DNA from: Rhodobium orientis | GTDB taxonomy: Bacteria > Pseudomonadota > Alphaproteobacteria > Rhizobiales > Rhodobiaceae | Assembly (NCBI RefSeq): GCF_003258835.1 | Contig: NZ_NPEV01000009.1 | Coordinates: 1-64,000 of the forward strand | Length of the DNA stretch: 64,000 nucleotides | Direction of reading: 5' to 3' | Shown here: one piece after another, positions 1 to 64,000 of the stretch | Numbering within the stretch: the stretch's first letter is position 1 | Layout of the letters: the number at the start of each line of letters is the position of its first letter | Notes under the pieces: model-generated | Database searches by the model: none | Told to the model about the DNA's origin: nothing | The model's input: only the letters and a program-made list of their open reading frames with translations | Position numbers and translations under genes: made by a program

Positions 1-41
1 GCGAGCCCACCGGGCTCGGTTGGTTTCGTCTCACCCTCTCC

Positions 42-210
42 CGTCATCCCGGCCGGAGCGAAGCGGAGAGCCGGGACCCATTGCCCATGTCGGCACGGTA
101 TGCCGTCGCGGCTCCTGTCTGACTCGTCGCGATTGTCCATGGCTCCTCACCCAGGGCATACCGGGTGGATGGGGGCAATAGGCCCCGGCTCGGGGGCCGG
201 GGTGACGACG
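42..210. repeat. Palindromic dispersed repeat (REP-like), copy 1 of family A
   Basis: The left arm starts with CGTCATCCCGGCC (from about 42) and runs into GAGCCGGGACCCATTGCC near 68. The right arm carries the near reverse complement, GGCAATAGGCCCCGGCTC near 175-192, followed by GGCCGGGGTGACG near 195-207. The whole segment can therefore fold on itself. It lies downstream of soxG with no credible gene in it. Repeats with this look are common between genes of Hyphomicrobiales (recognised from general knowledge, not searched). Open frames across it are low-complexity shadows. Confidence 0.55.
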
Positions 211-270
211 GAGTGTTTTGACCAGCGGGAGCGGGTTCAAACGAATGCGGAGCTTGTTGCCAACGCCCTA

Positions 271-359
271 TGGATTGCCGCGTCGGCCTATCGGCCTCCT
301 CGCAATGACGCTGAAACTATTGAGGAAAACGTCATTGCGAGCGCAGCGAAGCAATCCAG
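271..359. repeat. Palindromic dispersed repeat, family B, copy 1
   Basis: The element begins TGGATTGCCGCGTCGGCC (271) and includes CTCGCAATGACG (about 299-310). It ends with the inverted counterpart CGTCATTGCGAGCGCAGC (330 onward) and GCAATCCA (351-358). A second copy with the same end sequences is at 42458-42579. The ends are mutual reverse complements, as expected of a REP/BIME-like or miniature inverted-repeat element. It sits between the left window edge and the end of soxG and may act as a transcript-end or mRNA-stabilising structure (inference). Confidence 0.7.
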
Positions 360-474
360 TTCGGCCGTGCCGACTGGATGGCGACTCCTTGCCTGTGGCC
401 AGGGGCGACCGGGCGAGAATGCGGCCGGACAGCGCCAAACTGCCGAGCCGGGGTGGCGAGACCGCGCCGTCGCT

Positions 475-1086
475 TCACACCACCAGACGCTCGCCGCTGC
501 GGGGGACATCCTGGGCGATGCCGAATTCGCGGCCGGAGCGGGTGAGGAGACACCAGAGATAGTCGGCCATGGTGGCGCGGATGTGGAGGTCGAAGACCTC
601 CTCGTCACTCTCGGGCAAAGCCAGCACGGCGACGGCCTTGGCGAAGTTGGAGCCGCGCACCTCGCCCGCCTTGAAGGCGACCGGGTCGAGGTCGAGGGTG
701 GTGAGTTTTGCCAGCGCTGCCCGCGCGCCGGTGCCGGAGATGGCGATGGTCGTGTAGTAGTCGCTGACGCGAACGACCTGGTGCGGCATGCCGGAAAGCG
801 CCTCTTCCAGTCGGCCGGCAAGGTCGCCCTCGGCCTCTGGCGCGCCGACGACCATCCACTCGTCCGGGCCGAGCCAGAGCAGGGAGACGTCGCCGGAGGC
901 GGCAATCTTCGAAGCGCCCGGAAGGCTTACGCCGAGGGCTTTTTCCACGGCGGCACCACCCGTTTCGGCATCGGCGCGCAGGATGAGCTTTGCCAGCAAG
1001 GGTCGTTCGGCAAGGCCGAAGGCGCCGCCGTCGGCTTCAAGCGGGCGGCGGTGGGCGAGGGGCGAGCGGCGGCGATCGTCAGCCAT
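475..1086 (-). CDS. soxG: Sarcosine oxidase gamma subunit
   Basis: This 203-residue protein is the small gamma subunit of heterotetrameric sarcosine oxidase, which oxidises sarcosine to glycine and passes the methyl carbon to tetrahydrofolate. The sequence carries the family pattern of a GcvT-like fold, with DVSLLWLGPDEWMVV near residue 66 and a C-terminal AxADYLWCLLTRSG segment. It is the last gene of soxBDAG. Its ATG at 1086 lies inside the end of soxA (8-base overlap), which implies translational coupling. Identification rests on both sequence and operon position. No sign of truncation. Confidence 0.93.
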   Translation of the reverse strand: MADDRRRSPLAHRRPLEADGGAFGLAERPLLAKLILRADAETGGAAVEKALGVSLPGASKIAASGDVSLLWLGPDEWMVVGAPEAEGDLAGRLEEALSGMPHQVVRVSDYYTTIAISGTGARAALAKLTTLDLDPVAFKAGEVRGSNFAKAVAVLALPESDEEVFDLHIRATMADYLWCLLTRSGREFGIAQDVPRSGERLVV

Positions 1087-4000
1087 CGGCCTTCTCCGCG
1101 AAATGGGCGAGGAAATCGGTTTCGGTGACGGTGGCGGCCAGCGGCTTTGCCCCTTTTCGCGAGATGTAGACCGTCTCGCCGATGCGGGCGCCGCCGGACT
1201 CCACGAGCGCCATGGCGATGGAGCGGCCGAGATTGGGGCTGAAATAGCTCGATGTCACATAGCCGAGCATCGGTACGGGCGGGGCCGGCTCGTCCGGGGT
1301 CGCGATGATCTGGGCGCCTTCCATCAGCACCGTCGCGGGATCCTCGGTGAGGAGGCCGACGAGTTGCTTGCGGTTCGTGCGCACCGTGTCGGAGCGATAG
1401 AGCGAGCGCTTGCCGACGAAGTCGCCCTTCTTCTGGCTGACGATCCAGTCCATGCGCAGATCGAACGGGGTGATGGTGCCGTCGGTGTCCTGGCCGACGA
1501 TGATGAAGCCCTTTTCGGCGCGAAGCAGGTGCATGCCTTCGGTGCCGTAGGGCGTGATGCCGAAGGGCGCGCCGGCCTCCATCACCTTTTCCCACAGCCA
1601 CAGGCCGTAGCTGGCGGGCACGTTGATCTCGTAGGAGAGCTCGCCGGTGAAGGAGATGCGGAAGACGCGGCAGGCAACGCCGTCGATCGCGGCATCCTTC
1701 CAGCTCATGAACGGGAAGTCGTCGGGGGCGAGGTCCCCGGCATCGTCGCAGATCGCCTTGACGACGTCGTAGCTCTTCGGGCCCGACAGGGAGACGACGG
1801 CGGTCTCCTCGGTGACGGTGGTCAGAAAGACGTCGAGGTCCGGCCATTCGGTCTGCAGGTAGTCCTCCAGCCAGGTCAGCACGCGCGCGGCGCCGCCGGT
1901 CGTCGTCGTCATGTGGAAGTGGTCGTCGGCGATGCAGGAGGTGACGCCGTCGTCGAAGACCATGGCGTCCTCGCCGAGCATCAGGCCGTAGCGGCAGCGG
2001 CCGGGGGCGAGCTTCGACCAGGCGTTGGTGTAGATGCGGTTGAGGAAAGTGCGGGCGTCCTTGCCTCTTATGTCGATCTTGCCCAGCGTCGATGCATCGA
2101 GCACGGCGACGTCGGTGCGGGCGGCCTTCACCTCGCGCTGGACGGCGTCCTCGAAGGTCTCGCCGGGGCGCGGATAGGCTCTGGCGCGCAGCCAGTCGCC
2201 GACCGGCTCGAAGATGGCTTCCGCGCGCACGTGCCAGTCGTGCATCGGGGTCGTCCGGCGCGGCTCGAAGTCGGCGCCGACGAACTGGCCGGCGATCGCG
2301 CCGAAGGTGACCGGCTTCCAGGGCTGGCGGAAGGTGGTGGTGCCGAGTTCCGGCAGGGACTTGCCTTGCGCGCCGGAAATGATGCCGAAGGCGTTGAGGT
2401 TGGAGATCTTGCCCTGGTCGTTGCCCATGCCGACGGTGGTGTAGCGCTTGGCGTGCTCCACCGAGCGATAGCCCTCGCGCACGGCCAGTTCCAGGTCGCT
2501 CGCCTTGACGTCGTCCTGCAGGTCGACGAAGGCCTTCTTGCCGCCCTCGGTGGTGACCATCTGCCAGATCGGCGAGATGCCGGTCGGCTCGGGACCGACA
2601 TTGGCGAGCTCCGGCACGGGCGCCGCGTTGGCGGTGCAGCCGGCGGCCTCGGCCGCCCAGGCGCCGACGCGGGCGCCGCCCGAAAAGCACTCGGCCATGG
2701 TCATCGCGCCGTCGGCGCTGCCACAGACATGGGTACGCTGCCAGTGCCAGCCGGGCCGGAACGCGGCAAGGTCGTCGTCGTAGCGAAGCTGGCCGCGGGA
2801 CTGGGAGAACAGGGCGACATTCGGCATCCAGCCGCCGGATATGGCAACGAGGTCGGCATCGAAGCCCTCGATGTTGCCGGTCTCGCTCTCGATGGTGATT
2901 TCCTTGACCCGGTGGCGGCCGCCGGTGCTGGCGACCTGGTGGGCAAGGCGGACCGGGATGTCCCGCTCGGCCGCCTTGTTGACAAGGGCATCGTCGGGCT
3001 GGTGGCGGCTGTCGGAAATGACGGAGATGGTGGCGCCGGCGGCCTGCAAATCGAAGGCCGTCTGCCAGGCCGCATCGTTGTTGGCGATGACGGCCGCGCA
3101 GTGGCCGCCCAGCGCCCCGTAGCGGTGCAGATAGGTGCGCGCCGCGCTCGCCAGCATGATGCCGGGGCGGTCGTTTTCGTGAAAGACGAGGGAGCGCTCC
3201 ACGGCGCCGGTGGCGAGCACCACTTCCTTGGCGCGTATGCGCCAGAGCCGCTGGCGCGGCAGCAGCGGATTGCGGTCCTTCGGCGCCAGGTGGTCGGAGA
3301 CCTTCTCCCACAGGGCGACGAAATTGTCGGCGTAGTAGCCGATGGCCGAGGTCCGGGGCAGCACCGTGACGCGGTCGTTCGATGCCAGTTCGGCAAGGGC
3401 GCCGGCGATCCAGTCGCGCGGGGTCTTGTCGTCGATGGTGATCGCGCCGTCACCGGATTCAGGCAGGGAGAGGAGCTGGCCGCCGGCCTCTGCGGTTTCC
3501 TCGGCAAGGATGACGCGGGCGCCGCTCCGCGCCGCGCTCAGCGCCGCCATCAGGCCGGCAGGGCCGGCACCGACGATCAGCACGTCGCAGTGCCGGTTGA
3601 TCGTCTCATAGGCGTCCGGGTCCGGTCCGTCCGGCGTCTTGCCGATGCCGGCGGCAAAGCGGACGATCGGCTCGAAGGTCATCCAGTTGCCCGGAGGGCC
3701 CATGAAGGTCTTGTAGTAGAAGCCGGCCGAATAGAACCGCGAGACGATGTCGTTGGCGGCGTAGAGGTCGTGCTTCAGGGACGGCCAGCAGTTCTGGGCG
3801 TGGGCCTGAAGGCCGTCCCAGAGTTCCTGCTCGGTGGCGCGGGTGTTGGGGTCGGCCGTGGCGCCGGAGCCGATCTGGACGAGGCCGGCCGGGTCCTCCG
3901 CGCCGGCGCCGACGATGCCGCGCGGGCGGTGGTACTTGAACGAGCGGGCGACCATGTGGACGCCGTTGGCGATCAGCGCCGAGGCGAGGGTGTCGCCCGG

Positions 4001-4096
4001 ATGGCCGGCATAGCTCTTGCCGTCGAAGGAGAACGAGATCTCGCGGCTGCGGTCGATCGACCCGCCTTCGTTAAGACGGAAGGGTTGGCTGGTCAT
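1079..4096 (-). CDS. soxA: Sarcosine oxidase alpha subunit
   Basis: The protein is 1005 residues, the usual size of the alpha subunit, which binds NAD+ and hosts the THF-dependent transfer site. An N-terminal ferredoxin-like part (residues 15-85, with FKYHRPRG near 53) is followed by a dinucleotide-binding GAGPAG motif at 176-181. The C-terminal ~400 residues are an aminomethyltransferase (GcvT-like) domain. I chose the ATG at 4096 because it overlaps the stop of soxD by four bases (ATGA) and begins at the conserved MTSQPFRL N-terminus. A longer reading frame to 4435 only extends into soxD in another frame. Product is glycine plus 5,10-methylene-THF. Confidence 0.96.
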   Translation of the reverse strand: MTSQPFRLNEGGSIDRSREISFSFDGKSYAGHPGDTLASALIANGVHMVARSFKYHRPRGIVGAGAEDPAGLVQIGSGATADPNTRATEQELWDGLQAHAQNCWPSLKHDLYAANDIVSRFYSAGFYYKTFMGPPGNWMTFEPIVRFAAGIGKTPDGPDPDAYETINRHCDVLIVGAGPAGLMAALSAARSGARVILAEETAEAGGQLLSLPESGDGAITIDDKTPRDWIAGALAELASNDRVTVLPRTSAIGYYADNFVALWEKVSDHLAPKDRNPLLPRQRLWRIRAKEVVLATGAVERSLVFHENDRPGIMLASAARTYLHRYGALGGHCAAVIANNDAAWQTAFDLQAAGATISVISDSRHQPDDALVNKAAERDIPVRLAHQVASTGGRHRVKEITIESETGNIEGFDADLVAISGGWMPNVALFSQSRGQLRYDDDLAAFRPGWHWQRTHVCGSADGAMTMAECFSGGARVGAWAAEAAGCTANAAPVPELANVGPEPTGISPIWQMVTTEGGKKAFVDLQDDVKASDLELAVREGYRSVEHAKRYTTVGMGNDQGKISNLNAFGIISGAQGKSLPELGTTTFRQPWKPVTFGAIAGQFVGADFEPRRTTPMHDWHVRAEAIFEPVGDWLRARAYPRPGETFEDAVQREVKAARTDVAVLDASTLGKIDIRGKDARTFLNRIYTNAWSKLAPGRCRYGLMLGEDAMVFDDGVTSCIADDHFHMTTTTGGAARVLTWLEDYLQTEWPDLDVFLTTVTEETAVVSLSGPKSYDVVKAICDDAGDLAPDDFPFMSWKDAAIDGVACRVFRISFTGELSYEINVPASYGLWLWEKVMEAGAPFGITPYGTEGMHLLRAEKGFIIVGQDTDGTITPFDLRMDWIVSQKKGDFVGKRSLYRSDTVRTNRKQLVGLLTEDPATVLMEGAQIIATPDEPAPPVPMLGYVTSSYFSPNLGRSIAMALVESGGARIGETVYISRKGAKPLAATVTETDFLAHFAEKADG

Positions 4097-4458
4097 CGTC
4101 CGGCCTCCGGCGGGCGCTCGACCTTGACCGCGTCGTTGCCGGAACCGACGGCCTCGCCGCAGGGGGTCGCCGGCACCACGTCGTCGATCTCGGGCGGCTT
4201 TTCGCCGATCCGATAGAAGGCGAGGAAACGGTCGGTGGCGGTGTTGCGCAGCGCATTGAAGAAGCGGCGGCAGCCGGCGGCGTGGATCCAGCGCTCGGCG
4301 TGGATGCCCTTGGTGTTGTCGCGCATGAACAGGAACTCGGCCCATTCCGCGTCGGTCATGGTCTCGCTTTCCCTCGGGCGCGAGATGTGGGCTTCGCCGG
4401 CATGGGCGAATTCGCTCTGGTCGCGCTCGCCGCAATAGGGACAGGTGATGACAAACAT
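4093..4458 (-). CDS. soxD: Sarcosine oxidase delta subunit
   Basis: This 121-residue protein starts MFVITCPYCGERDQSEF and carries the Zn-binding CPYCG pair at residues 6-10, with further His/Cys residues (HAAGC near residue 62) that complete the site in known delta subunits. The delta subunit is a structural, zinc-containing component of the cytoplasmic heterotetramer. The gene lies 21 bases after soxB and overlaps soxA by four bases. The segment WAEFLFMRDN is typical of the family. It is slightly longer than many homologues at the C-terminus (KVERPPEAGR tail). Confidence 0.95.
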   Translation of the reverse strand: MFVITCPYCGERDQSEFAHAGEAHISRPRESETMTDAEWAEFLFMRDNTKGIHAERWIHAAGCRRFFNALRNTATDRFLAFYRIGEKPPEIDDVVPATPCGEAVGSGNDAVKVERPPEAGR

Positions 4459-4479
4459 GGCGGATGCCTTAAGACAGGG

Positions 4480-5730
4480 TCAATGGGCGACGGCGGCGGC
4501 GCCGTGTTCGGCGACGAGGTCGCCGGTGACGAAGCGCTCCAGGGTGAAGGGCGCGGCAATCGCGTTGGGGGCGTCGTTGGCGACGAGGTCGGCAAAGGCG
4601 TGGCCGGAACCGGGGGTCGCCTTCCAGCCGCCGGTGCCCCAGCCGCCATTGACGTAGAAGCCGCCGATTTCGGTCTTGGAGATGATCGGGCTGGCGTCCG
4701 GGCAGACGTCGACGATGCCGCCCCACTGGCGCATCATCCTGAGCCTGGAAAAGATCGGGAACAGCTCGACGATCGCGGCCATCTGGTGCTCGATGATGTC
4801 GAGCGAGCCGCGCTGGGTGTAGGAGGTGTGGCCGTCGATGCCGGCGCCGATGACCAGTTCGCCCTTGTCGGACTGGGAGCAGTAGACGTGCACCGCGTTC
4901 GACATGACGACGCACGGATTGACCGGCTTCAACGGCTCCGACACCAGCGCCTGCAGCGGATGGCTTTCGATCGGCAGGCGGACGCCGACCATGCCGGCGA
5001 TGACGCTGGTGTGGCCGGCAGTGACGCTCGCCACCTTTTCCGTCCTGATGTCGCCGCGCGAGGTGCGGAGGCCGGTGACCTGGCCGCGCTCGGTGAGGAT
5101 TTCCGTCACCTCGCAGTTCTGGATGATGTCGACGCCGAGGGCATCGGCGGCGCGGGCATAGCCCCAGCAGACGGCGTCGTGGCGGTTGGTGCCGCCGCGC
5201 CGCTGCAGGGTGGCGCCGATCACCGGATAGCGGATGTCCGGCGAGGTGTTGAGGATCGGGCAGAATTCCTTGATCTCTTTGGGACCGAGATATTCCGCAT
5301 CGACGCCGTTCAGCCGGTTGGCCTCGACCCGGCGCTTGAGTTGACGCGCCTCGTTGTCGTCATGGGCGAGGTTGAGGACGCCGCGGTGGCTCATCATGAT
5401 GTTGTAGTTGAGCTCCTGGGACAGGCCCTCCCAGAGCTTCAGGGCGTGCTCGTAGATCGCGGCGGACGCGTCGTAGAGGTAGTTGGAACGGATGATGGTG
5501 GTGTTGCGGCCGGAATTGCCGCCGCCGATCCAGCCCTTCTCGACGACGGCGATGTTCTTCATGCCGTGGATCTTGGCGAGATAGTAGGCGGTGGCGAGGC
5601 CATGGCCGCCGCCGCCGATGATCACCGCGTCATAGGATGGCTTGGGGTCGGGGTCCCGCCAGGCCGGCGTCCAGCCCGTGTTGCCGCGAAGCCCCTCGCG
5701 GACAATCGAAAACAGCGAATAGTTGCCCAT
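4480..5730 (-). CDS. soxB: Sarcosine oxidase beta subunit
   Basis: The 416-residue beta subunit holds FAD and covalently bound FMN and oxidises sarcosine. The Rossmann motif GGGGHG is at 39-44. The segment [10 protein letters not shown] contains His184, the likely covalent FMN attachment residue by comparison with characterised heterotetrameric enzymes. The protein has a DAO-family fold throughout. It is the first gene of soxBDAG and starts at ATG 5730, with about 450 bases of non-coding DNA before the divergent chemoreceptor gene, so the operon promoter should lie there. Nothing unusual in length. Confidence 0.96.
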
Positions 5731-6187
5731 CGCGCCGACCCCTGCTCATGCTGGAAGGCACCGGCGGTCTCCGGCCCCTGTCGGTCATGACATTAACCGC
5801 AGGCGACGTCCAGATCGATCCGGTTGCAGACATCGGCCTTTCTAATTGCGACATGCATTCAGCGGGTTTTCGGCCCTTTCGGGCCTGCGGCGCGTCGCCG
5901 CTGGCCACTGGCTCGGGATGCCGGACGATGTGGCAGTCCGACGCCGCCGGCCGCCCGGATTCAGTAATCCAATGTATTCATATGCGCCAAGGAATGTACT
6001 TAACATCTTGTTATTAGTTATTGGCGACGATCTTTGTATGGAATCACAGATATACTATTGAGTATATCTTGGGCGTGCAAGCCTGCTTACGGTCGCGCCG
6101 GCTGTTCTTGCGACAGGGGCCTGCAAGCCGGCCTTCGCGCAACAACGCAACGCCGCCCTTCAGGGCGTGCATGTGGGACACTTCAAG
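5731..6187. other. Divergent intergenic region, soxB promoter / chemoreceptor 1 promoter
   Basis: No credible gene occurs here. Base composition changes sharply: 5960-6070 is much richer in A+T than the flanking coding DNA, as expected of a promoter zone. It contains the CtrA-like box at 6000-6014. I could not assign a sigma-70 promoter or a binding site for the GlxA-type regulator with confidence. Confidence 0.6.
6000..6014 (+). promoter_or_regulatory. CtrA-like box upstream of chemoreceptor 1
   Basis: TTAA (6000-6003), seven bases, then TTAT (6011-6014), one mismatch from the CtrA consensus TTAA-N7-TTAA. TTAA is scarce in this GC-rich window. The box lies about 175 bases before the chosen ATG, and the same arrangement occurs before the two paralogous receptors. 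Binding by CtrA is inferred. Confidence 0.45.
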
Positions 6188-8191
6188 ATGAAGAATTTCG
6201 CGATCTCCACCAAGGTCTTCGGCGGTTTCGCCATCGTCCTTGTCCTGCTCGTCGTCATCGGCGCGACCGGCGCGCTCAACCTGGAATCGGGCAACGACAG
6301 CTTCAAGCGCTACCGGGCCATCGCGCTGCAGACCAACCAGGCCGGCCGGGTGCAGGCAAACCTTCTGACGGCGCGGCTGGCGGTGAAGAATTTCATCATT
6401 GCGCCGTCGCCCGACAGCGTTGCCGCGTTCAACGACCGCGCCGGCAAGACGCGCGCGTTCAACGACACCCTCGGCACCCTCGTCAACAGCGCGGAAAAAA
6501 AGCAGGTCGTCGGCGACGTTCGCGACAAGCTGACGACGTACGGCAGCAACTTCGAAGAGGTCGTGCGGCTACAGGCGGAGCGTTCGGATCTGGTGGTCAA
6601 CACGCTCGACGAAGTCGGCCCGCAGATGGAGCGCAAGCTCACCGAGATCATGCAAAGCGCCTTTGACGACAAGGACGTCATGGCCGCCTACCAGGCGGGA
6701 ACGGTGCAGCGCAGTCTCTTGTTGATGCGGCTCTATGTGGTCAAGTTCCTGCTGGAGAACAGCGAGGAAGCATTTGCCCGGGTGCTGCAGGAATCGGCGG
6801 AGATGGCGAAGCACCGCGAGGCGATGCTGGCCGAACTGCAGAATCCGGGGCGGCGCCAGCTCGCCGAAGAGGTCGGCGCGCTGCACGCCACCTACGAGGC
6901 CGCCTTCCGCAAGGTTCATGACACGATCGGCGCGCGCAACGACATCATCAAGAACCGTCTCGACGTCATCGGCCCGGCGATCGCCGGCTCCATGGAAGAC
7001 CTCAAGCTCGCGATCAAGACCGAGCAGGACACGCTCGGACCCGAGGCGAGCATGGCGATGGACCGCGCGGTCATGATCACGGTCGCGGTCGCGGTGGTCA
7101 GCATCCTGCTCGGCCTCGTGGCCGCCTGGGTGATCGGCACCGGCATCGCCCGGCCGATCCGGGCGATGACGTCGGCCATGGGCCGGCTTGCCAATGGCGA
7201 CAAGGAGCTCGACATTCCGGGCCTCGACCGCAAGGACGAGGTCGGGTCGATGGCGGGCGCGGTCGAAGTGTTCCGGGAGAACATGATCAAGGCCGACGAG
7301 ATGGCGGCCCGCGAGGCCGCCGAGCTTGCCGCCCGCGAGGCGCGCGCCCGGCGCATCGAGGAGGTGACCCAGGCTTTCGATGCCGCGGTTTCCGACCTCC
7401 TCGGCAGCCTTGCGAACGCTTCGGAGGAGATGAAAAGCACGGCCACCTCGATGTCCGAGATCGCCCACACCACCAACGATCGCGCGACGAGCGTCGCCAG
7501 CGCGGCGGAGGAGGCCTCGACCAACGTTCAGACCGTGTCGGCGGCGACCGAGGAACTCTCAAGCTCCATCCACGAAATATCGCGCCAGGTGACGCAGTCG
7601 TCGCAGATCGCCGACAAGGCCGTTTCGCAGGCCGACACCACGGATGCGCAAGTGCAGCGCCTGGCCTCGGCCTCGCAGCATATCGGCGAGGTCATCGCGC
7701 TGATTTCGGAGATCGCCGAGCAGACCAACCTGTTGGCCCTGAACGCGACGATCGAAGCGGCGCGCGCCGGCGAGACCGGCAAGGGCTTTGCCGTGGTCGC
7801 TGCGGAGGTCAAGACGCTTGCCGGCCAGACGGCGAAGGCGACGGACGACATCCGCAAGCAGATCAGCGACATCCAGCTCGAAACCGAGGAGGCGGTCGCC
7901 GCCATCCAGCAGATCGGCGCGACGATCAAGGACATGAACGAGATCGCGCTCGGGATTTCCTCGGCCGTGGAGGAGCAGAACGCGGCGACGAACGAAATCG
8001 CCCGCAATGTGGAGCAGGCCGCGATCGGCACCCGCGAAGTCTCCTCGAACATCCTGGAAGTGACCCGCTCGGCCGGGCAGACCGGGGCGGCGGCAACGCA
8101 GGTCACCGGCGTTGCCGGCGACCTCGGCTCCAAGTCGGATCAGTTGCGCGCCGAGGTCGAGACCTTCCTGAGGAGCGTGCGCGCCGCGTGA
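6188..8191 (+). CDS. Methyl-accepting chemotaxis protein (paralogue 1 of 3)
   Basis: A 667-residue transmembrane chemoreceptor. A short cytoplasmic start ([13 protein letters not shown]) leads into TM1 (about residues 10-30). A ~250-residue all-helical periplasmic sensor follows, probably of the helical bimodular (HBM) type by length. TM2 (about 290-312), HAMP and a signalling domain come next, with the conserved tip [20 protein letters not shown]. It signals through CheA/CheW. A GTG at 6167 would add seven residues. I prefer the ATG at 6188 because paralogues align from this point. It is divergent from soxBDAG. The ligand is unknown. The position suggests, but does not show, sensing of methylated amines. 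Confidence 0.93.
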
Positions 8192-8214
8192 CGCGATAGC
8201 GGTTGGCTCGCCGG

Positions 8215-9276
8215 TCAGGCAAGGGCGTTGAAGAGAAGTCCGAGCAAGAGCGAGCCGACAAGGGCAAAGCCGAGATAGGCGGCGAATACCGGCGGGCGGG
8301 CGAGCGCGTAGACGGCGATCGCTGCCGGGATCGAGGTGACGCCGCCGGCGAGCAGGAAGGCCATGCCGGCGCCCGGCGCCATGCCCTGGTCGAGGAGGCC
8401 GCCGACCAGCGGCAGGGCGGCATAACCGTTGAGATAGGCCGGCACGCCGACGAGGGTGGCGATGACGACCGGCAGGACGCTGTCGCCGCCGACGAGGCCG
8501 ACGACCAGGTCGGCCGGGACATGGGCGACCATCAGGCTTTCCAGGAAGAAGGCGAGCGTCAGCCATTTGCCGAGGAAGTTAAGATTGAAGAGGGCATTGG
8601 CGCGGAATTTTTTGCGCCGCTCCTTCTCCTCCCAGAAGCGCCAGACGACTGCCTTCGGTGCGCGCACGGCACTCGCGCCGCAGCCGCCATTGCCGACGCC
8701 GTCGCGCAAAGGGGTCTGCAATGCCCCGGCCGACTGGAGCGCCCAGGTGCCGAAACCGCCGAGAAGGCCGATGGCGACGGCGGCAAAGGTCTTGTAGACG
8801 GCAAAGCCGGTGCCGAGGGTGCCGACGGTCAGGACGAACATCGACGGGTCCATGATCGGCGAGGCGAGCCAGAACGCCATCACCGCCGGCAGCGGCACGC
8901 CCATGGCCAGAAGCGCGGCGATCAGGGGGATGACGCCGCAGGAGCAGAACGGCGAGAGCGCACCCATCAGCGCGGCAGCAAGGATCATTCCTGCGGGCCG
9001 GCCGGAAAAGGCGCGGGCGATCAGGCTGTCGGCGCCGGAGGCCTTGGCGTAGGCGGCAACGCCGATGGACAGAAGCAGAAAGACGGCGACGCCGAGAAGG
9101 GCATCGGCCGTGAAGGCGACGGAGCGGGCGGCCTGGTCGGTGTCGATGAGGGCGAGGAGCGCGAGCGCCGCCGCCAGCAGCAGCCAGACCCTGTCGATGC
9201 GCCGGATATCGGCGATGCGCGAGGCGCGGGCGAACCAGCCGCGCGGGCGGTGAAGGATTTCCAGGCCGTCGGACAT
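8215..9276 (-). CDS. Permease of the DUF318/ArsP-like family
   Basis: A 353-residue membrane protein with about eight to ten hydrophobic segments and the family signature SPFCSCGVIP near residue 107, a Cys-x-Cys pair in a membrane helix. A glycine/cysteine-containing cytoplasmic loop (GVGNGGCGAS) separates the two halves, suggesting an internal pseudo-repeat. Relatives include ArsP, which exports trivalent organoarsenicals, and uncharacterised permeases. The ArsR-type regulator lies 57 bases upstream on the same strand, so the pair probably responds to a metal(loid) or thiol-reactive compound. Substrate is not determinable. The gene converges on chemoreceptor 1 with a 23-base gap. Confidence 0.85.
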   Translation of the reverse strand: MSDGLEILHRPRGWFARASRIADIRRIDRVWLLLAAALALLALIDTDQAARSVAFTADALLGVAVFLLLSIGVAAYAKASGADSLIARAFSGRPAGMILAAALMGALSPFCSCGVIPLIAALLAMGVPLPAVMAFWLASPIMDPSMFVLTVGTLGTGFAVYKTFAAVAIGLLGGFGTWALQSAGALQTPLRDGVGNGGCGASAVRAPKAVVWRFWEEKERRKKFRANALFNLNFLGKWLTLAFFLESLMVAHVPADLVVGLVGGDSVLPVVIATLVGVPAYLNGYAALPLVGGLLDQGMAPGAGMAFLLAGGVTSIPAAIAVYALARPPVFAAYLGFALVGSLLLGLLFNALA

Positions 9277-9333
9277 TTTCCGTCTCCGCTCGGGCTCCGC
9301 TTGGGGCGGAGGAAGGATGAGGTGTTTTCGCCG

Positions 9334-9666
9334 TCAGGCGACGTCGTCGGCTTTCGCCTCGGTGACATCGACGCCGCGGCAGCAGGCCTCGAACAGGAAG
9401 TCGCCGAGGCCGCGAAGCCGATCGAAATTTGCCGTGGTTCGGACCTCGCGCCCCGCCTTTTGCTGGGCGACCAGGCCGGCGCGCGACAGTGTCGCCAGAT
9501 GGTGGGCGAGCGTCGAGGCGGGCACCTTCAGGCGCTGCTGGATCTCGCCGACGGCAAGGCCGTCCGGGCCGGCGCGCACCAGCAGGCGGACGAGGCCGAG
9601 CCGGGTGCGGTTGCCGAGCGCCGCAAAGGCGTCGGCGGCGTTCTTTTCGGAAAAATCAGCGGGCAT
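9334..9666 (-). CDS. ArsR-family transcriptional regulator
   Basis: A 110-residue winged-helix repressor. The helix-turn-helix covers roughly 35-75, with the signature PASTLAHHLATLSRAGLV. The C-terminus carries a vicinal Cys pair (FEACCRG) that could bind a thiophilic metal(loid). The start at 9666 gives MPADFSEKNAADAFAALGN, the normal N-terminus. A frame open to 9720 adds an Arg/Pro-rich stretch unlike the family. It probably forms an operon with the downstream permease and represses both from the palindromic region at 9729-9750. Confidence 0.9.
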   Translation of the reverse strand: MPADFSEKNAADAFAALGNRTRLGLVRLLVRAGPDGLAVGEIQQRLKVPASTLAHHLATLSRAGLVAQQKAGREVRTTANFDRLRGLGDFLFEACCRGVDVTEAKADDVA

Positions 9667-9728
9667 GGAGCGGTCCGGAAACGGGTCATTCGGCGACCGC
9701 GGCGCGGCGGCCCTTCTCAAAAGAAACT

Positions 9729-9750
9729 ATATCACTAGTGTTCTAGATAT
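9729..9750. promoter_or_regulatory. Candidate ArsR operator
   Basis: An AT-rich patch directly upstream of the regulator holds ATATC (9729-9733) and GATAT (9746-9750) as an inverted pair, with the palindrome CACTAGTG (9733-9740) inside. ArsR/SmtB repressors bind such imperfect AT-rich palindromes over their own promoters. The assignment is from position and symmetry only. Confidence 0.4.
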
Positions 9751-10191
9751 GTCGAGTGATTCGGTCTTGGATTGCCGTTTGCGGATGTATTCAATGCATA
9801 TATGTGAATGCGTCGAGCTGTCGCAGGGCTTTTGCGGGCGGGGCGATCCGGCCGGGCGTTGCCGCAGACAACCGCCGCCGGCAGGGACGGGCATCAAGTT
9901 CAGATATTTTTCGCAATTAATTCAATTATTTATTGGAACACTTCCGGCGGGCTCGCTCAAGAGGCTGGCGGTTCGTCGTATCCCTGACGGCCGTTTTCAG
10001 GGTCGCCGATAAAATACGTAGTTAACGGTTCATTATCCATTCCTGGAGATTCTAACTACGCAGTTTTAGCAGGCGGAGGAACGCCCGGATTCTGCACATG
10101 CCATCCCAAGCGGTTGGGAAACCCGTTTTTGAGTCAGGTACCCAACAAAATAAACAATCGGCCACCTCTCAAACCCAAGCGAGATAACAAG
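9751..10191. other. Intergenic region upstream of chemoreceptor 2
   Basis: No supported gene. The stretch around 9900-10070 is A+T-rich. It contains the inverted repeat CGTAGTTA/TAACTACG (10017-10024 and 10053-10060) and a CtrA-like box within it. A TTG codon at 10114 opens the same frame as the receptor but lacks a ribosome-binding site and family similarity, so I treat 10114-10191 as leader. Confidence 0.5.
10022..10036 (+). promoter_or_regulatory. CtrA-like box upstream of chemoreceptor 2
   Basis: TTAA (10022-10025), seven bases, TTAT (10033-10036), the same one-mismatch form as the box before chemoreceptor 1. It overlaps the left arm of an 8-bp inverted repeat (10017-10024 with 10053-10060). 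It lies about 155 bases before the preferred start codon. Confidence 0.45.
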
Positions 10192-12198
10192 GTGCTCAAG
10201 AACCTCAAGATTTCCACCAAGGTCTTTGGCGGATTCGCCATCGTCCTTGCCCTTCTCGTCCTGATCAGCCTGACCGGCGCCATCAACCTCATGGACGGCA
10301 ACGACAGCTTCAAGCGCTATCGCGACATCGCCAGGCAGAGCCTGCAAGCCGGCAACGTCCAGACCAACCTTCTGGAAACCCGTGTTGCCGTGCTGAACTT
10401 CCTGCGGGCTCCCTCCGAGGAGAACATCGCCACGGTCAAGGCCCGTGCCGGCACGACGCTCGAACTCAGCGAGCAGTTCGATGCGCTGGTGACCTCCGAA
10501 GAAAGGAAGAAAGTCATTGCCGGTACGGTCGGCGACATGACGACCTATCTGGCCGCTTTCGAGGACGTCACCAAGGCGCAGGCGACGCGCGACGCGCTTT
10601 TGACCAGCGTGCTCAACGTCAAGGGTCCGCAGATGGAGCGGAACCTGACCAAGATCATGCAGAGCGCCTATCAGGACAACGATGCCGGCGCCGCCTACCA
10701 TGCGGCCGCGGTGCAGCGCAATCTGCTCCTGATGCGCCTTTACCTGTTGAAGTTCATGGAGTCGAACGACGAGACGGCCTACAACCGCACGCTTGCCGAA
10801 TCGGCGGAGACGACGAAGAATCTCCAGTCGTTGCTGGGTGAATTGCAGAACCCGATGCGCCGCCGCCTCGCCAATGAGGTCATAGAGCTGCATACAGCCT
10901 ATGAGGAGGCCTTCAAGGGCATGCATGCGGCGATCCTGGCGCGCAATGCGCTGGTCCAGGACCGGCTCAACATCATCGGTCCGAAGGTCGCCAAGGAGAT
11001 GGAAGGTCTGCAGGCTTCGGTCGAGAAGGAGCAGGCGGTACTCGGTCCCGCGGCGAGCCAGGCAATGGAAACCGCCGTCTATGTCGCCGCTGGCGTGGCG
11101 TTCGTCGGCGTCGTCCTCGGCATCCTCGCCGCCTGGTTCATCGGCGTCGGCATCTCCCGCCCGATCGCCGCCATGACCGATGTCATGCGCAAGCTCGCCG
11201 GCGGCGACAAGACCGTCGACATCCCGGGTCTCGACCGCAAGGACGAGGTCGGCTCGATGGCCGGCGCCGTGGAGGTGTTCAAGGAGAACATGATCAAGGC
11301 CGACGAACTGGCCGCGAGCCAGGCGGAGGAACGCAAGGCCCGCGAGCAGCGCGCCCAGAAGATAGAGGATTTGACCAAGGGGTTCGATTCCAACGTCTCG
11401 GAGCTGCTGCAGGCGCTGAGCGCGGCCGCCAACGAGATGGAGAACACCGCGTCCTCCATGTCGGAAATCGCCAACGGCACCAACCAGCGGGCAACCACCG
11501 TCGCCAGCGCGGCGGAGGAAGCCTCGACCAACGTGCAGACGGTGTCGTCGGCGACCGAGGAGCTGTCCTCCTCGATCCAGGAGATCGCCCGCCAGGTGGC
11601 CCAGTCCTCGCAGATCGCCGAAAAGGCGGTGCAGCAGGCCGACCACACCGACGGTCAGGTGCAGAACCTTGCCGAGGCCGCGCAGCGGATCGGCGAGGTG
11701 GTCAGCCTGATCTCGGAAATCGCGGAACAGACCAATCTCCTCGCCCTCAACGCCACCATCGAGGCGGCCCGGGCCGGCGAGACCGGCAAGGGGTTCGCGG
11801 TGGTCGCGGCCGAGGTCAAGGAACTGGCCAGCCAGACGGCGAAGGCGACGGACGACATCCGCGCCCAGATCCTCGGCATCCAGACCGAGACCCAGGACGC
11901 GGTCGCCGCGATCCAGCAGATCGGCTCGACGATCAAGGACATGAACCAGATCACGGTCGGCATCGCCTCGGCGATGGAAGAACAGAACGCGGCGACCGAC
12001 GAGATCGCCCGCAACGTGGAACAGGCCGCGATCGGCACCCAGGAGGTCTCCTCCAACATCGTCCAGGTCACCCATGCGGCCGGCGAGACCGGCGCGGCGG
12101 CGACCCAGGTCACCGGCGTTGCCGGCGACCTCAACGCCAAATCGCTGCAGTTGAAGTCGGAAGTGGAGCAGTTCCTCGCCGGCGTCCGCGCCGCCTGA
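10192..12198 (+). CDS. Methyl-accepting chemotaxis protein (paralogue 2 of 3)
   Basis: A 668-residue receptor with the same plan as its neighbours: TM1 near residues 10-30, a long helical periplasmic sensor, TM2 near 290-312 ([20 protein letters not shown]), HAMP, and a signalling domain with the tip [20 protein letters not shown]. The start is uncertain. GTG 10192 gives [14 protein letters not shown] and matches the paralogues, whereas TTG 10114 would add 26 residues. The signalling half is nearly identical to paralogue 3, while the sensor half differs, suggesting duplication followed by change in ligand binding. It is followed by a strong terminator. Ligand unknown. Confidence 0.92.
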
Positions 12199-12325
12199 GG
12201 CTCACGCACGCTCCGCAACGTGAAGGGCATTGAGGACCTTCGCCGCGGGACGGACGACGAATAGGGAGAACCCGGCTGTTCCCGTCGCTCCATGGGGCGA
12301 GGTCAATGCCGGATCGAACAAAACG

Positions 12326-12358
12326 CCGGGCGGGGTTTCCCCGCCCGGTTTTCTTTTT
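12326..12358 (+). terminator. Rho-independent terminator of chemoreceptor 2
   Basis: A perfect 10-bp stem CCGGGCGGGG / CCCCGCCCGG (12326-12335 and 12339-12348) with a TTT loop is followed by a T-rich tract (12349-12358). It is almost the same as the terminator after chemoreceptor 3. Confidence 0.88.
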
Positions 12359-12480
12359 CGGCGGTCGGGATTGAGGGCCTTTCCATCCGCCTTTTTTCGC
12401 CCGGTCCTGTAGAAACAGCGACCCCGCGATTTCCCGAAAAATGCGTGGCGACGATAAAATTGCACGTTTTAGTTTATGGT

Positions 12481-12495
12481 TAACACGCCGTTAAC
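12481..12495 (+). promoter_or_regulatory. Perfect CtrA consensus box upstream of chemoreceptor 3
   Basis: TTAACACGCCGTTAAC: TTAA (12481-12484), seven bases, TTAA (12492-12495). This is an exact match to the CtrA site TTAA-N7-TTAA known from Caulobacter and relatives. I saw no other perfect match in the window. It lies 140 bases before the preferred ATG (12621), in a non-coding, A+T-rich leader. CtrA control is inferred. Confidence 0.65.
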
Positions 12496-12620
12496 GTTTT
12501 CGCCCCAGAACGGAACAAGTTGTCTGCAAGCAGATGGCACGTAAAACAAAAGTACGCAGTAATAAAAATTACGAAGTTTTGCGACTTGCCGACGACAAAG
12601 ACATGCTTTCAATCAGGGCG

Positions 12621-14633
12621 ATGCCGGTGTTCAAGAACTTCAAGATCTCAACCAAGGTTTTCGGTGGATTTGCCGTGGTCCTTGCCTTTCTCGTGCTGAT
12701 CGGCCTCACGGCCGGTTTCAGCCTGTTGCAGAGCAATGGCGGGTTCCAGCGCTATCGGCACATCACCGACCAGACGAGCCATGCGGGCGCGGTGCGGGAC
12801 AACCTCCTGGAAACCCAGCTCTGGGCGCTGCGCTATCTCGAAGACCCGTCCGCGGAACGGCTCGCAACCGCCCGCAAGCGGGCGGCGGAGACGGTCCGGC
12901 TCGTCGATACGTTCGACGATCTCGTCAAGAGCGCTTCGAAGATCGCGATCATCAGGGGGGCCGAGACCGAACTGAAGGCCTTTCTGGAGGGTTTCGAGGA
13001 GGCCGTCCGGCTGCAGCAGCGGCGCGAGGACCTGGTCCGGAACACGCTCTACGATGTCGGGCCGAAGATCGAAGAGCGGCTGACGGAAATCGCGCGGCAG
13101 GTCAGGGCGGACCAGAACGCCGATGCCGTGTTCCTGACCGACGAGGTGCAGCGGCACCTGATGTCGATGCGCCTCAACGTGGCGAAGTTCCTGAACGATA
13201 ACGGGCAGGCCTCGTTCGAGGCCGTGATGCGGGACGCGGCCGCGGCACGCGACGTTTCGGACCGGCTGATGTCCGAGTTCCGGACCCCGGCGCTGCGCGA
13301 GCAGGTCCGGCAGGTGGCGGCGCTTCAGACGAGCTACGAGACGGGCTTCAGGGAGGTGCACGAAATCGCCCTGGCGCGCAACGCGATCGTGAGCGACACG
13401 CTCAACACGGTCGGCCCGAAGATCGCTGCGGATATGGAAGACCTGAAGACGGCGATCGAGACCGAGCAGGACACGATCGGCCCGGAAACCACCCGGATGA
13501 TGGAAAACGCGGTCTACATCACCGCCGCCGTCGGGGCGATCAGCGTCGTCCTCGGCCTTGTTTCCGCCTGGCTCATCGGCACCGGGATCTCCCGGCCGAT
13601 CATCGCGATCACCGATGTCATGCGCACGCTCGCCGACGGCGACAAGACCGTCGACATTCCGGGCCTCGAGCGCAAGGACGAGGTCGGGTCGATGGCCGGC
13701 GCCGTGGAAGTGTTCAAGGAGAACATGATTCGCAACGAGGAGATGGCCGCCCGCGAGATGGAGGCGGTGAAGGTCCGCGAGAAACGGGCGAAGGAGATCG
13801 AGGAGATGACCTCGAACTTCGACCGCAACGTCTCCGAACTCCTGCAATCGCTGAGCGCGGCCTCGACGGAAATGGAGAACACGGCCGCCTCCATGTCGGA
13901 AATCGCCAACGGCACCAACCAGCGGGCGACCACCGTCGCCAGCGCTGCGGAAGAGGCCTCGACCAATGTGCAGACGGTGTCGTCGGCGACCGAGGAACTC
14001 TCCTCCTCGATCCAGGAAATCGTCCGCCAGGTGGCCGAATCGTCCCAGATTGCCGAACGGGCGGTGAAGCAGGCCGACCACACCGACGGCCAGGTGCAGA
14101 ACCTCGCCGAGGCCGCACAGCGGATCGGCGAGGTGGTCAGCCTGATCTCGGAAATCGCCGCACAGACCAACCTCCTGGCGCTCAACGCCACCATCGAGGC
14201 GGCCCGGGCCGGCGAAACCGGCAAGGGCTTTGCCGTGGTCGCTGCCGAGGTCAAGGAGCTGGCCAACCAGACCTCCAAGGCGACGGACGACATCCGCGCC
14301 CAGATCCTCAGCATCCAGACGGAGACCGAGGAGGCCGTCGGCGCGATCCAGCAGATCGAGGCGACCATCCAGGAGATGAACCAGATCACCACCGGCATTG
14401 CCTCGGCGATGGAGCAGCAGAATGCGGCAACGGAGGAGATCGCCCGCAACGTGGAACAGGCCGCGATCGGCACGCGGGAGGTGTCCTCCAACATCGTGGA
14501 AGTGACCCATGCGGCCGGCGAAACCGGCGCGGCGGCGACCCAGGTCACCGGCGTCGCCGGCGACCTCAACGCCAAGTCGCTGCAGTTGAAGACCGAGGTG
14601 GAGCAGTTCCTGAGGGGCGTCCGCGCCGCCTGA
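12621..14633 (+). CDS. Methyl-accepting chemotaxis protein (paralogue 3 of 3)
   Basis: A 670-residue transmembrane chemoreceptor with TM1 (about 12-32), a helical periplasmic sensor of ~250 residues, TM2 (about 292-315), HAMP and a signalling domain (tip [20 protein letters not shown]). ATG 12621 ([12 protein letters not shown]) is preferred. GTG 12627 has better spacing from AGGG and matches paralogue 2. ATGs at 12534 and 12603 would add 29 or 6 residues without family similarity. The gene follows a perfect CtrA-like box and is closed by its own terminator. Its sensor is the most divergent of the three, with signalling almost identical to paralogue 2. Confidence 0.92.
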
Positions 14634-14665
14634 GGCTCAAGTTCAAGTCCCGATCACGCACAGTG

Positions 14666-14697
14666 CCGGGCGGGGCTTTCCCGCCCGGTTTTCTTTT
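14666..14697 (+). terminator. Rho-independent terminator of chemoreceptor 3
   Basis: A 9-bp stem CCGGGCGGG / CCCGCCCGG (14666-14674 and 14680-14688) is followed by TTTTCTTTT. It is nearly identical to the terminator at 12326-12358, so the duplication that created the receptors probably included the 3' end. The minus-strand side lacks a T tract, so it should not terminate fhs. Confidence 0.87.
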
Positions 14698-14712
14698 CGG
14701 TCGCCCGGACGA

Positions 14713-16398
14713 TCAGAACAGGCCGACGACCTCGCCGTCCTCGTTGAGGCCGATGGTCTCGGCCGCCGGATGGCGCGGCAGGCCGGGCATGGTCATGATC
14801 TCGCCGCAGATGACGACGACGAAGCCGGCGCCGGCGGCGAGCCGCACCTCGCGGATCGGCACGCCATGGCCGGTCGGCGCACCGCGCAGGTTCGGGTCGG
14901 TGGAGAAGGAATACTGGGTCTTGGCCATGCACACCGGCAGGTGGCCGTAGCCGGCTTCCTCCCACTGGTGCAACTGGTCGCGGATCGTCTTGTCGGCGAG
15001 CACCTCGTCGGCGCGGTAGATGCGCTTGGCGACGGTTTCGATCTTCTGGAAGAGGCCCATCTCGTCGCGGTAGAGCGGGGCGAACTGGGAATGGCCCTCG
15101 TCGGCGAGTTCGGCCACCTTTTCGGCAAGCTCGGTAACGCCGGCCGAACCCTCCGCCCAGTGCCGGCAGAGCACAGCCTCCGTCCCTTCTTCTTCGCAGA
15201 ACTCCTTGACCGCGGCGATTTCGGCTTCGGTGTCGGTGAGGAAGTGGTTGATGGCGACGATCACCGGCACGCCGAACTGCTTCACATTGGCGATGTGGCG
15301 GCCGAGATTGAGGCAGCCCTCGGTGACGGCGGCGACGTTCTCCGTGGCGAGGTCCTCGCGGGCGGCGGCGCCATTCATCTTCAGGGCGCGGATGGTGGCG
15401 ACGATGACGGCCGCGTCGGGGTGCAGGCCCGCCTTGCGGCACTTGATGTCGAAGAATTTCTCCGCCCCGAGGTCGGCGCCGAAGCCGGCTTCTGTGACGA
15501 CGTAGTCGACGAGCTTCAGGGCCGTCCTGGTGGCGACGACGGAGTTGCAGCCATGGGCGATGTTGGCGAACGGGCCGCCATGGATGAAGGCCGGGTTGTT
15601 CTCCAGCGTCTGCACCAGGTTCGGCTGCATGGCATCGCGCAGCAGCACGGTCATGGCGCCGTCGGCCTTGATCTCGCGGCAGGTGACCGGCGTGCGGTCG
15701 CGGCGGTAGCCGATGACGATGTCGCCGAGGCGCTTCTGCAGGTCCTTCAGGTCGTTCGACAGGCAGAGGATGGCCATGATCTCCGAGGCGACCGTGATGT
15801 CGAAGCCGCCCTGGCGCGGAAAGCCGTTGGCAACGCCGCCGAGCGCGGCAACGACTTCGCGGAGCGCCCGGTCGTTCATGTCCATGACCCGGCGCCAGGT
15901 GATGCGGCGCTGGTCGATGTCGAGCTCGTTGCCCCAGTACATGTGATTGTCGATCATCGCCGACAGCAGATTGTGAGCCGAGGTGATGGCGTGGAAATCG
16001 CCGGTGAAGTGGAGGTTGATGTCTTCCATGGGGACGACCTGGGCATAACCGCCGCCGGCAGCGCCCCCCTTCATGCCGAAGCAGGGGCCGAGCGAGGGCT
16101 CGCGCAGGCAGATCATCGCCTTGCGGCCGATCCGGTTGAGGCCGTCGCCGAGGCCGACCGTGGTCGTCGTCTTGCCCTCGCCGGCCGGCGTCGGGTTGAT
16201 CGCGGTGACGAGGATCAGCTTGCCGTCCGGCCGGCCCTCTAATTCCTTGATGAAGTCGGCGGAGATCTTGGCCTTGTCGTTGCCGAACGGCAGCAGGGCC
16301 TCGCCGGGAATGTCGAGCGTCTTGCCGATTTCCCAGATCGACTTCTTGTCGGCCGCGCGGGCGATCTCGATGTCGGATTTGACGGGTGTTGTGGGCAC
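14713..16398 (-). CDS. fhs: Formate--tetrahydrofolate ligase
   Basis: A 561-residue cytoplasmic enzyme that joins formate to THF using ATP, giving 10-formyl-THF. The phosphate-binding loop [16 protein letters not shown] lies near residue 64, and the protein has full family length (~555-560). The start is GTG 16398, since a clear AGGAGG lies seven to eight bases upstream. The frame is open further to 16647 but has no family similarity there. It converges on chemoreceptor 3 and is divergent from the GlxA-type regulator. Together with soxBDAG it would handle the C1 units released from methylated amines (inference). Confidence 0.96.
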
Positions 16399-16691
16399 GG
16401 GCTTTCCTCCTCGATGTCGCTCCCGGCTCTCTTTGTCGTCGGCCGATTGAGCGCGCCTTTTTGGGGCGGGCCCGACCATGGCGGCCGGCCGGCCGGGGCA
16501 CGCGGCCCGGTTCGACCAAACCTGTCTTACCTGCGACACCGGCATTGCGAAACCGGCCGAAACGGGAAACCTTGGCCCCGCAATGAAAGTTTTGATTGCC
16601 GTCGCCCTGCCGGAAAAGTAATTGTCGTTTTTGAGCAGGTTAAGCAAGGCGTCCGCGGACCCTCCAATGCTGCGGCGCCGTTTTCGAGAAA

Positions 16692-17732
16692 GTGCGTGAC
16701 GACGTGGGTGACAGCGACCCCCCGGCGAAGCGTTTCGCCTTCGTGCTCATTCCCGACTTCACGCTGGTCGCCTTTTCCGCGGCGATCGAGCCGTTGCGCC
16801 TCGCCAACCGCTATTTCGGCAGGAAGATCTACGACTGGCGCTGCGTGACCTGCGACGGCAACGACGTGGCGGCCAGCAACGGCCTGACGGTTCGGCCCGA
16901 CGGCTCGCTCGGGGATCTCCGGCTCGGGCGGATGGAGTTCGACAAGGTCGACACGCTGGTGGTCTGCGCCGGCATCGACGTGGAGAGCTTCACCAATGCC
17001 GAGCTCTCCGCCTATCTGAGGAAACTCGCCGGGAACGGCACCCGGATCGCCGGCATCTGTACGTCGTCCTGGTTCCTCGCCCGTTCCGGCATCCTGGAGG
17101 ACCGGCGCTGCACCATCCACTGGGAACTCCTGCACACCTTCGCCGAGCGGTTCCCGGACGTCGACGTGCAGCCGGACCTCTTTGAGGTCGACGGCAACAT
17201 CCATACCTGTGCCGGCGGTGTTGCCTCGCTCGACATGATGCTGGATCTCATTGCCGACGAGATCGGCGATGAGGCGACGGAATGGATCTCCGAGCAGTGC
17301 CTCGTCGACCGGGTGCGGACCAAGAACGACCGCCAGAAACTGCCGCTCAACGCGCGGGTGGGCGTGCACAATTCCAAGCTCCTGGCGATGATCGAGGTGA
17401 TGGAGCAGAACCTCGCCGAACCCCTGTCGCTGGCCGAGATCTCCCGGCGCACCGGGCTGTCGCGGCGCCATGTGGAGCGGCTGTTCCGCCAGCTCCTCGG
17501 CCGCTCGCCGGCGCGCTACTATCTCGACCTCAGGCTCGACCGCGCAAGGCAGCTTCTCCTGCAATCGGACATGGCGATCGTCGACGTGGCGATTGCCAGC
17601 GGCTTCGTCTCCGCCTCGCATTTCTCCAAGTGCTACCGCGAGCTCTACGGCCGGTCGCCCCAGGCCGACCGGCAGGCCAGCCTGACGGAGCGGGCCGCCG
17701 GCCCGAAGGGCGGGCGGTCGGCGCCGCTTTGA
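16692..17732 (+). CDS. GlxA-type AraC-family regulator (DJ-1/PfpI domain plus HTH)
   Basis: A 346-residue regulator. Residues ~13-190 form a DJ-1/PfpI amidotransferase-like domain ([35 protein letters not shown] around the nucleophile elbow). Residues ~230-325 hold the AraC HTH pair ([20 protein letters not shown] and [21 protein letters not shown]). This architecture includes GbdR, SouR and CdhR, which control glycine betaine, sarcosine and carnitine catabolism in Pseudomonas. It starts at GTG 16692, divergent from fhs. With soxBDAG 11 kb away, a role as activator of sarcosine/C1 genes is the best guess. Confidence 0.9.
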
Positions 17733-17748
17733 GCGAGCGCGACCCGCC

Positions 17749-18678
17749 TCAGTCCCGGGTCTTTTCGTGCGGCCGGCCGAAGTCGGGTGCCGGGGTTTCC
17801 TGGCCCGCCTCGATGATCGACTTGCGGATCGAGCGGGTGCGCGAAAAAAGGTCGTAGAGGACCCCCGCGTCGCCCCAGCGGATTGCCCGCTGCATGGCCG
17901 AAAGATCCTCGGAAAACCGGCCCAGCATCTCCAGGATCGCGTCCCTGTTGTGCAGGCAGACGTCGCGCCACATCGTCGGGTCGGACGCCGCCAGCCGGGT
18001 GAAGTCGCGAAAGCCGCCGGCGGAATATTTGATCACCTCGGACTTCGTCACCGTCTCCAGATCGTCTGCCGTGCCGACGATGTTGTAGGAGATGAGCTGC
18101 GGCAGGTGGCTGGTGATCGCCAGCACCAGGTCGTGGCGGCCGGGCTCCATCAGTTCCACATCCGAGCCGCAGCCGCGCCAGAAGGCGGCCAGCCTGTCGA
18201 TGGCGTCTTGGCTGGTGCTCTTGTCCGGGGTCAGGATGCACCAGCGGTTCTGGAACAGGTCCGGAAAGCCGGCGTCGGGGCCGGAATGCTCGGTGCCGGC
18301 GATCGGGTGGCCGGGAATGAAGTGGACCGTGTCCGGAACGTGCGGGGCGATCTGGTCGATCACCGACATCTTGACCGATCCCACATCGGTGAGGATGGCG
18401 CCGGGTTTCAGGCTGCCGGCGATCGTCTGCATCATGGCGTCACAGGCGCCGACGGGGATGCAGAGGACAACGAGGTCGGCGTCCGAGACGGCTTCCGCCG
18501 GATCGAGGGTGTAGACATCGCCGAGGTTCAGTTCGCGGGCACGCTCCAGGGTCTTTTTGGAGCGGGTGGAGATGGCGATCTCGCCCACCAGGCCTTCGCG
18601 GCGGGCGACCTGGGCGAGCGAGGAACCGATGAGGCCGATGCCGATCAGCGCCAGACGGTCGAAGAGGGGCTCTGCCAT
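17749..18678 (-). CDS. tyrA: Prephenate/arogenate dehydrogenase family protein
   Basis: A 309-residue NAD(P)-dependent dehydrogenase of tyrosine synthesis that oxidatively decarboxylates prephenate or arogenate. The N-terminal Rossmann motif GIGLIGSSLA is at residues 13-22. The conserved HPIAGTEHSG loop (near 122) and the helical dimerisation half follow. It is a monofunctional form without chorismate mutase, and the mutase is encoded two genes upstream. The start follows hisC by three bases. Whether prephenate or arogenate is preferred (tyrA versus tyrC) cannot be told here. Confidence 0.93.
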   Translation of the reverse strand: MAEPLFDRLALIGIGLIGSSLAQVARREGLVGEIAISTRSKKTLERARELNLGDVYTLDPAEAVSDADLVVLCIPVGACDAMMQTIAGSLKPGAILTDVGSVKMSVIDQIAPHVPDTVHFIPGHPIAGTEHSGPDAGFPDLFQNRWCILTPDKSTSQDAIDRLAAFWRGCGSDVELMEPGRHDLVLAITSHLPQLISYNIVGTADDLETVTKSEVIKYSAGGFRDFTRLAASDPTMWRDVCLHNRDAILEMLGRFSEDLSAMQRAIRWGDAGVLYDLFSRTRSIRKSIIEAGQETPAPDFGRPHEKTRD

Positions 18679-18681
18679 CGC

Positions 18682-19797
18682 TTACCGCTCCGTCTGTTCG
18701 AGGAACGCGGCAATGGCGGCGACGGTGGCGCGGTTGGCCTCCTCGCTGCCGACGGTCATGCGCAGGGCATCCGCCAGGCCGTAGTTGTCGACACGGCGGA
18801 GCACGATGCCCTCGGAAAGGAGGTAGGCATCGGCTTCGGCGGCGGTGCGGCCGGGCGCATCCGGGAAATGGATGAGGATGAAGTTGCCGACGCTCGGGGT
18901 GACTTTGAGGCCGAGCTTTTCCAGCTCCGCCGTCAGCCAGGGCAGCCAGCGTGCATTGTGCTCCACGGCCGCCTCGGTGAAGGCGCGGTCGCGGATGGCG
19001 GCAACGCCGGCGGCGATCGACGGGGCGCCGAGATTGAACGGGCCCCTGATCCGGTTCACCGCATCGATGATGGCGGCCGGGCCGTAGACCCAGCCGACGC
19101 GCAGCGCCGCAAGGCCGTAGACCTTGGAAAAGGTCCGCGTCATGACGACGTTTTCCGCGCTGCCGACGAGTTCGATGCCGGCCTCGTAGTCGTTCTTCTG
19201 CACGAATTCCGCATAGGCGGCATCGAGGACGAGGATGACGTTGCCGGGCAGGCCCGCATGGAGGCGGCGGATCTCGTCGAAGGGCAGGTAGGTGCCGGTC
19301 GGATTGTTCGGGTTGGCGAGGAACACGATGCGGGTGCGGTCGGTCACCCGTTCCAGGATGGCGTCGATGTCGGCCGTCAGGTCCTTTTCCGGCGCGACCA
19401 CAGGCACGCCGCCGGCGGCGCGGGTGGCGATCGGGTAGACCAGGAAGCCGTGCTCGGTGTGGATCGCCTCGTCGCCGGGGCAGAGGTAGGCCTGGGCGAG
19501 GAGGTTCAGGACCTCGTCGGAGCCGGCGCCGCAGACGATGCGGTCCGGGTTGAGGCCGTGGACGTCGGCGATCGCCTCGCGCAGCGCCGTGGAGGCGCCG
19601 TCCGGATAAAGCTCCAGGTGCTCTGCGCAGGCCGTGTAGGCGGCGACGGCGGCCGGGCTCGGGCCGAGCGGCGTCTCGTTGGAGGAAAGCTTGTAAAGCG
19701 TCTTGCCGGTGCCCTTGGACTTGCCGGGGACGTAGGGCGCGATGTCCAGGACGCCGGGGCGCGGCGCCGGTCGGGAGCGGTCGGGTGCGGTGGTCAT
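18682..19797 (-). CDS. hisC: Histidinol-phosphate aminotransferase
   Basis: A 371-residue PLP-dependent aminotransferase (fold type I) of histidine synthesis. In this operon context it can also transaminate aromatic keto acids such as prephenate or phenylpyruvate, as known for several HisC enzymes. Conserved parts are [13 protein letters not shown] (36-48), NPNNPTG (162-168) and the Schiff-base Lys225 in [17 protein letters not shown]. Its ATG overlaps the stop of the chorismate mutase gene by four bases. Gene order mutase-hisC-tyrA is typical of Hyphomicrobiales and points to shared use in Tyr/Phe formation. Confidence 0.93.
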
Positions 19798-20636
19798 TCG
19801 GTCTGGCTTTTTTGTTGGCTCGGGTCGCCGTCGATGGAAAGGGGCGCGGCAAAGCCACCGGCGGGTTTGAGCGGGGGGAGGCCGGCGTCCGTTGCGAAGG
19901 TCTCCGGGTCGCGGTCGGTCGCAAGCGCAAAGAGCGTGCCGGCCGGTGTCGCCGCGAGGATGTCGACTCCGGAAAGGGCGTCAAGGGCTTCCGGTCCGGC
20001 CGCGGTCGCATAGCAGCGCCATTCCGGCGGCGTCGGATCGTCGAGCGGGTTGGAGATGACGACGGCGGGAAGGTCCGCCGGCCGGTCGTTTGAGGTGAAG
20101 AAGGGAAGCCGCGCGATGATGCGCGGGCCGTCCGGCCGGGTGAGGCCCTGCCACCAGGGCGTCTCGCCATCGACCAGGGGGACGAGGGCGAGATCGGTTT
20201 CGGATGCCGCGACCGACGCTATCGCGGCATCGGCATCAAGCGCCTCCAGCAGCGGCACGTTGAAGCCGAAATAGAAGCGGGCGACGTCGCGCAGCTCGCT
20301 CGGCCGGCGGTCGGTCGGCATGTGCAGGCGGTAGGGCGCCTGGAGGAATGTGAAGGTGGAGATGATCTCGCGCCAGAGATATTCGACCGTCACCAGCGGC
20401 AGGGTGCCGTGGTGGCGCCCGGCGAAGCGGCGCATCATCGACGCCTCGCGGGCCGGGCGGAAGGCGGCGCCCTTGCGGCCGCCCTGCTTGGCGGCGATCA
20501 GTTCGTCGATGATCGAGGAGCGCTCGATCAGGAGATCGTGCATCTCAGCGTCGATGGTGTCGATGCGCTGGCGCAGGCGCGCCAGGCTCGCCTGGCGGTC
20601 GGTCGCGGATGCCGTATCGCGTGTGTCGTCGCTCAT
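19794..20636 (-). CDS. Chorismate mutase with C-terminal extension
   Basis: A 280-residue protein. Residues ~17-105 form an AroQ-type helical chorismate mutase ([38 protein letters not shown]), converting chorismate to prephenate. Residues 110-280 form a second domain whose fold resembles the start of a prephenate dehydratase/periplasmic-binding type region ([17 protein letters not shown]) but lacks an obvious TRF catalytic motif. I call it a mutase with an uncharacterised regulatory-like domain. Start is ATG 20636. Frames continuing to 20846 lack similarity. It is the first gene of the operon. Confidence 0.85.
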
Positions 20637-20799
20637 GTAACCGGTTCGTCGCGATCCCTTGCCGGAATCGCCGCCGTTCTTGGGGGTGAAGGGACGGGCG
20701 GGGACGAGGTCGCCGCCAAGCGCCAAGTCATAGGCAGATGCGCGCCGAAAATCAAAAAAAACCGACCGACGGCCGGGCGGCGGGGCGGCTCCGGTCGGC

Positions 20800-21549
20800 T
20801 CAGCCTTTCGAGCGGGAGGCGCCGCGGGGGGCGGCCTGGGGTGCAAAGACCGGGCGGAACACGGCCTTGGCCCGCGACGGCTTCAGCTTGATGCCCTTCA
20901 TCACCTTCTTTTCCGCCTCCACGACGAGGACGCCGGCAAGGGCGGGCCAGAGCTTCTGGCCGAGCCGTTCGCTGGTGCGGGCATAGCGCAGCAGCAGGCG
21001 CCGTGAGGAGGGCGCGAAATGCAGCGCCTCGCTCCAGGCGACCGGGGTGAGCATGGCGTCCTCCAGGAAGGCGGTGAGCTGGCCGCTGCTGAACGGACGA
21101 CCGTAGCCGAAGGGGGTGCCTTCGGTCTGCGCCCACAGGCCGCGGCGCGCCGGCACGACGATCAAGAGGCGCCCGCCCGGCACCAGCACGCGCCAGGCCT
21201 CGCGCAGCACGGCGCCCGGATTGTCGGCCATTTCCAGGCCATGGACGGCGATGATGCGGTCGATGGAGCCGTCGGGCAGCGGCCAGGCGTCCTCGTCGAC
21301 GAGGCCGGCGACGTTGGGGCCTTCCGGCGGCCAGGCAATGACGCCCTGGGGTGCCGGCATGAAGGCGATGACACGTTCGGATTCGGCCAGGAACGGGCGC
21401 AGATAGGGCGTCGCGAAGCCGATGCCGAGGACGCGGTCGCCGGCAACCTTGGGCCAGATTTCCCGCAGCCGGGCGCTCACCACCGAGCGTACCATGCGCC
21501 CGAGCGGCTGCTCGTAAAAGCCCTTCATGTGCAGGACATCGACATACAT
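20800..21549 (-). CDS. Class I SAM-dependent methyltransferase
   Basis: A 249-residue cytoplasmic protein with a methyltransferase fold. The SAM motif is degenerate (VLGIGFATPYLRPF, where GxGxG is usual), followed by an acidic turn (VDEDAWPLPDGSIDRIIAVHGLE) and a Pro-Gly loop (WRVLVPGGRLLIVVPAR). The C-terminus is basic (KLKPSRAKAVFRP). It is usually found back to back with gloB in Hyphomicrobiales, as here. The substrate is unknown. I chose ATG 21549 (MYVDVLHMKGFYEQPLG). A start at 21594 would add 15 residues. Confidence 0.85.
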   Translation of the reverse strand: MYVDVLHMKGFYEQPLGRMVRSVVSARLREIWPKVAGDRVLGIGFATPYLRPFLAESERVIAFMPAPQGVIAWPPEGPNVAGLVDEDAWPLPDGSIDRIIAVHGLEMADNPGAVLREAWRVLVPGGRLLIVVPARRGLWAQTEGTPFGYGRPFSSGQLTAFLEDAMLTPVAWSEALHFAPSSRRLLLRYARTSERLGQKLWPALAGVLVVEAEKKVMKGIKLKPSRAKAVFRPVFAPQAAPRGASRSKG

Positions 21550-21675
21550 CGCTGGACCGTCCGCTGCCAAGAACCCTACGACATTACCCGGCACGCCCGA
21601 CTGCGCAAGAGGTGGACAGTCCGGCGGGCGCAGGTCACCATGGCGCCCTCACCAACAACGACGAAGGGGGCGACG

Positions 21676-22449
21676 ATGTCGGCAATCGAGGTTCACCAGT
21701 TTGCGTGCCTGTCAGATAATTACGCGGTGCTGGTTCACAATCCGGCAACGGCGGCAACGCTCCTGATCGATGCGCCGGAGGAGGGGCCCGTCCGCGCGGC
21801 GCTGGCCGAGACCGGCTGGACGCTGACCCACATCCTCGTCACCCACCATCACTGGGACCACACGCAGGGCATCGCGGCGCTGAAGGCGGAGACCGGCTGC
21901 GCGGTGATCGGACCGGCAGCCGAAGAGGCCAAGATCAAGACCCTCGACGAGACGGTGGGCGACGGCGACGTCATCCATCCGGGCGGCATCGAGGTCCGGG
22001 CGGTCGCAACGCCGGGTCACACGCTCGGGCAGATCTCCTACTACCTGCCGGAGCCGGGCGTCGCGTTCACCGGCGACACGCTGTTCTCGCTCGGCTGCGG
22101 GCGGGTGTTCGAGGGCGATGCGACGATGATGTGGGGCTCCATGCAGCGCCTGATGCAGCGCATCCCGGATGAGGCGAAGATCTATTGCGGCCACGAATAC
22201 ACCCTGGCCAACGCCAAGTTCGCCATCACCGTCGATCCGGACAATGCGGCGCTGAAGGAGCGGCTGTCGGAGGTCGAGGACTTGCGCAAGCGCGGCGTGC
22301 CGACCCTGCCGACGACGATGGCGCGGGAAAAGGCGACCAACCCGTTCCTTCGGGCGAAGGATCCGGCGATCCGCTCGCATCTGAAGATGGCGTCCGCCGA
22401 GGACGCGGCGGTGTTCGGCGAAATCCGCTCGCGCAAGGACAATGCGTAA
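21676..22449 (+). CDS. gloB: Hydroxyacylglutathione hydrolase (glyoxalase II)
   Basis: A 257-residue metallo-beta-lactamase-fold enzyme hydrolysing S-lactoylglutathione to lactate and glutathione, the last step of methylglyoxal detoxification. The metal site THHHWDH is at residues 56-62. Further ligands are in TPGHTLG and TGDTLF. The CGHEYT and NPFLR segments typical of glyoxalase II are present. ATG 21676 follows an AAGGGGG ribosome-binding site. An in-frame ATG at 21640 is weaker. Its stop overlaps the start of the cupin gene by one base (TAATG), so the two are co-translated. Confidence 0.95.
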   Translation: MSAIEVHQFACLSDNYAVLVHNPATAATLLIDAPEEGPVRAALAETGWTLTHILVTHHHWDHTQGIAALKAETGCAVIGPAAEEAKIKTLDETVGDGDVIHPGGIEVRAVATPGHTLGQISYYLPEPGVAFTGDTLFSLGCGRVFEGDATMMWGSMQRLMQRIPDEAKIYCGHEYTLANAKFAITVDPDNAALKERLSEVEDLRKRGVPTLPTTMAREKATNPFLRAKDPAIRSHLKMASAEDAAVFGEIRSRKDNA

Positions 22450-22916
22450 TGACCCTCCGCGACCCCTATCGCGGGCTTTCCGCCGAAGACGTCGCGCGCA
22501 TGCTCGATCTGGCGCCGCACCCGGAGGGCGGCTATTTCCGCGAGACCTTCCGGGATGCCGAGGCGCGGGACGGACGGGCGCAGTCGACGGCGATCTATTA
22601 CCTGCTCGGCGCCGGCGACGTCTCGGCCTGGCACCGGGTCGATGCGGTGGAGGTCTGGCACTGGTACGCGGGCGCGCCGCTGGTGCTGACGATCTCGGAA
22701 AATGGCCACGACGCGGCGGCCGCCCATCTCGGCGCGGGCATCGCCAGCGGCGAGCGGCCGCAGATCGTGGTGCCGCGGCATGCCTGGCAGACGGCGACCT
22801 CGCTCGGCGCCTGGACCCTGGTCGGCTGCACGGTGGCGCCCGGTTTCCTGTTCGAGGGCTTCGAGATGGCGCCGGCGGACTGGCGGCCCGAACCGCGCGC
22901 GCCGAAACCCCGGTAA
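22449..22916 (+). CDS. Cupin protein, DUF985 family
   Basis: A 155-residue protein with the DUF985 pattern: LDLAPHPEGGYFRETFRD (20-37), STAIYYLLGAGDVSAWHRVD and VWHWYAGAPL, then RHAWQTATSLGAWTLVGCTVAPGF. These form a small cupin barrel. The biochemical role is not established for the family, although sugar or nucleotide-sugar binding has been suggested from structures. It is coupled to gloB by a one-base stop/start overlap. Confidence 0.9.
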   Translation: MTLRDPYRGLSAEDVARMLDLAPHPEGGYFRETFRDAEARDGRAQSTAIYYLLGAGDVSAWHRVDAVEVWHWYAGAPLVLTISENGHDAAAAHLGAGIASGERPQIVVPRHAWQTATSLGAWTLVGCTVAPGFLFEGFEMAPADWRPEPRAPKPR

Positions 22917-23098
22917 ACTGCTTAGATCGTTGACGTAAGCGTAATCGTTGAAACTACGATGGACAGCGTCAATCCACCGCAGGCAAGCGCGATTCAGGCC
23001 GGATTTCCGCTCTTTTTCAGCCTGCGACATTTTGACATAGGTGGGCGCGGAAAACGGCGGCATACATCCGAATATTAGAAATACCTGTTTCAACTGAA

Positions 23099-23119
23099 AG
23101 GGAGCCGGACGGGCTCCCT
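23099..23119. other. Stable hairpin before the sulfide:quinone oxidoreductase gene
   Basis: A perfect 8-bp inverted repeat AGGGAGCC / GGCTCCCT (23099-23106 and 23112-23119) with a 5-base loop. No T tract follows, so an ordinary terminator is doubtful. It could end the gloB-cupin transcript by another route or act in the leader of the next gene. The rest of 22917-23213 shows nothing else I can assign. Confidence 0.45.
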
Positions 23120-23213
23120 GCAAACGTCTTGCTGGTCTTCTCTCCGTTTATCGACAAGGATGTCCGTAGTTGCACCCGCTGAAAAGGGTGCCGCGTTGAT
23201 AACGGAGAAAAAA

Positions 23214-24500
23214 ATGGCACATGTAGTTGTCCTGGGAGGAGGCTTGGGCGGTGTTTCGGCGGCATATGAGGTTCGCCAGGCCCTGCGCAAGGAGCACAAG
23301 GTTACCGTCGTTTCCAAGAACTCCTTCTTTCAATTCACCCCGTCCAATCCCTGGGTCGCCGTCAAGTGGCGCACCAAGAAGGCGATCACCGTGGAGCTCG
23401 AGCCGGTGCTGAAGCGGCACAGCATCGACTTCATCTGCAATCCGGCCGCCAAGCTCCTGCCGGAGGAGAACCGCATCGTCCTGGAAGACGGCGCCGACGT
23501 CTCCTACGACTACCTGATCATCGCGACCGGTCCGGAACTGGCCTTCGACGAGATCGAGGGCCTCGGCCCGCATGGCGGCTATACCCAGTCGGTGTGCGAC
23601 GTCGACCACGCGGTCTCGGCTTCGGAGACCTGGGACACATTCTGCGCCGATCCCGGCCCGATCGTCTGCGGCGCCGTGCAGGGTGCGTCCTGCTACGGCC
23701 CGGCCTACGAGTTCGCGCTGATCATGGACACGGACCTGCGCAAGAAGAAGATCCGCGACAAGGTGCCGATGACCTTCGTCACCGCCGAGCCCTATGTCGG
23801 TCATCTCGGCCTCGGCGGCGTCGGCGACACCAAGGGGCTCCTGGAATCGGGCCTGCGCGAGCGGCACATCCGCTGGATCTGCAACGCCAAGGTCGCCAAG
23901 GTCGAAGACGGCACAATACACGTCATCGAGCACAACGACGACGGCTCGGTGAAGAAGGAGCACGAGCTGCCGTTCAAATACTCCATGATGCTGCCGGCGT
24001 TCCGGGGCATCGGCGCCGTGCGCGACATCGAGGGCCTGGTCAATCCGCGCGGCTTCATCGTCGTCGACAAGCACCAGCGGAACCCGAAATATCCGAACGT
24101 CTTCGGCGTCGGCGTGTGCATCGCGATTGCGCCGCTGGAGGCGACCGCGGTTCCGGTCGGCGTGCCGAAGACCGGCTACATGATCGAGAGCATGGTGACG
24201 GCGACCGCCCTCAATATCGGCGAGATCATCGCCGGCCAGCAGCCGACCCACGAGGCGTCGTGGAACGCGATCTGTCTCGCCGATTTCGGCGACACCGGCA
24301 TCGCCTTCGTGGCGCTGCCGCAGAACCCGCCGCGCAACGTCAACTGGTCGTCGAGCGGGCGCTGGGTGCATCTGGCCAAGATCGCCTTCGAGAAGTACTT
24401 CCTGCGCAAGGTGCGCAAGGGCTCGACCGAACCCTACTACGAGAAGGTCGTGCTGCAGCTTCTCGACATCGGCAAGCTGAAGGAAAAGGTGCTCGGGTAG
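23214..24500 (+). CDS. sqr: Sulfide:quinone oxidoreductase-like flavoprotein
   Basis: A 428-residue FAD enzyme of the SQR/FCSD family. It would oxidise sulfide to polysulfide or sulfur and reduce the membrane quinone pool. It starts MAHVVVLGGGLGGVSAAYE (FAD-binding GxGxxG) and keeps IIATGPE (103-108). Cysteines at 128, 160 and 354 match almost exactly the spacing of the three essential cysteines of the Rhodobacter capsulatus enzyme (127, 159, 353). The C-terminal ~40 residues are amphipathic and basic, suited to membrane attachment. ATG 23214 follows AACGGAGAAAA. It stands alone and is closed by a terminator. Confidence 0.85.
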   Translation: MAHVVVLGGGLGGVSAAYEVRQALRKEHKVTVVSKNSFFQFTPSNPWVAVKWRTKKAITVELEPVLKRHSIDFICNPAAKLLPEENRIVLEDGADVSYDYLIIATGPELAFDEIEGLGPHGGYTQSVCDVDHAVSASETWDTFCADPGPIVCGAVQGASCYGPAYEFALIMDTDLRKKKIRDKVPMTFVTAEPYVGHLGLGGVGDTKGLLESGLRERHIRWICNAKVAKVEDGTIHVIEHNDDGSVKKEHELPFKYSMMLPAFRGIGAVRDIEGLVNPRGFIVVDKHQRNPKYPNVFGVGVCIAIAPLEATAVPVGVPKTGYMIESMVTATALNIGEIIAGQQPTHEASWNAICLADFGDTGIAFVALPQNPPRNVNWSSSGRWVHLAKIAFEKYFLRKVRKGSTEPYYEKVVLQLLDIGKLKEKVLG

Positions 24501-24530
24501 TTCCGGGGTACTCTGTTGCGAATATCAGCG

Positions 24531-24561
24531 CCGCGTCCGGTCCTCCGGGCGCGGTTTTTTT
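24531..24561 (+). terminator. Rho-independent terminator after sqr
   Basis: A stem CCGCGTCCGG / CCGGGCGCGG (24531-24540 and 24545-24554, one G-T wobble) with a TCCT loop and seven T (24555-24561). Confidence 0.88.
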
Positions 24562-24583
24562 GCTGTATGCATGCTGCACAGAC

Positions 24584-26571
<1,988 letters not shown>

Positions 26572-27294
26572 TCAGACCATATATTGGCCGCCATTGGCGG
26601 ACAGCGTCGAGCCGGTGATGAAGCCGGCATCCTCGGAGGCGAGGAAGACGACGCAGCGGGCGATTTCCTCGGGCTCGCCGAGGCGGCCGACCGGGATCAT
26701 GCCGATGATGGACTCCAGCACCTTTTCCGGCACGGCGCGGACCATCTCCGTGCCGATATAGCCCGGGGAGATGGCGTTGACGGTGATGCCCTTACGGGCG
26801 CCTTCCTGGGCCAGCGCCTTGGTCAAGCCGATCTCGCCGGCCTTGGCGGCGGAATAGTTGGACTGGCCCATCTGGCCCTTCTGGCCGTTGACGGAGGAGA
26901 TGCTGATGACGCGCCCGAAGCTGCGCTCGCGCATGCCTTCCCAGACCTGGCGCGTCATGTTGAACAGCGCGTTCAGATTGGTGTCGATGACGGCGGACCA
27001 CTGCTCGGGCGTCATCTTGTGGAACATGCCGTCGCGGGTGATGCCGGCATTGTTGACCAGCACGTCGACCGGGCCGAGATCGGCCTCGACCTTGGCGACG
27101 CCTTCGGCGCAAGCGTCGAAATCGGAGACGTCCCACTTGTAGACCGGGATGCCGGTTTCTTCGTGGAATTTGGACGCGGCCTCGTCATTGCCGGCATAGG
27201 TGGCGGCGACGGAATAGCCGGCGTCCTTCAAGGCTTTGGAAATGGCGGCACCGATGCCCCTGGTGCCGCCGGTGACGATTGCAACTTTACCCAT
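26572..27294 (-). CDS. phbB: Acetoacetyl-CoA reductase
   Basis: A 240-residue NADPH-dependent short-chain dehydrogenase giving (R)-3-hydroxybutyryl-CoA for PHB synthesis. The cofactor motif TGGTRGIG is at 8-15, NNAG near 85, and the catalytic Ser/Tyr/Lys in SSVNG and NYSAAKAG. The C-terminal SANGGQYMV is standard. It has a strong GAGGAAACAGAT site before ATG 27294. It lies downstream of phbA, but a terminator-like hairpin (27352-27380) separates the two. Confidence 0.96.
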   Translation of the reverse strand: MGKVAIVTGGTRGIGAAISKALKDAGYSVAATYAGNDEAASKFHEETGIPVYKWDVSDFDACAEGVAKVEADLGPVDVLVNNAGITRDGMFHKMTPEQWSAVIDTNLNALFNMTRQVWEGMRERSFGRVISISSVNGQKGQMGQSNYSAAKAGEIGLTKALAQEGARKGITVNAISPGYIGTEMVRAVPEKVLESIIGMIPVGRLGEPEEIARCVVFLASEDAGFITGSTLSANGGQYMV

Positions 27295-27351
27295 ATCTGT
27301 TTCCTCACTGTTCGTTTTTGTGTTTGTGATTGTGCCGGCCCGTCGAAATAG

Positions 27352-27380
27352 AAAACCCGCGGCGGGCCGACCGCCGCGGG
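27352..27380 (-). terminator. Intercistronic hairpin between phbA and phbB
   Basis: A perfect 10-bp inverted repeat CCCGCGGCGG / CCGCCGCGGG (27356-27365 and 27371-27380). On the minus strand it is followed by TTTTCTATTTC, as in a weak rho-independent terminator. It would lower or uncouple phbB relative to phbA, or protect the phbA 3' end. Confidence 0.7.
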
Positions 27381-27396
27381 CGCTATCATTGGGAGA

Positions 27397-28578
27397 TCAG
27401 CGCTCGAGGCAGAGCGCGACGCCCATGCCGCCGCCGATGCAAAGGGTGGCAAGGCCTTTTTTGGCGTCGCGGCGCTTCATCTCGTGCAAGAGGGTGACGA
27501 GGACGCGGGCGCCGGAGGCGCCGATCGGATGGCCGATGGCGATGGCGCCGCCGTTGACGTTGACGATGTCGGTGTTCCAGCCCATGTCCTTGTTGACTGC
27601 GCAGGCCTGGGCGGCGAAGGCCTCGTTGGCCTCGACGAGGTCGAGGTCGTCGACCGACCAGCCGGCCTTTTCCAGGGCCTTGCGGGAGGCCGGGATCGGG
27701 CCGGTGCCCATGATCGCCGGATCGACGCCGGCGGTCGCCCAGGACTTGATGCGGGCCAGCGGCTCCAGACCGCGCTTTTCGGCCTCGGCGGCGGACATCA
27801 GGACGATGGCGGCGGCGCCGTCATTGATGCCGGAGGCGTTGCCGGCGGTCACGGTGCCGTCCTTGGAAAAGGCCGGGCGCAGCTTGGCGACGCCGTCGAT
27901 GGTGGCGCCGAGGCGGATATATTCGTCGTCCTCCACGACGCGCTCCTTGCGCCGTTCGACGACGGTGACCGGGACGATCTCGTCCTTGAACCGGCCCGCC
28001 TTCTGGGCCTCCTCGGCCTTGTTCTGGGAGGCGACGGCGAAGGCGTCCTGCTCGTCGCGGGTGAGCTGCCACTGGGTTGCGACGTTCTCGGCCGTGTTGC
28101 CCATGTGGTAGCCGTTGAAGGCGTCCCACAGGCCGTCCTTGATCATGGAATCGATCATCTTGTAGTCGCCCATCTTGTGGCCGGCCCGAAGGTTGGCGCA
28201 GTGCGGGGCGAGCGTCATGTTCTCCTGGCCGCCGGCAACGATGATGTCGGCGTCGCCGCACAGGATCTGCTGCATGCCGAGGGCGACGGTGCGAAGGCCC
28301 GAGCCGCAGACCTGGTTGACGATCCATGCGGTGGTCTCGTTCGGCAGGCCGGCGGCGATGGACGCCTGGCGGGCCGGGTTCTGACCCTGTGCTGCGGTCA
28401 GCACCTGGCCGAAGATCACCTCGTCGACGTCTTGCGGGGCAACGGAGGCGCGCTCCAGGGCGGCCTTGATGGCGACCGCGCCGAGTTCGTGCGCAGGGGT
28501 GTTGGAAAACGATCCGTTGAAGCTTCCAACGGGTGTGCGCGCGGCGCTGACGATTACAACTTCACTGGTCTGACCCAT
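27397..28578 (-). CDS. phbA: Acetyl-CoA acetyltransferase (beta-ketothiolase)
   Basis: A 393-residue thiolase condensing two acetyl-CoA to acetoacetyl-CoA, the first step of PHB synthesis. The acyl-enzyme cysteine is in [14 protein letters not shown] (near residue 89), the catalytic His in [14 protein letters not shown], and the second Cys in [11 protein letters not shown] 28578 follows GGGAGGAACGG. Frames open to 28671 add unrelated residues. It is divergent from phaR across a region with a palindrome that may be an operator. Confidence 0.96.
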
Positions 28579-28932
28579 CCGTTCCTCCCGGGTGTCTGGT
28601 CTTGGGGCATGCTTGCAATAATGGGCGTATCTGGCGGTGGTTAAAACCCACCGTCCCGATGCCGGATACACGGAATAGACCTATCGGTTCCGGTTGAGTC
28701 AACCGTACTATTCGGTGATGCGAACCTTCCCGCTGACGTGGTGGATGCTGCAGCACGGCACGGATTTCCGCGCCGCGCGGCGCCTTTCGGAGCGGCCGAA
28801 ATCGCCCGGTTTCCGTCGCCGGGCAAATCTATTTCTTGCGAGCGGCCGTTTGCGGCGCATAGGATGCCGCAAGTGGTTGTGCGGTGCGGCCGATCGCTAA
28901 ACAACAAGGCAAATCCAAGGGGCAGGGAACGG
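28579..28932. other. phbA / phaR divergent intergenic region
   Basis: No supported gene in 354 bases. It holds a short hairpin CGGTGG-N7-CCACCG (28635-28640 and 28648-28653) in the phbA leader and the palindrome at 28691-28705. The phaR ribosome-binding site GGGGCAGGGAA lies at the right end. Confidence 0.55.
28691..28705. promoter_or_regulatory. Palindrome CGGTTGAGTCAACCG, candidate operator
   Basis: A perfect dyad with 7-bp arms around a central G, located midway between phbA and phaR. Its position suits a site for PhaR or another regulator of PHB genes. The protein that binds is unknown. Confidence 0.45.
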
Positions 28933-29556
28933 ATGGCGAAAACAGAAAAACCGACCGTCATCAAGAAATATGCGAACCGCCGGCTCTACAACACCGGCAC
29001 GAGCACCTATGTGACGCTCGAAGATCTCGCCGAGATGTTGAAGAACGAGGACGATTTCGTCGTCTTCGACGCCAAATCCGGCGACGAGATCACCCGTTCG
29101 GTGCTGACACAGATCATTTTCGAGCAGGAGAGCAAGGGCCAGAACCTTTTGCCGATCGCCTTCCTCAGGCAGCTCATCCGCTTTTACGGCGATTCCATGC
29201 AGACGCTGGTGCCGAGCTACCTGGAATTCTCCATGTCCTCCTTTGCCAAGGAGCAGGAGAAGCTGCGCAAGCAGATGACGGCCTCGATCGGCCAGACCGC
29301 CTTCGAGGCGCTCGAGGACCAGGTGCGGCGCAACACCGACATGTTCGAAAAGGCGATGCGGATGTTCCTGCCGTTCGGCCCTGGCGCGGGCGGCATCGGC
29401 ACCGGCAGCTTCGGCGCCACCGGCACGGGCGGCGAGACCGCCCGTCCGGCCGAAGACGCCAAGCCGGAGGATCCCGCCGACATTTCCGACCTGAAGAAAC
29501 AGCTTTCGCAGATGCAGAAGCAGCTCGACGCGCTTTCCGACAAGAAAGACGACTGA
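28933..29556 (+). CDS. phaR: Polyhydroxyalkanoate synthesis regulator
   Basis: A 207-residue cytoplasmic repressor that binds both DNA and PHB granules and controls phasin and PHB genes. The N-terminal PHB/PHA accumulation regulator domain (residues ~8-70, IKKYANRRLYNTGTSTYVTL) is strongly conserved. A second domain (LTQIIFEQESKGQNLLPIAF) follows. The C-terminal third is Gly/Thr-rich, ending in a short coiled coil (DLKKQLSQMQKQLDAL). ATG 28933 is preceded by GGGGCAGGGAA. Divergent from phbA-phbB. Confidence 0.95.
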   Translation: MAKTEKPTVIKKYANRRLYNTGTSTYVTLEDLAEMLKNEDDFVVFDAKSGDEITRSVLTQIIFEQESKGQNLLPIAFLRQLIRFYGDSMQTLVPSYLEFSMSSFAKEQEKLRKQMTASIGQTAFEALEDQVRRNTDMFEKAMRMFLPFGPGAGGIGTGSFGATGTGGETARPAEDAKPEDPADISDLKKQLSQMQKQLDALSDKKDD

Positions 29557-29680
29557 GACCGACAGGTTGCGGCCCCTGGCGCTGTTCCGGAACGCTTGGA
29601 TCGTTCGGCGACCGGTGCCGGACGTCGCTTGCCTGGGCGATTGACAACGCTCCGGCCGGCGCGCAGTCTGGGCGCCTTCA

Positions 29681-32497
<2,817 letters not shown>

Positions 32498-32501
<4 letters not shown>

Positions 32502-33139
32502 AGGCGTTCGACCTGTCGCTCTACCTTGTGCTCGACCCGCAGCTTTGCGCCGGCATCGGCATGGTGGAAACGGCGCGCCGGGCCGTTTCCGGTGGGGCGA
32601 CGATGGTGCAGTTGCGCGACAAGGAGGGCGGCACCGCCCGGATGATCGAGACCGGGCGGGCCCTGAAGGCGGCTTTAGCCGGCACCGGGGCGCGTCTCAT
32701 CGTCAATGACGACGTTGCGGCGGCGGCCGAGATCGGCGCCGACGGCATCCATGTCGGGCAGGGCGACATGTCCGTTGCCGAGGCGCGCGCCCTCGTCGGG
32801 CCGCACGCCATCCTCGGCCTGTCGGTGGAGACGCCGGAGCTGGCGGCCGCCGTCGACCCGGCGCTGGTCGACTATGTCGGTGCGGGCCCTGTCTTTGCCA
32901 CGCCCACCAAGTCCGACCACGAACGCCCCGTGGGCTTCGAGGGGCTCGCCGCGCAGGTCGCCGCGAGCCCGGTTCCGGCCGTCGCCATCGGCGGGCTGAA
33001 GGTGGAGCATGTGGCGCAGGTCTTTGCGGCGGGGGCAATGGGCCTCGCCGTGGTCTCGGCCATTTGCGGCCGGCCGGACCCGGAGGCCGCGGCGCGGGCC
33101 CTTGCCGAAGAGATTGCGGGGAGCCGGGGCCGGGCCTGA
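32498..33139 (+). CDS. thiE: Thiamin-phosphate synthase
   Basis: A 213-residue TIM-barrel enzyme joining hydroxymethylpyrimidine pyrophosphate and thiazole phosphate. Motifs present: GGATMVQLRDKEGG (phosphate and pyrophosphate binding, near 33-46), LIVNDDVAAAAEIGADGIHVGQGDM, VGAGPVFATPTKSDH and AIGGL. Third gene of the thiCME operon with a four-base overlap to thiM. No thiD is nearby, so the HMP-P kinase must be elsewhere. It ends 17 bases from the convergent GGDEF-EAL gene. Confidence 0.95.
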
Positions 33140-33156
33140 TCGCTCGGGCCTCAGGT

Positions 33157-34938
33157 CTATCGCTGCGCGGCGGAGGCGTTGCCGATCGGCACCTTGAGGC
33201 GCTCGTCCTCCGGCCAGGGCGCTTCGGATGCCGCAAGGCCGTAGAGCTCGCCCTGGAAGAAGTCGACGCCGAGGGCGCGCAGCCTTGCGGCCGTCTCCTC
33301 GTCGCGGACCCATTCGGCGACGGTTTCCAGATGGAAGGTCTTGGCGATTTCGACGAGCGCGGTGACGAAGACCTCGTGGCGCTCGTCGGTCAAAAGCGTG
33401 GTGATGAAGGAGCCGTCGATCTTGACGAGGTCGGCGGAGAGTTCCTTCAGGATGTGGAACGACGAATAGCCGGTGCCGAAATCGTCGATGGCCGTCTTGA
33501 CGCTGAGATCGCGCAGGGCAGCGATGAAGCGTGCCGCCTCGCCGACATTGCGGACGACGGCGGTCTCGGTGAGTTCCACGGCCAGCCGCCTGCCGAATTG
33601 CGGCCGGCGGGCAAGGGTGGCGACGAGCTTCTGCATCCAGCTCCGGTCGCCGATGCATTCGGCCGAAATGTTGATCGACAGGCGTGCCGCGGGATAGCGG
33701 GCGAGCGTCTCCACGGCCAGTTCCAGCACCCGGTGGTCGATGAGGCGCACCAGGCCGAGCCGTTCGGCGGCGGCGATCAGCGCGCCGCTCTGTTCCACCG
33801 GGCCGGCCGTGTCGAGGCGCAGGAGGCACTCGTGATAGACGGGTTTTCCGGTCGCCGCTTCGACGATCGGCTGGTAGGCGAGGCGGAAGCGGCGCTCGTT
33901 CAGGCCCTTGACGATGGCGTCGGCCATTTCGACGTTGCGGCGGCGCGCGGCGGCCCGGCTTTCGCTCGGCTGGTAGATGGCAAAGCCGTTGGACTGGCGG
34001 CGGTGGACGTGGTCGAGCGCTTCATGGGCCATGCCCAGCGCCTTGGTGGCCGAGGTGGCGTGGCGCGGCGAGGAGACGCCGCCGATGGAAATGGTGACGC
34101 TGACAGGGCCGAGCTCGGTGGTGACCACTTCGGAGGCGATGGCATCGAGAAGGCGCTCGGCGGCGACCTCCATTTCCGCTTCCGAGCAGGCATTGAGGAC
34201 GATGCCGAACTTGTTGCCGGACAGCCGGCCGAGGGAGTCGCCGCTGCGCAACTGGCGCTGCAGGCGGGTCGCCACGGTGGCGATGACCCGGTCGGCGACC
34301 TCGTAGCCATAGGTGTCGTTGACGACGGCCAGGTTGTCGATGCCGGCGATCAGGAAGGCGCAGGAGGCGAATTTCTCGCGCGCCGTGGCGATCGCCTCCG
34401 CCAGGCGCTTCATCAGATGGGCGCGGTTCAGTTGCCCGGTGAGGGCGTCGTGCTGCGACAAGAAGCTGAGTTCGACCTCGGCGGCGTGGCGCTCCGTCAC
34501 CTTCCGGACGATGCCGCGGGCGCGGGCCGGCAGGCCCTCGCCGTCGCCGAACCAGACGCCGGTGTCCTCGATCCAGATCGCCTCGCCGGTGGCGGTCGCC
34601 GTTCCCTTCAGGCAGTAGCGGGCGCAATAGGGCTGGCCGTCGCCATGGTCCCTCTTGCCGCTGCCGGCGACGGCATCGAAGCGGGTGAGCGGGCTGTCGG
34701 GATCGATGAGGGCGGCAAAGCGCCGGCCCTCATGGAGCGCGGCGGCGTTCTTGACCGGCAGCACCTCGGCGGCATTGGCGCTCCAGCGGACACGATCATC
34801 GGCGATCGTCCATTCGTAGACGGCCTCGCCGACGGCGGTCAGGATCTCTTCGGCATTCAGCGTGTCGGGACAGGCCGGGTCCGCGGACTCGTCCGGCGCG
34901 GCACCGGCCGCGGTGCGCGATGTTTCGTTGCTGGTCAT
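33157..34938 (-). CDS. PAS-like/GGDEF(degenerate)/EAL protein, probable c-di-GMP phosphodiesterase
   Basis: A 593-residue soluble protein. Residues 30-150 look like a PAS sensor. Residues 155-318 are a GGDEF domain whose signature is SGNKF (240-244), so cyclase activity is very unlikely. Residues 338-580 are an EAL domain: ECL (370-372) replaces EAL but keeps the metal-binding Glu. The other expected residues are visible in NISAE, ELTETA, DDFGTGYSS, VKIDGSF, VAEWV and QGELYG. It therefore probably degrades c-di-GMP, with the GGDEF part regulatory (GTP-binding or dimerising). ATG 34938 is chosen because upstream residues are low-complexity. TTAACC lies about 100 bases upstream. Confidence 0.9.
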   Translation of the reverse strand: MTSNETSRTAAGAAPDESADPACPDTLNAEEILTAVGEAVYEWTIADDRVRWSANAAEVLPVKNAAALHEGRRFAALIDPDSPLTRFDAVAGSGKRDHGDGQPYCARYCLKGTATATGEAIWIEDTGVWFGDGEGLPARARGIVRKVTERHAAEVELSFLSQHDALTGQLNRAHLMKRLAEAIATAREKFASCAFLIAGIDNLAVVNDTYGYEVADRVIATVATRLQRQLRSGDSLGRLSGNKFGIVLNACSEAEMEVAAERLLDAIASEVVTTELGPVSVTISIGGVSSPRHATSATKALGMAHEALDHVHRRQSNGFAIYQPSESRAAARRRNVEMADAIVKGLNERRFRLAYQPIVEAATGKPVYHECLLRLDTAGPVEQSGALIAAAERLGLVRLIDHRVLELAVETLARYPAARLSINISAECIGDRSWMQKLVATLARRPQFGRRLAVELTETAVVRNVGEAARFIAALRDLSVKTAIDDFGTGYSSFHILKELSADLVKIDGSFITTLLTDERHEVFVTALVEIAKTFHLETVAEWVRDEETAARLRALGVDFFQGELYGLAASEAPWPEDERLKVPIGNASAAQR

Positions 34939-35141
34939 CCGACCCACCCCTTGTGGCGGTGCATGGTACCGCCTGAAGATCGCCGCGCGGCCCGGAACGC
35001 AGCGCATTTTGCGAATTTTCGCCCAACGACACCATTTCTTGGTTAACAAAACGTGACCGTCTGGCATGGCGCTTGCGGGGTTTTCGGCGTTACAGTCGAA
35101 ACCGTCCCGCTCAGGGACAAAGTGTAAGGCTCTGGCAACCA

Positions 35142-35510
35142 ATGATCTCGGCGATCGGAAAAAGCGGTTCGGTTCGAAACGATGTCGACGCTGCGCGGCG
35201 CCGTGTCGAGGCCTCGCAATCCATCCGCAGCGACGAGCGCCGCGAGGAGCCGGCCGAGAAGCGGACCGGCACGGCACTGGTGCCGGCACGGCCGGAACGC
35301 AGCCGCCGCCGCAAGGAGACGGGCGGCACGGCCTGGCTCTACCGGCCCTATGCCCCGGCCCTTGCCCAGCTCATCGCCACGAAGCAGGACCTGCCGCAGA
35401 CCCGCGCCCGGCGCCGCGCCGAACCGGGCGATGCCGCCGCCGCCTATGGCGATGCGCGCGAGGCCCGCACGGCCCCGGAAGCCGGCCAACTGATGGCGGT
35501 CGTTTCCTGA
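35142..35510 (+). CDS. Conserved alphaproteobacterial small protein, function unknown
   Basis: A 122-residue, highly charged and probably disordered protein. The only conserved part is near the C-terminus: RPYAPALAQLIATKQDLPQ then TRARRRAEPGDA, a pattern I recognise from uncharacterised proteins of Hyphomicrobiales. ATG 35142 gives MISAIGKSGSVRNDVDAARR. A 23-residue upstream extension in the same frame is not preferred. It is divergent from the GGDEF-EAL gene. No domain, signal peptide or membrane segment is visible, and function cannot be assigned. Confidence 0.75.
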   Translation: MISAIGKSGSVRNDVDAARRRVEASQSIRSDERREEPAEKRTGTALVPARPERSRRRKETGGTAWLYRPYAPALAQLIATKQDLPQTRARRRAEPGDAAAAYGDAREARTAPEAGQLMAVVS

Positions 35511-35537
35511 TCTCCGCTCATGGCGCCGCCGCGCCGG

Positions 35538-36530
35538 TCAAAGCGTCTTTCTGAAGAAGTCGACGATTGTTCCTGCGATCCCTGCCCGTATCGCCGTGCG
35601 GTTGATGCCGGGTGCGTCCGTGCAGAGCGCTTCGGCCTCAGCCTTCAAGGCGTCGGGGCAGTCGTCGGTGAAGACGAAATGGCCGCCGGGCACGGTTTCC
35701 CGATGGGCGGACGGCAGGCCGGCGGCAAGGACCTCGGTATTCGCAATGCCGAGGGAGCTGTCCTGCGGGCGGATCAGCAGCGTTGTCGCTGTAACCCCGG
35801 AAAGTCCCTTTTCGTCATAGAGCACGCCGAACGGATCGAGCAGCGCCAGCGCCTTTACCGGCAGGCGCGGCAATGGCGGTCGCTTTCCCGCCGCCGCGTT
35901 CCGTTCTCTGCCTGACTTTCCGGCCCGACTGCCGGGGCCGGCCTCGCAGGACCGCACGTCCTCAGGATGTTTCCCGCAATAGGCGGTAAGCGCCGCAGGG
36001 TTCGGAACGCCGCCGGCAAGGGCAATGGCGACCGCGCCGCCGAGCGAAAAGCCGACCATGCCGAGGCGCTGCGCATCCGCGTGGCCGGAGAAGCGCGGAT
36101 CGGCGGTCACGCCGGCGAGCGCGGCGTCGATTTGCGCGAGCCTTGCGACCAGCGGCGTCTTGCGGTGCATGGGCGCGATGACGAGGAAGCCCTGCCGGGC
36201 GAGCGCGGCGGAAAAATCCTTCAGGATCATCGGGCTGCCGCCGGTCGGCCCGCCGCCATGGGATAGCAGTACGACAGGGAATCTTCCTTCAGCGATGTCC
36301 GCGTCCCGCGTGGCCGGGACGGTGAACGGCCCGGCCTTGAAGGGCGCCTCGGCGTCTTTCGTGGGATACCAGACGAGGACGTCGAGCTTTTGCGCGCCAT
36401 CAAGGGTGATGCGCGTGACGCCGGCATTGTAGGCCGTCGATTGGGCCGCGGATCCGGCTCCCGCCGTCGCTGCGACCAGGCTGGCGGTCAGCGCGGCGAC
36501 GGCAAACAGGCTGCCTGCGCGGTGGATCAT
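35538..36530 (-). CDS. Exported alpha/beta-hydrolase (dienelactone hydrolase-like)
   Basis: A 330-residue protein with an N-terminal signal peptide (about residues 1-30, ending near AGAGSAAQS), so it acts in the periplasm. The hydrolase core shows LLSHGGGPTGG (oxyanion region), the nucleophile elbow GFSLGGAVAIALAGG, and a C-terminal PGGHFVFTDDCP with the likely catalytic His. Relatives are annotated as platelet-activating-factor-acetylhydrolase-like or dienelactone-hydrolase-like. Substrate unknown. A basic loop (GPGSRAGKSGRERNAAAGKR) interrupts the core. ATG 36530 has GGA six bases upstream. ATG 36536 is the alternative. Confidence 0.82.
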   Translation of the reverse strand: MIHRAGSLFAVAALTASLVAATAGAGSAAQSTAYNAGVTRITLDGAQKLDVLVWYPTKDAEAPFKAGPFTVPATRDADIAEGRFPVVLLSHGGGPTGGSPMILKDFSAALARQGFLVIAPMHRKTPLVARLAQIDAALAGVTADPRFSGHADAQRLGMVGFSLGGAVAIALAGGVPNPAALTAYCGKHPEDVRSCEAGPGSRAGKSGRERNAAAGKRPPLPRLPVKALALLDPFGVLYDEKGLSGVTATTLLIRPQDSSLGIANTEVLAAGLPSAHRETVPGGHFVFTDDCPDALKAEAEALCTDAPGINRTAIRAGIAGTIVDFFRKTL

Positions 36531-36677
36531 ACCCATTCCAGAAGCCCCCGATCGGTGCGCCGGTGCGGCGTGTTCCCCGTGAGCCTTTCAGATGTGGTCG
36601 GGGGGTGCGGTGCGCAAGCGTCGTCGCCGGGTCCGTTCGCAAAACGGCGTCGCAGGTAATGCCGGAGCTTTGCCCGA

Positions 36678-38285
36678 TCAGAAGCCGATGGCGCAACCGT
36701 CCTTGCGCGGGTCCGAGCCGCCGATGAGAACGCCCGTGTCTTTATCGATACGGATGGCCTGGCCGCCGCCATGGGGGCTGGCGGCCATCGTCACCTCGTG
36801 GCCGCGCGCGGCAAGGTCGGTGAGCGTCGCCTTGGGAATCGTGGTCTCGGCCGACAAGGGTCCGTTGGCGTCGTCCCAGAACAGGCGCGGGCAATCGAGG
36901 GCGGCCTGCACGTCCATGCCGTAGTCGACCATGTTGGTGAGGAAATGGGCGTGGCCGCAGGGCTGGTAGGCGCCGCCCATGACGCCGAAGCTCATGAAGG
37001 GCGCGCCGTCCTTCGTAACGAACCCCGGGATGATGGTGTGCATCGGCCGCTTGCCGGCGTCGATGGTGTTGGGGTGGCCCTTCTGGACGACGAAGCAGGC
37101 GCCGCGGTTCTGCAGCGCAATGCCCGATTTTTCCGTGACGATGCCCGAGCCGAAGCCATGATAGACGGAGTTGATCAGCGAGATCGCCCGGCGGTCGCTG
37201 TCGACGACGGTGAGATAGACCGTGTCGGCGTCCGGCACCAGATCGCTGGCGGCCGGCCGTTCGCCGCGCCGTCCCGGGTCGATGCCGTCGGCAAGGCGTT
37301 CCGAATAGCGCGAGGACAACAGCGCCTCGACCGTTTCGGTCATGGCGGACGGGTCGGCGATATAGGCGTCGCGGCAGGCATAGGCGATGCGCGCCGCCTC
37401 CATCTCCAGGTGGAAGCGCTCAGGCCCGAGCGGGTCGAGGCCGGCAAGGTCGAAGTGCTCAAGGATATTGAGGAGAATGAGCGCCGTCAGTCCCTGGCCG
37501 TTGGGCGGCAGTTCGGCGACCGTGTAGCCGCGGTAGTCGGTGGTGATCGGCACTTCCGATGTGGGCTCCATGGCGGCGAGGTCGTCGAGGCTCATCCAGC
37601 CGCCGCGAGCGGCAAGGGTTGCGACGATCTCCTCGGCGACCGGGCCTTCGTAGAAGCCTTTCGGGCCCTCTTCGGCGATGCGCCGCAGCGTTTCGGCAAG
37701 CGCCGGCAGGCTGTGCACCGAGCCGACCGCGGGGGCGGCACCGTCGACGAGGAAGTGTTTTGCCGCACCCTTGTCGCGGGCAAGGCGCGGGGCCTCCTCG
37801 GCCCAGTCGGCACCGACGCGCGGGGTGATGGGGAACCCGTCCTCGGCATAGGCGATGGCCGGCGCGAGCGCGTCGGCAAGGCTCCAGGTGCCGTGCTCGG
37901 ACAGCAGTTTCTGCCAGGCGGCGACGGCGCCCGGCACGGTGACGGCATGGACCGAATCCGGGCCGATCTCAGTAGTGCCCTGATCGAGCAGGCGGTCGAG
38001 GCTTGCCGCCATCGGCGCGCGGCCGGAGCCGTTGAGGCCGGTGAGCTTGCCGTCTTTGTCGGAAAGGATGGCGAAGCAGTCGCCGCCGATGCCGGTCATG
38101 TGCGGTTCCACGACCCCCAGCACCGCGACGGCGGCGATCGCCGCATCGACCGCGTTGCCGCCGCGCCGCAGGACGTCGAGCGCCGTTGCCGTCGCCAGCG
38201 GGTGCGAGGTTGCGGCCATGGCGCCCGTCGCATAGGCGGGCGAGCGGCCGGGTTGGTGGAAGTCGCGAAGCGTCGCGCCGGTCAT
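36678..38285 (-). CDS. ggt: Gamma-glutamyltransferase family protein
   Basis: A 535-residue Ntn-hydrolase of the GGT family that cleaves gamma-glutamyl bonds, probably after autocleavage before the Thr in DADTVYLTVVDSDR. Other family parts: GGNAVDAAIAAVAVLGVVEPH near 35-55, NGSGRAP, PPNGQGLTALILLNIL and the C-terminal GGAYQPCGHAHFLTNMVDYG. No signal peptide is visible, so it may be cytoplasmic, as for many alphaproteobacterial members acting on other gamma-glutamyl or amide substrates. ATG 38285 follows GGGAGGAAACC. Confidence 0.9.
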   Translation of the reverse strand: MTGATLRDFHQPGRSPAYATGAMAATSHPLATATALDVLRRGGNAVDAAIAAVAVLGVVEPHMTGIGGDCFAILSDKDGKLTGLNGSGRAPMAASLDRLLDQGTTEIGPDSVHAVTVPGAVAAWQKLLSEHGTWSLADALAPAIAYAEDGFPITPRVGADWAEEAPRLARDKGAAKHFLVDGAAPAVGSVHSLPALAETLRRIAEEGPKGFYEGPVAEEIVATLAARGGWMSLDDLAAMEPTSEVPITTDYRGYTVAELPPNGQGLTALILLNILEHFDLAGLDPLGPERFHLEMEAARIAYACRDAYIADPSAMTETVEALLSSRYSERLADGIDPGRRGERPAASDLVPDADTVYLTVVDSDRRAISLINSVYHGFGSGIVTEKSGIALQNRGACFVVQKGHPNTIDAGKRPMHTIIPGFVTKDGAPFMSFGVMGGAYQPCGHAHFLTNMVDYGMDVQAALDCPRLFWDDANGPLSAETTIPKATLTDLAARGHEVTMAASPHGGGQAIRIDKDTGVLIGGSDPRKDGCAIGF

Positions 38286-38349
38286 TTGGTTTCCTCCCGC
38301 CGGTGCCTTTTTCCGAAACGGCGCCGGTCCGTTTATGCGTCTTGTGCCG

Positions 38350-38772
38350 TTACATGCCGCCGTTCGGTCCGCCCCAGCCGAAGTCGCGCCGCGCCGCCGT
38401 GATGGTGATGCTGAAGCCGGCGACGACATCGACGAGCGCGATCACCGTCAGGATGAAGAACACCGAATGGGCGCAGGCCGCAACGAGCAGGAATTCGATG
38501 AGATAGAGGATGAAGACGAGCGTGGAGAGCCCGTGGTCGACGATGGAGCCGGAGGTCGTGCGCGTCGCCTTCAGGATCTCGAAGAACAGGAAGACGATGG
38601 CGACGGCGATCATCAGGTCGCCGATGACCATGGTCCAGCGCGCATCGGAGATCATCTCCACGGTGAACACCGGCGCCACCCAGGGATCGCCCGGGAAGGC
38701 GCCGAGAAGGCCGAAGGCAATGATGTTGTAGACGATGAGGGGTATGACGGTCAGGGGAATGTTGATCAGCAT
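38350..38772 (-). CDS. Four-helix membrane protein, function unknown
   Basis: A 140-residue hydrophobic protein with about four membrane segments: residues 5-28, 45-68, 80-103 and 104-125. Conserved-looking parts are MLINIPLTVIPLIVYNII and RDFGWGGPNGG at the cytoplasmic C-terminus. I know similar sequences as conserved hypothetical membrane proteins of Hyphomicrobiales. It is 64 bases upstream of ggt on the same strand. Function unassigned. Confidence 0.8.
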   Translation of the reverse strand: MLINIPLTVIPLIVYNIIAFGLLGAFPGDPWVAPVFTVEMISDARWTMVIGDLMIAVAIVFLFFEILKATRTTSGSIVDHGLSTLVFILYLIEFLLVAACAHSVFFILTVIALVDVVAGFSITITAARRDFGWGGPNGGM

Positions 38773-38918
38773 CGGAAAAACCCTTCAAGGGGCGACGGTC
38801 CGCGTCGCCTGCCGCATTGAAATCCGTATCCTGACGGGATTGCTCCCGGTCCCCACCCTAAGTAACCCGCCGGCGGGTCGGCGTCCATGCGCGACGTGGT
38901 CCCGCCGCCGTCCAAAAG

Positions 38919-38950
38919 AAAACCCCCGGTCGCGGACGGCCGGGGGTTTT
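38919..38950. terminator. Bidirectional terminator downstream of rpmF
   Basis: A perfect inverted repeat AAAACCCCCGG / CCGGGGGTTTT (38919-38929 and 38940-38950) with a 10-base loop and T tracts on both strands. On the minus strand it ends rpmF. Confidence 0.88.
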
Positions 38951-38984
38951 TGGGTGGTTCGCCAGATGCGGGGTGCCGGAAGGC

Positions 38985-39170
38985 TCAGATGTCTTCCTTC
39001 GGCTCCAGGATCTGACGGCCGCGATACATGCCGGACTTCAGGTCGACGTGGTGCGGCCGGCGCAGCTCGCCGGACTCCTTGTCTTCCACATAGCTCGGCT
39101 GGCGCAGCGCGTCGGCCGAGCGGCGAAAGCCGCGCTTCATCCGCGTCACTTTTCTCTTCGGGACAGCCAT
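38985..39170 (-). CDS. rpmF: Ribosomal protein bL32
   Basis: A 61-residue protein, [17 protein letters not shown] at the start and [16 protein letters not shown] near the end, typical of alphaproteobacterial L32 without zinc cysteines. It is a component of the large ribosomal subunit. ATG 39170 is used. The longer frame to 39323 is an artefact. It lies downstream of mtgA on the same strand, a usual pairing in the order, and is closed by a strong terminator. Confidence 0.97.
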
Positions 39171-39323
39171 GTCAGGTCTCCAGATCTCAACACACAAAAA
39201 CACGCCGGGACACCTCCCGGCGCGGTGCGCAAGGCATTTCTTGATCGGGCGCCTTATACAGGCAAGCGGTGCGCTTGACCAGTCCCGCACAGGCGGTTTT
39301 TTAGCTGGCGTTTCGGCCCGCAC

Positions 39324-40031
39324 CTATTTCTTGCCGAGGACGCATTCCAGGTAGGCGCCGGACTTGGCGGCGCGTCCGGCGATGCGCCGGGCGATGCGGG
39401 CATGGCCCTGGCCGGGGCTCGCCGGATTGCGGGCGATCGGGTTCGGCAGGGCGGCGGCCATCAGCGAGGCCTGGTGGCGGGTGAGCTTGGCCGCCGGCCG
39501 CTTGAAATAGCGCTGCGCCGCGGCCTCGGCGCCGAACACGCCCGGCCCCCATTCCACGACGTTGAGATAGAGCTCGACGATGCGGCGCTTGGGCAGCACG
39601 ACGTCCATGTAGAGCGCCAGCGGGGCCTCCACGACCTTGCGCAGGTAGCTCCTCGACGACCACAGGAAGAGGTTCTTGGAAAGCTGCATGTTGAGGGTGG
39701 AGGCACCGCGCGGCTTGCCGTCCTCAAGGTCTTCAAGCGCGTTCTGGACCTCTTCCCAGTCGATGCCGTCGTGCTCGCAGAACCGCGCGTCCTCCGACAT
39801 CACCACGGCGCGCACCAGGTTCGGCGAGATGGCCGCCAGCGAGACCCATTCGCGCGTGACGCTGGCGCCGGTCACCCAGTCGCGCAGCATCAGGGTGGAG
39901 GCCGGCGGGTTGATGAAGCGGTAGAGCGGGATCAGCAGGAACGGAAGCAGGATGAGGGCCGCGACGACGAAAACAAGGCGTTTCAGGAGGCGGCGTGTGG
40001 GCTTCAGTCGCATGCGGATCGGCCTTCCCAT
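39324..40031 (-). CDS. mtgA: Monofunctional biosynthetic peptidoglycan transglycosylase
   Basis: A 235-residue inner-membrane enzyme that polymerises lipid II glycan chains. One N-terminal membrane helix (about residues 18-38, LVFVVAALILLPFLLIPLY) is followed by a GT51 domain with the catalytic Glu in SEDARFCEHDGIDW (near 79-92) and the GASTLNMQLSKNLFLW and ELYLNVVEWGPGVFG motifs. The start at 40031 (MGRPIRMRLK) could also be at MRLK (40013). Divergent from ispA. Confidence 0.94.
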   Translation of the reverse strand: MGRPIRMRLKPTRRLLKRLVFVVAALILLPFLLIPLYRFINPPASTLMLRDWVTGASVTREWVSLAAISPNLVRAVVMSEDARFCEHDGIDWEEVQNALEDLEDGKPRGASTLNMQLSKNLFLWSSRSYLRKVVEAPLALYMDVVLPKRRIVELYLNVVEWGPGVFGAEAAAQRYFKRPAAKLTRHQASLMAAALPNPIARNPASPGQGHARIARRIAGRAAKSGAYLECVLGKK

Positions 40032-40165
40032 GGGCGCTGGTCCTGTGCCATATGCCGGGTCGCGGGCGGCGGCGCAAAGAGCACAGGGCCGTCTTTCCTA
40101 CCAAACCGGACGGGGCGGAGGCGAGCGGTTTTGCACCAATGCCACCGGCCATCGACGAGGTCGCC

Positions 40166-41065
40166 ATGGAATTTGTCGCACGACTGACCGCGGTCGCCGA
40201 CCGCATGGAGGAAACGCTCCAGGCGCTGCTTGGATCCACGCCGCTTGACGGCGAGATCGTGCGGCCGGAGCGGCTCGTGGCGGCGATGCGCCATGCCAGC
40301 CTCGACGGCGGCAAGCGGCTGAGGCCGTTCCTGGTGGTGGAGACGGCCAAACTCTTCGACGTCGAGGGGCCGGGCGTGCTGAGAAGTGCGGCGGCGCTGG
40401 AATGCGTCCATTGCTACAGCCTCGTCCATGACGACCTGCCGGCGATGGACGACGACGACCTCAGGCGCGGCCGGCCGACCGTCCACAGGGCGTTCGACGA
40501 GGCGACCGCGATCCTTGCCGGCGATGCGCTCCTCACCTACGCCTTCGACATCCTCGCCGATCCGGCGACCCATGACGACGGGACGGTGCGTGCCGATCTC
40601 GTCCTCTGCCTTGCCCGGGCCTCGGGCCTCGGCGGCATGGCCGGCGGCCAGATGCTCGATCTGGCGGCCGAGGGGCGGGCGCTGTCGGAAGATGAGATCC
40701 TGCAGATGCAGGCGATGAAGACCGGTTACCTGATCCGCGCCGGCGTCGCCCTCGGGGCCATCCTCGGCGGTGCGGATGCCGAGACCAGGGAGCGGCTCGA
40801 CCGCTACGCCGGGGCGATCGGCAACGCCTTCCAGCTCGCCGACGATCTCCTGGACGTGGAATCGGAGGCCGCCGACATGGGCAAGGCGACCGGCAAGGAC
40901 GCGGAGCGGGGCAAGGCGACGCTGGTCTCGCTGCTCGGCGTCGACGCTGCCCACGCGCGGCTGGACGAACTGATCGAAACGGCCGATGCGTGCCTGGCAC
41001 CGTTCGGCGACAAGGCCGCGGTGCTCGCCGCCGCCGCGCGGTTCATTGCGGAGCGGAAGAGCTGA
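40166..41065 (+). CDS. ispA: Polyprenyl (farnesyl) diphosphate synthase
   Basis: A 299-residue trans-prenyltransferase that builds FPP from IPP and DMAPP. First Asp-rich motif: VHDDLPAMDDDDLRRGRPT (near 92-110). Second: FQLADDLLDVE. GGKRLRPFLV at 51-60 binds IPP. The length and the pair of bulky residues before the first motif fit a C15 synthase. Start ATG 40166 has GAGG five bases upstream. ATG 40139 is less likely. It ends 10 bases from the convergent ppa gene. Confidence 0.94.
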   Translation: MEFVARLTAVADRMEETLQALLGSTPLDGEIVRPERLVAAMRHASLDGGKRLRPFLVVETAKLFDVEGPGVLRSAAALECVHCYSLVHDDLPAMDDDDLRRGRPTVHRAFDEATAILAGDALLTYAFDILADPATHDDGTVRADLVLCLARASGLGGMAGGQMLDLAAEGRALSEDEILQMQAMKTGYLIRAGVALGAILGGADAETRERLDRYAGAIGNAFQLADDLLDVESEAADMGKATGKDAERGKATLVSLLGVDAAHARLDELIETADACLAPFGDKAAVLAAAARFIAERKS

Positions 41066-41075
41066 GGCGCGCGCC

Positions 41076-41609
41076 TCAGGCGCCGGTCTTGGCCCGCTCG
41101 ATTGCTTCCATGATCAGCCGTTCGGCCGCGCTCGCGTCTTCCCAGCCGACGATCTTCACCCATTTGTTGGGCTCCAGATCCTTGTAGTGCTCGAAGAAGT
41201 GCTCGATCTGGTGCAGCGTGATTTCCGGCAGGTCGGTGGCCGACTTGATGCGGTCGTAGCGCTTGGTGAGGGCGTGGGAGGGAACGGCGATGACCTTCTC
41301 GTCATGGCCGGATTCGTCTTCCATCATCAGGACGCCGATCGGGCGGCAGTTCATCAGCGCGCCCGGCGCGATGGGCCGCTGGTTCGGCACCAGAACGTCG
41401 ATCGGATCGCCGTCGTCGGACAGCGTGTGGGGCACGAAGCCGTAATTCCCGGGATAGCGCATCGGGGTGTAGAGGAAGCGGTCGACGACGAGGGCGCCGG
41501 ACGCCTTGTCCATCTCGTATTTGATCGGCTCGCCGCCGACGGGGACCTCGATGACCACATTGATGTCGTGGGGCGGGTTGTTGCCGATCGCGATCGCATC
41601 GATACGCAT
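41076..41609 (-). CDS. ppa: Inorganic pyrophosphatase
   Basis: A 177-residue family I soluble pyrophosphatase hydrolysing PPi. Visible are [16 protein letters not shown] (near 20-35), [11 protein letters not shown] and the metal-binding [10 protein letters not shown]. The protein has normal bacterial length. ATG 41609 gives [17 protein letters not shown]. Upstream frame extension is unsupported. Single gene, convergent with ispA. Confidence 0.97.
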
Positions 41610-41829
41610 GGTGTCTGGCCTTTCCTTGGTCGTCCGGCGGCTGCCGCGAAGCGGGCGGGCAGCGCGCCAGCCGGGGCAAGCGCGCGCGATTGTTGCGGTT
41701 TTGCCGGTGAACCGACGTTTTGTGCTTCGTTGCACGGGGTCATAAACGCTAGAATGAATGCGTGCAAGCGGTTGTTGTGCGGTGCAGCAAAAGCCGGGGG
41801 CGATCCCTCCGCAACGGGGAGGAATGGAA

Positions 41830-42423
41830 ATGGCCGGGCTTTCAAGGATCGGTGCCGGGATTGCTTGGCTGGTGCTGCCGATGGCGGTCTTTGCCGGGAT
41901 CACTGCGGCCTGGGCGGCCGAGATCGACAGCGCCTATACCAAGCTCGACCTCAATGCCTGTCCGATCGTCGACCAGAACCTTGAGGAAGGCTCCTGGACG
42001 CTGGTACGCTGCGCGGGATACCGCGGCCGGCCGGTATTCGTCGGCGAGGGGGACCTCCGGTTCTTCGTCTGGTTCGATCAGCGGAAAAGCGACGAGCCGC
42101 TGGCGTCGCAGACCCTCGGCCCCTTCAACACCATCGGCGAGACGACGGAATGGCGGCTACGCCGGGTCGGCGGGGAATGGCAGGCATTCGCGACGATCCT
42201 GCGCTACCGCACCTCGCTCAACGACGACCAGGACCAGGGCGAGGTGCTGGTGGTCAGCCAGCTTCAGCCCGGCGCCACCTGCCACATCGCCTATGTGGAC
42301 GCGCGCACGAATCCGGATGCGAATGCGCTGGCGCGGGATGCGGCAGATCGGCTCGCCGGGTCCTTCGACTGCAACGATACGCCTGAGCGGGTCGGCACGC
42401 CGGGGCCGAGCCTCGGGGAGTAG
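41830..42423 (+). CDS. Exported protein of unknown function
   Basis: A 197-residue protein with a signal peptide ([20 protein letters not shown], cleavage likely after AAWAA near residue 31). The mature part contains two CxxxxxxxxC-spaced cysteines ([20 protein letters not shown]) and a late Cys pair ([16 protein letters not shown]), so periplasmic disulfides are likely. The segment [20 protein letters not shown] is a recognisable feature of uncharacterised alphaproteobacterial exported proteins. ATG 41830 has GGGGAGGA six bases upstream. ATG 41824 is too close to it. Function unassigned. Confidence 0.8.
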
Positions 42424-42457
42424 GGGGGCCGACCATAGGTTCCGCAAGGCGGGCCCC

Positions 42458-42579
42458 TGGATTGCCGCGTCGGCCTTCGCTAGGCTCGCGCCACGCGCCG
42501 CTCCCCGTCCTTCGAACCCTCGCAATGACGTTGATAATATTAATGAAACCGTCATTGCGAGCGCAGCGAAGCAATCCAG
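42458..42579. repeat. Palindromic dispersed repeat, family B, copy 2
   Basis: Starts TGGATTGCCGCGTCGGCC (42458), contains CTCGCAATGACG (about 42519-42530), and ends CGTCATTGCGAGCGCAGC (42550 on) with GCAATCCA (42571-42578). The ends match copy 1 (271-359). The internal part is about 33 bases longer (42476-42518). It lies between two convergent genes. Confidence 0.72.
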
Positions 42580-42667
42580 AGCTGAGTCGGCAAAATCCTA
42601 TTCCGGCTTGCCGCTTCACGTAGCGGGCATGTCATTTTGCTCAGGAGATTGGAAACGGACCCGCCGA

Positions 42668-43186
42668 CTACCGCGCGCCCTTGCCCCAGCCGAAGACGAC
42701 GGCGGGAAGGCAGGACTGGCCGACCATCTCGGCGCTGCGGCGAACCTCGATGCCGCCGACGGCCGCATAGAAGCCGGTGGCGAGCACGTTGTCGGCGAGC
42801 GCCCGCACCGCAAGGCTGCGGAAGCCGCTGCCGGCGAGCTTGGCCCGCGAGGCATCGAACAGGGCGCGGCCGAAGCCGAGGCCGTGATATTCCGGCAGCA
42901 GGTAGAGCTCGTAGATCTCGGAGGTGTAGGGCAGGTCCTTCAGCCGGCTCGGGCCGAAGGTCGCATAGGCGATGATCCGGCCGTCGAACTCGGTGACCAG
43001 CATGCCGCCGCGCCGGCGCACGACGCCGTCCCACCAGACGCTGCCGCGGCGGTTGATCATCTTTTCCAGGTGGGTTCCCTCGATGATCCCGCTATAGGCA
43101 TAGCGCCAGGAACCGGCGTGCACCCTGGCAACGCCGTCCGCGTCTCCCGGCCGTGCCGGCCGTATTTCAGAGGTCTTCAGCGACAT
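42668..43186 (-). CDS. GNAT-family N-acetyltransferase
   Basis: A 172-residue cytoplasmic acetyltransferase. The N-terminus IRPARPGDADGVARVH and acetyl-CoA binding segment ELYLLPEYHGLGFGRALFD (R/QxxGxG/A pattern) place it in the GNAT superfamily. NVLATGFYAAVGGIEV is the usual motif B/C region. Substrate unknown. It lies 88 bases downstream of typA on the same strand. Confidence 0.9.
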   Translation of the reverse strand: MSLKTSEIRPARPGDADGVARVHAGSWRYAYSGIIEGTHLEKMINRRGSVWWDGVVRRRGGMLVTEFDGRIIAYATFGPSRLKDLPYTSEIYELYLLPEYHGLGFGRALFDASRAKLAGSGFRSLAVRALADNVLATGFYAAVGGIEVRRSAEMVGQSCLPAVVFGWGKGAR

Positions 43187-43274
43187 AGGCGAATCCTATG
43201 CCAGCGGCGCCTTGAGGGGAAGCCCCGGCCGAGATTTTCCTCAAGGAGATCGTCGTCCGCAGGGCCGCTTGAGA

Positions 43275-45098
43275 TCAGGCCGCGTCGCTGCCCTTGGCGC
43301 GCTCGGCGCGCTTGCGCTCGTGCGGATCGAGATGGGCCTTGCGCAGGCGGATCGACTTCGGCGTCACCTCGACCAGTTCGTCGTCGTTGATGTAGGAGAG
43401 CGCCTTTTCCAGCGTCAGCTTGATCGGCGTCGTCAGGGCCACGGCCTCGTCCTTGCCGGCGGAGCGGATGTTGGTGAGCTGCTTGCCCTTCAGGACGTTG
43501 ACCGCAAGGTCGTTGCCGCGGGTGTGCTCGCCGACGATCATGCCCTCATAGACCTTGACGCCCGGCTCGATCAGCATGGGGCCGCGATCCTCCAGCTTCC
43601 ACAGCGCATAGGCGACGGAGTCGCCGTCGCCATTGGAGATCAGGACGCCGGTGTGGCGGCTGGAAATCTCGCCCTTGTGCGGCCCGTATTCGAAGAACAG
43701 CCGGTTGAAGATGGCGGTGCCGCGGGTGTCGGACATCAGCTCCGACTGGTAGCCGATGAGGCCGCGGGTCGGGGCGTGGAAGACGAGGCGGGTGCGGCCG
43801 TGGCCGGAGGGGCGCATCTCGATCAGGTCGGCGCGGCGCTCCTGCAGCTTCTGCACGACGTTGCCGGAATATTCGTCGTCGACGTCGATGATCACTTCCT
43901 CGATCGGCTCGTGCCTGTCGCCGTTCTCGTCGATCTGGTAGACGACGTGCGGGCGTCCGACATTGAGCTCGAAGCCCTCGCGGCGCATGGTCTCAATGAG
44001 GATCGCGAGCTGCAGTTCGCCGCGGCCGGAGACCTCGAACGCGTCGGCGTCGCCGGTCTCGCGCACCTGCAGGGCGACGTTGCCCTCGGCTTCCTTCAGG
44101 AGCCGGGCGCGGATGACGCGGCTCTGGACCTTGTCGCCGTCCTGGCCGGCGAGCGGGCCGTCATTGACCTTGAACGTCATGGACAGGGTCGGCGGGTCGA
44201 TCGGCTGGGCGGCGATCGGCTCGGTGACGGAGGGGTCGGCCAGGGTGTCGGCGACGGTCGCCTCCTGCAGGCCGGCGATCGAGACGATGTCGCCGGCGAC
44301 GCCGGCCTCGATCGCCTGGCGCTCAAGGCCGCGGAAGGCGAGCACCTTGGAGATGCGGCCGCGCTCGATCACCTTGCCGTCGCGGGAGATGGCATGGACG
44401 CTCATGTTCGGCGTCGCGGTGCCGGAGGCGATGCGGCCGGTGAGGATGCGGCCGAGGAACGGATCTGCCTGGATGGTGGTGGCGAGCAGCCGGAACGGGC
44501 CGGGCCGTACCGTCGGTGCCGAGACGTGTTCGACGACGAGGTCGAGCAGCGGGCCGACGCTCTCCTTCGGACCTGTCGGCTCCATGGCCATCCAGCCCTG
44601 CTTGGCGGAGCCGTAGAGCACCGGAAAATCGAGTTGCTCGTGGTTGGCCTCAAGGGCGCTGAAGAGGTCGAACACCTCGTTCAGGACGTCGTCGTGGCGC
44701 TCGTCGGGCTTGTCGATCTTGTTGATGGCAACGATCGGCTTGAGGCCGATCTTCAGGGCCTTCGACAGCACGAACTTGGTCTGCGGCATCGGCCCCTCGG
44801 AGGCGTCGACGAGGATGATGGCACCGTCGACCATGTGCAGGATGCGCTCCACCTCGCCGCCGAAGTCGGCGTGGCCGGGGGTGTCGACGATATTGATGCG
44901 GGTGTCCTTCCAGACCAGGGAGGTCACCTTGGCGAGGATGGTGATGCCGCGCTCGCGCTCCAGGTCGTTGGAGTCCATCATCCGTTCTTCGGTCCGCTGG
45001 TTGTCGCGGAACGAGCCGGATTGCTTCAGGAGGACGTCGATCAGCGTTGTCTTGCCGTGGTCGACATGGGCGATGATGGCGATATTGCGGAGCTTCAT
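43275..45098 (-). CDS. typA: Ribosome-associated GTPase TypA/BipA
   Basis: A 607-residue translational GTPase, related to EF-G, that assists 50S assembly and stress growth. G-domain motifs: [10 protein letters not shown] (10-19), [23 protein letters not shown]. Domains II, III and V follow, and the family-specific C-terminal domain holds [22 protein letters not shown] basic tail ([20 protein letters not shown]) closes the protein. Full length. Confidence 0.97.
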
Positions 45099-45304
45099 TG
45101 GGGACGTCCTTATCCGGCGCCGGTGCGGCCGGAGGGCCGTTCCTGCTTCGATCCTGATGTCGTTCGATCTGGAATAACGGGGTTCGTGATCGCCCCCAAT
45201 TGTGTCAGGGCGACGACGGAATCAAGTGAAATCGTACGTTTGGGGCCGAGTTAGCCGGCCGAATGGCAAAAAAACCGGATCCGGACCGTTTTTCGGCGGT
45301 TTTC

Positions 45305-45826
45305 CTATTCGGCGGCCGGTTGCCGGTCCTTCAGCCGCTTCAGGATGTCGATGCCGCGCACGACCATGCGATTGTTGGTGAGGTCGGCGTCGTCGTTGCG
45401 CGAATCCTGATCGCTGCGTTTCTCCACGTCGTAGATAAGCTTGCATTCGAAGCTCGACGGGAAGGCCTCGTCCACGGCCCAGTCCTTGATCCATTTGTGC
45501 AGTTTCAGCTCTTCGCCGGCATCGAGATCGGAAAAGCGCCGGTAGCGCAGGCGGTGGCCCTCGCTCTCGCCGTGGCGGATCTCGTAAAGGGCGATGCCCT
45601 GGCCGCGCCTGGTCGAGGCGAAAGGCGCGTCGCCGCGGTTTTCCACCCGGCAGGCGATCTGGAAGTCGAGACGGCCGGAGCCGTCGGCCCTGACGTCGCT
45701 GACGCCGAAATCGACGACGGCCGGATCGGGACCGGAGCCGGCGGCGCGGACACCGGACGCCGCGGCGAGGCAAAGGACGGCAAGCCCGACGGCGCGGGCG
45801 AATCGGAACGTCGTGTCGCCAGCCAT
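45305..45826 (-). CDS. Exported protein of unknown function
   Basis: A 173-residue protein with a signal peptide (about residues 1-29, ending GVRAAG). The mature domain (PAVVDFGVSDVRADGSGRLD, FQIACRVENRGDAPF) resembles a beta-sandwich of the CARDB type in which a ligand or partner binds. It has just two cysteines (CRVEN and ECKLIYDV), which may form a disulfide. ATG 45826 follows GGGGGA. It is 206 bases upstream of typA on the same strand. No specific function can be given. Confidence 0.78.
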   Translation of the reverse strand: MAGDTTFRFARAVGLAVLCLAAASGVRAAGSGPDPAVVDFGVSDVRADGSGRLDFQIACRVENRGDAPFASTRRGQGIALYEIRHGESEGHRLRYRRFSDLDAGEELKLHKWIKDWAVDEAFPSSFECKLIYDVEKRSDQDSRNDDADLTNNRMVVRGIDILKRLKDRQPAAE

Positions 45827-46265
45827 GGCGTATCCCCCGTTGAAAGCGTCCTTCCGGCAATCGTTCATTGCGCCGTTCGGGACTTCCGGCCTACCATTTC
45901 ATCGTGGCAGGTCGCGGAGTTGCGCGCAGGGAGGGTACCATTTTTCGCATTTTCAGCAAAAAATGACGACATGTCACATGAGCATTATTGCAAATGCGTC
46001 CTTTTCGCACACATTGGTTCGGCCTAATGCTGGTATGAGTTATTCTTGGGGCTGAATAAGTATACGGGAGATAGTCTCGGGTGTGCGTCCGCGTTCGTTC
46101 GGCATTCTCCGTTCGGGACAAAGAACGTCGTCCCGAGATGATTCTTTTCGGGGGTGTTGTTTCGTTGTTTTCGGGGCCGACCCGGGCGGTCGCATTGCTT
46201 TTTCGTCCAGCACCTGCGCTTTTTCGCGTGCCGCTGCCTCCCTGCGGACGCAAAGAACTGAATCG
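45827..46265. other. Divergent intergenic region before the AraC-family gene
   Basis: 439 bases without a supported gene. 45930-46075 is strongly A+T-rich compared with the flanks, with runs such as CATTTTCAGCAAAAAATG. Candidate promoter zone for both flanking genes. I could not identify a defined operator. Confidence 0.5.
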
Positions 46266-47216
46266 ATGACCGTGATGAATGCTTATGTGAGGCTGATTTC
46301 CGACACCGACATCGATGCGCTCGCCGCGCAAGCGCGGGACTGGAAGCTCGAGGTGGTGCCTCTCGAAATGGGTGTCGGCATCAATCGCCTGCTCCAGGCG
46401 CGTGGCCAGGTGGCTGGTTTCGATGCCGTGCGCTTCGAAAAGCGCCTGCACCAGATCGGCGTTGCGCCCAAGGGTGTGTTCACATTCGGCTTCTCAACCA
46501 ACCCCGACCAGACCCTCTACTGGTGCGGGCGCGAGGTGTCTGGCGCCGAGGTGACCATCCACCGGAGCGGCAACGATTGGGAGGGGGTGACCCGCGGTCC
46601 GCTCGACCGGATTGCCGTCTCCATCGGACGCGATCTCATCGAAACGATGGCCGAGGATCTCGGCGTGCCGCAGGTGGTCGATCTGATCGAAAGCAATGAG
46701 ACGCTGGTGCCGCCGTTCTACGAACTTCAGCAACTGCGCGCGCGCCTTTTGGAAGCGCGCCAGACCATTCTCGATCGATCTTCCGATGACCTCGGCCCGA
46801 GCCTTGTCCAGTTGATCGACGAGGACCTGCCGCGGGCCGTGGTGCGCACGCTTGCGTTTGCGACGGCTCCGCGCACGCGCGTCAGTGCGCGCGAGCGGGA
46901 CCGGGCGCTGCAGCGGGTCGTCGATTTTCAGCGGGCGCATCCGCAACGGCTCTTGCGCAACGCCGATCTCTGCCGGATTGCGGAGGTGTCCGAGCGGACC
47001 GTGAACTACGCCTTCAAGGAGCGCTTCGGCGTCTCGCCCAAGGCCTATCTGAAGGCCTACCGGCTGGCCCAGTGCCGGCGCGAACTGGTCAAGGCGAAAA
47101 CCCCGCTGACGGTGCGCGGCATCGCCGAGCGCTGGGGCTTTTCCCATCTCGGACAGTTCGCTTCCGACTACCGGGCGATGTTCAGCGAGCTGCCGTCCGA
47201 GACGCTGGCCCGATAG
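46266..47216 (+). CDS. AraC-family transcriptional regulator
   Basis: A 316-residue regulator. The N-terminal ~200 residues form a sensor domain of cupin-like composition (LGVGINRLLQARGQVAGFDAVRFEK region, residues 35-60). The C-terminal HTH pair is NADLCRIAEVSERTVNYAFKE and TVRGIAERWGFSHLGQFASDYR, the latter being the AraC signature. The protein resembles EutR-like regulators in the HTH. ATG 46266 (MTVMNAYVRLISDTD) is chosen. The frame is open upstream in an A+T-rich region without similarity. No obvious target operon is adjacent. Confidence 0.88.
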   Translation: MTVMNAYVRLISDTDIDALAAQARDWKLEVVPLEMGVGINRLLQARGQVAGFDAVRFEKRLHQIGVAPKGVFTFGFSTNPDQTLYWCGREVSGAEVTIHRSGNDWEGVTRGPLDRIAVSIGRDLIETMAEDLGVPQVVDLIESNETLVPPFYELQQLRARLLEARQTILDRSSDDLGPSLVQLIDEDLPRAVVRTLAFATAPRTRVSARERDRALQRVVDFQRAHPQRLLRNADLCRIAEVSERTVNYAFKERFGVSPKAYLKAYRLAQCRRELVKAKTPLTVRGIAERWGFSHLGQFASDYRAMFSELPSETLAR

Positions 47217-47264
47217 GGCGCGCCGCCCCGGTCGCAGACGCTTCGGCCTTTCCTGCTTTGCCGA

Positions 47265-47774
47265 TCAATCGGCGGCGTCCGTCTTCAGGCGGGCGGCGAT
47301 CTTTTCCAGCCGCTTGCGGTTGGCACCGAGGTCGCTGCGGCCCATGAGCGAGCGCGAATAGAGCCGAAGCGCCGTCTTTCCTTCATCGATCGCCTCGGCT
47401 TCGGCGTCCAGCGTGTCGGGAAACCGCATCAGCGTCGTGCGAAAGACGTAGCGGCGGTAGCCGGCCCGTGCGTCGCCGTCGACCCGGTCGACGGGCCGCA
47501 GGTCAAGGGCGATGGAATCCAGCCGGCGCAACAGGGCGTCGGGCCCCGGCGCATAGAACGGAAGCTCGATGTCGACCTTCACGGCGCAGGCGCCGGGCGA
47601 GCAGGCGAGCGCGTCGTTGGGCGTCGGGCGCCGCTGCAGGGAGGCAAATTTGACGGGCCCCTGGTCGGCCGGGCCGGCAAGGCGCTGCCACAGGCGGTCG
47701 AGGAGCGGCGCGCGGGTTTTCTGAGATAAGGGACTGCCGGTCCGATGAATCCGTTGTCCTTCAAGACTTGTCAT
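47265..47774 (-). CDS. DUF1499 family protein
   Basis: A 169-residue protein whose core (FASLQRRPTPNDALACSPG, then CAVKVDIELPFYAPGPDAL, and VDGDARAGYRRYVFRTTLMRFPD) matches the alphaproteobacterial form of DUF1499. The family is uncharacterised. Here it lacks an N-terminal membrane helix seen in some members. ATG 47774 is preceded by AAAGGAACC. It lies 86 bases downstream of the TAXI-type gene on the same strand and is convergent with the AraC gene. Residues CSPGAC could be a redox or metal pair. Confidence 0.82.
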   Translation of the reverse strand: MTSLEGQRIHRTGSPLSQKTRAPLLDRLWQRLAGPADQGPVKFASLQRRPTPNDALACSPGACAVKVDIELPFYAPGPDALLRRLDSIALDLRPVDRVDGDARAGYRRYVFRTTLMRFPDTLDAEAEAIDEGKTALRLYSRSLMGRSDLGANRKRLEKIAARLKTDAAD

Positions 47775-47860
47775 GGCCGGTTCCTTTCGCCGAAGCAGGA
47801 TAGCGTCTGATTGCAAAGGTAAAACGGGTCGAAACTGCGGCGGTTCCGAGTCGATCTCGG

Positions 47861-49231
47861 CTACTGCGCCGTTTCGGGGTGTCTGGTGGCGATCTGTTTC
47901 CTCATCTCTCCCGCCGCGTGGCCGCTGCCGATCTCGGCGCGGCGCTGGTCGATGCCGATGCGGACCGAATCCCACAGAAACGCGAAGGACTGAAAGCCCT
48001 CTTCCGTGACGTCGTCGGTGTCTAGGGCGACGACGACGGATTCGCGGATCTCGTGCAGGCTGTCGCGGCACTTGTCGAGGGTTTCCACACTCTCGGCGTC
48101 GCGCGCTTCGTTGGCAAGCGCCAGGAGCTGGTAGTTGTAGGAATCGGCCCTGTTCTTGCGGTTGGCCACCAGCCGGGCGCGCAATGCGAAGCCGGCCGAC
48201 ATGACCATGGCGATGACGGTGACGAGCAGCGCCAGCGGCTCGGCGTTCTCCTGGATGAAGGACGGCTCGTCGCGGCGATAATAGGCATCCGCGCCGTCAT
48301 GCAGCGGCACGGAAAGGCCGATGCTGGCATCCGGTATCGCGATTTCGTCGGCGAGCGGCGTCCTGACGATGAGGTCGAGGCGCTGCTCGAAGAGGATGCC
48401 GGTGAGTTCGCGGATCGCCATCGGGTCGAGGTCGGCGCGGGCGACCAAGAGCCGCTCGATGGTCGGCGCCTGGATGTCGGTGGCGGGCAACGGCGGATCG
48501 CCGTCGAAGGCGCCCTTGACGATCACCGAGGCATCGAGGAAGGGCCGGTTGATGGCGATCGCCCTTGTCTGGTCGATCGGGACATAGGCGAGTTGCGTGC
48601 CGACCAGACCGGCATTGGAGATCAGGTGCAGGATCAGGCGGTCGTGCAGGGAGCGCAGGGCGAAGACGGCATCGACCTGGTTCTTGGCAATCGCCTCGGT
48701 GGCCTCGCGGAGGCTCATCGCCTTCCAGCGGAAATCGTCGACGGCAAGGTCGTAGTGGCGGGCGAGCATCCAGAAGGCGCGGAACTCGTCGGTGCCGAAG
48801 GGCGGCAGGGCGATGCGCTTGCCGACGAGGTCGCGGATGCCGGAAATGCCGGCCTTGTCGCGGGCGATGAGCTGGAAATAGTCCTTGTAGAGATGGCTGA
48901 TGAGGCGGATGACGTTGACCGCCGGGGTGTCGGCGTGGACGGCGGCAAGGTCGACGGTGCCGGCGCGGATCATGCCGACATTCTCGCTGGAACCGCCGCT
49001 TTCGCGCACGGTGAGCCGCAGCGTTTCGGAATGGCGCTCGACGACCTCGGCGATCTCGCTGAGGAGCTGGTAGGCATCGCTGCCACGCGGGCCGGCGGCG
49101 ACCGTCAGGCGCTGGAATTCGGTCTTGTTGCTAAAGGGCACGGCGGCGAGGACGACGGCCGTGCCGATGGCAAGGCCGATCAGCGCGGCAAAGGCAAGGC
49201 GCCTTGAAAACCCCTCTCGCTCCCCCGCCAT
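47861..49231 (-). CDS. TAXI-type TRAP solute-binding protein with membrane anchors
   Basis: A 456-residue protein of the TAXI binding-protein family. Residues ~10-35 form a hydrophobic N-terminal helix (AALIGLAIGTAVVLAAVPF). The binding domain follows (TVAAGPRGSDAYQLLSEIAEV; LPPFGTDEFRAFWML). A second membrane segment lies near 335-355 (LALLVTVIAMVMSAGFALR), then a ~100-residue cytoplasmic helical tail. No TRAP permease genes lie next to it, so it may act as a sensor-like or orphan binding protein. GTG 49276 would add 15 residues. ATG 49231 is preferred. Confidence 0.83.
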   Translation of the reverse strand: MAGEREGFSRRLAFAALIGLAIGTAVVLAAVPFSNKTEFQRLTVAAGPRGSDAYQLLSEIAEVVERHSETLRLTVRESGGSSENVGMIRAGTVDLAAVHADTPAVNVIRLISHLYKDYFQLIARDKAGISGIRDLVGKRIALPPFGTDEFRAFWMLARHYDLAVDDFRWKAMSLREATEAIAKNQVDAVFALRSLHDRLILHLISNAGLVGTQLAYVPIDQTRAIAINRPFLDASVIVKGAFDGDPPLPATDIQAPTIERLLVARADLDPMAIRELTGILFEQRLDLIVRTPLADEIAIPDASIGLSVPLHDGADAYYRRDEPSFIQENAEPLALLVTVIAMVMSAGFALRARLVANRKNRADSYNYQLLALANEARDAESVETLDKCRDSLHEIRESVVVALDTDDVTEEGFQSFAFLWDSVRIGIDQRRAEIGSGHAAGEMRKQIATRHPETAQ

Positions 49232-49307
49232 CCGTCGATCCGCCCCCGCTGGCTCTCTTTTTTGCAAGATTTGCACAGCGGCGGCGAAATCAGAAGCCTA
49301 TTCGGGA

Positions 49308-50522
<1,215 letters not shown>

Positions 50523-50661
50523 CGGTCTTCTCCGAGAAAGAGGATGTCTTTGGGCCGGGCGTTTCGCCCGGGGATCGGCGGCACTTTAGTGCGAACGCGT
50601 TGCGGCGCAAGGGGGGCGCCCGTCCGTTTCCCGGCAAAAGGCCGTCGTTGCGGGCGGCGCG

Positions 50662-51483
50662 TCAGCGCAGCGTGTCGAACGCGCGCTTGCGGGCGGCCCT
50701 GAGCTTTCCGGCCGCGCGCCGCGAACGGGCGACGACGGCGTCGCCGGCGCGGGCAAGGGCAGCCTCAAGCCGCGGCCTTTCCAGCCATTTCGGCGGCCTC
50801 TTGTAGATGACCCATCGCAGGAGCAGGAGAACTGCAAAGATCAGCGTCCAGGACAGGAGGACGTCGGACAGGAAATGGCCGCCGAACAGGATGCGGTTGA
50901 ACGATGCGGCGACCGCGAAAAGGCCGATGCCGATGCTCATGGTCCGGCGCCAGGCGACGGGGGCAATGAAGACGAGGGCGAACAGCCAGGCGGCAGAGGC
51001 GGCCTCGCCGGACGTGAACGAGCAATTGGTCTGGCAATGGTCGACGATCTGCCAGACGTTGGAGAACGGGCTCTCGCCGCCGAAGACGTCGGTCTGGACC
51101 GGCCGGGCGCGGCCCCAATAGCCTTTCAGGATGATGTTGACCATGAGCCAGGGGCCGAGCGCGAGCGTCGACAGCAGGAAGACCGGTGCGCGAACGTCGA
51201 AACGGGCGCGCAGCCGGCGGATCAGCATCCAGGCGAGCAGCGCGCCGCCTGCGCAAACGCCGATCAGGCGCATCAGGAACCTGTTGAGGGCGCGCAGGTC
51301 CTGAAGGAACGGAACGTCGGCAAGGGGAAAGCCGGCCCCGGGCTCGTAAAACAGCCTGGAGACGGCGATATCGACGTCGGGAAGCAGAAGGAAGAACAGC
51401 GACAGCAGCGCCGTTGCGATGACGGCTGCGCGGAGCGGGTTCTGTGCGATTGCGGAAACGGCGGTGGCGAGACTGGTACGCAA
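50662..51483 (-). CDS. PAP2-family membrane phosphatase (lipid A phosphatase-like)
   Basis: About 273 residues with six membrane helices and a PAP2 phosphatase core. Motif 1 is KGYWGRARP, motif 2 is FTSGEAAS (PSGH in most of the family, with His replaced by Glu here), and motif 3 is RILFGGHFLSDV. The layout resembles LpxE/LpxF-type lipid A phosphatases, so a lipid phosphate in the periplasmic leaflet is the likely substrate. The start is uncertain. TTG 51483 (LRTSLATAVS) follows GGAGAG, and a TTG at 51612 would add 43 residues. The C-terminal ~40 residues are cytoplasmic and basic. Confidence 0.82.
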   Translation of the reverse strand: MRTSLATAVSAIAQNPLRAAVIATALLSLFFLLLPDVDIAVSRLFYEPGAGFPLADVPFLQDLRALNRFLMRLIGVCAGGALLAWMLIRRLRARFDVRAPVFLLSTLALGPWLMVNIILKGYWGRARPVQTDVFGGESPFSNVWQIVDHCQTNCSFTSGEAASAAWLFALVFIAPVAWRRTMSIGIGLFAVAASFNRILFGGHFLSDVLLSWTLIFAVLLLLRWVIYKRPPKWLERPRLEAALARAGDAVVARSRRAAGKLRAARKRAFDTLR

Positions 51484-51626
51484 GGCGATTTGCTCTCCGG
51501 TTTTCGCTGGCCGGCCGCAGGCCTCCCGGTGGTAGTGTCGGCGTGCGGGTCCGGCTTGATCGGGGCGCAAAAAAAGCAGTATTCGGGTACTGGCTTTAGG
51601 ATACCGTTTCAAGACATTGGTGCGAA

Positions 51627-52265
51627 ATGGCCCGACCGACGGTCGATTTCTGGTACGAATTCGCCTCGACCTATTCCTATCCGGCGGCGTTCCGGGTCGA
51701 GGAGGTCGCGGAGCGGTTCGGCGTTGCCGTGCGCTGGCGGGTGTTCGCGCTCGGCCCGGTGTTCAAGGCCGAGGGCCTGCCGGCGGATTCGCCGTTCAAC
51801 TGGCAGGCGGCAAAAGGACGCTACATGTGGCGGGACGTTGCCCGGCTCTGCGCCGACCTCGACCTCGCCTTTGCGCCGCCCGTTCCGTTTCCGCAGCCGA
51901 GCCTGCTTGCCGCCCGCGTCGCCCTTCTCGGCGAGGATGGGGGTTGGGGAATCGATTTCGCCAAAGCGGTGTTTGCGGCGGAGTTCGGTGACGGGGAGCA
52001 GATCGGCGAGCGTGCCGTGATCGCCGGAATTCTCGAAAGACTCGGGCTTGATGCCGGTCCCATCCTTGATGCGGCGACGGGCGCCGGCAACAAGGCGCGG
52101 CTGCGGGCGGTGACCGAAGAAGCGCGCGCGCTCGGCATTTTCGGCGCGCCGGATTTCGTCACCGCCGACGGCGAACTCTTCTGGGGCAACGACCGCATGG
52201 AGGCCGCGTTCCGCTGGGCGCTCGACCATGCGGAAAATGCGCCCCGGGGTGCCCCCGGCGACTGA
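51627..52265 (+). CDS. 2-Hydroxychromene-2-carboxylate isomerase/DsbA-family protein
   Basis: A 212-residue thioredoxin-fold (DsbA/HCCA isomerase) protein. FWYEFASTYSYPAAFRVEEV at 8-27 includes the Ser where glutathione thiol is activated in kappa-class GST relatives, and no CxxC is present. IFGAPDFVTADGELFWGNDR is the usual C-terminal cis-Pro region. It probably performs glutathione-dependent isomerisation of an aromatic breakdown intermediate, but no aromatic pathway is adjacent. Divergent from the PAP2 gene. Confidence 0.9.
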   Translation: MARPTVDFWYEFASTYSYPAAFRVEEVAERFGVAVRWRVFALGPVFKAEGLPADSPFNWQAAKGRYMWRDVARLCADLDLAFAPPVPFPQPSLLAARVALLGEDGGWGIDFAKAVFAAEFGDGEQIGERAVIAGILERLGLDAGPILDAATGAGNKARLRAVTEEARALGIFGAPDFVTADGELFWGNDRMEAAFRWALDHAENAPRGAPGD

Positions 52266-52362
52266 CCGTCCCGGTGTTGTCCCGGTGCTGTCATTGAGGC
52301 GTCCGGTGGGGCGCGGTATACATCCCGCATTGCCGGTCCGACACGACGAGGGGTGACATCCG

Positions 52363-53004
52363 ATGTTCTTCCTGCCCGATCCCGCAGCGCTTGCCGCCTT
52401 CAGCCTTGCGACCGTCGTCCTGGCGCTGACCCCCGGCCCGGACATGACGTTTTTCCTCGGCAAGGCGATCGTCGCCGGCCGGCGCACCGGTTTCGTCGCC
52501 TTCGGCGGGGCGATCACCGGCATCCTCGTCCACACCCTGTTCGTCGCCGTCGGCCTTTCCGCGCTCCTGGCGGCGTCTGCCACCGCCTTCACCGCACTGA
52601 AGGTGGTCGGCGCGGCCTACCTGTTGTGGCTTGCCGTCGATGCCATCCGCCACGGCAGCGGCTTCGATCCGGCCTTGGCCGACGGCAAGCGCCAGAGCCT
52701 GAGGCGCGTGTTTCTCTCCGGCCTCGGCATCAACATCCTCAACCCGAAGATCATCCTCTTCTTCGTGACGTTCCTGCCGCAGTTCGTCTCGGCGGGAGAC
52801 CCGCAGGCGGCGGCCAAGCTCGTCTTCCTAGGCGCCTGGTTCATCGTCGTCGCCTCGGTAATCATCCTGCCGATGATCACCTTCGCCGATCTGATCGCGG
52901 CACGGCTGCGGCGCTCGCCGCGGATTCTGAGGGCCATCGACTGGCTGTTCGCCGGCGTCATGGCCGGTTTTGCCGTGCGCCTGGCGCTCGCCCGGGCGAA
53001 CTGA
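52363..53004 (+). CDS. LysE-family translocator
   Basis: A 213-residue inner-membrane exporter of the LysE/RhtB family with six predicted helices. The family motif LTPGPDMTFFLGKAIVAGRR lies at 24-43. A conserved FLSGLGINILNPKIILFFVTFLPQ segment follows in the middle. Members export basic or neutral amino acids or related compounds. The substrate cannot be read here. It starts at ATG 52363. Confidence 0.93.
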   Translation: MFFLPDPAALAAFSLATVVLALTPGPDMTFFLGKAIVAGRRTGFVAFGGAITGILVHTLFVAVGLSALLAASATAFTALKVVGAAYLLWLAVDAIRHGSGFDPALADGKRQSLRRVFLSGLGINILNPKIILFFVTFLPQFVSAGDPQAAAKLVFLGAWFIVVASVIILPMITFADLIAARLRRSPRILRAIDWLFAGVMAGFAVRLALARAN

Positions 53005-53127
53005 TCGCTTCGCACGGGCGAGACTGTTGCAGTTGTGTTGCATTCGCCTTGTCGGCCCCCAATATTTCCCGCATTTCCCGCATTTTCAGTAAGTATTAAC
53101 ACGGCACGCTTCGTATTTTACCGGGGT

Positions 53128-53142
53128 TTAATACTTCGATAA
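53128..53142 (+). promoter_or_regulatory. Weaker CtrA-like box before the globin-coupled receptor
   Basis: TTAA (53128-53131), seven bases, ATAA (53139-53142), followed by C. One half is perfect and the other has one mismatch. It lies about 60 bases before the ATG at 53201 in A+T-rich DNA. Confidence 0.3.
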
Positions 53143-53200
53143 CCAAATTGCTCAAGCATCAGGATATTTCCAGAGGGAAAATTACGGGGGGAAGAGCTCG

Positions 53201-54952
53201 ATGGCTCGTCTTGCAACACAGTCCAGGAATGGCGTCGCCGGCGATGACCTGACGGCGACGATTTCCGATTTCCTGGAAATGAACGGTGCGTCCGCCGGCA
53301 ACGGCAAGGCGCTGTGGCGCGCGCTGTCGTCGCGCATGCCGGCGATCCTGGAAACCTTCTACGGCGCCCTGGCCGACCGGCCCGAGCTTGCCGAAAAGCT
53401 CGGCGCCAACTGCGGCCGGGTCGAGGAGCTGAAGGCGACCCAGCAGCGCCACATGGAGTTCCTGCTCGACCACGGCCCGGGGCCGGACCTGGAGGAGCAG
53501 GCCAGGAAGATCGGCGAGGCCCATGTGCGGGCCGGCATCACGCCGCTGTGGTATCTCGCCGCCTATGGCCGGCTGTTCCACGACATGATCCCGGCGCTGG
53601 TTGCCGGCAACCGGTTGTCGCCGAAAAAGCAGACGCGGATGCTGCAGACGGCGGTCTCGCACATCTTCCTCGACATGGTGCTGGCCTATGACGCCTACCA
53701 GACCAGCATGATGGCCGAGACGGTGGACAAGAAGGAGCGCGAAAAGGACGTCCACAGCCTGCGCAAGCTCGCCCAGACGGTGCGCAACATCAACGATGTG
53801 ACGCTGAACATGGCGTATCTCTCCAACAACATCCGCGCGGCCAGCGACGGCGGCCAGGCGATTTCATCGGCCTCGGCGGAGCTGGTGGCCTCGATCCAGC
53901 AGATCGCCGCGACCAGCGACGGCACGGCGCAGGAGGCCGACACCACCCATTCGGCGATCGCCGACGGCCTGAAGTCCATGCAGGCGGTGTCGACGACCAT
54001 CAAGGACATCGCCGCAAGCTCGCAGCGCAGCGCCGACGACCTCACCGAACTGCACGAGGCGTCCGACCAGATCAGCGAGTTCCTGACCGTCATCGAGAGC
54101 ATCGCGGCCCAGACCAACCTCCTGGCGCTGAACGCGACCATCGAAGCCGCCCGCGCGGGCGAGGCGGGCAAGGGCTTTGCGGTCGTTGCCGCCGAGGTCA
54201 AGGAACTGGCGACCCAGACCGCCAAGGCGACGGAAGACATCGCCCAGCGCATCGAGGCGCTGAAGGGCGGCATGATGACGATCCGCGAATCCATCGAAAG
54301 CTCGCAGAACGCGGTGGAGAAGGGCGAGGAGACCATCACCGGCGCCAACGCCCTGATGGAGACGGTCGGCACCCAGATCGGCGATGTCTCCCACAAGATG
54401 CAGGAGATCTCGTCGATCCTGCAGCAGCAGCACGGCGCCAGCCAGGAGATCGCCGAGAGCATCACCCGCGTTGCCGACCTTGCCAACGAGAACGAACGGC
54501 GCTTGAGCGAGATGTCGGGCTCGCTGGACCACGCCAACGGCGCCTTCCTGGAGGACGCCAAGGCCTGGTTCGATGCCGATTCCGCGCAATCGCTCTGCGA
54601 GATGGCCAAGATCGACCATGTGATGTTCAAGAAGCGGATCGTCGACACGGTGACCGGGCGCGACAAGTGGCGGGCCGGTGAGGTGCCGGACCACCATTCC
54701 TGCCGGCTCGGCAAGTGGTACGACGCCATCACCGACGAGCGGATCCGCGCCCATCCGTCCTTCGTGGCGATGCGCGAGCCGCACAGGACCGTCCATGCGG
54801 CGGCGCGCGAGACGCTGGAAGCCTATGACCGCGGCGACAAGGCGGCGGTCGCCGCCGGCCTCGACCGGCTGGAGGCGGCGAGCATCGAGGTCATCGAGGC
54901 GCTCGAGGCCTTCTCGACGGCGCTCGACAGGGATCTGCAAAGGGCAGGCTGA
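53201..54952 (+). CDS. Globin-coupled methyl-accepting protein with C-terminal CZB domain
   Basis: A 583-residue soluble receptor. Residues ~20-170 form a sensor globin with the proximal-His helix [22 protein letters not shown] (His108). An MCP signalling domain follows (tip [19 protein letters not shown] near 303-321). The C-terminus is a chemoreceptor zinc-binding (CZB) domain with the ligand set His473, Cys501 (CRLGKWY), His528 and His532. No membrane helix is present. Globin-coupled MCPs of the HemAT type sense oxygen via heme. CZB domains bind zinc and can sense oxidants. Fusing both in one receptor is unusual. ATG 53201 follows GGGGGGAAGAG. Confidence 0.92.
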
Positions 54953-54981
54953 TCCTCTGCATCAATAGAACATGACAAAAG

Positions 54982-55012
54982 AAAACGGGCGGAGAAATCT
55001 CCGCCCGTTTTC
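54982..55012. terminator. Bidirectional terminator between the receptor gene and leuC
   Basis: Perfect inverted repeat AAAACGGGCGGAG / CTCCGCCCGTTTT around an AAAT loop (54982-55012), with T tracts on both strands. It ends the receptor gene on the plus strand and leuC on the minus strand. Confidence 0.9.
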
Positions 55013-55041
55013 CGTTTCCGTAAACGTTATTTCGTGCCGGC

Positions 55042-56448
55042 CTACTTGAAGTCGCGGATGTCGACGAAGTGGCCGGCGATCGCGGCGGCGGCGGCCATTG
55101 CCGGCGACACCAGGTGGGTGCGGCCCTTGAAGCCCTGGCGGCCCTCGAAGTTGCGGTTCGAGGTCGAGGCGCAGCGCTCGCCGGGAGCCAGCTTGTCGGC
55201 ATTCATGGCAAGGCACATGGAGCAGCCCGGCTCGCGCCATTCGAAGCCGGCCTCGATGAACACCTTGTCGAGGCCCTCGGCTTCGGCCTGTTCCTTGACG
55301 AGGCCGGAGCCCGGCACGATCAGGGCGTTGACGCGGTCGGCGACCTTGCGGCCCTTGGCGACGGCGGCGGCGGCGCGCAGGTCTTCGATGCGGCCATTGG
55401 TGCAGGAGCCGACGAAGGCGCGGTCGATGGCGATGTCGGTCATCCGGGTGCCGGCCTCAAGACCCATATAGGCGAGTGCGCGCTCCACGGCGGCGCGTTT
55501 CGCCGGGTCCTCGATCTGTTCCGGGTCCGGCACGCTGCCGGTGATGGAGACGACGTTCTCCGGGCTGGTGCCCCAGGTGATCAGCGGCGGCAGGTTGCCG
55601 GCGTCGAGACGGACCTCAGCGTCGAACTCGGCACCCTCGTCGGTGACCAGCGTCTTCCAGTAGTCGACGGCAGCCTCCCAGTCGGCGCCCTTCGGCGACT
55701 TCGGCCGGCCCTTCAGGTACTCGAAGGTCTTTTCGTCCGGCGCGATCATGCCGGCACGGGCGCCGGCCTCGACCGTCATGTTGCAGACCGTCATGCGCCC
55801 TTCCATGGACAGCGCCCGGATCGCCTCACCGGCATATTCGATGACGTGGCCGGTGCCGCCGCCGGTGCCGATCTCGCCGATGATGGCCAGCACGATGTCC
55901 TTGGCGGTGACGCCGTCAGCGAGCGCGCCGTCGACTGTGACGCGCATGTTCTTGGCCTTGGACTGGATCAGCGTCTGGGTGGCGAGCACGTGCTCGACCT
56001 CCGAGGTGCCGATGCCGTGGGCCAGCGCCCCGAAGGCGCCGTGGGTCGAGGTGTGGCTGTCGCCGCAGACGATGGTGGTGCCGGGCAGGGTGAAGCCCTG
56101 CTCCGGTCCGATGATGTGGACCACGCCCTGGCGAACGTCGTGCTCGTCGTAATATTCCAGGCCGAATTCGGCGGCGTTCCTGGCCAGCGTCTCGATCTGC
56201 AGGGCCGATTCCGGATCGTCGACGCCCTTGGAGCGGTCAGTGGTCGGAATGTTGTGGTCGACGACGGTGAGCGTCTTTTCCGGCGCGCGGGCCTTGCGGC
56301 CGGTCATGCGCAGCCCCTCGAAGGCCTGCGGGCTCGTCACCTCGTGGACCAGATGCCGGTCGATGTAAATGAGAGAGGAGCCGTCGTCCTGCGTTTCGAC
56401 CAGGTGGTCGTCCCAGATTTTGTCGTAGAGGGTTCTCGGGGCGGACAT
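55042..56448 (-). CDS. leuC: 3-Isopropylmalate dehydratase large subunit
   Basis: A 468-residue aconitase-family enzyme of leucine synthesis with a [4Fe-4S] cluster. Cluster cysteines are seen in [17 protein letters not shown] and [26 protein letters not shown] marks the substrate-binding side. It works with LeuD (not in the window). ATG 56448 ([15 protein letters not shown]) follows GGAGAGAAAGA. It lies downstream of rplS on the same strand, a common order in Hyphomicrobiales, and is closed by the bidirectional terminator. Confidence 0.97.
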
Positions 56449-56685
56449 TTTCTTTCTCTCCAGATTCAAACGCCGGAACATGTCTGGCCGGCTGTTCTTA
56501 AAGAACGTCGCCCGGAGCGGTCAAGACGGACTGTCGGGACGGGCGTTCAGGATGTGCGCTCAGGACAAGCGCGCAAGCTGGCGGGGCGGATCGCATGCGG
56601 GGTCGGCGGGTCGCCGGGACGGCCCCGTCACCGTCGGCCGCTCCGGCAAGATATGGGGCAGGGCGGGCGTTTCGTCATCGGCGGA

Positions 56686-56712
56686 CAAAAAAACCGGCCC
56701 CGAAGGGCCGGC
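56686..56712 (-). terminator. Rho-independent terminator of rplS
   Basis: The stem CCGGCCC / GGGCCGG (56694-56700 and 56705-56711) is preceded on the plus strand by seven A (56687-56693), which is a T tract on the minus strand. About 33 bases after the rplS stop. Confidence 0.85.
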
Positions 56713-56744
56713 TGGGTGTTTTTCGTTCGCATCGGCGAGACGAC

Positions 56745-57269
56745 CTATTCGGACGCGGTGTCGCCCGCCTCGGCCTCGGCGGCGGCAGCGGCTTCCGCAG
56801 CAGCGGCGGCTTCGGCGGCGGCGGCCCGTGCCGCGGCCTTCTCGGCCTCGACGGCGGCCTTGGCGTCGGCGGCGACGCGCTTCTCGGCGTCGACCAGGCG
56901 GCGCGTGCGCACGTTGGTGGCCTCGGAGATGCGGGCGGACTTGCCGCGGCGGCCGCGCAGGTAATAGAGCTTGGCGCGGCGGACCTTGCCGCGGCGCACG
57001 ACGTCGATGGACTCGATCAGCGGCGAGAACAGCGGGAAGACACGTTCCACGCCTTCGCCGTAGGAAATCTTGCGGACCGTGAAGCTCTCGTTGAGGCCGC
57101 CGCCGGAGCGCGAGATGCAGACGCCCTCATAGGCCTGCACGCGGGTCCGGTTGCCCTCGGTGACGCGCACGTTGACGCGCAGCGTATCGCCGGCCGAGAA
57201 GTCCGGAAGCTTGCGCTTGTCCTCGATTGCCGCCATCTGCTCGGTTTCGAGTTCCTGAATGATGTTCAC
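56745..57269 (-). CDS. rplS: Ribosomal protein bL19
   Basis: A 174-residue protein. The first ~120 residues are the L19 fold ([60 protein letters not shown]), at the 30S/50S interface. The last ~50 residues are an Ala/Glu-rich, probably helical tail ([19 protein letters not shown]-type composition), seen in some alphaproteobacteria. The usual upstream neighbours rimM and trmD are not here, since the preceding gene is on the opposite strand. Confidence 0.96.
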
Positions 57270-57575
57270 GGCTCAACCCTTCTCATACAGTCGGCACGGC
57301 CGAGGCCGCGCTCTTGATGCGCCGGCAGCGACCGTGCTCCATATCCTGGAAAATCAAGCGTCGTCCATACACCGATCGATTCGGTTTGTCGATTCCCTGA
57401 TGGCGGCGGCATCGCGGTTTTTTTCATTTTTTTGCATCGACTTGCGTTTCCGGACCGTCCGGCGGGAGCCCGCCGGCGTGCGGCCTGCCGCACTGCAACG
57501 TGGCGAACGGACGATCTGCCCTATATTCGAAAAAACAAATATACTGGCCGAACAGATATTGAAGGGGGAGACACC
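57270..57575. other. Divergent intergenic region rplS / DUF3050 gene
   Basis: 306 bases without a supported gene. Two A+T-rich patches (57400-57440 and 57520-57560) are the likely promoter zones. A GGGGGAG ribosome-binding site precedes ATG 57576. No operator was recognised. Confidence 0.5.
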
Positions 57576-58370
57576 ATGAACGCACCCGCCGCGCCCGGCA
57601 GCCTGACCGCCGACATCATCGAAGCGACCCGGGCCCCGCTCGATGCGCACCCGGTCTATGGCGCGATCACGAGCCGCGCGCGGCTTTGCCGGTTCATGGA
57701 GCACCACGTCTTTTCGGTCTGGGATTTCATGTCGCTGATCAAGTACCTGCAGGCGCGGGTGGCGCCGACCAATGTGCCCTGGGCGCCGGTCGGCGACGGC
57801 AGCGTCCGGCGCTTCATCAACGAGCTGGTGCTGGAGGAAGAGACCGACGAACTACCGGGCCACGGGGCCGGAAACCCGGCCTTTACCAGCCATTTCGAGC
57901 TCTATTGCACGGCGATGCGCGAGGTCGGGGCCGATCCCACATCGGTGCTCGCCTTTGTCGAGACGGCGGTGGCGGACGGCATCGAGGCGGCGCTTGCCAC
58001 CGGCCTTGCACCGGCGCCGTCCGCGACCTTCACCCGCACCACCTTCGGCTTCATCAATTCCGACCGGCCGCACCAGGTGGCGGCGGCGCTGGCGCTCGGG
58101 CGCGAGCACATCATCCCGGCGATGTTCCGCCGGTTCCTGTCGGACATGGAAATCGGGCCGGACGAGGCGCCGGTGTTCCATTTCTATCTCAACCGGCACA
58201 TCCATCTCGACGAGGATTTCCATGCGCCGCTGTCGCTGAAGCTCCTCAACGCGCTCTGCGAGGGCGATCCGGAGCGGCTCGATGAGGCGCGCGAGGCGGC
58301 GATGGCGGCGGTTGCCGCGCGGCTCGCCTTCTGGGACGGTGTGCACGCCACCATCTCGGCGATGGACTGA
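57576..58370 (+). CDS. DUF3050 family protein (heme-oxygenase-like fold)
   Basis: A 264-residue cytoplasmic protein that matches DUF3050: RFMEHHVFSVWDFMSLIKYL (39-58), RRFINELVLEEETDELP (78-94), SHFELYCTAMREVGAD, and FHFYLNRHIHLDEDFHAPLS (201-220). I understand the family to be placed in the heme-oxygenase/TENA structural clan. The conserved acid/His residues (Glu87-Glu89, His202/208/210, Asp212, Asp214, His216) look like a metal site, as in heme-oxygenase-like diiron oxidases, but this is inference. Function unknown. It stands alone on the plus strand. Confidence 0.85.
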   Translation: MNAPAAPGSLTADIIEATRAPLDAHPVYGAITSRARLCRFMEHHVFSVWDFMSLIKYLQARVAPTNVPWAPVGDGSVRRFINELVLEEETDELPGHGAGNPAFTSHFELYCTAMREVGADPTSVLAFVETAVADGIEAALATGLAPAPSATFTRTTFGFINSDRPHQVAAALALGREHIIPAMFRRFLSDMEIGPDEAPVFHFYLNRHIHLDEDFHAPLSLKLLNALCEGDPERLDEAREAAMAAVAARLAFWDGVHATISAMD

Positions 58371-58716
58371 TCGCCTAGAGATAGAGCCGTCAATGTCAGG
58401 GAGAAAAAGACCCGGCGTGGCGGAAGAAGGCGCGTCAGGGTCAAGGTGACGCCTTCTCCCGCCCGGGTGCCTTGCTGACTACGCAAAACCTGAAGGTCAG
58501 CGTCCTATCCCTGGCAAATCGCTTGCCAGGTTTTCCGCGCGCGAAAACCACAAGATATAGTGGTGGGAGACGACGGTCGGCACAATCAATGCCGGTATTT
58601 AAACGCCGCGTTTACCCTCGGCGCATTGCAGATTGCAGCGGATTCGCATTCTGCAACGGTGCGGCCGGCAGAAACGGCCCTGCCGTTTGCATGGGCGATC
58701 TTTCAGGAGGCGTCGG
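58371..58716. other. Intergenic region with long imperfect inverted repeat
   Basis: 346 bases between convergent genes with no supported gene. A long imperfect hairpin spans 58411-58465: CCCGG with CCGGG at the ends, and AGAAGGCG-CG-TCA (58425-58437) with TGACGCCTTCT (58447-58457) in the middle. Lack of a T tract argues against a simple terminator. It may mark the end of one transcript or be a decayed repeat. Confidence 0.45.
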
Positions 58717-59499
58717 CTATTCGGCAGAGGCCTTCGCAGAAGCGGGGGCTTTTGCCGTCGCCGGGGCCGGCGCGTCGGCGCGGCCGATCCACAGGTCGAG
58801 GAATTTCTCCAGCCAGGCCCTCAGCGGCGCGTCGTAGACGGCGCGGCCGGCGAAGTGGTCGTTGCGGTTTTGCGCGCAAGGAAGCTTCATGCGCTCCGCA
58901 CCCTTCACCGTCCAGCGGTGCATCATGGCGAGCGTCAGCTCCGGATGGAACTGGATGCCATAGGCGGCGGCGCCGACCCGGAATGCCTGATTGGGAAAAA
59001 GATCGCCCTCGGCAAGCAGCGTTGCCTCGCGCGGCAGGTCGAAGCCTTCGCGGTGCCACTGGTAGACCTTTTTCGGCCAGGAAAAGAGGGCCTTGCCGGC
59101 CTCGGTCGGGCGGATCGGATAATAGCCGATCTCCGCGCAGCTCTCCGTGTGAGGCTCGACCTTGCCGCCGATATGGCGCACCAGCATCTGGGCACCGAGG
59201 CAGATGCCGAGGAAAGGTGCCCCCTCCGACAGCGGCACGCCGGTCCAGTCGATCTCGCGATGGACGAAGGCGTCGGTATCGTTGGCGCTCATCGGTCCGC
59301 CGAAAATGACGGCGCCGGCGTGTTCGGCCATAGTGGTGGGAAGCGGGTCGCCGAAGCGCGGACGGCGGATGTCGAGCGTGAAGCCGCGCCTGACGAGCGA
59401 CTGCCCGACCCGACCCGGGGTCGAGTTTTCCTGGTGGAGGACGATGAGCACGCGCTGCGGGCGCTCTCCCCTGCCATCGATCCGGTGCATGACGGTCAT
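58717..59499 (-). CDS. Class I glutamine amidotransferase-like protein
   Basis: A 260-residue protein of the GMP-synthase-type glutamine amidotransferase fold. Nucleophile elbow: FLGICLGAQMLVRHIGG (catalytic Cys). Late triad: YGIQFHPELT (His and Glu). It lacks a synthetase domain. Stand-alone members include gamma-glutamyl-putrescine hydrolases and GuaA-like paralogues of unknown target. The C-terminus is an Ala/Pro-rich tail (APAPATAKAPASAKASAE). Single gene, 68 bases downstream of terB. Confidence 0.9.
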   Translation of the reverse strand: MTVMHRIDGRGERPQRVLIVLHQENSTPGRVGQSLVRRGFTLDIRRPRFGDPLPTTMAEHAGAVIFGGPMSANDTDAFVHREIDWTGVPLSEGAPFLGICLGAQMLVRHIGGKVEPHTESCAEIGYYPIRPTEAGKALFSWPKKVYQWHREGFDLPREATLLAEGDLFPNQAFRVGAAAYGIQFHPELTLAMMHRWTVKGAERMKLPCAQNRNDHFAGRAVYDAPLRAWLEKFLDLWIGRADAPAPATAKAPASAKASAE

Positions 59500-59567
59500 G
59501 GGCGCGGATTATATCGATTGTCGGTGACGCGTCGACCCCGGATATCGCGCGGGTCGTTGCCGGGCTC

Positions 59568-60038
59568 TCATTCGCCCTCGTCGTCGATGCGGCCCTCGAC
59601 GCGTTTGCGCATGGCGATGCGGTCGCGGGAGGAGACGCCGAGGAGTTCGGCGACGCGCCAGACGATGTTGTCCTCCATTTCGTGGACGGTGCCGTCGGCG
59701 TAGACGATCTCCCACATCATTTCCACGACGTGGCGACGCTCGTCGTCGGCGAGCGTGCGCTTCAGGACGCTGGTGAAGGCATAAAGGTCGATCGCCTCGC
59801 GGTCGCGGGTGCGGGCCTCGGAGATCAGCGCCTCGGTGTCCTTGGGCGAGAGGTTGTAATTGGTGCGCAGGATTTCCTTCAGGCGCTGCTTCTCTGAGTC
59901 CGCGACGATGCCGTCGACGGAGACCAGATGCACAAGGAGCGCGGCCACGGCGAGACGCTGGTCTTTCTCCGGAGAGCTCTCGTCCGCGGGCTGGCCCTGG
60001 GTGATGTCTGTCAGAAACTGTTTCAGCGATTCGAACAT
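59568..60038 (-). CDS. TerB-family protein
   Basis: A 156-residue all-helical protein of the TerB/TerB-like family. Repeated acidic helices carry VHLVSVDGIVADSEKQRLKE and VEMMWEIVYADGTVHEMEDN, each with a D-G turn that could bind Ca2+. The family was named from tellurite resistance but the function in most species is unknown. No ter operon genes are adjacent. ATG 60038 (MFESLKQFLTDI) follows GCGAGG. Confidence 0.88.
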   Translation of the reverse strand: MFESLKQFLTDITQGQPADESSPEKDQRLAVAALLVHLVSVDGIVADSEKQRLKEILRTNYNLSPKDTEALISEARTRDREAIDLYAFTSVLKRTLADDERRHVVEMMWEIVYADGTVHEMEDNIVWRVAELLGVSSRDRIAMRKRVEGRIDDEGE

Positions 60039-60170
60039 GCTGCCTCGCGGGTGCGGTCCGCCTATCAATACACCAGTTTCTATTTGAAGAAAGTCGCCGC
60101 CGTTTTCAAACCGGAATCGCAGTAAGTCGTCCGGCTGTGGCAGTGCTGCCGGCCGCCGGGACGTTCCGGA

Positions 60171-61298
60171 TCAGTGCGAGTTCGACAGCAGGTGACGTAA
60201 ACGTGAGATGAGCGCCTCGCCGAGGAGGCGTTCGGCAATTGGCTTCAGGCGGCGTCTGGTCGCCTGGATCAGGAACGGCGCGAAGGCCGCCCAGTGCTCC
60301 GGGGTGAGGAACACGCGGCGGTTGCGCATGACGACGAGGGTCGTCAGTTCCTGGCGGTCGGCGCCGACGTCCTGTTTCCAGGGGCTGTCGCCCCACAGAA
60401 GGTGGACGTCGCGGTAGCCGCGTTCGCCCAGTTCCCTGAGCGCGGCGAGATGGACCTGAAGCCCCGGCGAGAATTTCGAGAAGGCGAGGTCGTAGCCCAT
60501 GATGTTGAAGAAGGCACTGGTGCCGGCCGTGCAGATGATGTTGCCGGCGATGATCCGCCCGTCGAGGGTCAGCTTTGCCGTATAGCCGGTCTGCACGGCG
60601 GTCGCTTCCAGGATCGCCCGTTTTTGGTCGTCGAGCTGGTGGTGTCCGCCGGCCGATTCGATCTTGGTGCGGTTGAGGTCCGCGATCGCCGCGACGTCGC
60701 CGGGCCGGCAGCGCTCGAAGTGGAATTCCACGTGGCCGCCGGTCTCTTTGGCCAGAAGCTTCCACTTGCGCCGCATGGTGCTGGCGCGCCGCGAGGAGAT
60801 GTGGGTCACGTCCGGGCCGATGGCCATCCGCCAGTCGGCCTGGTAGGCGAACCGGTGATGGGGGCGCAACGGCGCGGGCGTTTGCGGTGCGACGATGTCC
60901 TCAAGGACGACCGAGTTGGCGTCGGTGCCGCGAAAGAGCGTATCGCAGAGGGCGTCGATGCGCGCGGGCGTCAGCGTTGCCAGCCGGCCGAGATGAACCA
61001 GGTGGCCGTGGCGTTCGGTAAAAAAAGCCGGATCCTCGTCCGGCCGCTCCAGCATCAGGACGTCGTTCAGGCCGAGGGCGGCGAGATATGCGGGGTGGAC
61101 GAAGAAATTGCCGGCCGCGTCCGGAGCCGGGATGTCGGCGACGGGCACGGTTCGCAACGAAAAATCGCCATGGGAGGATGTCCCGGCGTCCGCGCGTCCG
61201 CGTCCGAGCCAGGGATACGCGCCCGGCCGGTCCCCGGCAGGGTCTCCTGCAGTCGGGGCCATGCCGTGCAATCCCGGGATTTCAAATGCGTTCGCCAT
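60171..61298 (-). CDS. GNAT/FemAB-like acyltransferase (CelD/BioF2-type)
   Basis: A 375-residue protein with the acetyltransferase-6 (GNAT, FemAB-related) domain in the C-terminal half: RRKWKLLAKETGGHVEFHFERC, DLNRTKIESAGGHHQLDD, and GNIICTAGTSAFFNIMGYDLAF. Such proteins act in polysaccharide or cell-envelope decoration (CelD-like), though the acceptor is unknown here. The N-terminal 45 residues are low-complexity. The protein is probably cytoplasmic. It is 132 bases upstream of terB on the same strand. Confidence 0.8.
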   Translation of the reverse strand: MANAFEIPGLHGMAPTAGDPAGDRPGAYPWLGRGRADAGTSSHGDFSLRTVPVADIPAPDAAGNFFVHPAYLAALGLNDVLMLERPDEDPAFFTERHGHLVHLGRLATLTPARIDALCDTLFRGTDANSVVLEDIVAPQTPAPLRPHHRFAYQADWRMAIGPDVTHISSRRASTMRRKWKLLAKETGGHVEFHFERCRPGDVAAIADLNRTKIESAGGHHQLDDQKRAILEATAVQTGYTAKLTLDGRIIAGNIICTAGTSAFFNIMGYDLAFSKFSPGLQVHLAALRELGERGYRDVHLLWGDSPWKQDVGADRQELTTLVVMRNRRVFLTPEHWAAFAPFLIQATRRRLKPIAERLLGEALISRLRHLLSNSH

Positions 61299-61384
61299 TC
61301 CGCTCGTCTACAGCAAAGCGGCCCATGCGAAAAGCCGAACGTAAAAAAAGGGTTACCGGCCACGGCGCGCGGCCCGGCGGCCCC

Positions 61385-62311
61385 CTATGCCGGCAGTTCC
61401 CCGCGCCAGGGCGGGTTGGCGCCGGCGCGTGAGATGGTGACGGAGGCCGCGGCTCCGCCGAGGGCAAGGGCGGCCTCGATGGCATCGGCCTCAAGCCCGG
61501 CAAGGCCGGCGCGGTCGGTGATGCCGGCTTCCGACAGGCACGTCATGAAGCCGGCGTTGAAGGTGTCGCCGGCGCCGACCGTGTCGACGACCTTGACGGT
61601 GCGGGCGGCAACGCTGACCGTGCCGCTGTTGCGGTAGGCCGTGGCGCCTTCGCCGCCGCGGGTGATGATGACGATCTCCGGACCGCGCTCCAGTATTCCG
61701 TTTACGGCAACGTCAATGTCGGTCTCGTTCTCGATCCAGGCGAGGTCCTCGTCGGACAGCTTGACGATGTCGGCTAGGCCGATCATGTGCGTGACGCGGC
61801 GGCGATAGGCGGCCTCGTCGGAGACCAGGGTCGGGCGGATGTTGGGATCGATCATGGTCAGGCGCTTGCCGGCCTCGCGCGCCATCAGCGTCTCGTAGGC
61901 GGTCCCGCAGGGCTCCGGAATGAGGCTGATGCCGCCGAAGAAGAGCGCCTTCACCGAGGAGGGCAGGGCCGGCAGGTCGTCGACGGTGACCATCCGCGAG
62001 GCGGAGTTCTCGTCGTAGAAGATGTAGCTCGCCTGGCCGTCGACGAGCTTGACGAAGGCAAGGGTGGTCGGCCGGTCGCTCTCCACGACGGGCGAGATGT
62101 CGACCTTGCTCTCGACCAGGCCGTCGCGCAGCATGTCGCCGAAGAAATCGGTCGAGATGCCGCAGAAGAAACCGGCCGGGGCGCCGAGGCGGCCGATGGC
62201 GCGGGCGGTGTTGTAGACCGCGCCGCCGACGAAGGGCGCAAAGGCCGCTTCGCCCGCGGTGGTCTGGCGCGGAAGCATGTCGATGAGGGCTTCGCCGCAG
62301 CAAAGGATCAT
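61385..62311 (-). CDS. PfkB-family carbohydrate kinase (fructokinase-like)
   Basis: A 308-residue ribokinase-fold sugar kinase. It starts ILCCGEALIDMLP (family signature 1), has the substrate region GGAVYNTARAIGRLG, and the ATP/anion-hole signature DTVGAGDTFNAGFM (signature 2, catalytic Asp). It is likely a fructokinase, as the members next to FGGY kinases in polyol operons are. The start at 62311 follows CGGAG. It lies 51 bases after the FGGY kinase and is probably co-transcribed. Confidence 0.9.
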   Translation of the reverse strand: MILCCGEALIDMLPRQTTAGEAAFAPFVGGAVYNTARAIGRLGAPAGFFCGISTDFFGDMLRDGLVESKVDISPVVESDRPTTLAFVKLVDGQASYIFYDENSASRMVTVDDLPALPSSVKALFFGGISLIPEPCGTAYETLMAREAGKRLTMIDPNIRPTLVSDEAAYRRRVTHMIGLADIVKLSDEDLAWIENETDIDVAVNGILERGPEIVIITRGGEGATAYRNSGTVSVAARTVKVVDTVGAGDTFNAGFMTCLSEAGITDRAGLAGLEADAIEAALALGGAAASVTISRAGANPPWRGELPA

Positions 62312-62362
62312 GTCGCAAGATCTCCGTTGGGACGGGTTTCGACGATACCGACCATCTTGCGG

Positions 62363-63952
62363 TCACAAGGTCAAGGCGTCGAGTTCGGCGCGGTGCTCCT
62401 GCATCCTCAGGAAGACGCGGTAGTCGGTGTCGTAGCGGGCGCGGGCGGCCGGATTCGGCGCGCGGCGGTCGCCGTCCTGCCACATGGAACGGCAGGCGCG
62501 GCGCAGGTCCGGGTGGAGGCCGCCGGCGGCAGCGGCGATCATGGCGCTGCCGAGGAGCACGGTGTCGCTGGCGCCGTTGGTGCGGACCTCGCAATCGGTG
62601 GCGTCGGCATAAAGCTCCATCAGGACCGGGTTGCGGGCGTGGCCGCCGGTGAGATGCAGGGTGTCGATGCGCCCGTCGCGCGGGGCCATGTGTTCCAAGA
62701 TCTGGCGTACGCCGAGGGCGATGGCGACTGCGGTGCGCCAGTAGAGCCGGCACAGCGCATCGAAGGACGTGTCGAGGGTGAGGCCGCTGATGACGCCGCG
62801 GGCGTGGGGGTCGGCGAAGGGCGTGCGGTTGCCGTGGAAATCCGGCAGGACGTGGATGCCGTCGGCAAAGCCATCGCCGTTAACGGCGCGCAGTTCGGCG
62901 ATCCGGTCGGTGATCGCAGCGTGGCCGGCGCAGTCGGGCCTCAACCCGTTGCCGTATTGGCGGATGAGGAGGTCGAGGAGGGCGCCGGTCGCCGACTGGC
63001 CGCCCTCGCGCAGCCACAGCCCCGGCAGGCAGGCACCGTAATAGGGGCCCCAGACGCCCTTGGCCGGCCGGGCCTCGTCGGCCATGCCCATGACGCAGCT
63101 CGATGTGCCGGCAATCAGCGCGACGTGCCGCTCGATGCCGTCGTCCGCAAAGGCGCCGAGGACGCCGATCGTGCCGGCAAAGGCGTCGATGGCGCCGACG
63201 CCGACCGCGCAGTCCGTGTCGAGGCCGAGGTCGCTTGCGGCCCCGGCCGTCAGTGTGCCGAGGCTTGCTGCGACGGGCAGCGGCTGTGCCGGCAGTCCGG
63301 CCCGCGCCATCAGGTCGCCGAGACCGACGGCATCGAAGAAATCCTGCTGCCAGCCGTCGTCATGGGCGAGGTAGGTCCATTTGGCGGTCAGCGTGCATTG
63401 CGAGCGGGCGGCGTTGCCGGTCGCCTTCCAGGCGAGGAAATCGGTGAGGTCGACCGCCAGGCCGGCCCGGGCCCAGGAGGCGGGAAGCCGGCGCTTCAGC
63501 CACATCAGCTTCGGCGTCTGCATTTCCGGCGACATCGCCTCGCCGACATATTCCAGCACGCGGTGGCCGGTGGCGGTGCATTCGTCGGCCTCCGCGATCG
63601 CCCGGTGATCCATCCAGGAGATGGTGTCGAAGCGGTCGTCGCCGGGACCAGAAGAGGGGCTGGAAACGCTGACCTGGCGGCCGTCCCTGTCGCGCACGAC
63701 GAGCGAGCAGGTGGCGTCGAAGGCGATGCCGGCGATGCGCTCGGCGGCCACGCCGGCCTCCTCCATGGCGGCCTGGAGGGCGCGGCAGGCGGCGCGCCAG
63801 ATGTCCTCGGAATCGTGCTCGGCCACGCCGCCGGCCGGCTGGCTGAGGACGATCGGGTGCACCTGGCGCGCCAGCATGGCACCGCCCGCATCAAAGACGC
63901 CGGCCCGGGCACTGCCCGTTCCGACGTCGATCGCACAAACCAGATTGCGCAT
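62363..63952 (-). CDS. FGGY-family carbohydrate kinase (pentulose kinase-like)
   Basis: A 529-residue two-domain kinase of the ASKHA fold. The N-terminal phosphate motif CAIDVGTGSARAGVFD is at 6-21, DATCSLVV near 78, and GGHARNP in the C-terminal domain (adenosine site). The pattern resembles ribulokinase/D-ribulose or ribitol kinases. Exact sugar not determinable. Its stop-start relation upstream is TGATG (one-base overlap) with a gene that continues beyond the window, and the PfkB kinase follows, so at least three genes form a sugar or polyol operon. Confidence 0.9.
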   Translation of the reverse strand: MRNLVCAIDVGTGSARAGVFDAGGAMLARQVHPIVLSQPAGGVAEHDSEDIWRAACRALQAAMEEAGVAAERIAGIAFDATCSLVVRDRDGRQVSVSSPSSGPGDDRFDTISWMDHRAIAEADECTATGHRVLEYVGEAMSPEMQTPKLMWLKRRLPASWARAGLAVDLTDFLAWKATGNAARSQCTLTAKWTYLAHDDGWQQDFFDAVGLGDLMARAGLPAQPLPVAASLGTLTAGAASDLGLDTDCAVGVGAIDAFAGTIGVLGAFADDGIERHVALIAGTSSCVMGMADEARPAKGVWGPYYGACLPGLWLREGGQSATGALLDLLIRQYGNGLRPDCAGHAAITDRIAELRAVNGDGFADGIHVLPDFHGNRTPFADPHARGVISGLTLDTSFDALCRLYWRTAVAIALGVRQILEHMAPRDGRIDTLHLTGGHARNPVLMELYADATDCEVRTNGASDTVLLGSAMIAAAAGGLHPDLRRACRSMWQDGDRRAPNPAARARYDTDYRVFLRMQEHRAELDALTL

Positions 63953-64000
63953 CAGCCGAAGGACTCTCCCGGCGACAGCCGATCGATCAGCGACGGCAGC
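63952..64000 (-). CDS. C-terminal end of an upstream gene (partial)
   Basis: Only the last 15 codons and the stop (TGA, 63954-63952) are inside the window, encoding LPSLIDRLSPGESFG. The stop shares one base with the FGGY-kinase ATG, showing translational coupling and that the frame is real. The product cannot be identified from so few residues. A polyol dehydrogenase or HAD-type hydrolase would fit typical gene neighbourhoods, but this is a guess. Confidence 0.55.
   Translation of the reverse strand, partial: LPSLIDRLSPGESFG

What the first reader, a model, noticed from the sequence alone, without database searches (positions are those of the whole stretch)
53201..54952. Globin-MCP-CZB receptor: heme and zinc sensors on one soluble chemoreceptor
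The protein combines an N-terminal sensor globin (proximal His108), an MCP signalling module and a C-terminal CZB zinc domain with the full ligand set His473, Cys501, His528, His532. Globin-coupled MCPs sense O2, and CZB-containing receptors respond to zinc or oxidants such as hypochlorite. Having both would let one receptor weigh oxygen against oxidant or metal state. The combination is at least rare to my knowledge.
Basis: partly seen in the sequence, partly recalled or inferred. Interest (0 to 1): 0.62.

Follow-up and report, generated by a model that had tools for sequence, protein, structure and literature searches.

The report
Soluble chemoreceptor with globin and CZB
This gene encodes a soluble bacterial navigation receptor that carries a heme-globin oxygen-sensor domain and a zinc/redox-sensor domain on one chain; [quoted passage not shown]

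Summary
Window 53201-54952(+) is an intact 583-aa ORF with Protoglobin, MCP and CZB domains over Pfam cut-offs. "Rare" does not hold: in 249 genomes of the order, 23 of 76 CZB places share a frame with a listed Protoglobin match (21 genomes, 9 families). Globin is already listed among ligand-binding domains of CZB proteins (PMC8262984, Fig. 6 legend). New to my searches: (i) 14 of those 23 end in a PilZ-type extension, and Azospirillum and Acidicaldus have the parts in another order; (ii) five relatives lost the heme histidine but keep all zinc ligands; (iii) globin and CZB lie at the same end of the predicted receptor hairpin. The window protein has no PilZ. Most likely, a direct O2 input (heme) and a Zn2+/redox input (CZB) converge on one receptor that feeds the Che pathway. 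Heme and zinc binding are inferred, not measured.

The parts
53201..54952 (+). globin-MCP-CZB soluble chemoreceptor gene, 583 aa
53267..53707 (+). Protoglobin / globin-coupled sensor domain (aa 23-169)
   Evidence: Pfam 77.4 bits; PDB sequence match to HemAT; predicted fold vs globin-coupled sensor domains Z 16.4-19.1
53360..53362 (+). Tyr54, position of HemAT Tyr70 in the distal pocket
   Evidence: alignment; Tyr in 26 of 27 aligned proteins
53438..53440 (+). Thr80, position of HemAT Thr95; Thr in 3 and Ala in 19 of 27 aligned proteins
53522..53524 (+). His108, proximal heme ligand by homology to HemAT His123
   Evidence: invariant 27 of 27
53933..54481 (+). MCP signalling domain (aa 245-427), tip at aa 320-326
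54617..54814 (+). CZB zinc-binding domain (aa 473-538)
54617..54619 (+). His473, zinc ligand by homology
   Evidence: invariant 27 of 27
54701..54703 (+). Cys501, zinc ligand and redox cysteine by homology (motif CRLGKWY)
   Evidence: invariant 27 of 27
54782..54784 (+). His528, zinc ligand by homology
   Evidence: invariant 27 of 27
54794..54796 (+). His532, zinc ligand by homology
   Evidence: invariant 27 of 27
53005..53200 (+). 196-bp upstream intergenic region with a purine-rich stretch (gggggaag) just before the ATG
   Evidence: read directly; promoter not tested
52363..53004 (+). upstream neighbour, LysE-type translocator
   Evidence: Pfam; kept in a same-genus genome at 97% identity
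55042..56481 (-). convergent downstream neighbour, leuC-like (name by recognition, no family search)
   Evidence: kept in a same-genus genome at 96% identity

Best explanation
It is a soluble cytoplasmic chemoreceptor with two sensory inputs. Shown by sequence and prediction: a globin-coupled sensor at the N-terminus, a full MCP hairpin, and a CZB domain at the C-terminus; the globin leaves off and the CZB begins about equally far from the hairpin tip (150 and 147 residues), so both should lie at the base. Inferred: the receptor is a homodimer; heme on His108 binds O2 (or another diatomic gas); Zn2+ sits on His473/Cys501/His528/His532 and leaves when free zinc falls or the cysteine is oxidised; both changes are felt at the base of the same helical bundle and change CheA activity at the tip, through the CheA/CheW/CheY set that this genome encodes. 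The likely behaviour is aerotaxis or redox taxis in which the zinc/redox state sets or confirms the response to O2. In relatives with a C-terminal PilZ domain, c-di-GMP would be a third input at the same end.
For: Domains and ligands. Fold: the predicted globin matches globin-coupled sensor domains (AfGcHK 5ohe Z 19.1; HemAT 1or4 Z 17.7) and model residues 166-462 align with the MCP hairpin 2ch7 (Z 15.0, 297 residues, rmsd 4.5). The spacing from tip motif to CZB Cys is 183 residues in every one of the 29 (of 33) proteins whose tip matched my pattern. Output machinery: CheA (Hpt, dimerisation, HATPase, two CheW stretches, receiver), CheW and a receiver protein on contig C189; a FlgE-type hook protein, FlgK and a protein with a flagellin C-terminal domain on C193; 21 MCP places over cut-off. 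Conservation: 27 of 27 keep the heme His and all zinc ligands. Literature: HemAT globin and O2 (PMC13401364, passages); CZB and Zn2+/redox/O2 taxis (PMC13370339; PMC8262984, passages and section 11 part 1).
Against: I found no heme, zinc, O2 or behavioural measurement on a member of this family (searches listed under Tried and rejected). Five diverged relatives have lost the heme histidine and keep the CZB, so heme sensing is dispensable in those. No solved CZB matched the window's CZB significantly by sequence. In the full-length model DSSP draws residues 201-456 as one helix, the turn is not resolved, and pTM is 0.53; unrelated long coiled coils score nearly as well as the MCP hairpins (7a0g Z 14.8, Smc 5xg2 Z 14.0), so the same-end placement rests mainly on homology to MCPs. 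The dimer was not modelled. No Flagellin_N match in the genome is over its cut-off (0 of 2).
Confidence: 0.66

Rival explanations
1. The CZB is the working sensor and the globin is a structural or heme-free input (for example a hydrophobic pocket), with heme optional.
For: Five of six diverged relatives (L094, L097, L098, L105, L110) have Leu or Ile in place of the heme His, yet all six keep the four CZB ligands; all six lie inside the 38-row globin-CZB clade of the MCP-CZB tree. HemAT of B. subtilis senses ethanol through its globin without heme (PMC7542364, start of abstract seen in the listing).
Against: In the 27 proteins with Pfam Protoglobin, the window's included, His108, Gln81, His84, Tyr118 and Tyr122 are invariant and Tyr54 is kept in 26.
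Confidence: 0.12
2. The globin is the working O2 sensor and the CZB zinc is a fixed structural site that stabilises the dimer.
For: Globin MCPs exist without a CZB (30 such frames). Zinc affinity of the E. coli DgcZ CZB is subfemtomolar (PMC8262984, passage), which could make the site non-exchanging.
Against: CZB domains in TlpD, DgcZ and McpA are reported as sensors (PMC8262984, PMC13370339); the Cys is invariant here, whereas a structural site could use other ligands.
Confidence: 0.1
3. Both domains sense, but act as independent additive inputs with no cross-talk.
For: Globin and CZB also exist on separate MCPs, and a single origin of the pairing is rejected on the MCP-CZB module, as expected of modular domains.
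Against: The inferred base-end placement and the fixed 183-residue spacing favour contact; indirect only.
Confidence: 0.12

Closest known systems
HemAT (Bacillus subtilis) and other globin-coupled MCPs
   Same: N-terminal globin with proximal His, distal Tyr and Thr, followed by an MCP hairpin
   Different: HemAT is described as globin, linker and signalling domain only (passage); the window protein adds a CZB, and its globin clade is apart from 30 globin-MCPs of the order without CZB
TlpD (Helicobacter) / McpA (Salmonella) soluble CZB chemoreceptors
   Same: soluble MCP with C-terminal CZB, 3 His + 1 Cys
   Different: has an N-terminal globin; its MCP-CZB module lies outside the group that holds all 15 short CZB-MCP rows of the tree, among them the one in its own genome (L006); TlpD and McpA themselves were not in the tree
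CZB proteins with variable ligand-binding domains, PMC8262984 Fig. 6A
   Same: 'globin' is listed there among the observed domains (legend)
   Different: figures are not held, so which subgroup and how many is not known to me; no globin-bearing member was characterised in what I read
PilZ-bearing aerotaxis receptors of Azospirillum brasilense (Tlp1, Aer), PMC6406031
   Same: MCP with a C-terminal PilZ that tunes aerotaxis, like the PilZ-bearing relatives of the window protein (passages)
   Different: globin and CZB have 0 occurrences in that paper; the window protein itself has no PilZ
PAS-globin MCP of Corallococcus coralloides, PMC6194562
   Same: two O2-related sensor domains on one MCP, proposed as a more effective aerotaxis receptor (passages)
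   Different: the second domain is PAS, not CZB; CZB is mentioned there only as a domain associated with MCPs

Membership tests
Globin-coupled sensor (Protoglobin-type) | Protoglobin-type globin at the N-terminus over the curated cut-off | tested here: met
   77.4 vs 25 bits; predicted fold Z 16.4-19.1 to globin-coupled sensor domains
Globin-coupled sensor (Protoglobin-type) | proximal heme His | tested here: met
   His108 on HemAT His123 by counting along the alignment; 27 of 27
Globin-coupled sensor (Protoglobin-type) | heme bound, gas bound | not testable with these tools
   needs purified protein
CZB-domain chemoreceptor | CZB domain over cut-off with 3 His + 1 Cys | tested here: met
   52.6 vs 29.4 bits; ligands 27 of 27
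CZB-domain chemoreceptor | match to a solved CZB | tested here: inconclusive
   no significant phmmer hit for the window's CZB; a relative's CZB-PilZ fragment (L129) matches the DgcZ CZB 3t9o, E 4.4e-3, TM 0.70 by target
CZB-domain chemoreceptor | zinc bound and exchanged | not testable with these tools
   needs purified protein
Cytoplasmic MCP | MCP signalling domain and conserved tip | tested here: met
   137.7 bits; tip GEAGKGF at 320
Cytoplasmic MCP | no membrane span | tested here: met
   maximum 19-residue hydropathy 1.17; no dedicated predictor run
PilZ-coupled chemoreceptor | PilZ domain | tested here: not met
   window protein ends 82 aa after Cys501; no PilZ hit at E up to 1. Some relatives have it
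Short soluble CZB-MCPs of the order ('TlpD-like' is my label) | MCP-CZB module in the same clade | tested here: not met
   window row sits in a 38-row clade (99*) apart from all 15 short CZB-MCP rows of the tree; TlpD itself was not in the tree

The most novel reading that the evidence does not exclude
A recurrently assembled class of integrating chemoreceptor in which heme-O2, Zn2+/redox and, in many members, c-di-GMP are read at the same base end of one MCP hairpin. Zinc load or c-di-GMP would set the gain of the O2 response. The class was assembled more than once, in two domain orders (globin-MCP-CZB-PilZ and globin-MCP-PilZ-CZB), with the CZB the fixed element and the heme or PilZ input gained or lost around it.
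Probability: 0.3. Interest if true: 0.72.

Novelty: new variant of a known kind. Interest (0 to 1): 0.46.

Why it matters
Whether CZB domains sense oxidants directly, or sense O2 and redox through the zinc pool, is not settled (PMC8262984 and the preprint PMC13370339). A receptor with a direct O2 sensor and a CZB on one chain lets both routes be tested in one protein with two point mutants, and natural relatives without the heme His are ready-made controls. The four-domain relatives would tie O2, zinc/redox and c-di-GMP to one motility decision.

Tried and rejected
Rarity of the globin+CZB pairing: rejected. The phylum survey (398 genomes) gave CZB in 146 and Protoglobin in 123, but both row lists were cut, so pairings there cannot be counted; among the listed rows I saw no frame with both outside the order. 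Single origin of the pairing: rejected on the MCP-CZB module (p-AU 3e-56 against all other rows; 6e-8 when the non-globin rows nested in the order's clade were set free), not rejected on the globin (p-AU 0.163), so domain swaps remain possible. These groups were named after the first tree had been seen. Rows L090, L091, L092 and L147 have long branches in the globin trees and are unsure. NCBIfam: no model over its own cut-off for the whole protein.

PilZ: not every extended relative has a Pfam PilZ hit. In one search, 3 of the 8 extended globin-CZB proteins tested had it at E up to 0.001, 1 of 3 (L138 yes, L129 and L139 no at E up to 0.01); over A1, 11 of 27 at E up to 0.01, where 14 have the extension. 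For L129 the PilZ reading rests on motif, alignment and predicted fold.

Rows dropped: L094 and L098 from the first globin tree; those two and L002 from the second; L076 from the MCP-CZB trees (its tip reads IESARAGEA and missed my pattern); L023, L025, L030, L107 and L120 did not match my CZB-cysteine pattern and were not classed; L121 (no MCP tip) was left out; L031 failed the pattern and L028 and L032 were duplicates; L114, L119, L018, L011, L028, L031 and L032 were not put into the tree. Of the 19 long CZB frames (526 aa or more) without a listed globin in the order survey, 18 were scanned. Lengths of relatives are stop-to-stop frames, not start-to-stop.

Literature searches for the pairing or the triple (10 of 10 used) led to the legend in PMC8262984 and to no characterised globin-CZB or globin-CZB-PilZ receptor in the passages I read. 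PMC7390727, PMC8466855, PMC8846402, PMC12442639, PMC8547431 and PMC7617929 were searched for terms only. Most subscription papers, including the first CZB description (recalled; not held), could not be searched, and supplements were not open to me, so this is no proof of absence.

Full report
OBSERVATION. The ORF at 53201-54952(+) is intact, 583 aa. Pfam finds Protoglobin at residues 23-169 (77.4 bits, cut-off 25), MCPsignal at 245-427 (137.7 bits) and CZB at 473-538 (52.6 bits, cut-off 29.4). The globin's best solved relative by sequence is HemAT of B. subtilis (E 1.2e-5); counting along that alignment, window Tyr54, Thr80, His84 and His108 fall on HemAT Tyr70, Thr95, His99 and His123. Tyr70, Thr95 and His123 are the pocket residues named in the aerotaxis review PMC13401364 (passages).

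HOW COMMON. In 249 genomes drawn from the same order, CZB has 76 places in 51 genomes (75 over cut-off) and Protoglobin is present in 97 genomes (its row list was cut at 150). In 23 of the 76 CZB places a listed Protoglobin match lies in the same open frame (same contig, strand and frame length); these are in 21 genomes and 9 families, a lower bound. I fetched these frames (the window's own was at hand) and 19 further long CZB frames without a listed globin. Of these 19, 18 could be scanned with an HMM built from the window protein and 26 relatives, and 6 carry a diverged globin (L110, L111, L098, L105, L097, L094; 27 to 87 bits). Across the class (289 genomes, complete lists) CZB has 48 places in 34 genomes, of which 6 places in 4 genomes share a frame with Protoglobin; two of these genomes are from the same order and two (G299, G359) from elsewhere. 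So the pairing is a regular feature of this order and occasional outside it. A scan of named genomes with the globin profile gave 26 loci: 24 carry MCP and CZB in frame by motif (Pfam confirms the 9 of them that were scanned), from Stappia, Cohaesibacter, Pinisolibacter, Siculibacillus, Azospirillum, Acidicaldus and less closely named records; L136 is cut by its contig end, and L144 is a globin-MCP without CZB. Eleven of the 24 lie on contigs of the same length as survey contigs, so the two sets overlap. For scale, PMC8466855 gives CZB as 8% and protoglobin as 7% of ligand-binding domains in one class of cytoplasmic receptors (passage).

CONSERVATION. In the alignment of the window protein with 26 survey proteins (A1), Pfam finds Protoglobin, MCPsignal and CZB in 27 of 27 and PilZ in 11 of 27 at E up to 0.01. 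His108, Gln81, His84, Tyr118, Tyr122 and the four zinc ligands are invariant (27 of 27); Tyr54 is kept in 26; position 80 is Thr in 3 (the window's among them) and Ala in 19. Most of these relatives thus lack the HemAT Thr95 equivalent, and gas preference may differ among members. Of the six diverged proteins, five have Leu or Ile where the heme His should be (read from the alignment; L111 keeps His) and all six keep the zinc ligands. Four of the five group with L083 and L087 (support 92) and L110 with L086, L088 and L111 (100*), all inside the globin-CZB clade, so they look like derived losses of heme binding, in two places, with the CZB retained.

A THIRD INPUT IN RELATIVES. Fourteen of the 23 order-survey proteins continue 83-97 aa beyond the CZB end that I set at 75 residues after the Cys, and 14 of 14 carry RxxxR followed by [DN]xSxxG 21-26 residues on; shuffled copies of the same tails do so (10-35 residues on) in 0.35-1.4%. 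Of the 24 named CZB loci, 13 have the same extension with both motifs (aligned). Pfam PilZ is over its cut-off in L069, L077 and L085, 3 of the 8 extended proteins tested, and in L138, 1 of the 3 tested (L129 and L139 gave no PilZ hit there). The predicted structure of the CZB-PilZ fragment of Stappia stellulata (L129; mean pLDDT 81) is helices followed by six strands, and Foldseek matches it to the DgcZ CZB (3t9o, E 4.4e-3, TM 0.70 by target) and to PilZ domains such as 4i86 and 8u0i (E 7.5e-3 and 1.7e-2); no match reached E 0.001. In Azospirillum oleiclasticum (L146) the order is globin-MCP-PilZ-CZB, with PilZ over the cut-off; Acidicaldus (L147) shows the same order with PilZ below the cut-off (18.8 against 22.5 bits; its contig holds a run of N). 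The window protein has no such extension.

ORIGIN. In the globin tree, 27 of 31 globin-CZB rows form one side of a branch (97/94), apart from 30 globin-MCPs without CZB; in a quicker tree with three rows added and L002 left out, the same split has support 88.8, not starred. In the MCP-CZB tree the order's globin-CZB proteins (L076 not included) lie in one 38-row clade (99*) with ten CZB-MCPs that have no recognised globin; all 15 short CZB-MCP rows, the window genome's own (L006) among them, lie elsewhere. One clade for all globin-CZB proteins is rejected on the MCP-CZB module (p-AU 3e-56 against all other rows, 6e-8 with the nested non-globin rows set free) but not on the globin (p 0.163). 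The pairing was therefore assembled or swapped more than once; which of the two is open.

GEOMETRY. The AlphaFold model (mean pLDDT 85.4, pTM 0.53, 23 sequences) has a globin fold at 14-174 (Z 19.1 to AfGcHK, 17.7 to HemAT). Model residues 166-462 align with the hairpin of 2ch7 (Z 15.0, 297 residues, rmsd 4.5), but unrelated coiled coils come close (7a0g Z 14.8, 5xg2 Z 14.0) and DSSP draws 201-456 as one helix, so the hairpin rests mainly on homology to MCPs. From globin end (170) to tip (320) is 150 residues and from tip (326) to the first zinc ligand 147 (end points chosen by me), and the tip-to-Cys spacing is 183 in 29 of 33 proteins, the other four lacking the tip pattern. Both sensors should therefore sit at the base of the same hairpin. 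That they touch is inference; no dimer was modelled.

SURROUNDINGS. Upstream on the same strand are a DsbA-like and a LysE-type gene; downstream, convergent, are genes I recognise as leuC and rplS. A same-genus genome (G060) keeps the receptor (95% identity) with homologues of argG, a PAP2-like gene, the DsbA-like gene, LysE, leuC and rplS around it. Another same-genus genome (G012) has two 44-45% relatives without these neighbours in the 11.5-12 kb fetched. CheW-domain matches in the genome lie only on contig C189, with CheA and a receiver protein beside them. FlgE-type, FlgK and flagellin C-terminal-domain proteins are on C193, though no Flagellin_N match is over its cut-off. There are 21 MCP places over cut-off. 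So this is probably an orphan receptor of a single flagellar chemotaxis system.

MECHANISM. Shown: domains, ligands, conservation; base-end placement by spacing and prediction. Taken from the literature: globin MCPs bind O2 (PMC13401364, passages); the CZB Cys reacts with HOCl and zinc is released (PMC8262984, passages and section 11 part 1); Salmonella McpA, a CZB receptor, drives attraction to O2 and oxidants, proposed to act through falling soluble Zn2+ (PMC13370339, preprint, abstract and sections 10 and 12). In that preprint a Cys mutant still moved to O2, with a more diffuse cell population, so the role of the Cys in the O2 response is not simple. Inferred: that the window protein binds both cofactors, and that the CZB adjusts or confirms the O2 signal. 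If the preprint is right, the two domains report O2 by a direct route and by a zinc route.

NOVELTY. Not a new kind: both halves are known, and globin is listed among CZB-protein domains in PMC8262984. New to my searches: the recurrence and conservation in this order, the PilZ-bearing versions in two domain orders, and the heme-less derivatives with intact CZB. The aerotaxis review of July 2026 has 0 occurrences of CZB or zinc, and the CZB preprint has 0 of globin or PilZ.

CHECK.

Noticed in passing
L067-L072, L077-L080, L083-L085, L087; L129, L130, L132 and others: Globin-MCP-CZB receptors with a C-terminal PilZ-type extension carrying RxxxR and [DN]xSxxG: a possible third input (c-di-GMP).
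   Followed up: yes
L146 (Azospirillum oleiclasticum), L147 (Acidicaldus organivorans): Globin-MCP-PilZ-CZB: the same four parts in another order (PilZ below cut-off in L147).
   Followed up: partly
L094, L097, L098, L105, L110: Globin-CZB-type receptors whose globin has Leu/Ile instead of the proximal His while the CZB ligands are intact.
   Followed up: partly
L102 109-2106(-): MCP-CZB-PilZ protein with no recognised globin N-terminal to its MCP domain.
   Followed up: no
window 6167-8191, 10114-12198, 12534-14633 (+): Three similar MCPs in a row (4HB_MCP, HAMP and MCPsignal hits in the first and third, which were the two scanned; 4HB below cut-off in the third), probably tandem duplicates.
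   Followed up: partly
L003, L004, L005 (genome contigs C166, C178, C94): Three related short protoglobin frames (165-182 aa) in the same genome, partners unknown; a fourth, L002 (236 aa), is more distant.
   Followed up: no
genome contig C173:56741-56938(-), L006: The genome's second CZB protein, a short MCP-CZB without a recognised globin.
   Followed up: partly
L093 302-2812(-): NIT (nitrate/nitrite sensing)-HAMP-MCP-CZB receptor; other scanned CZB-MCPs carry 4HB or dCache domains, so CZB is added to several sensor types.
   Followed up: no
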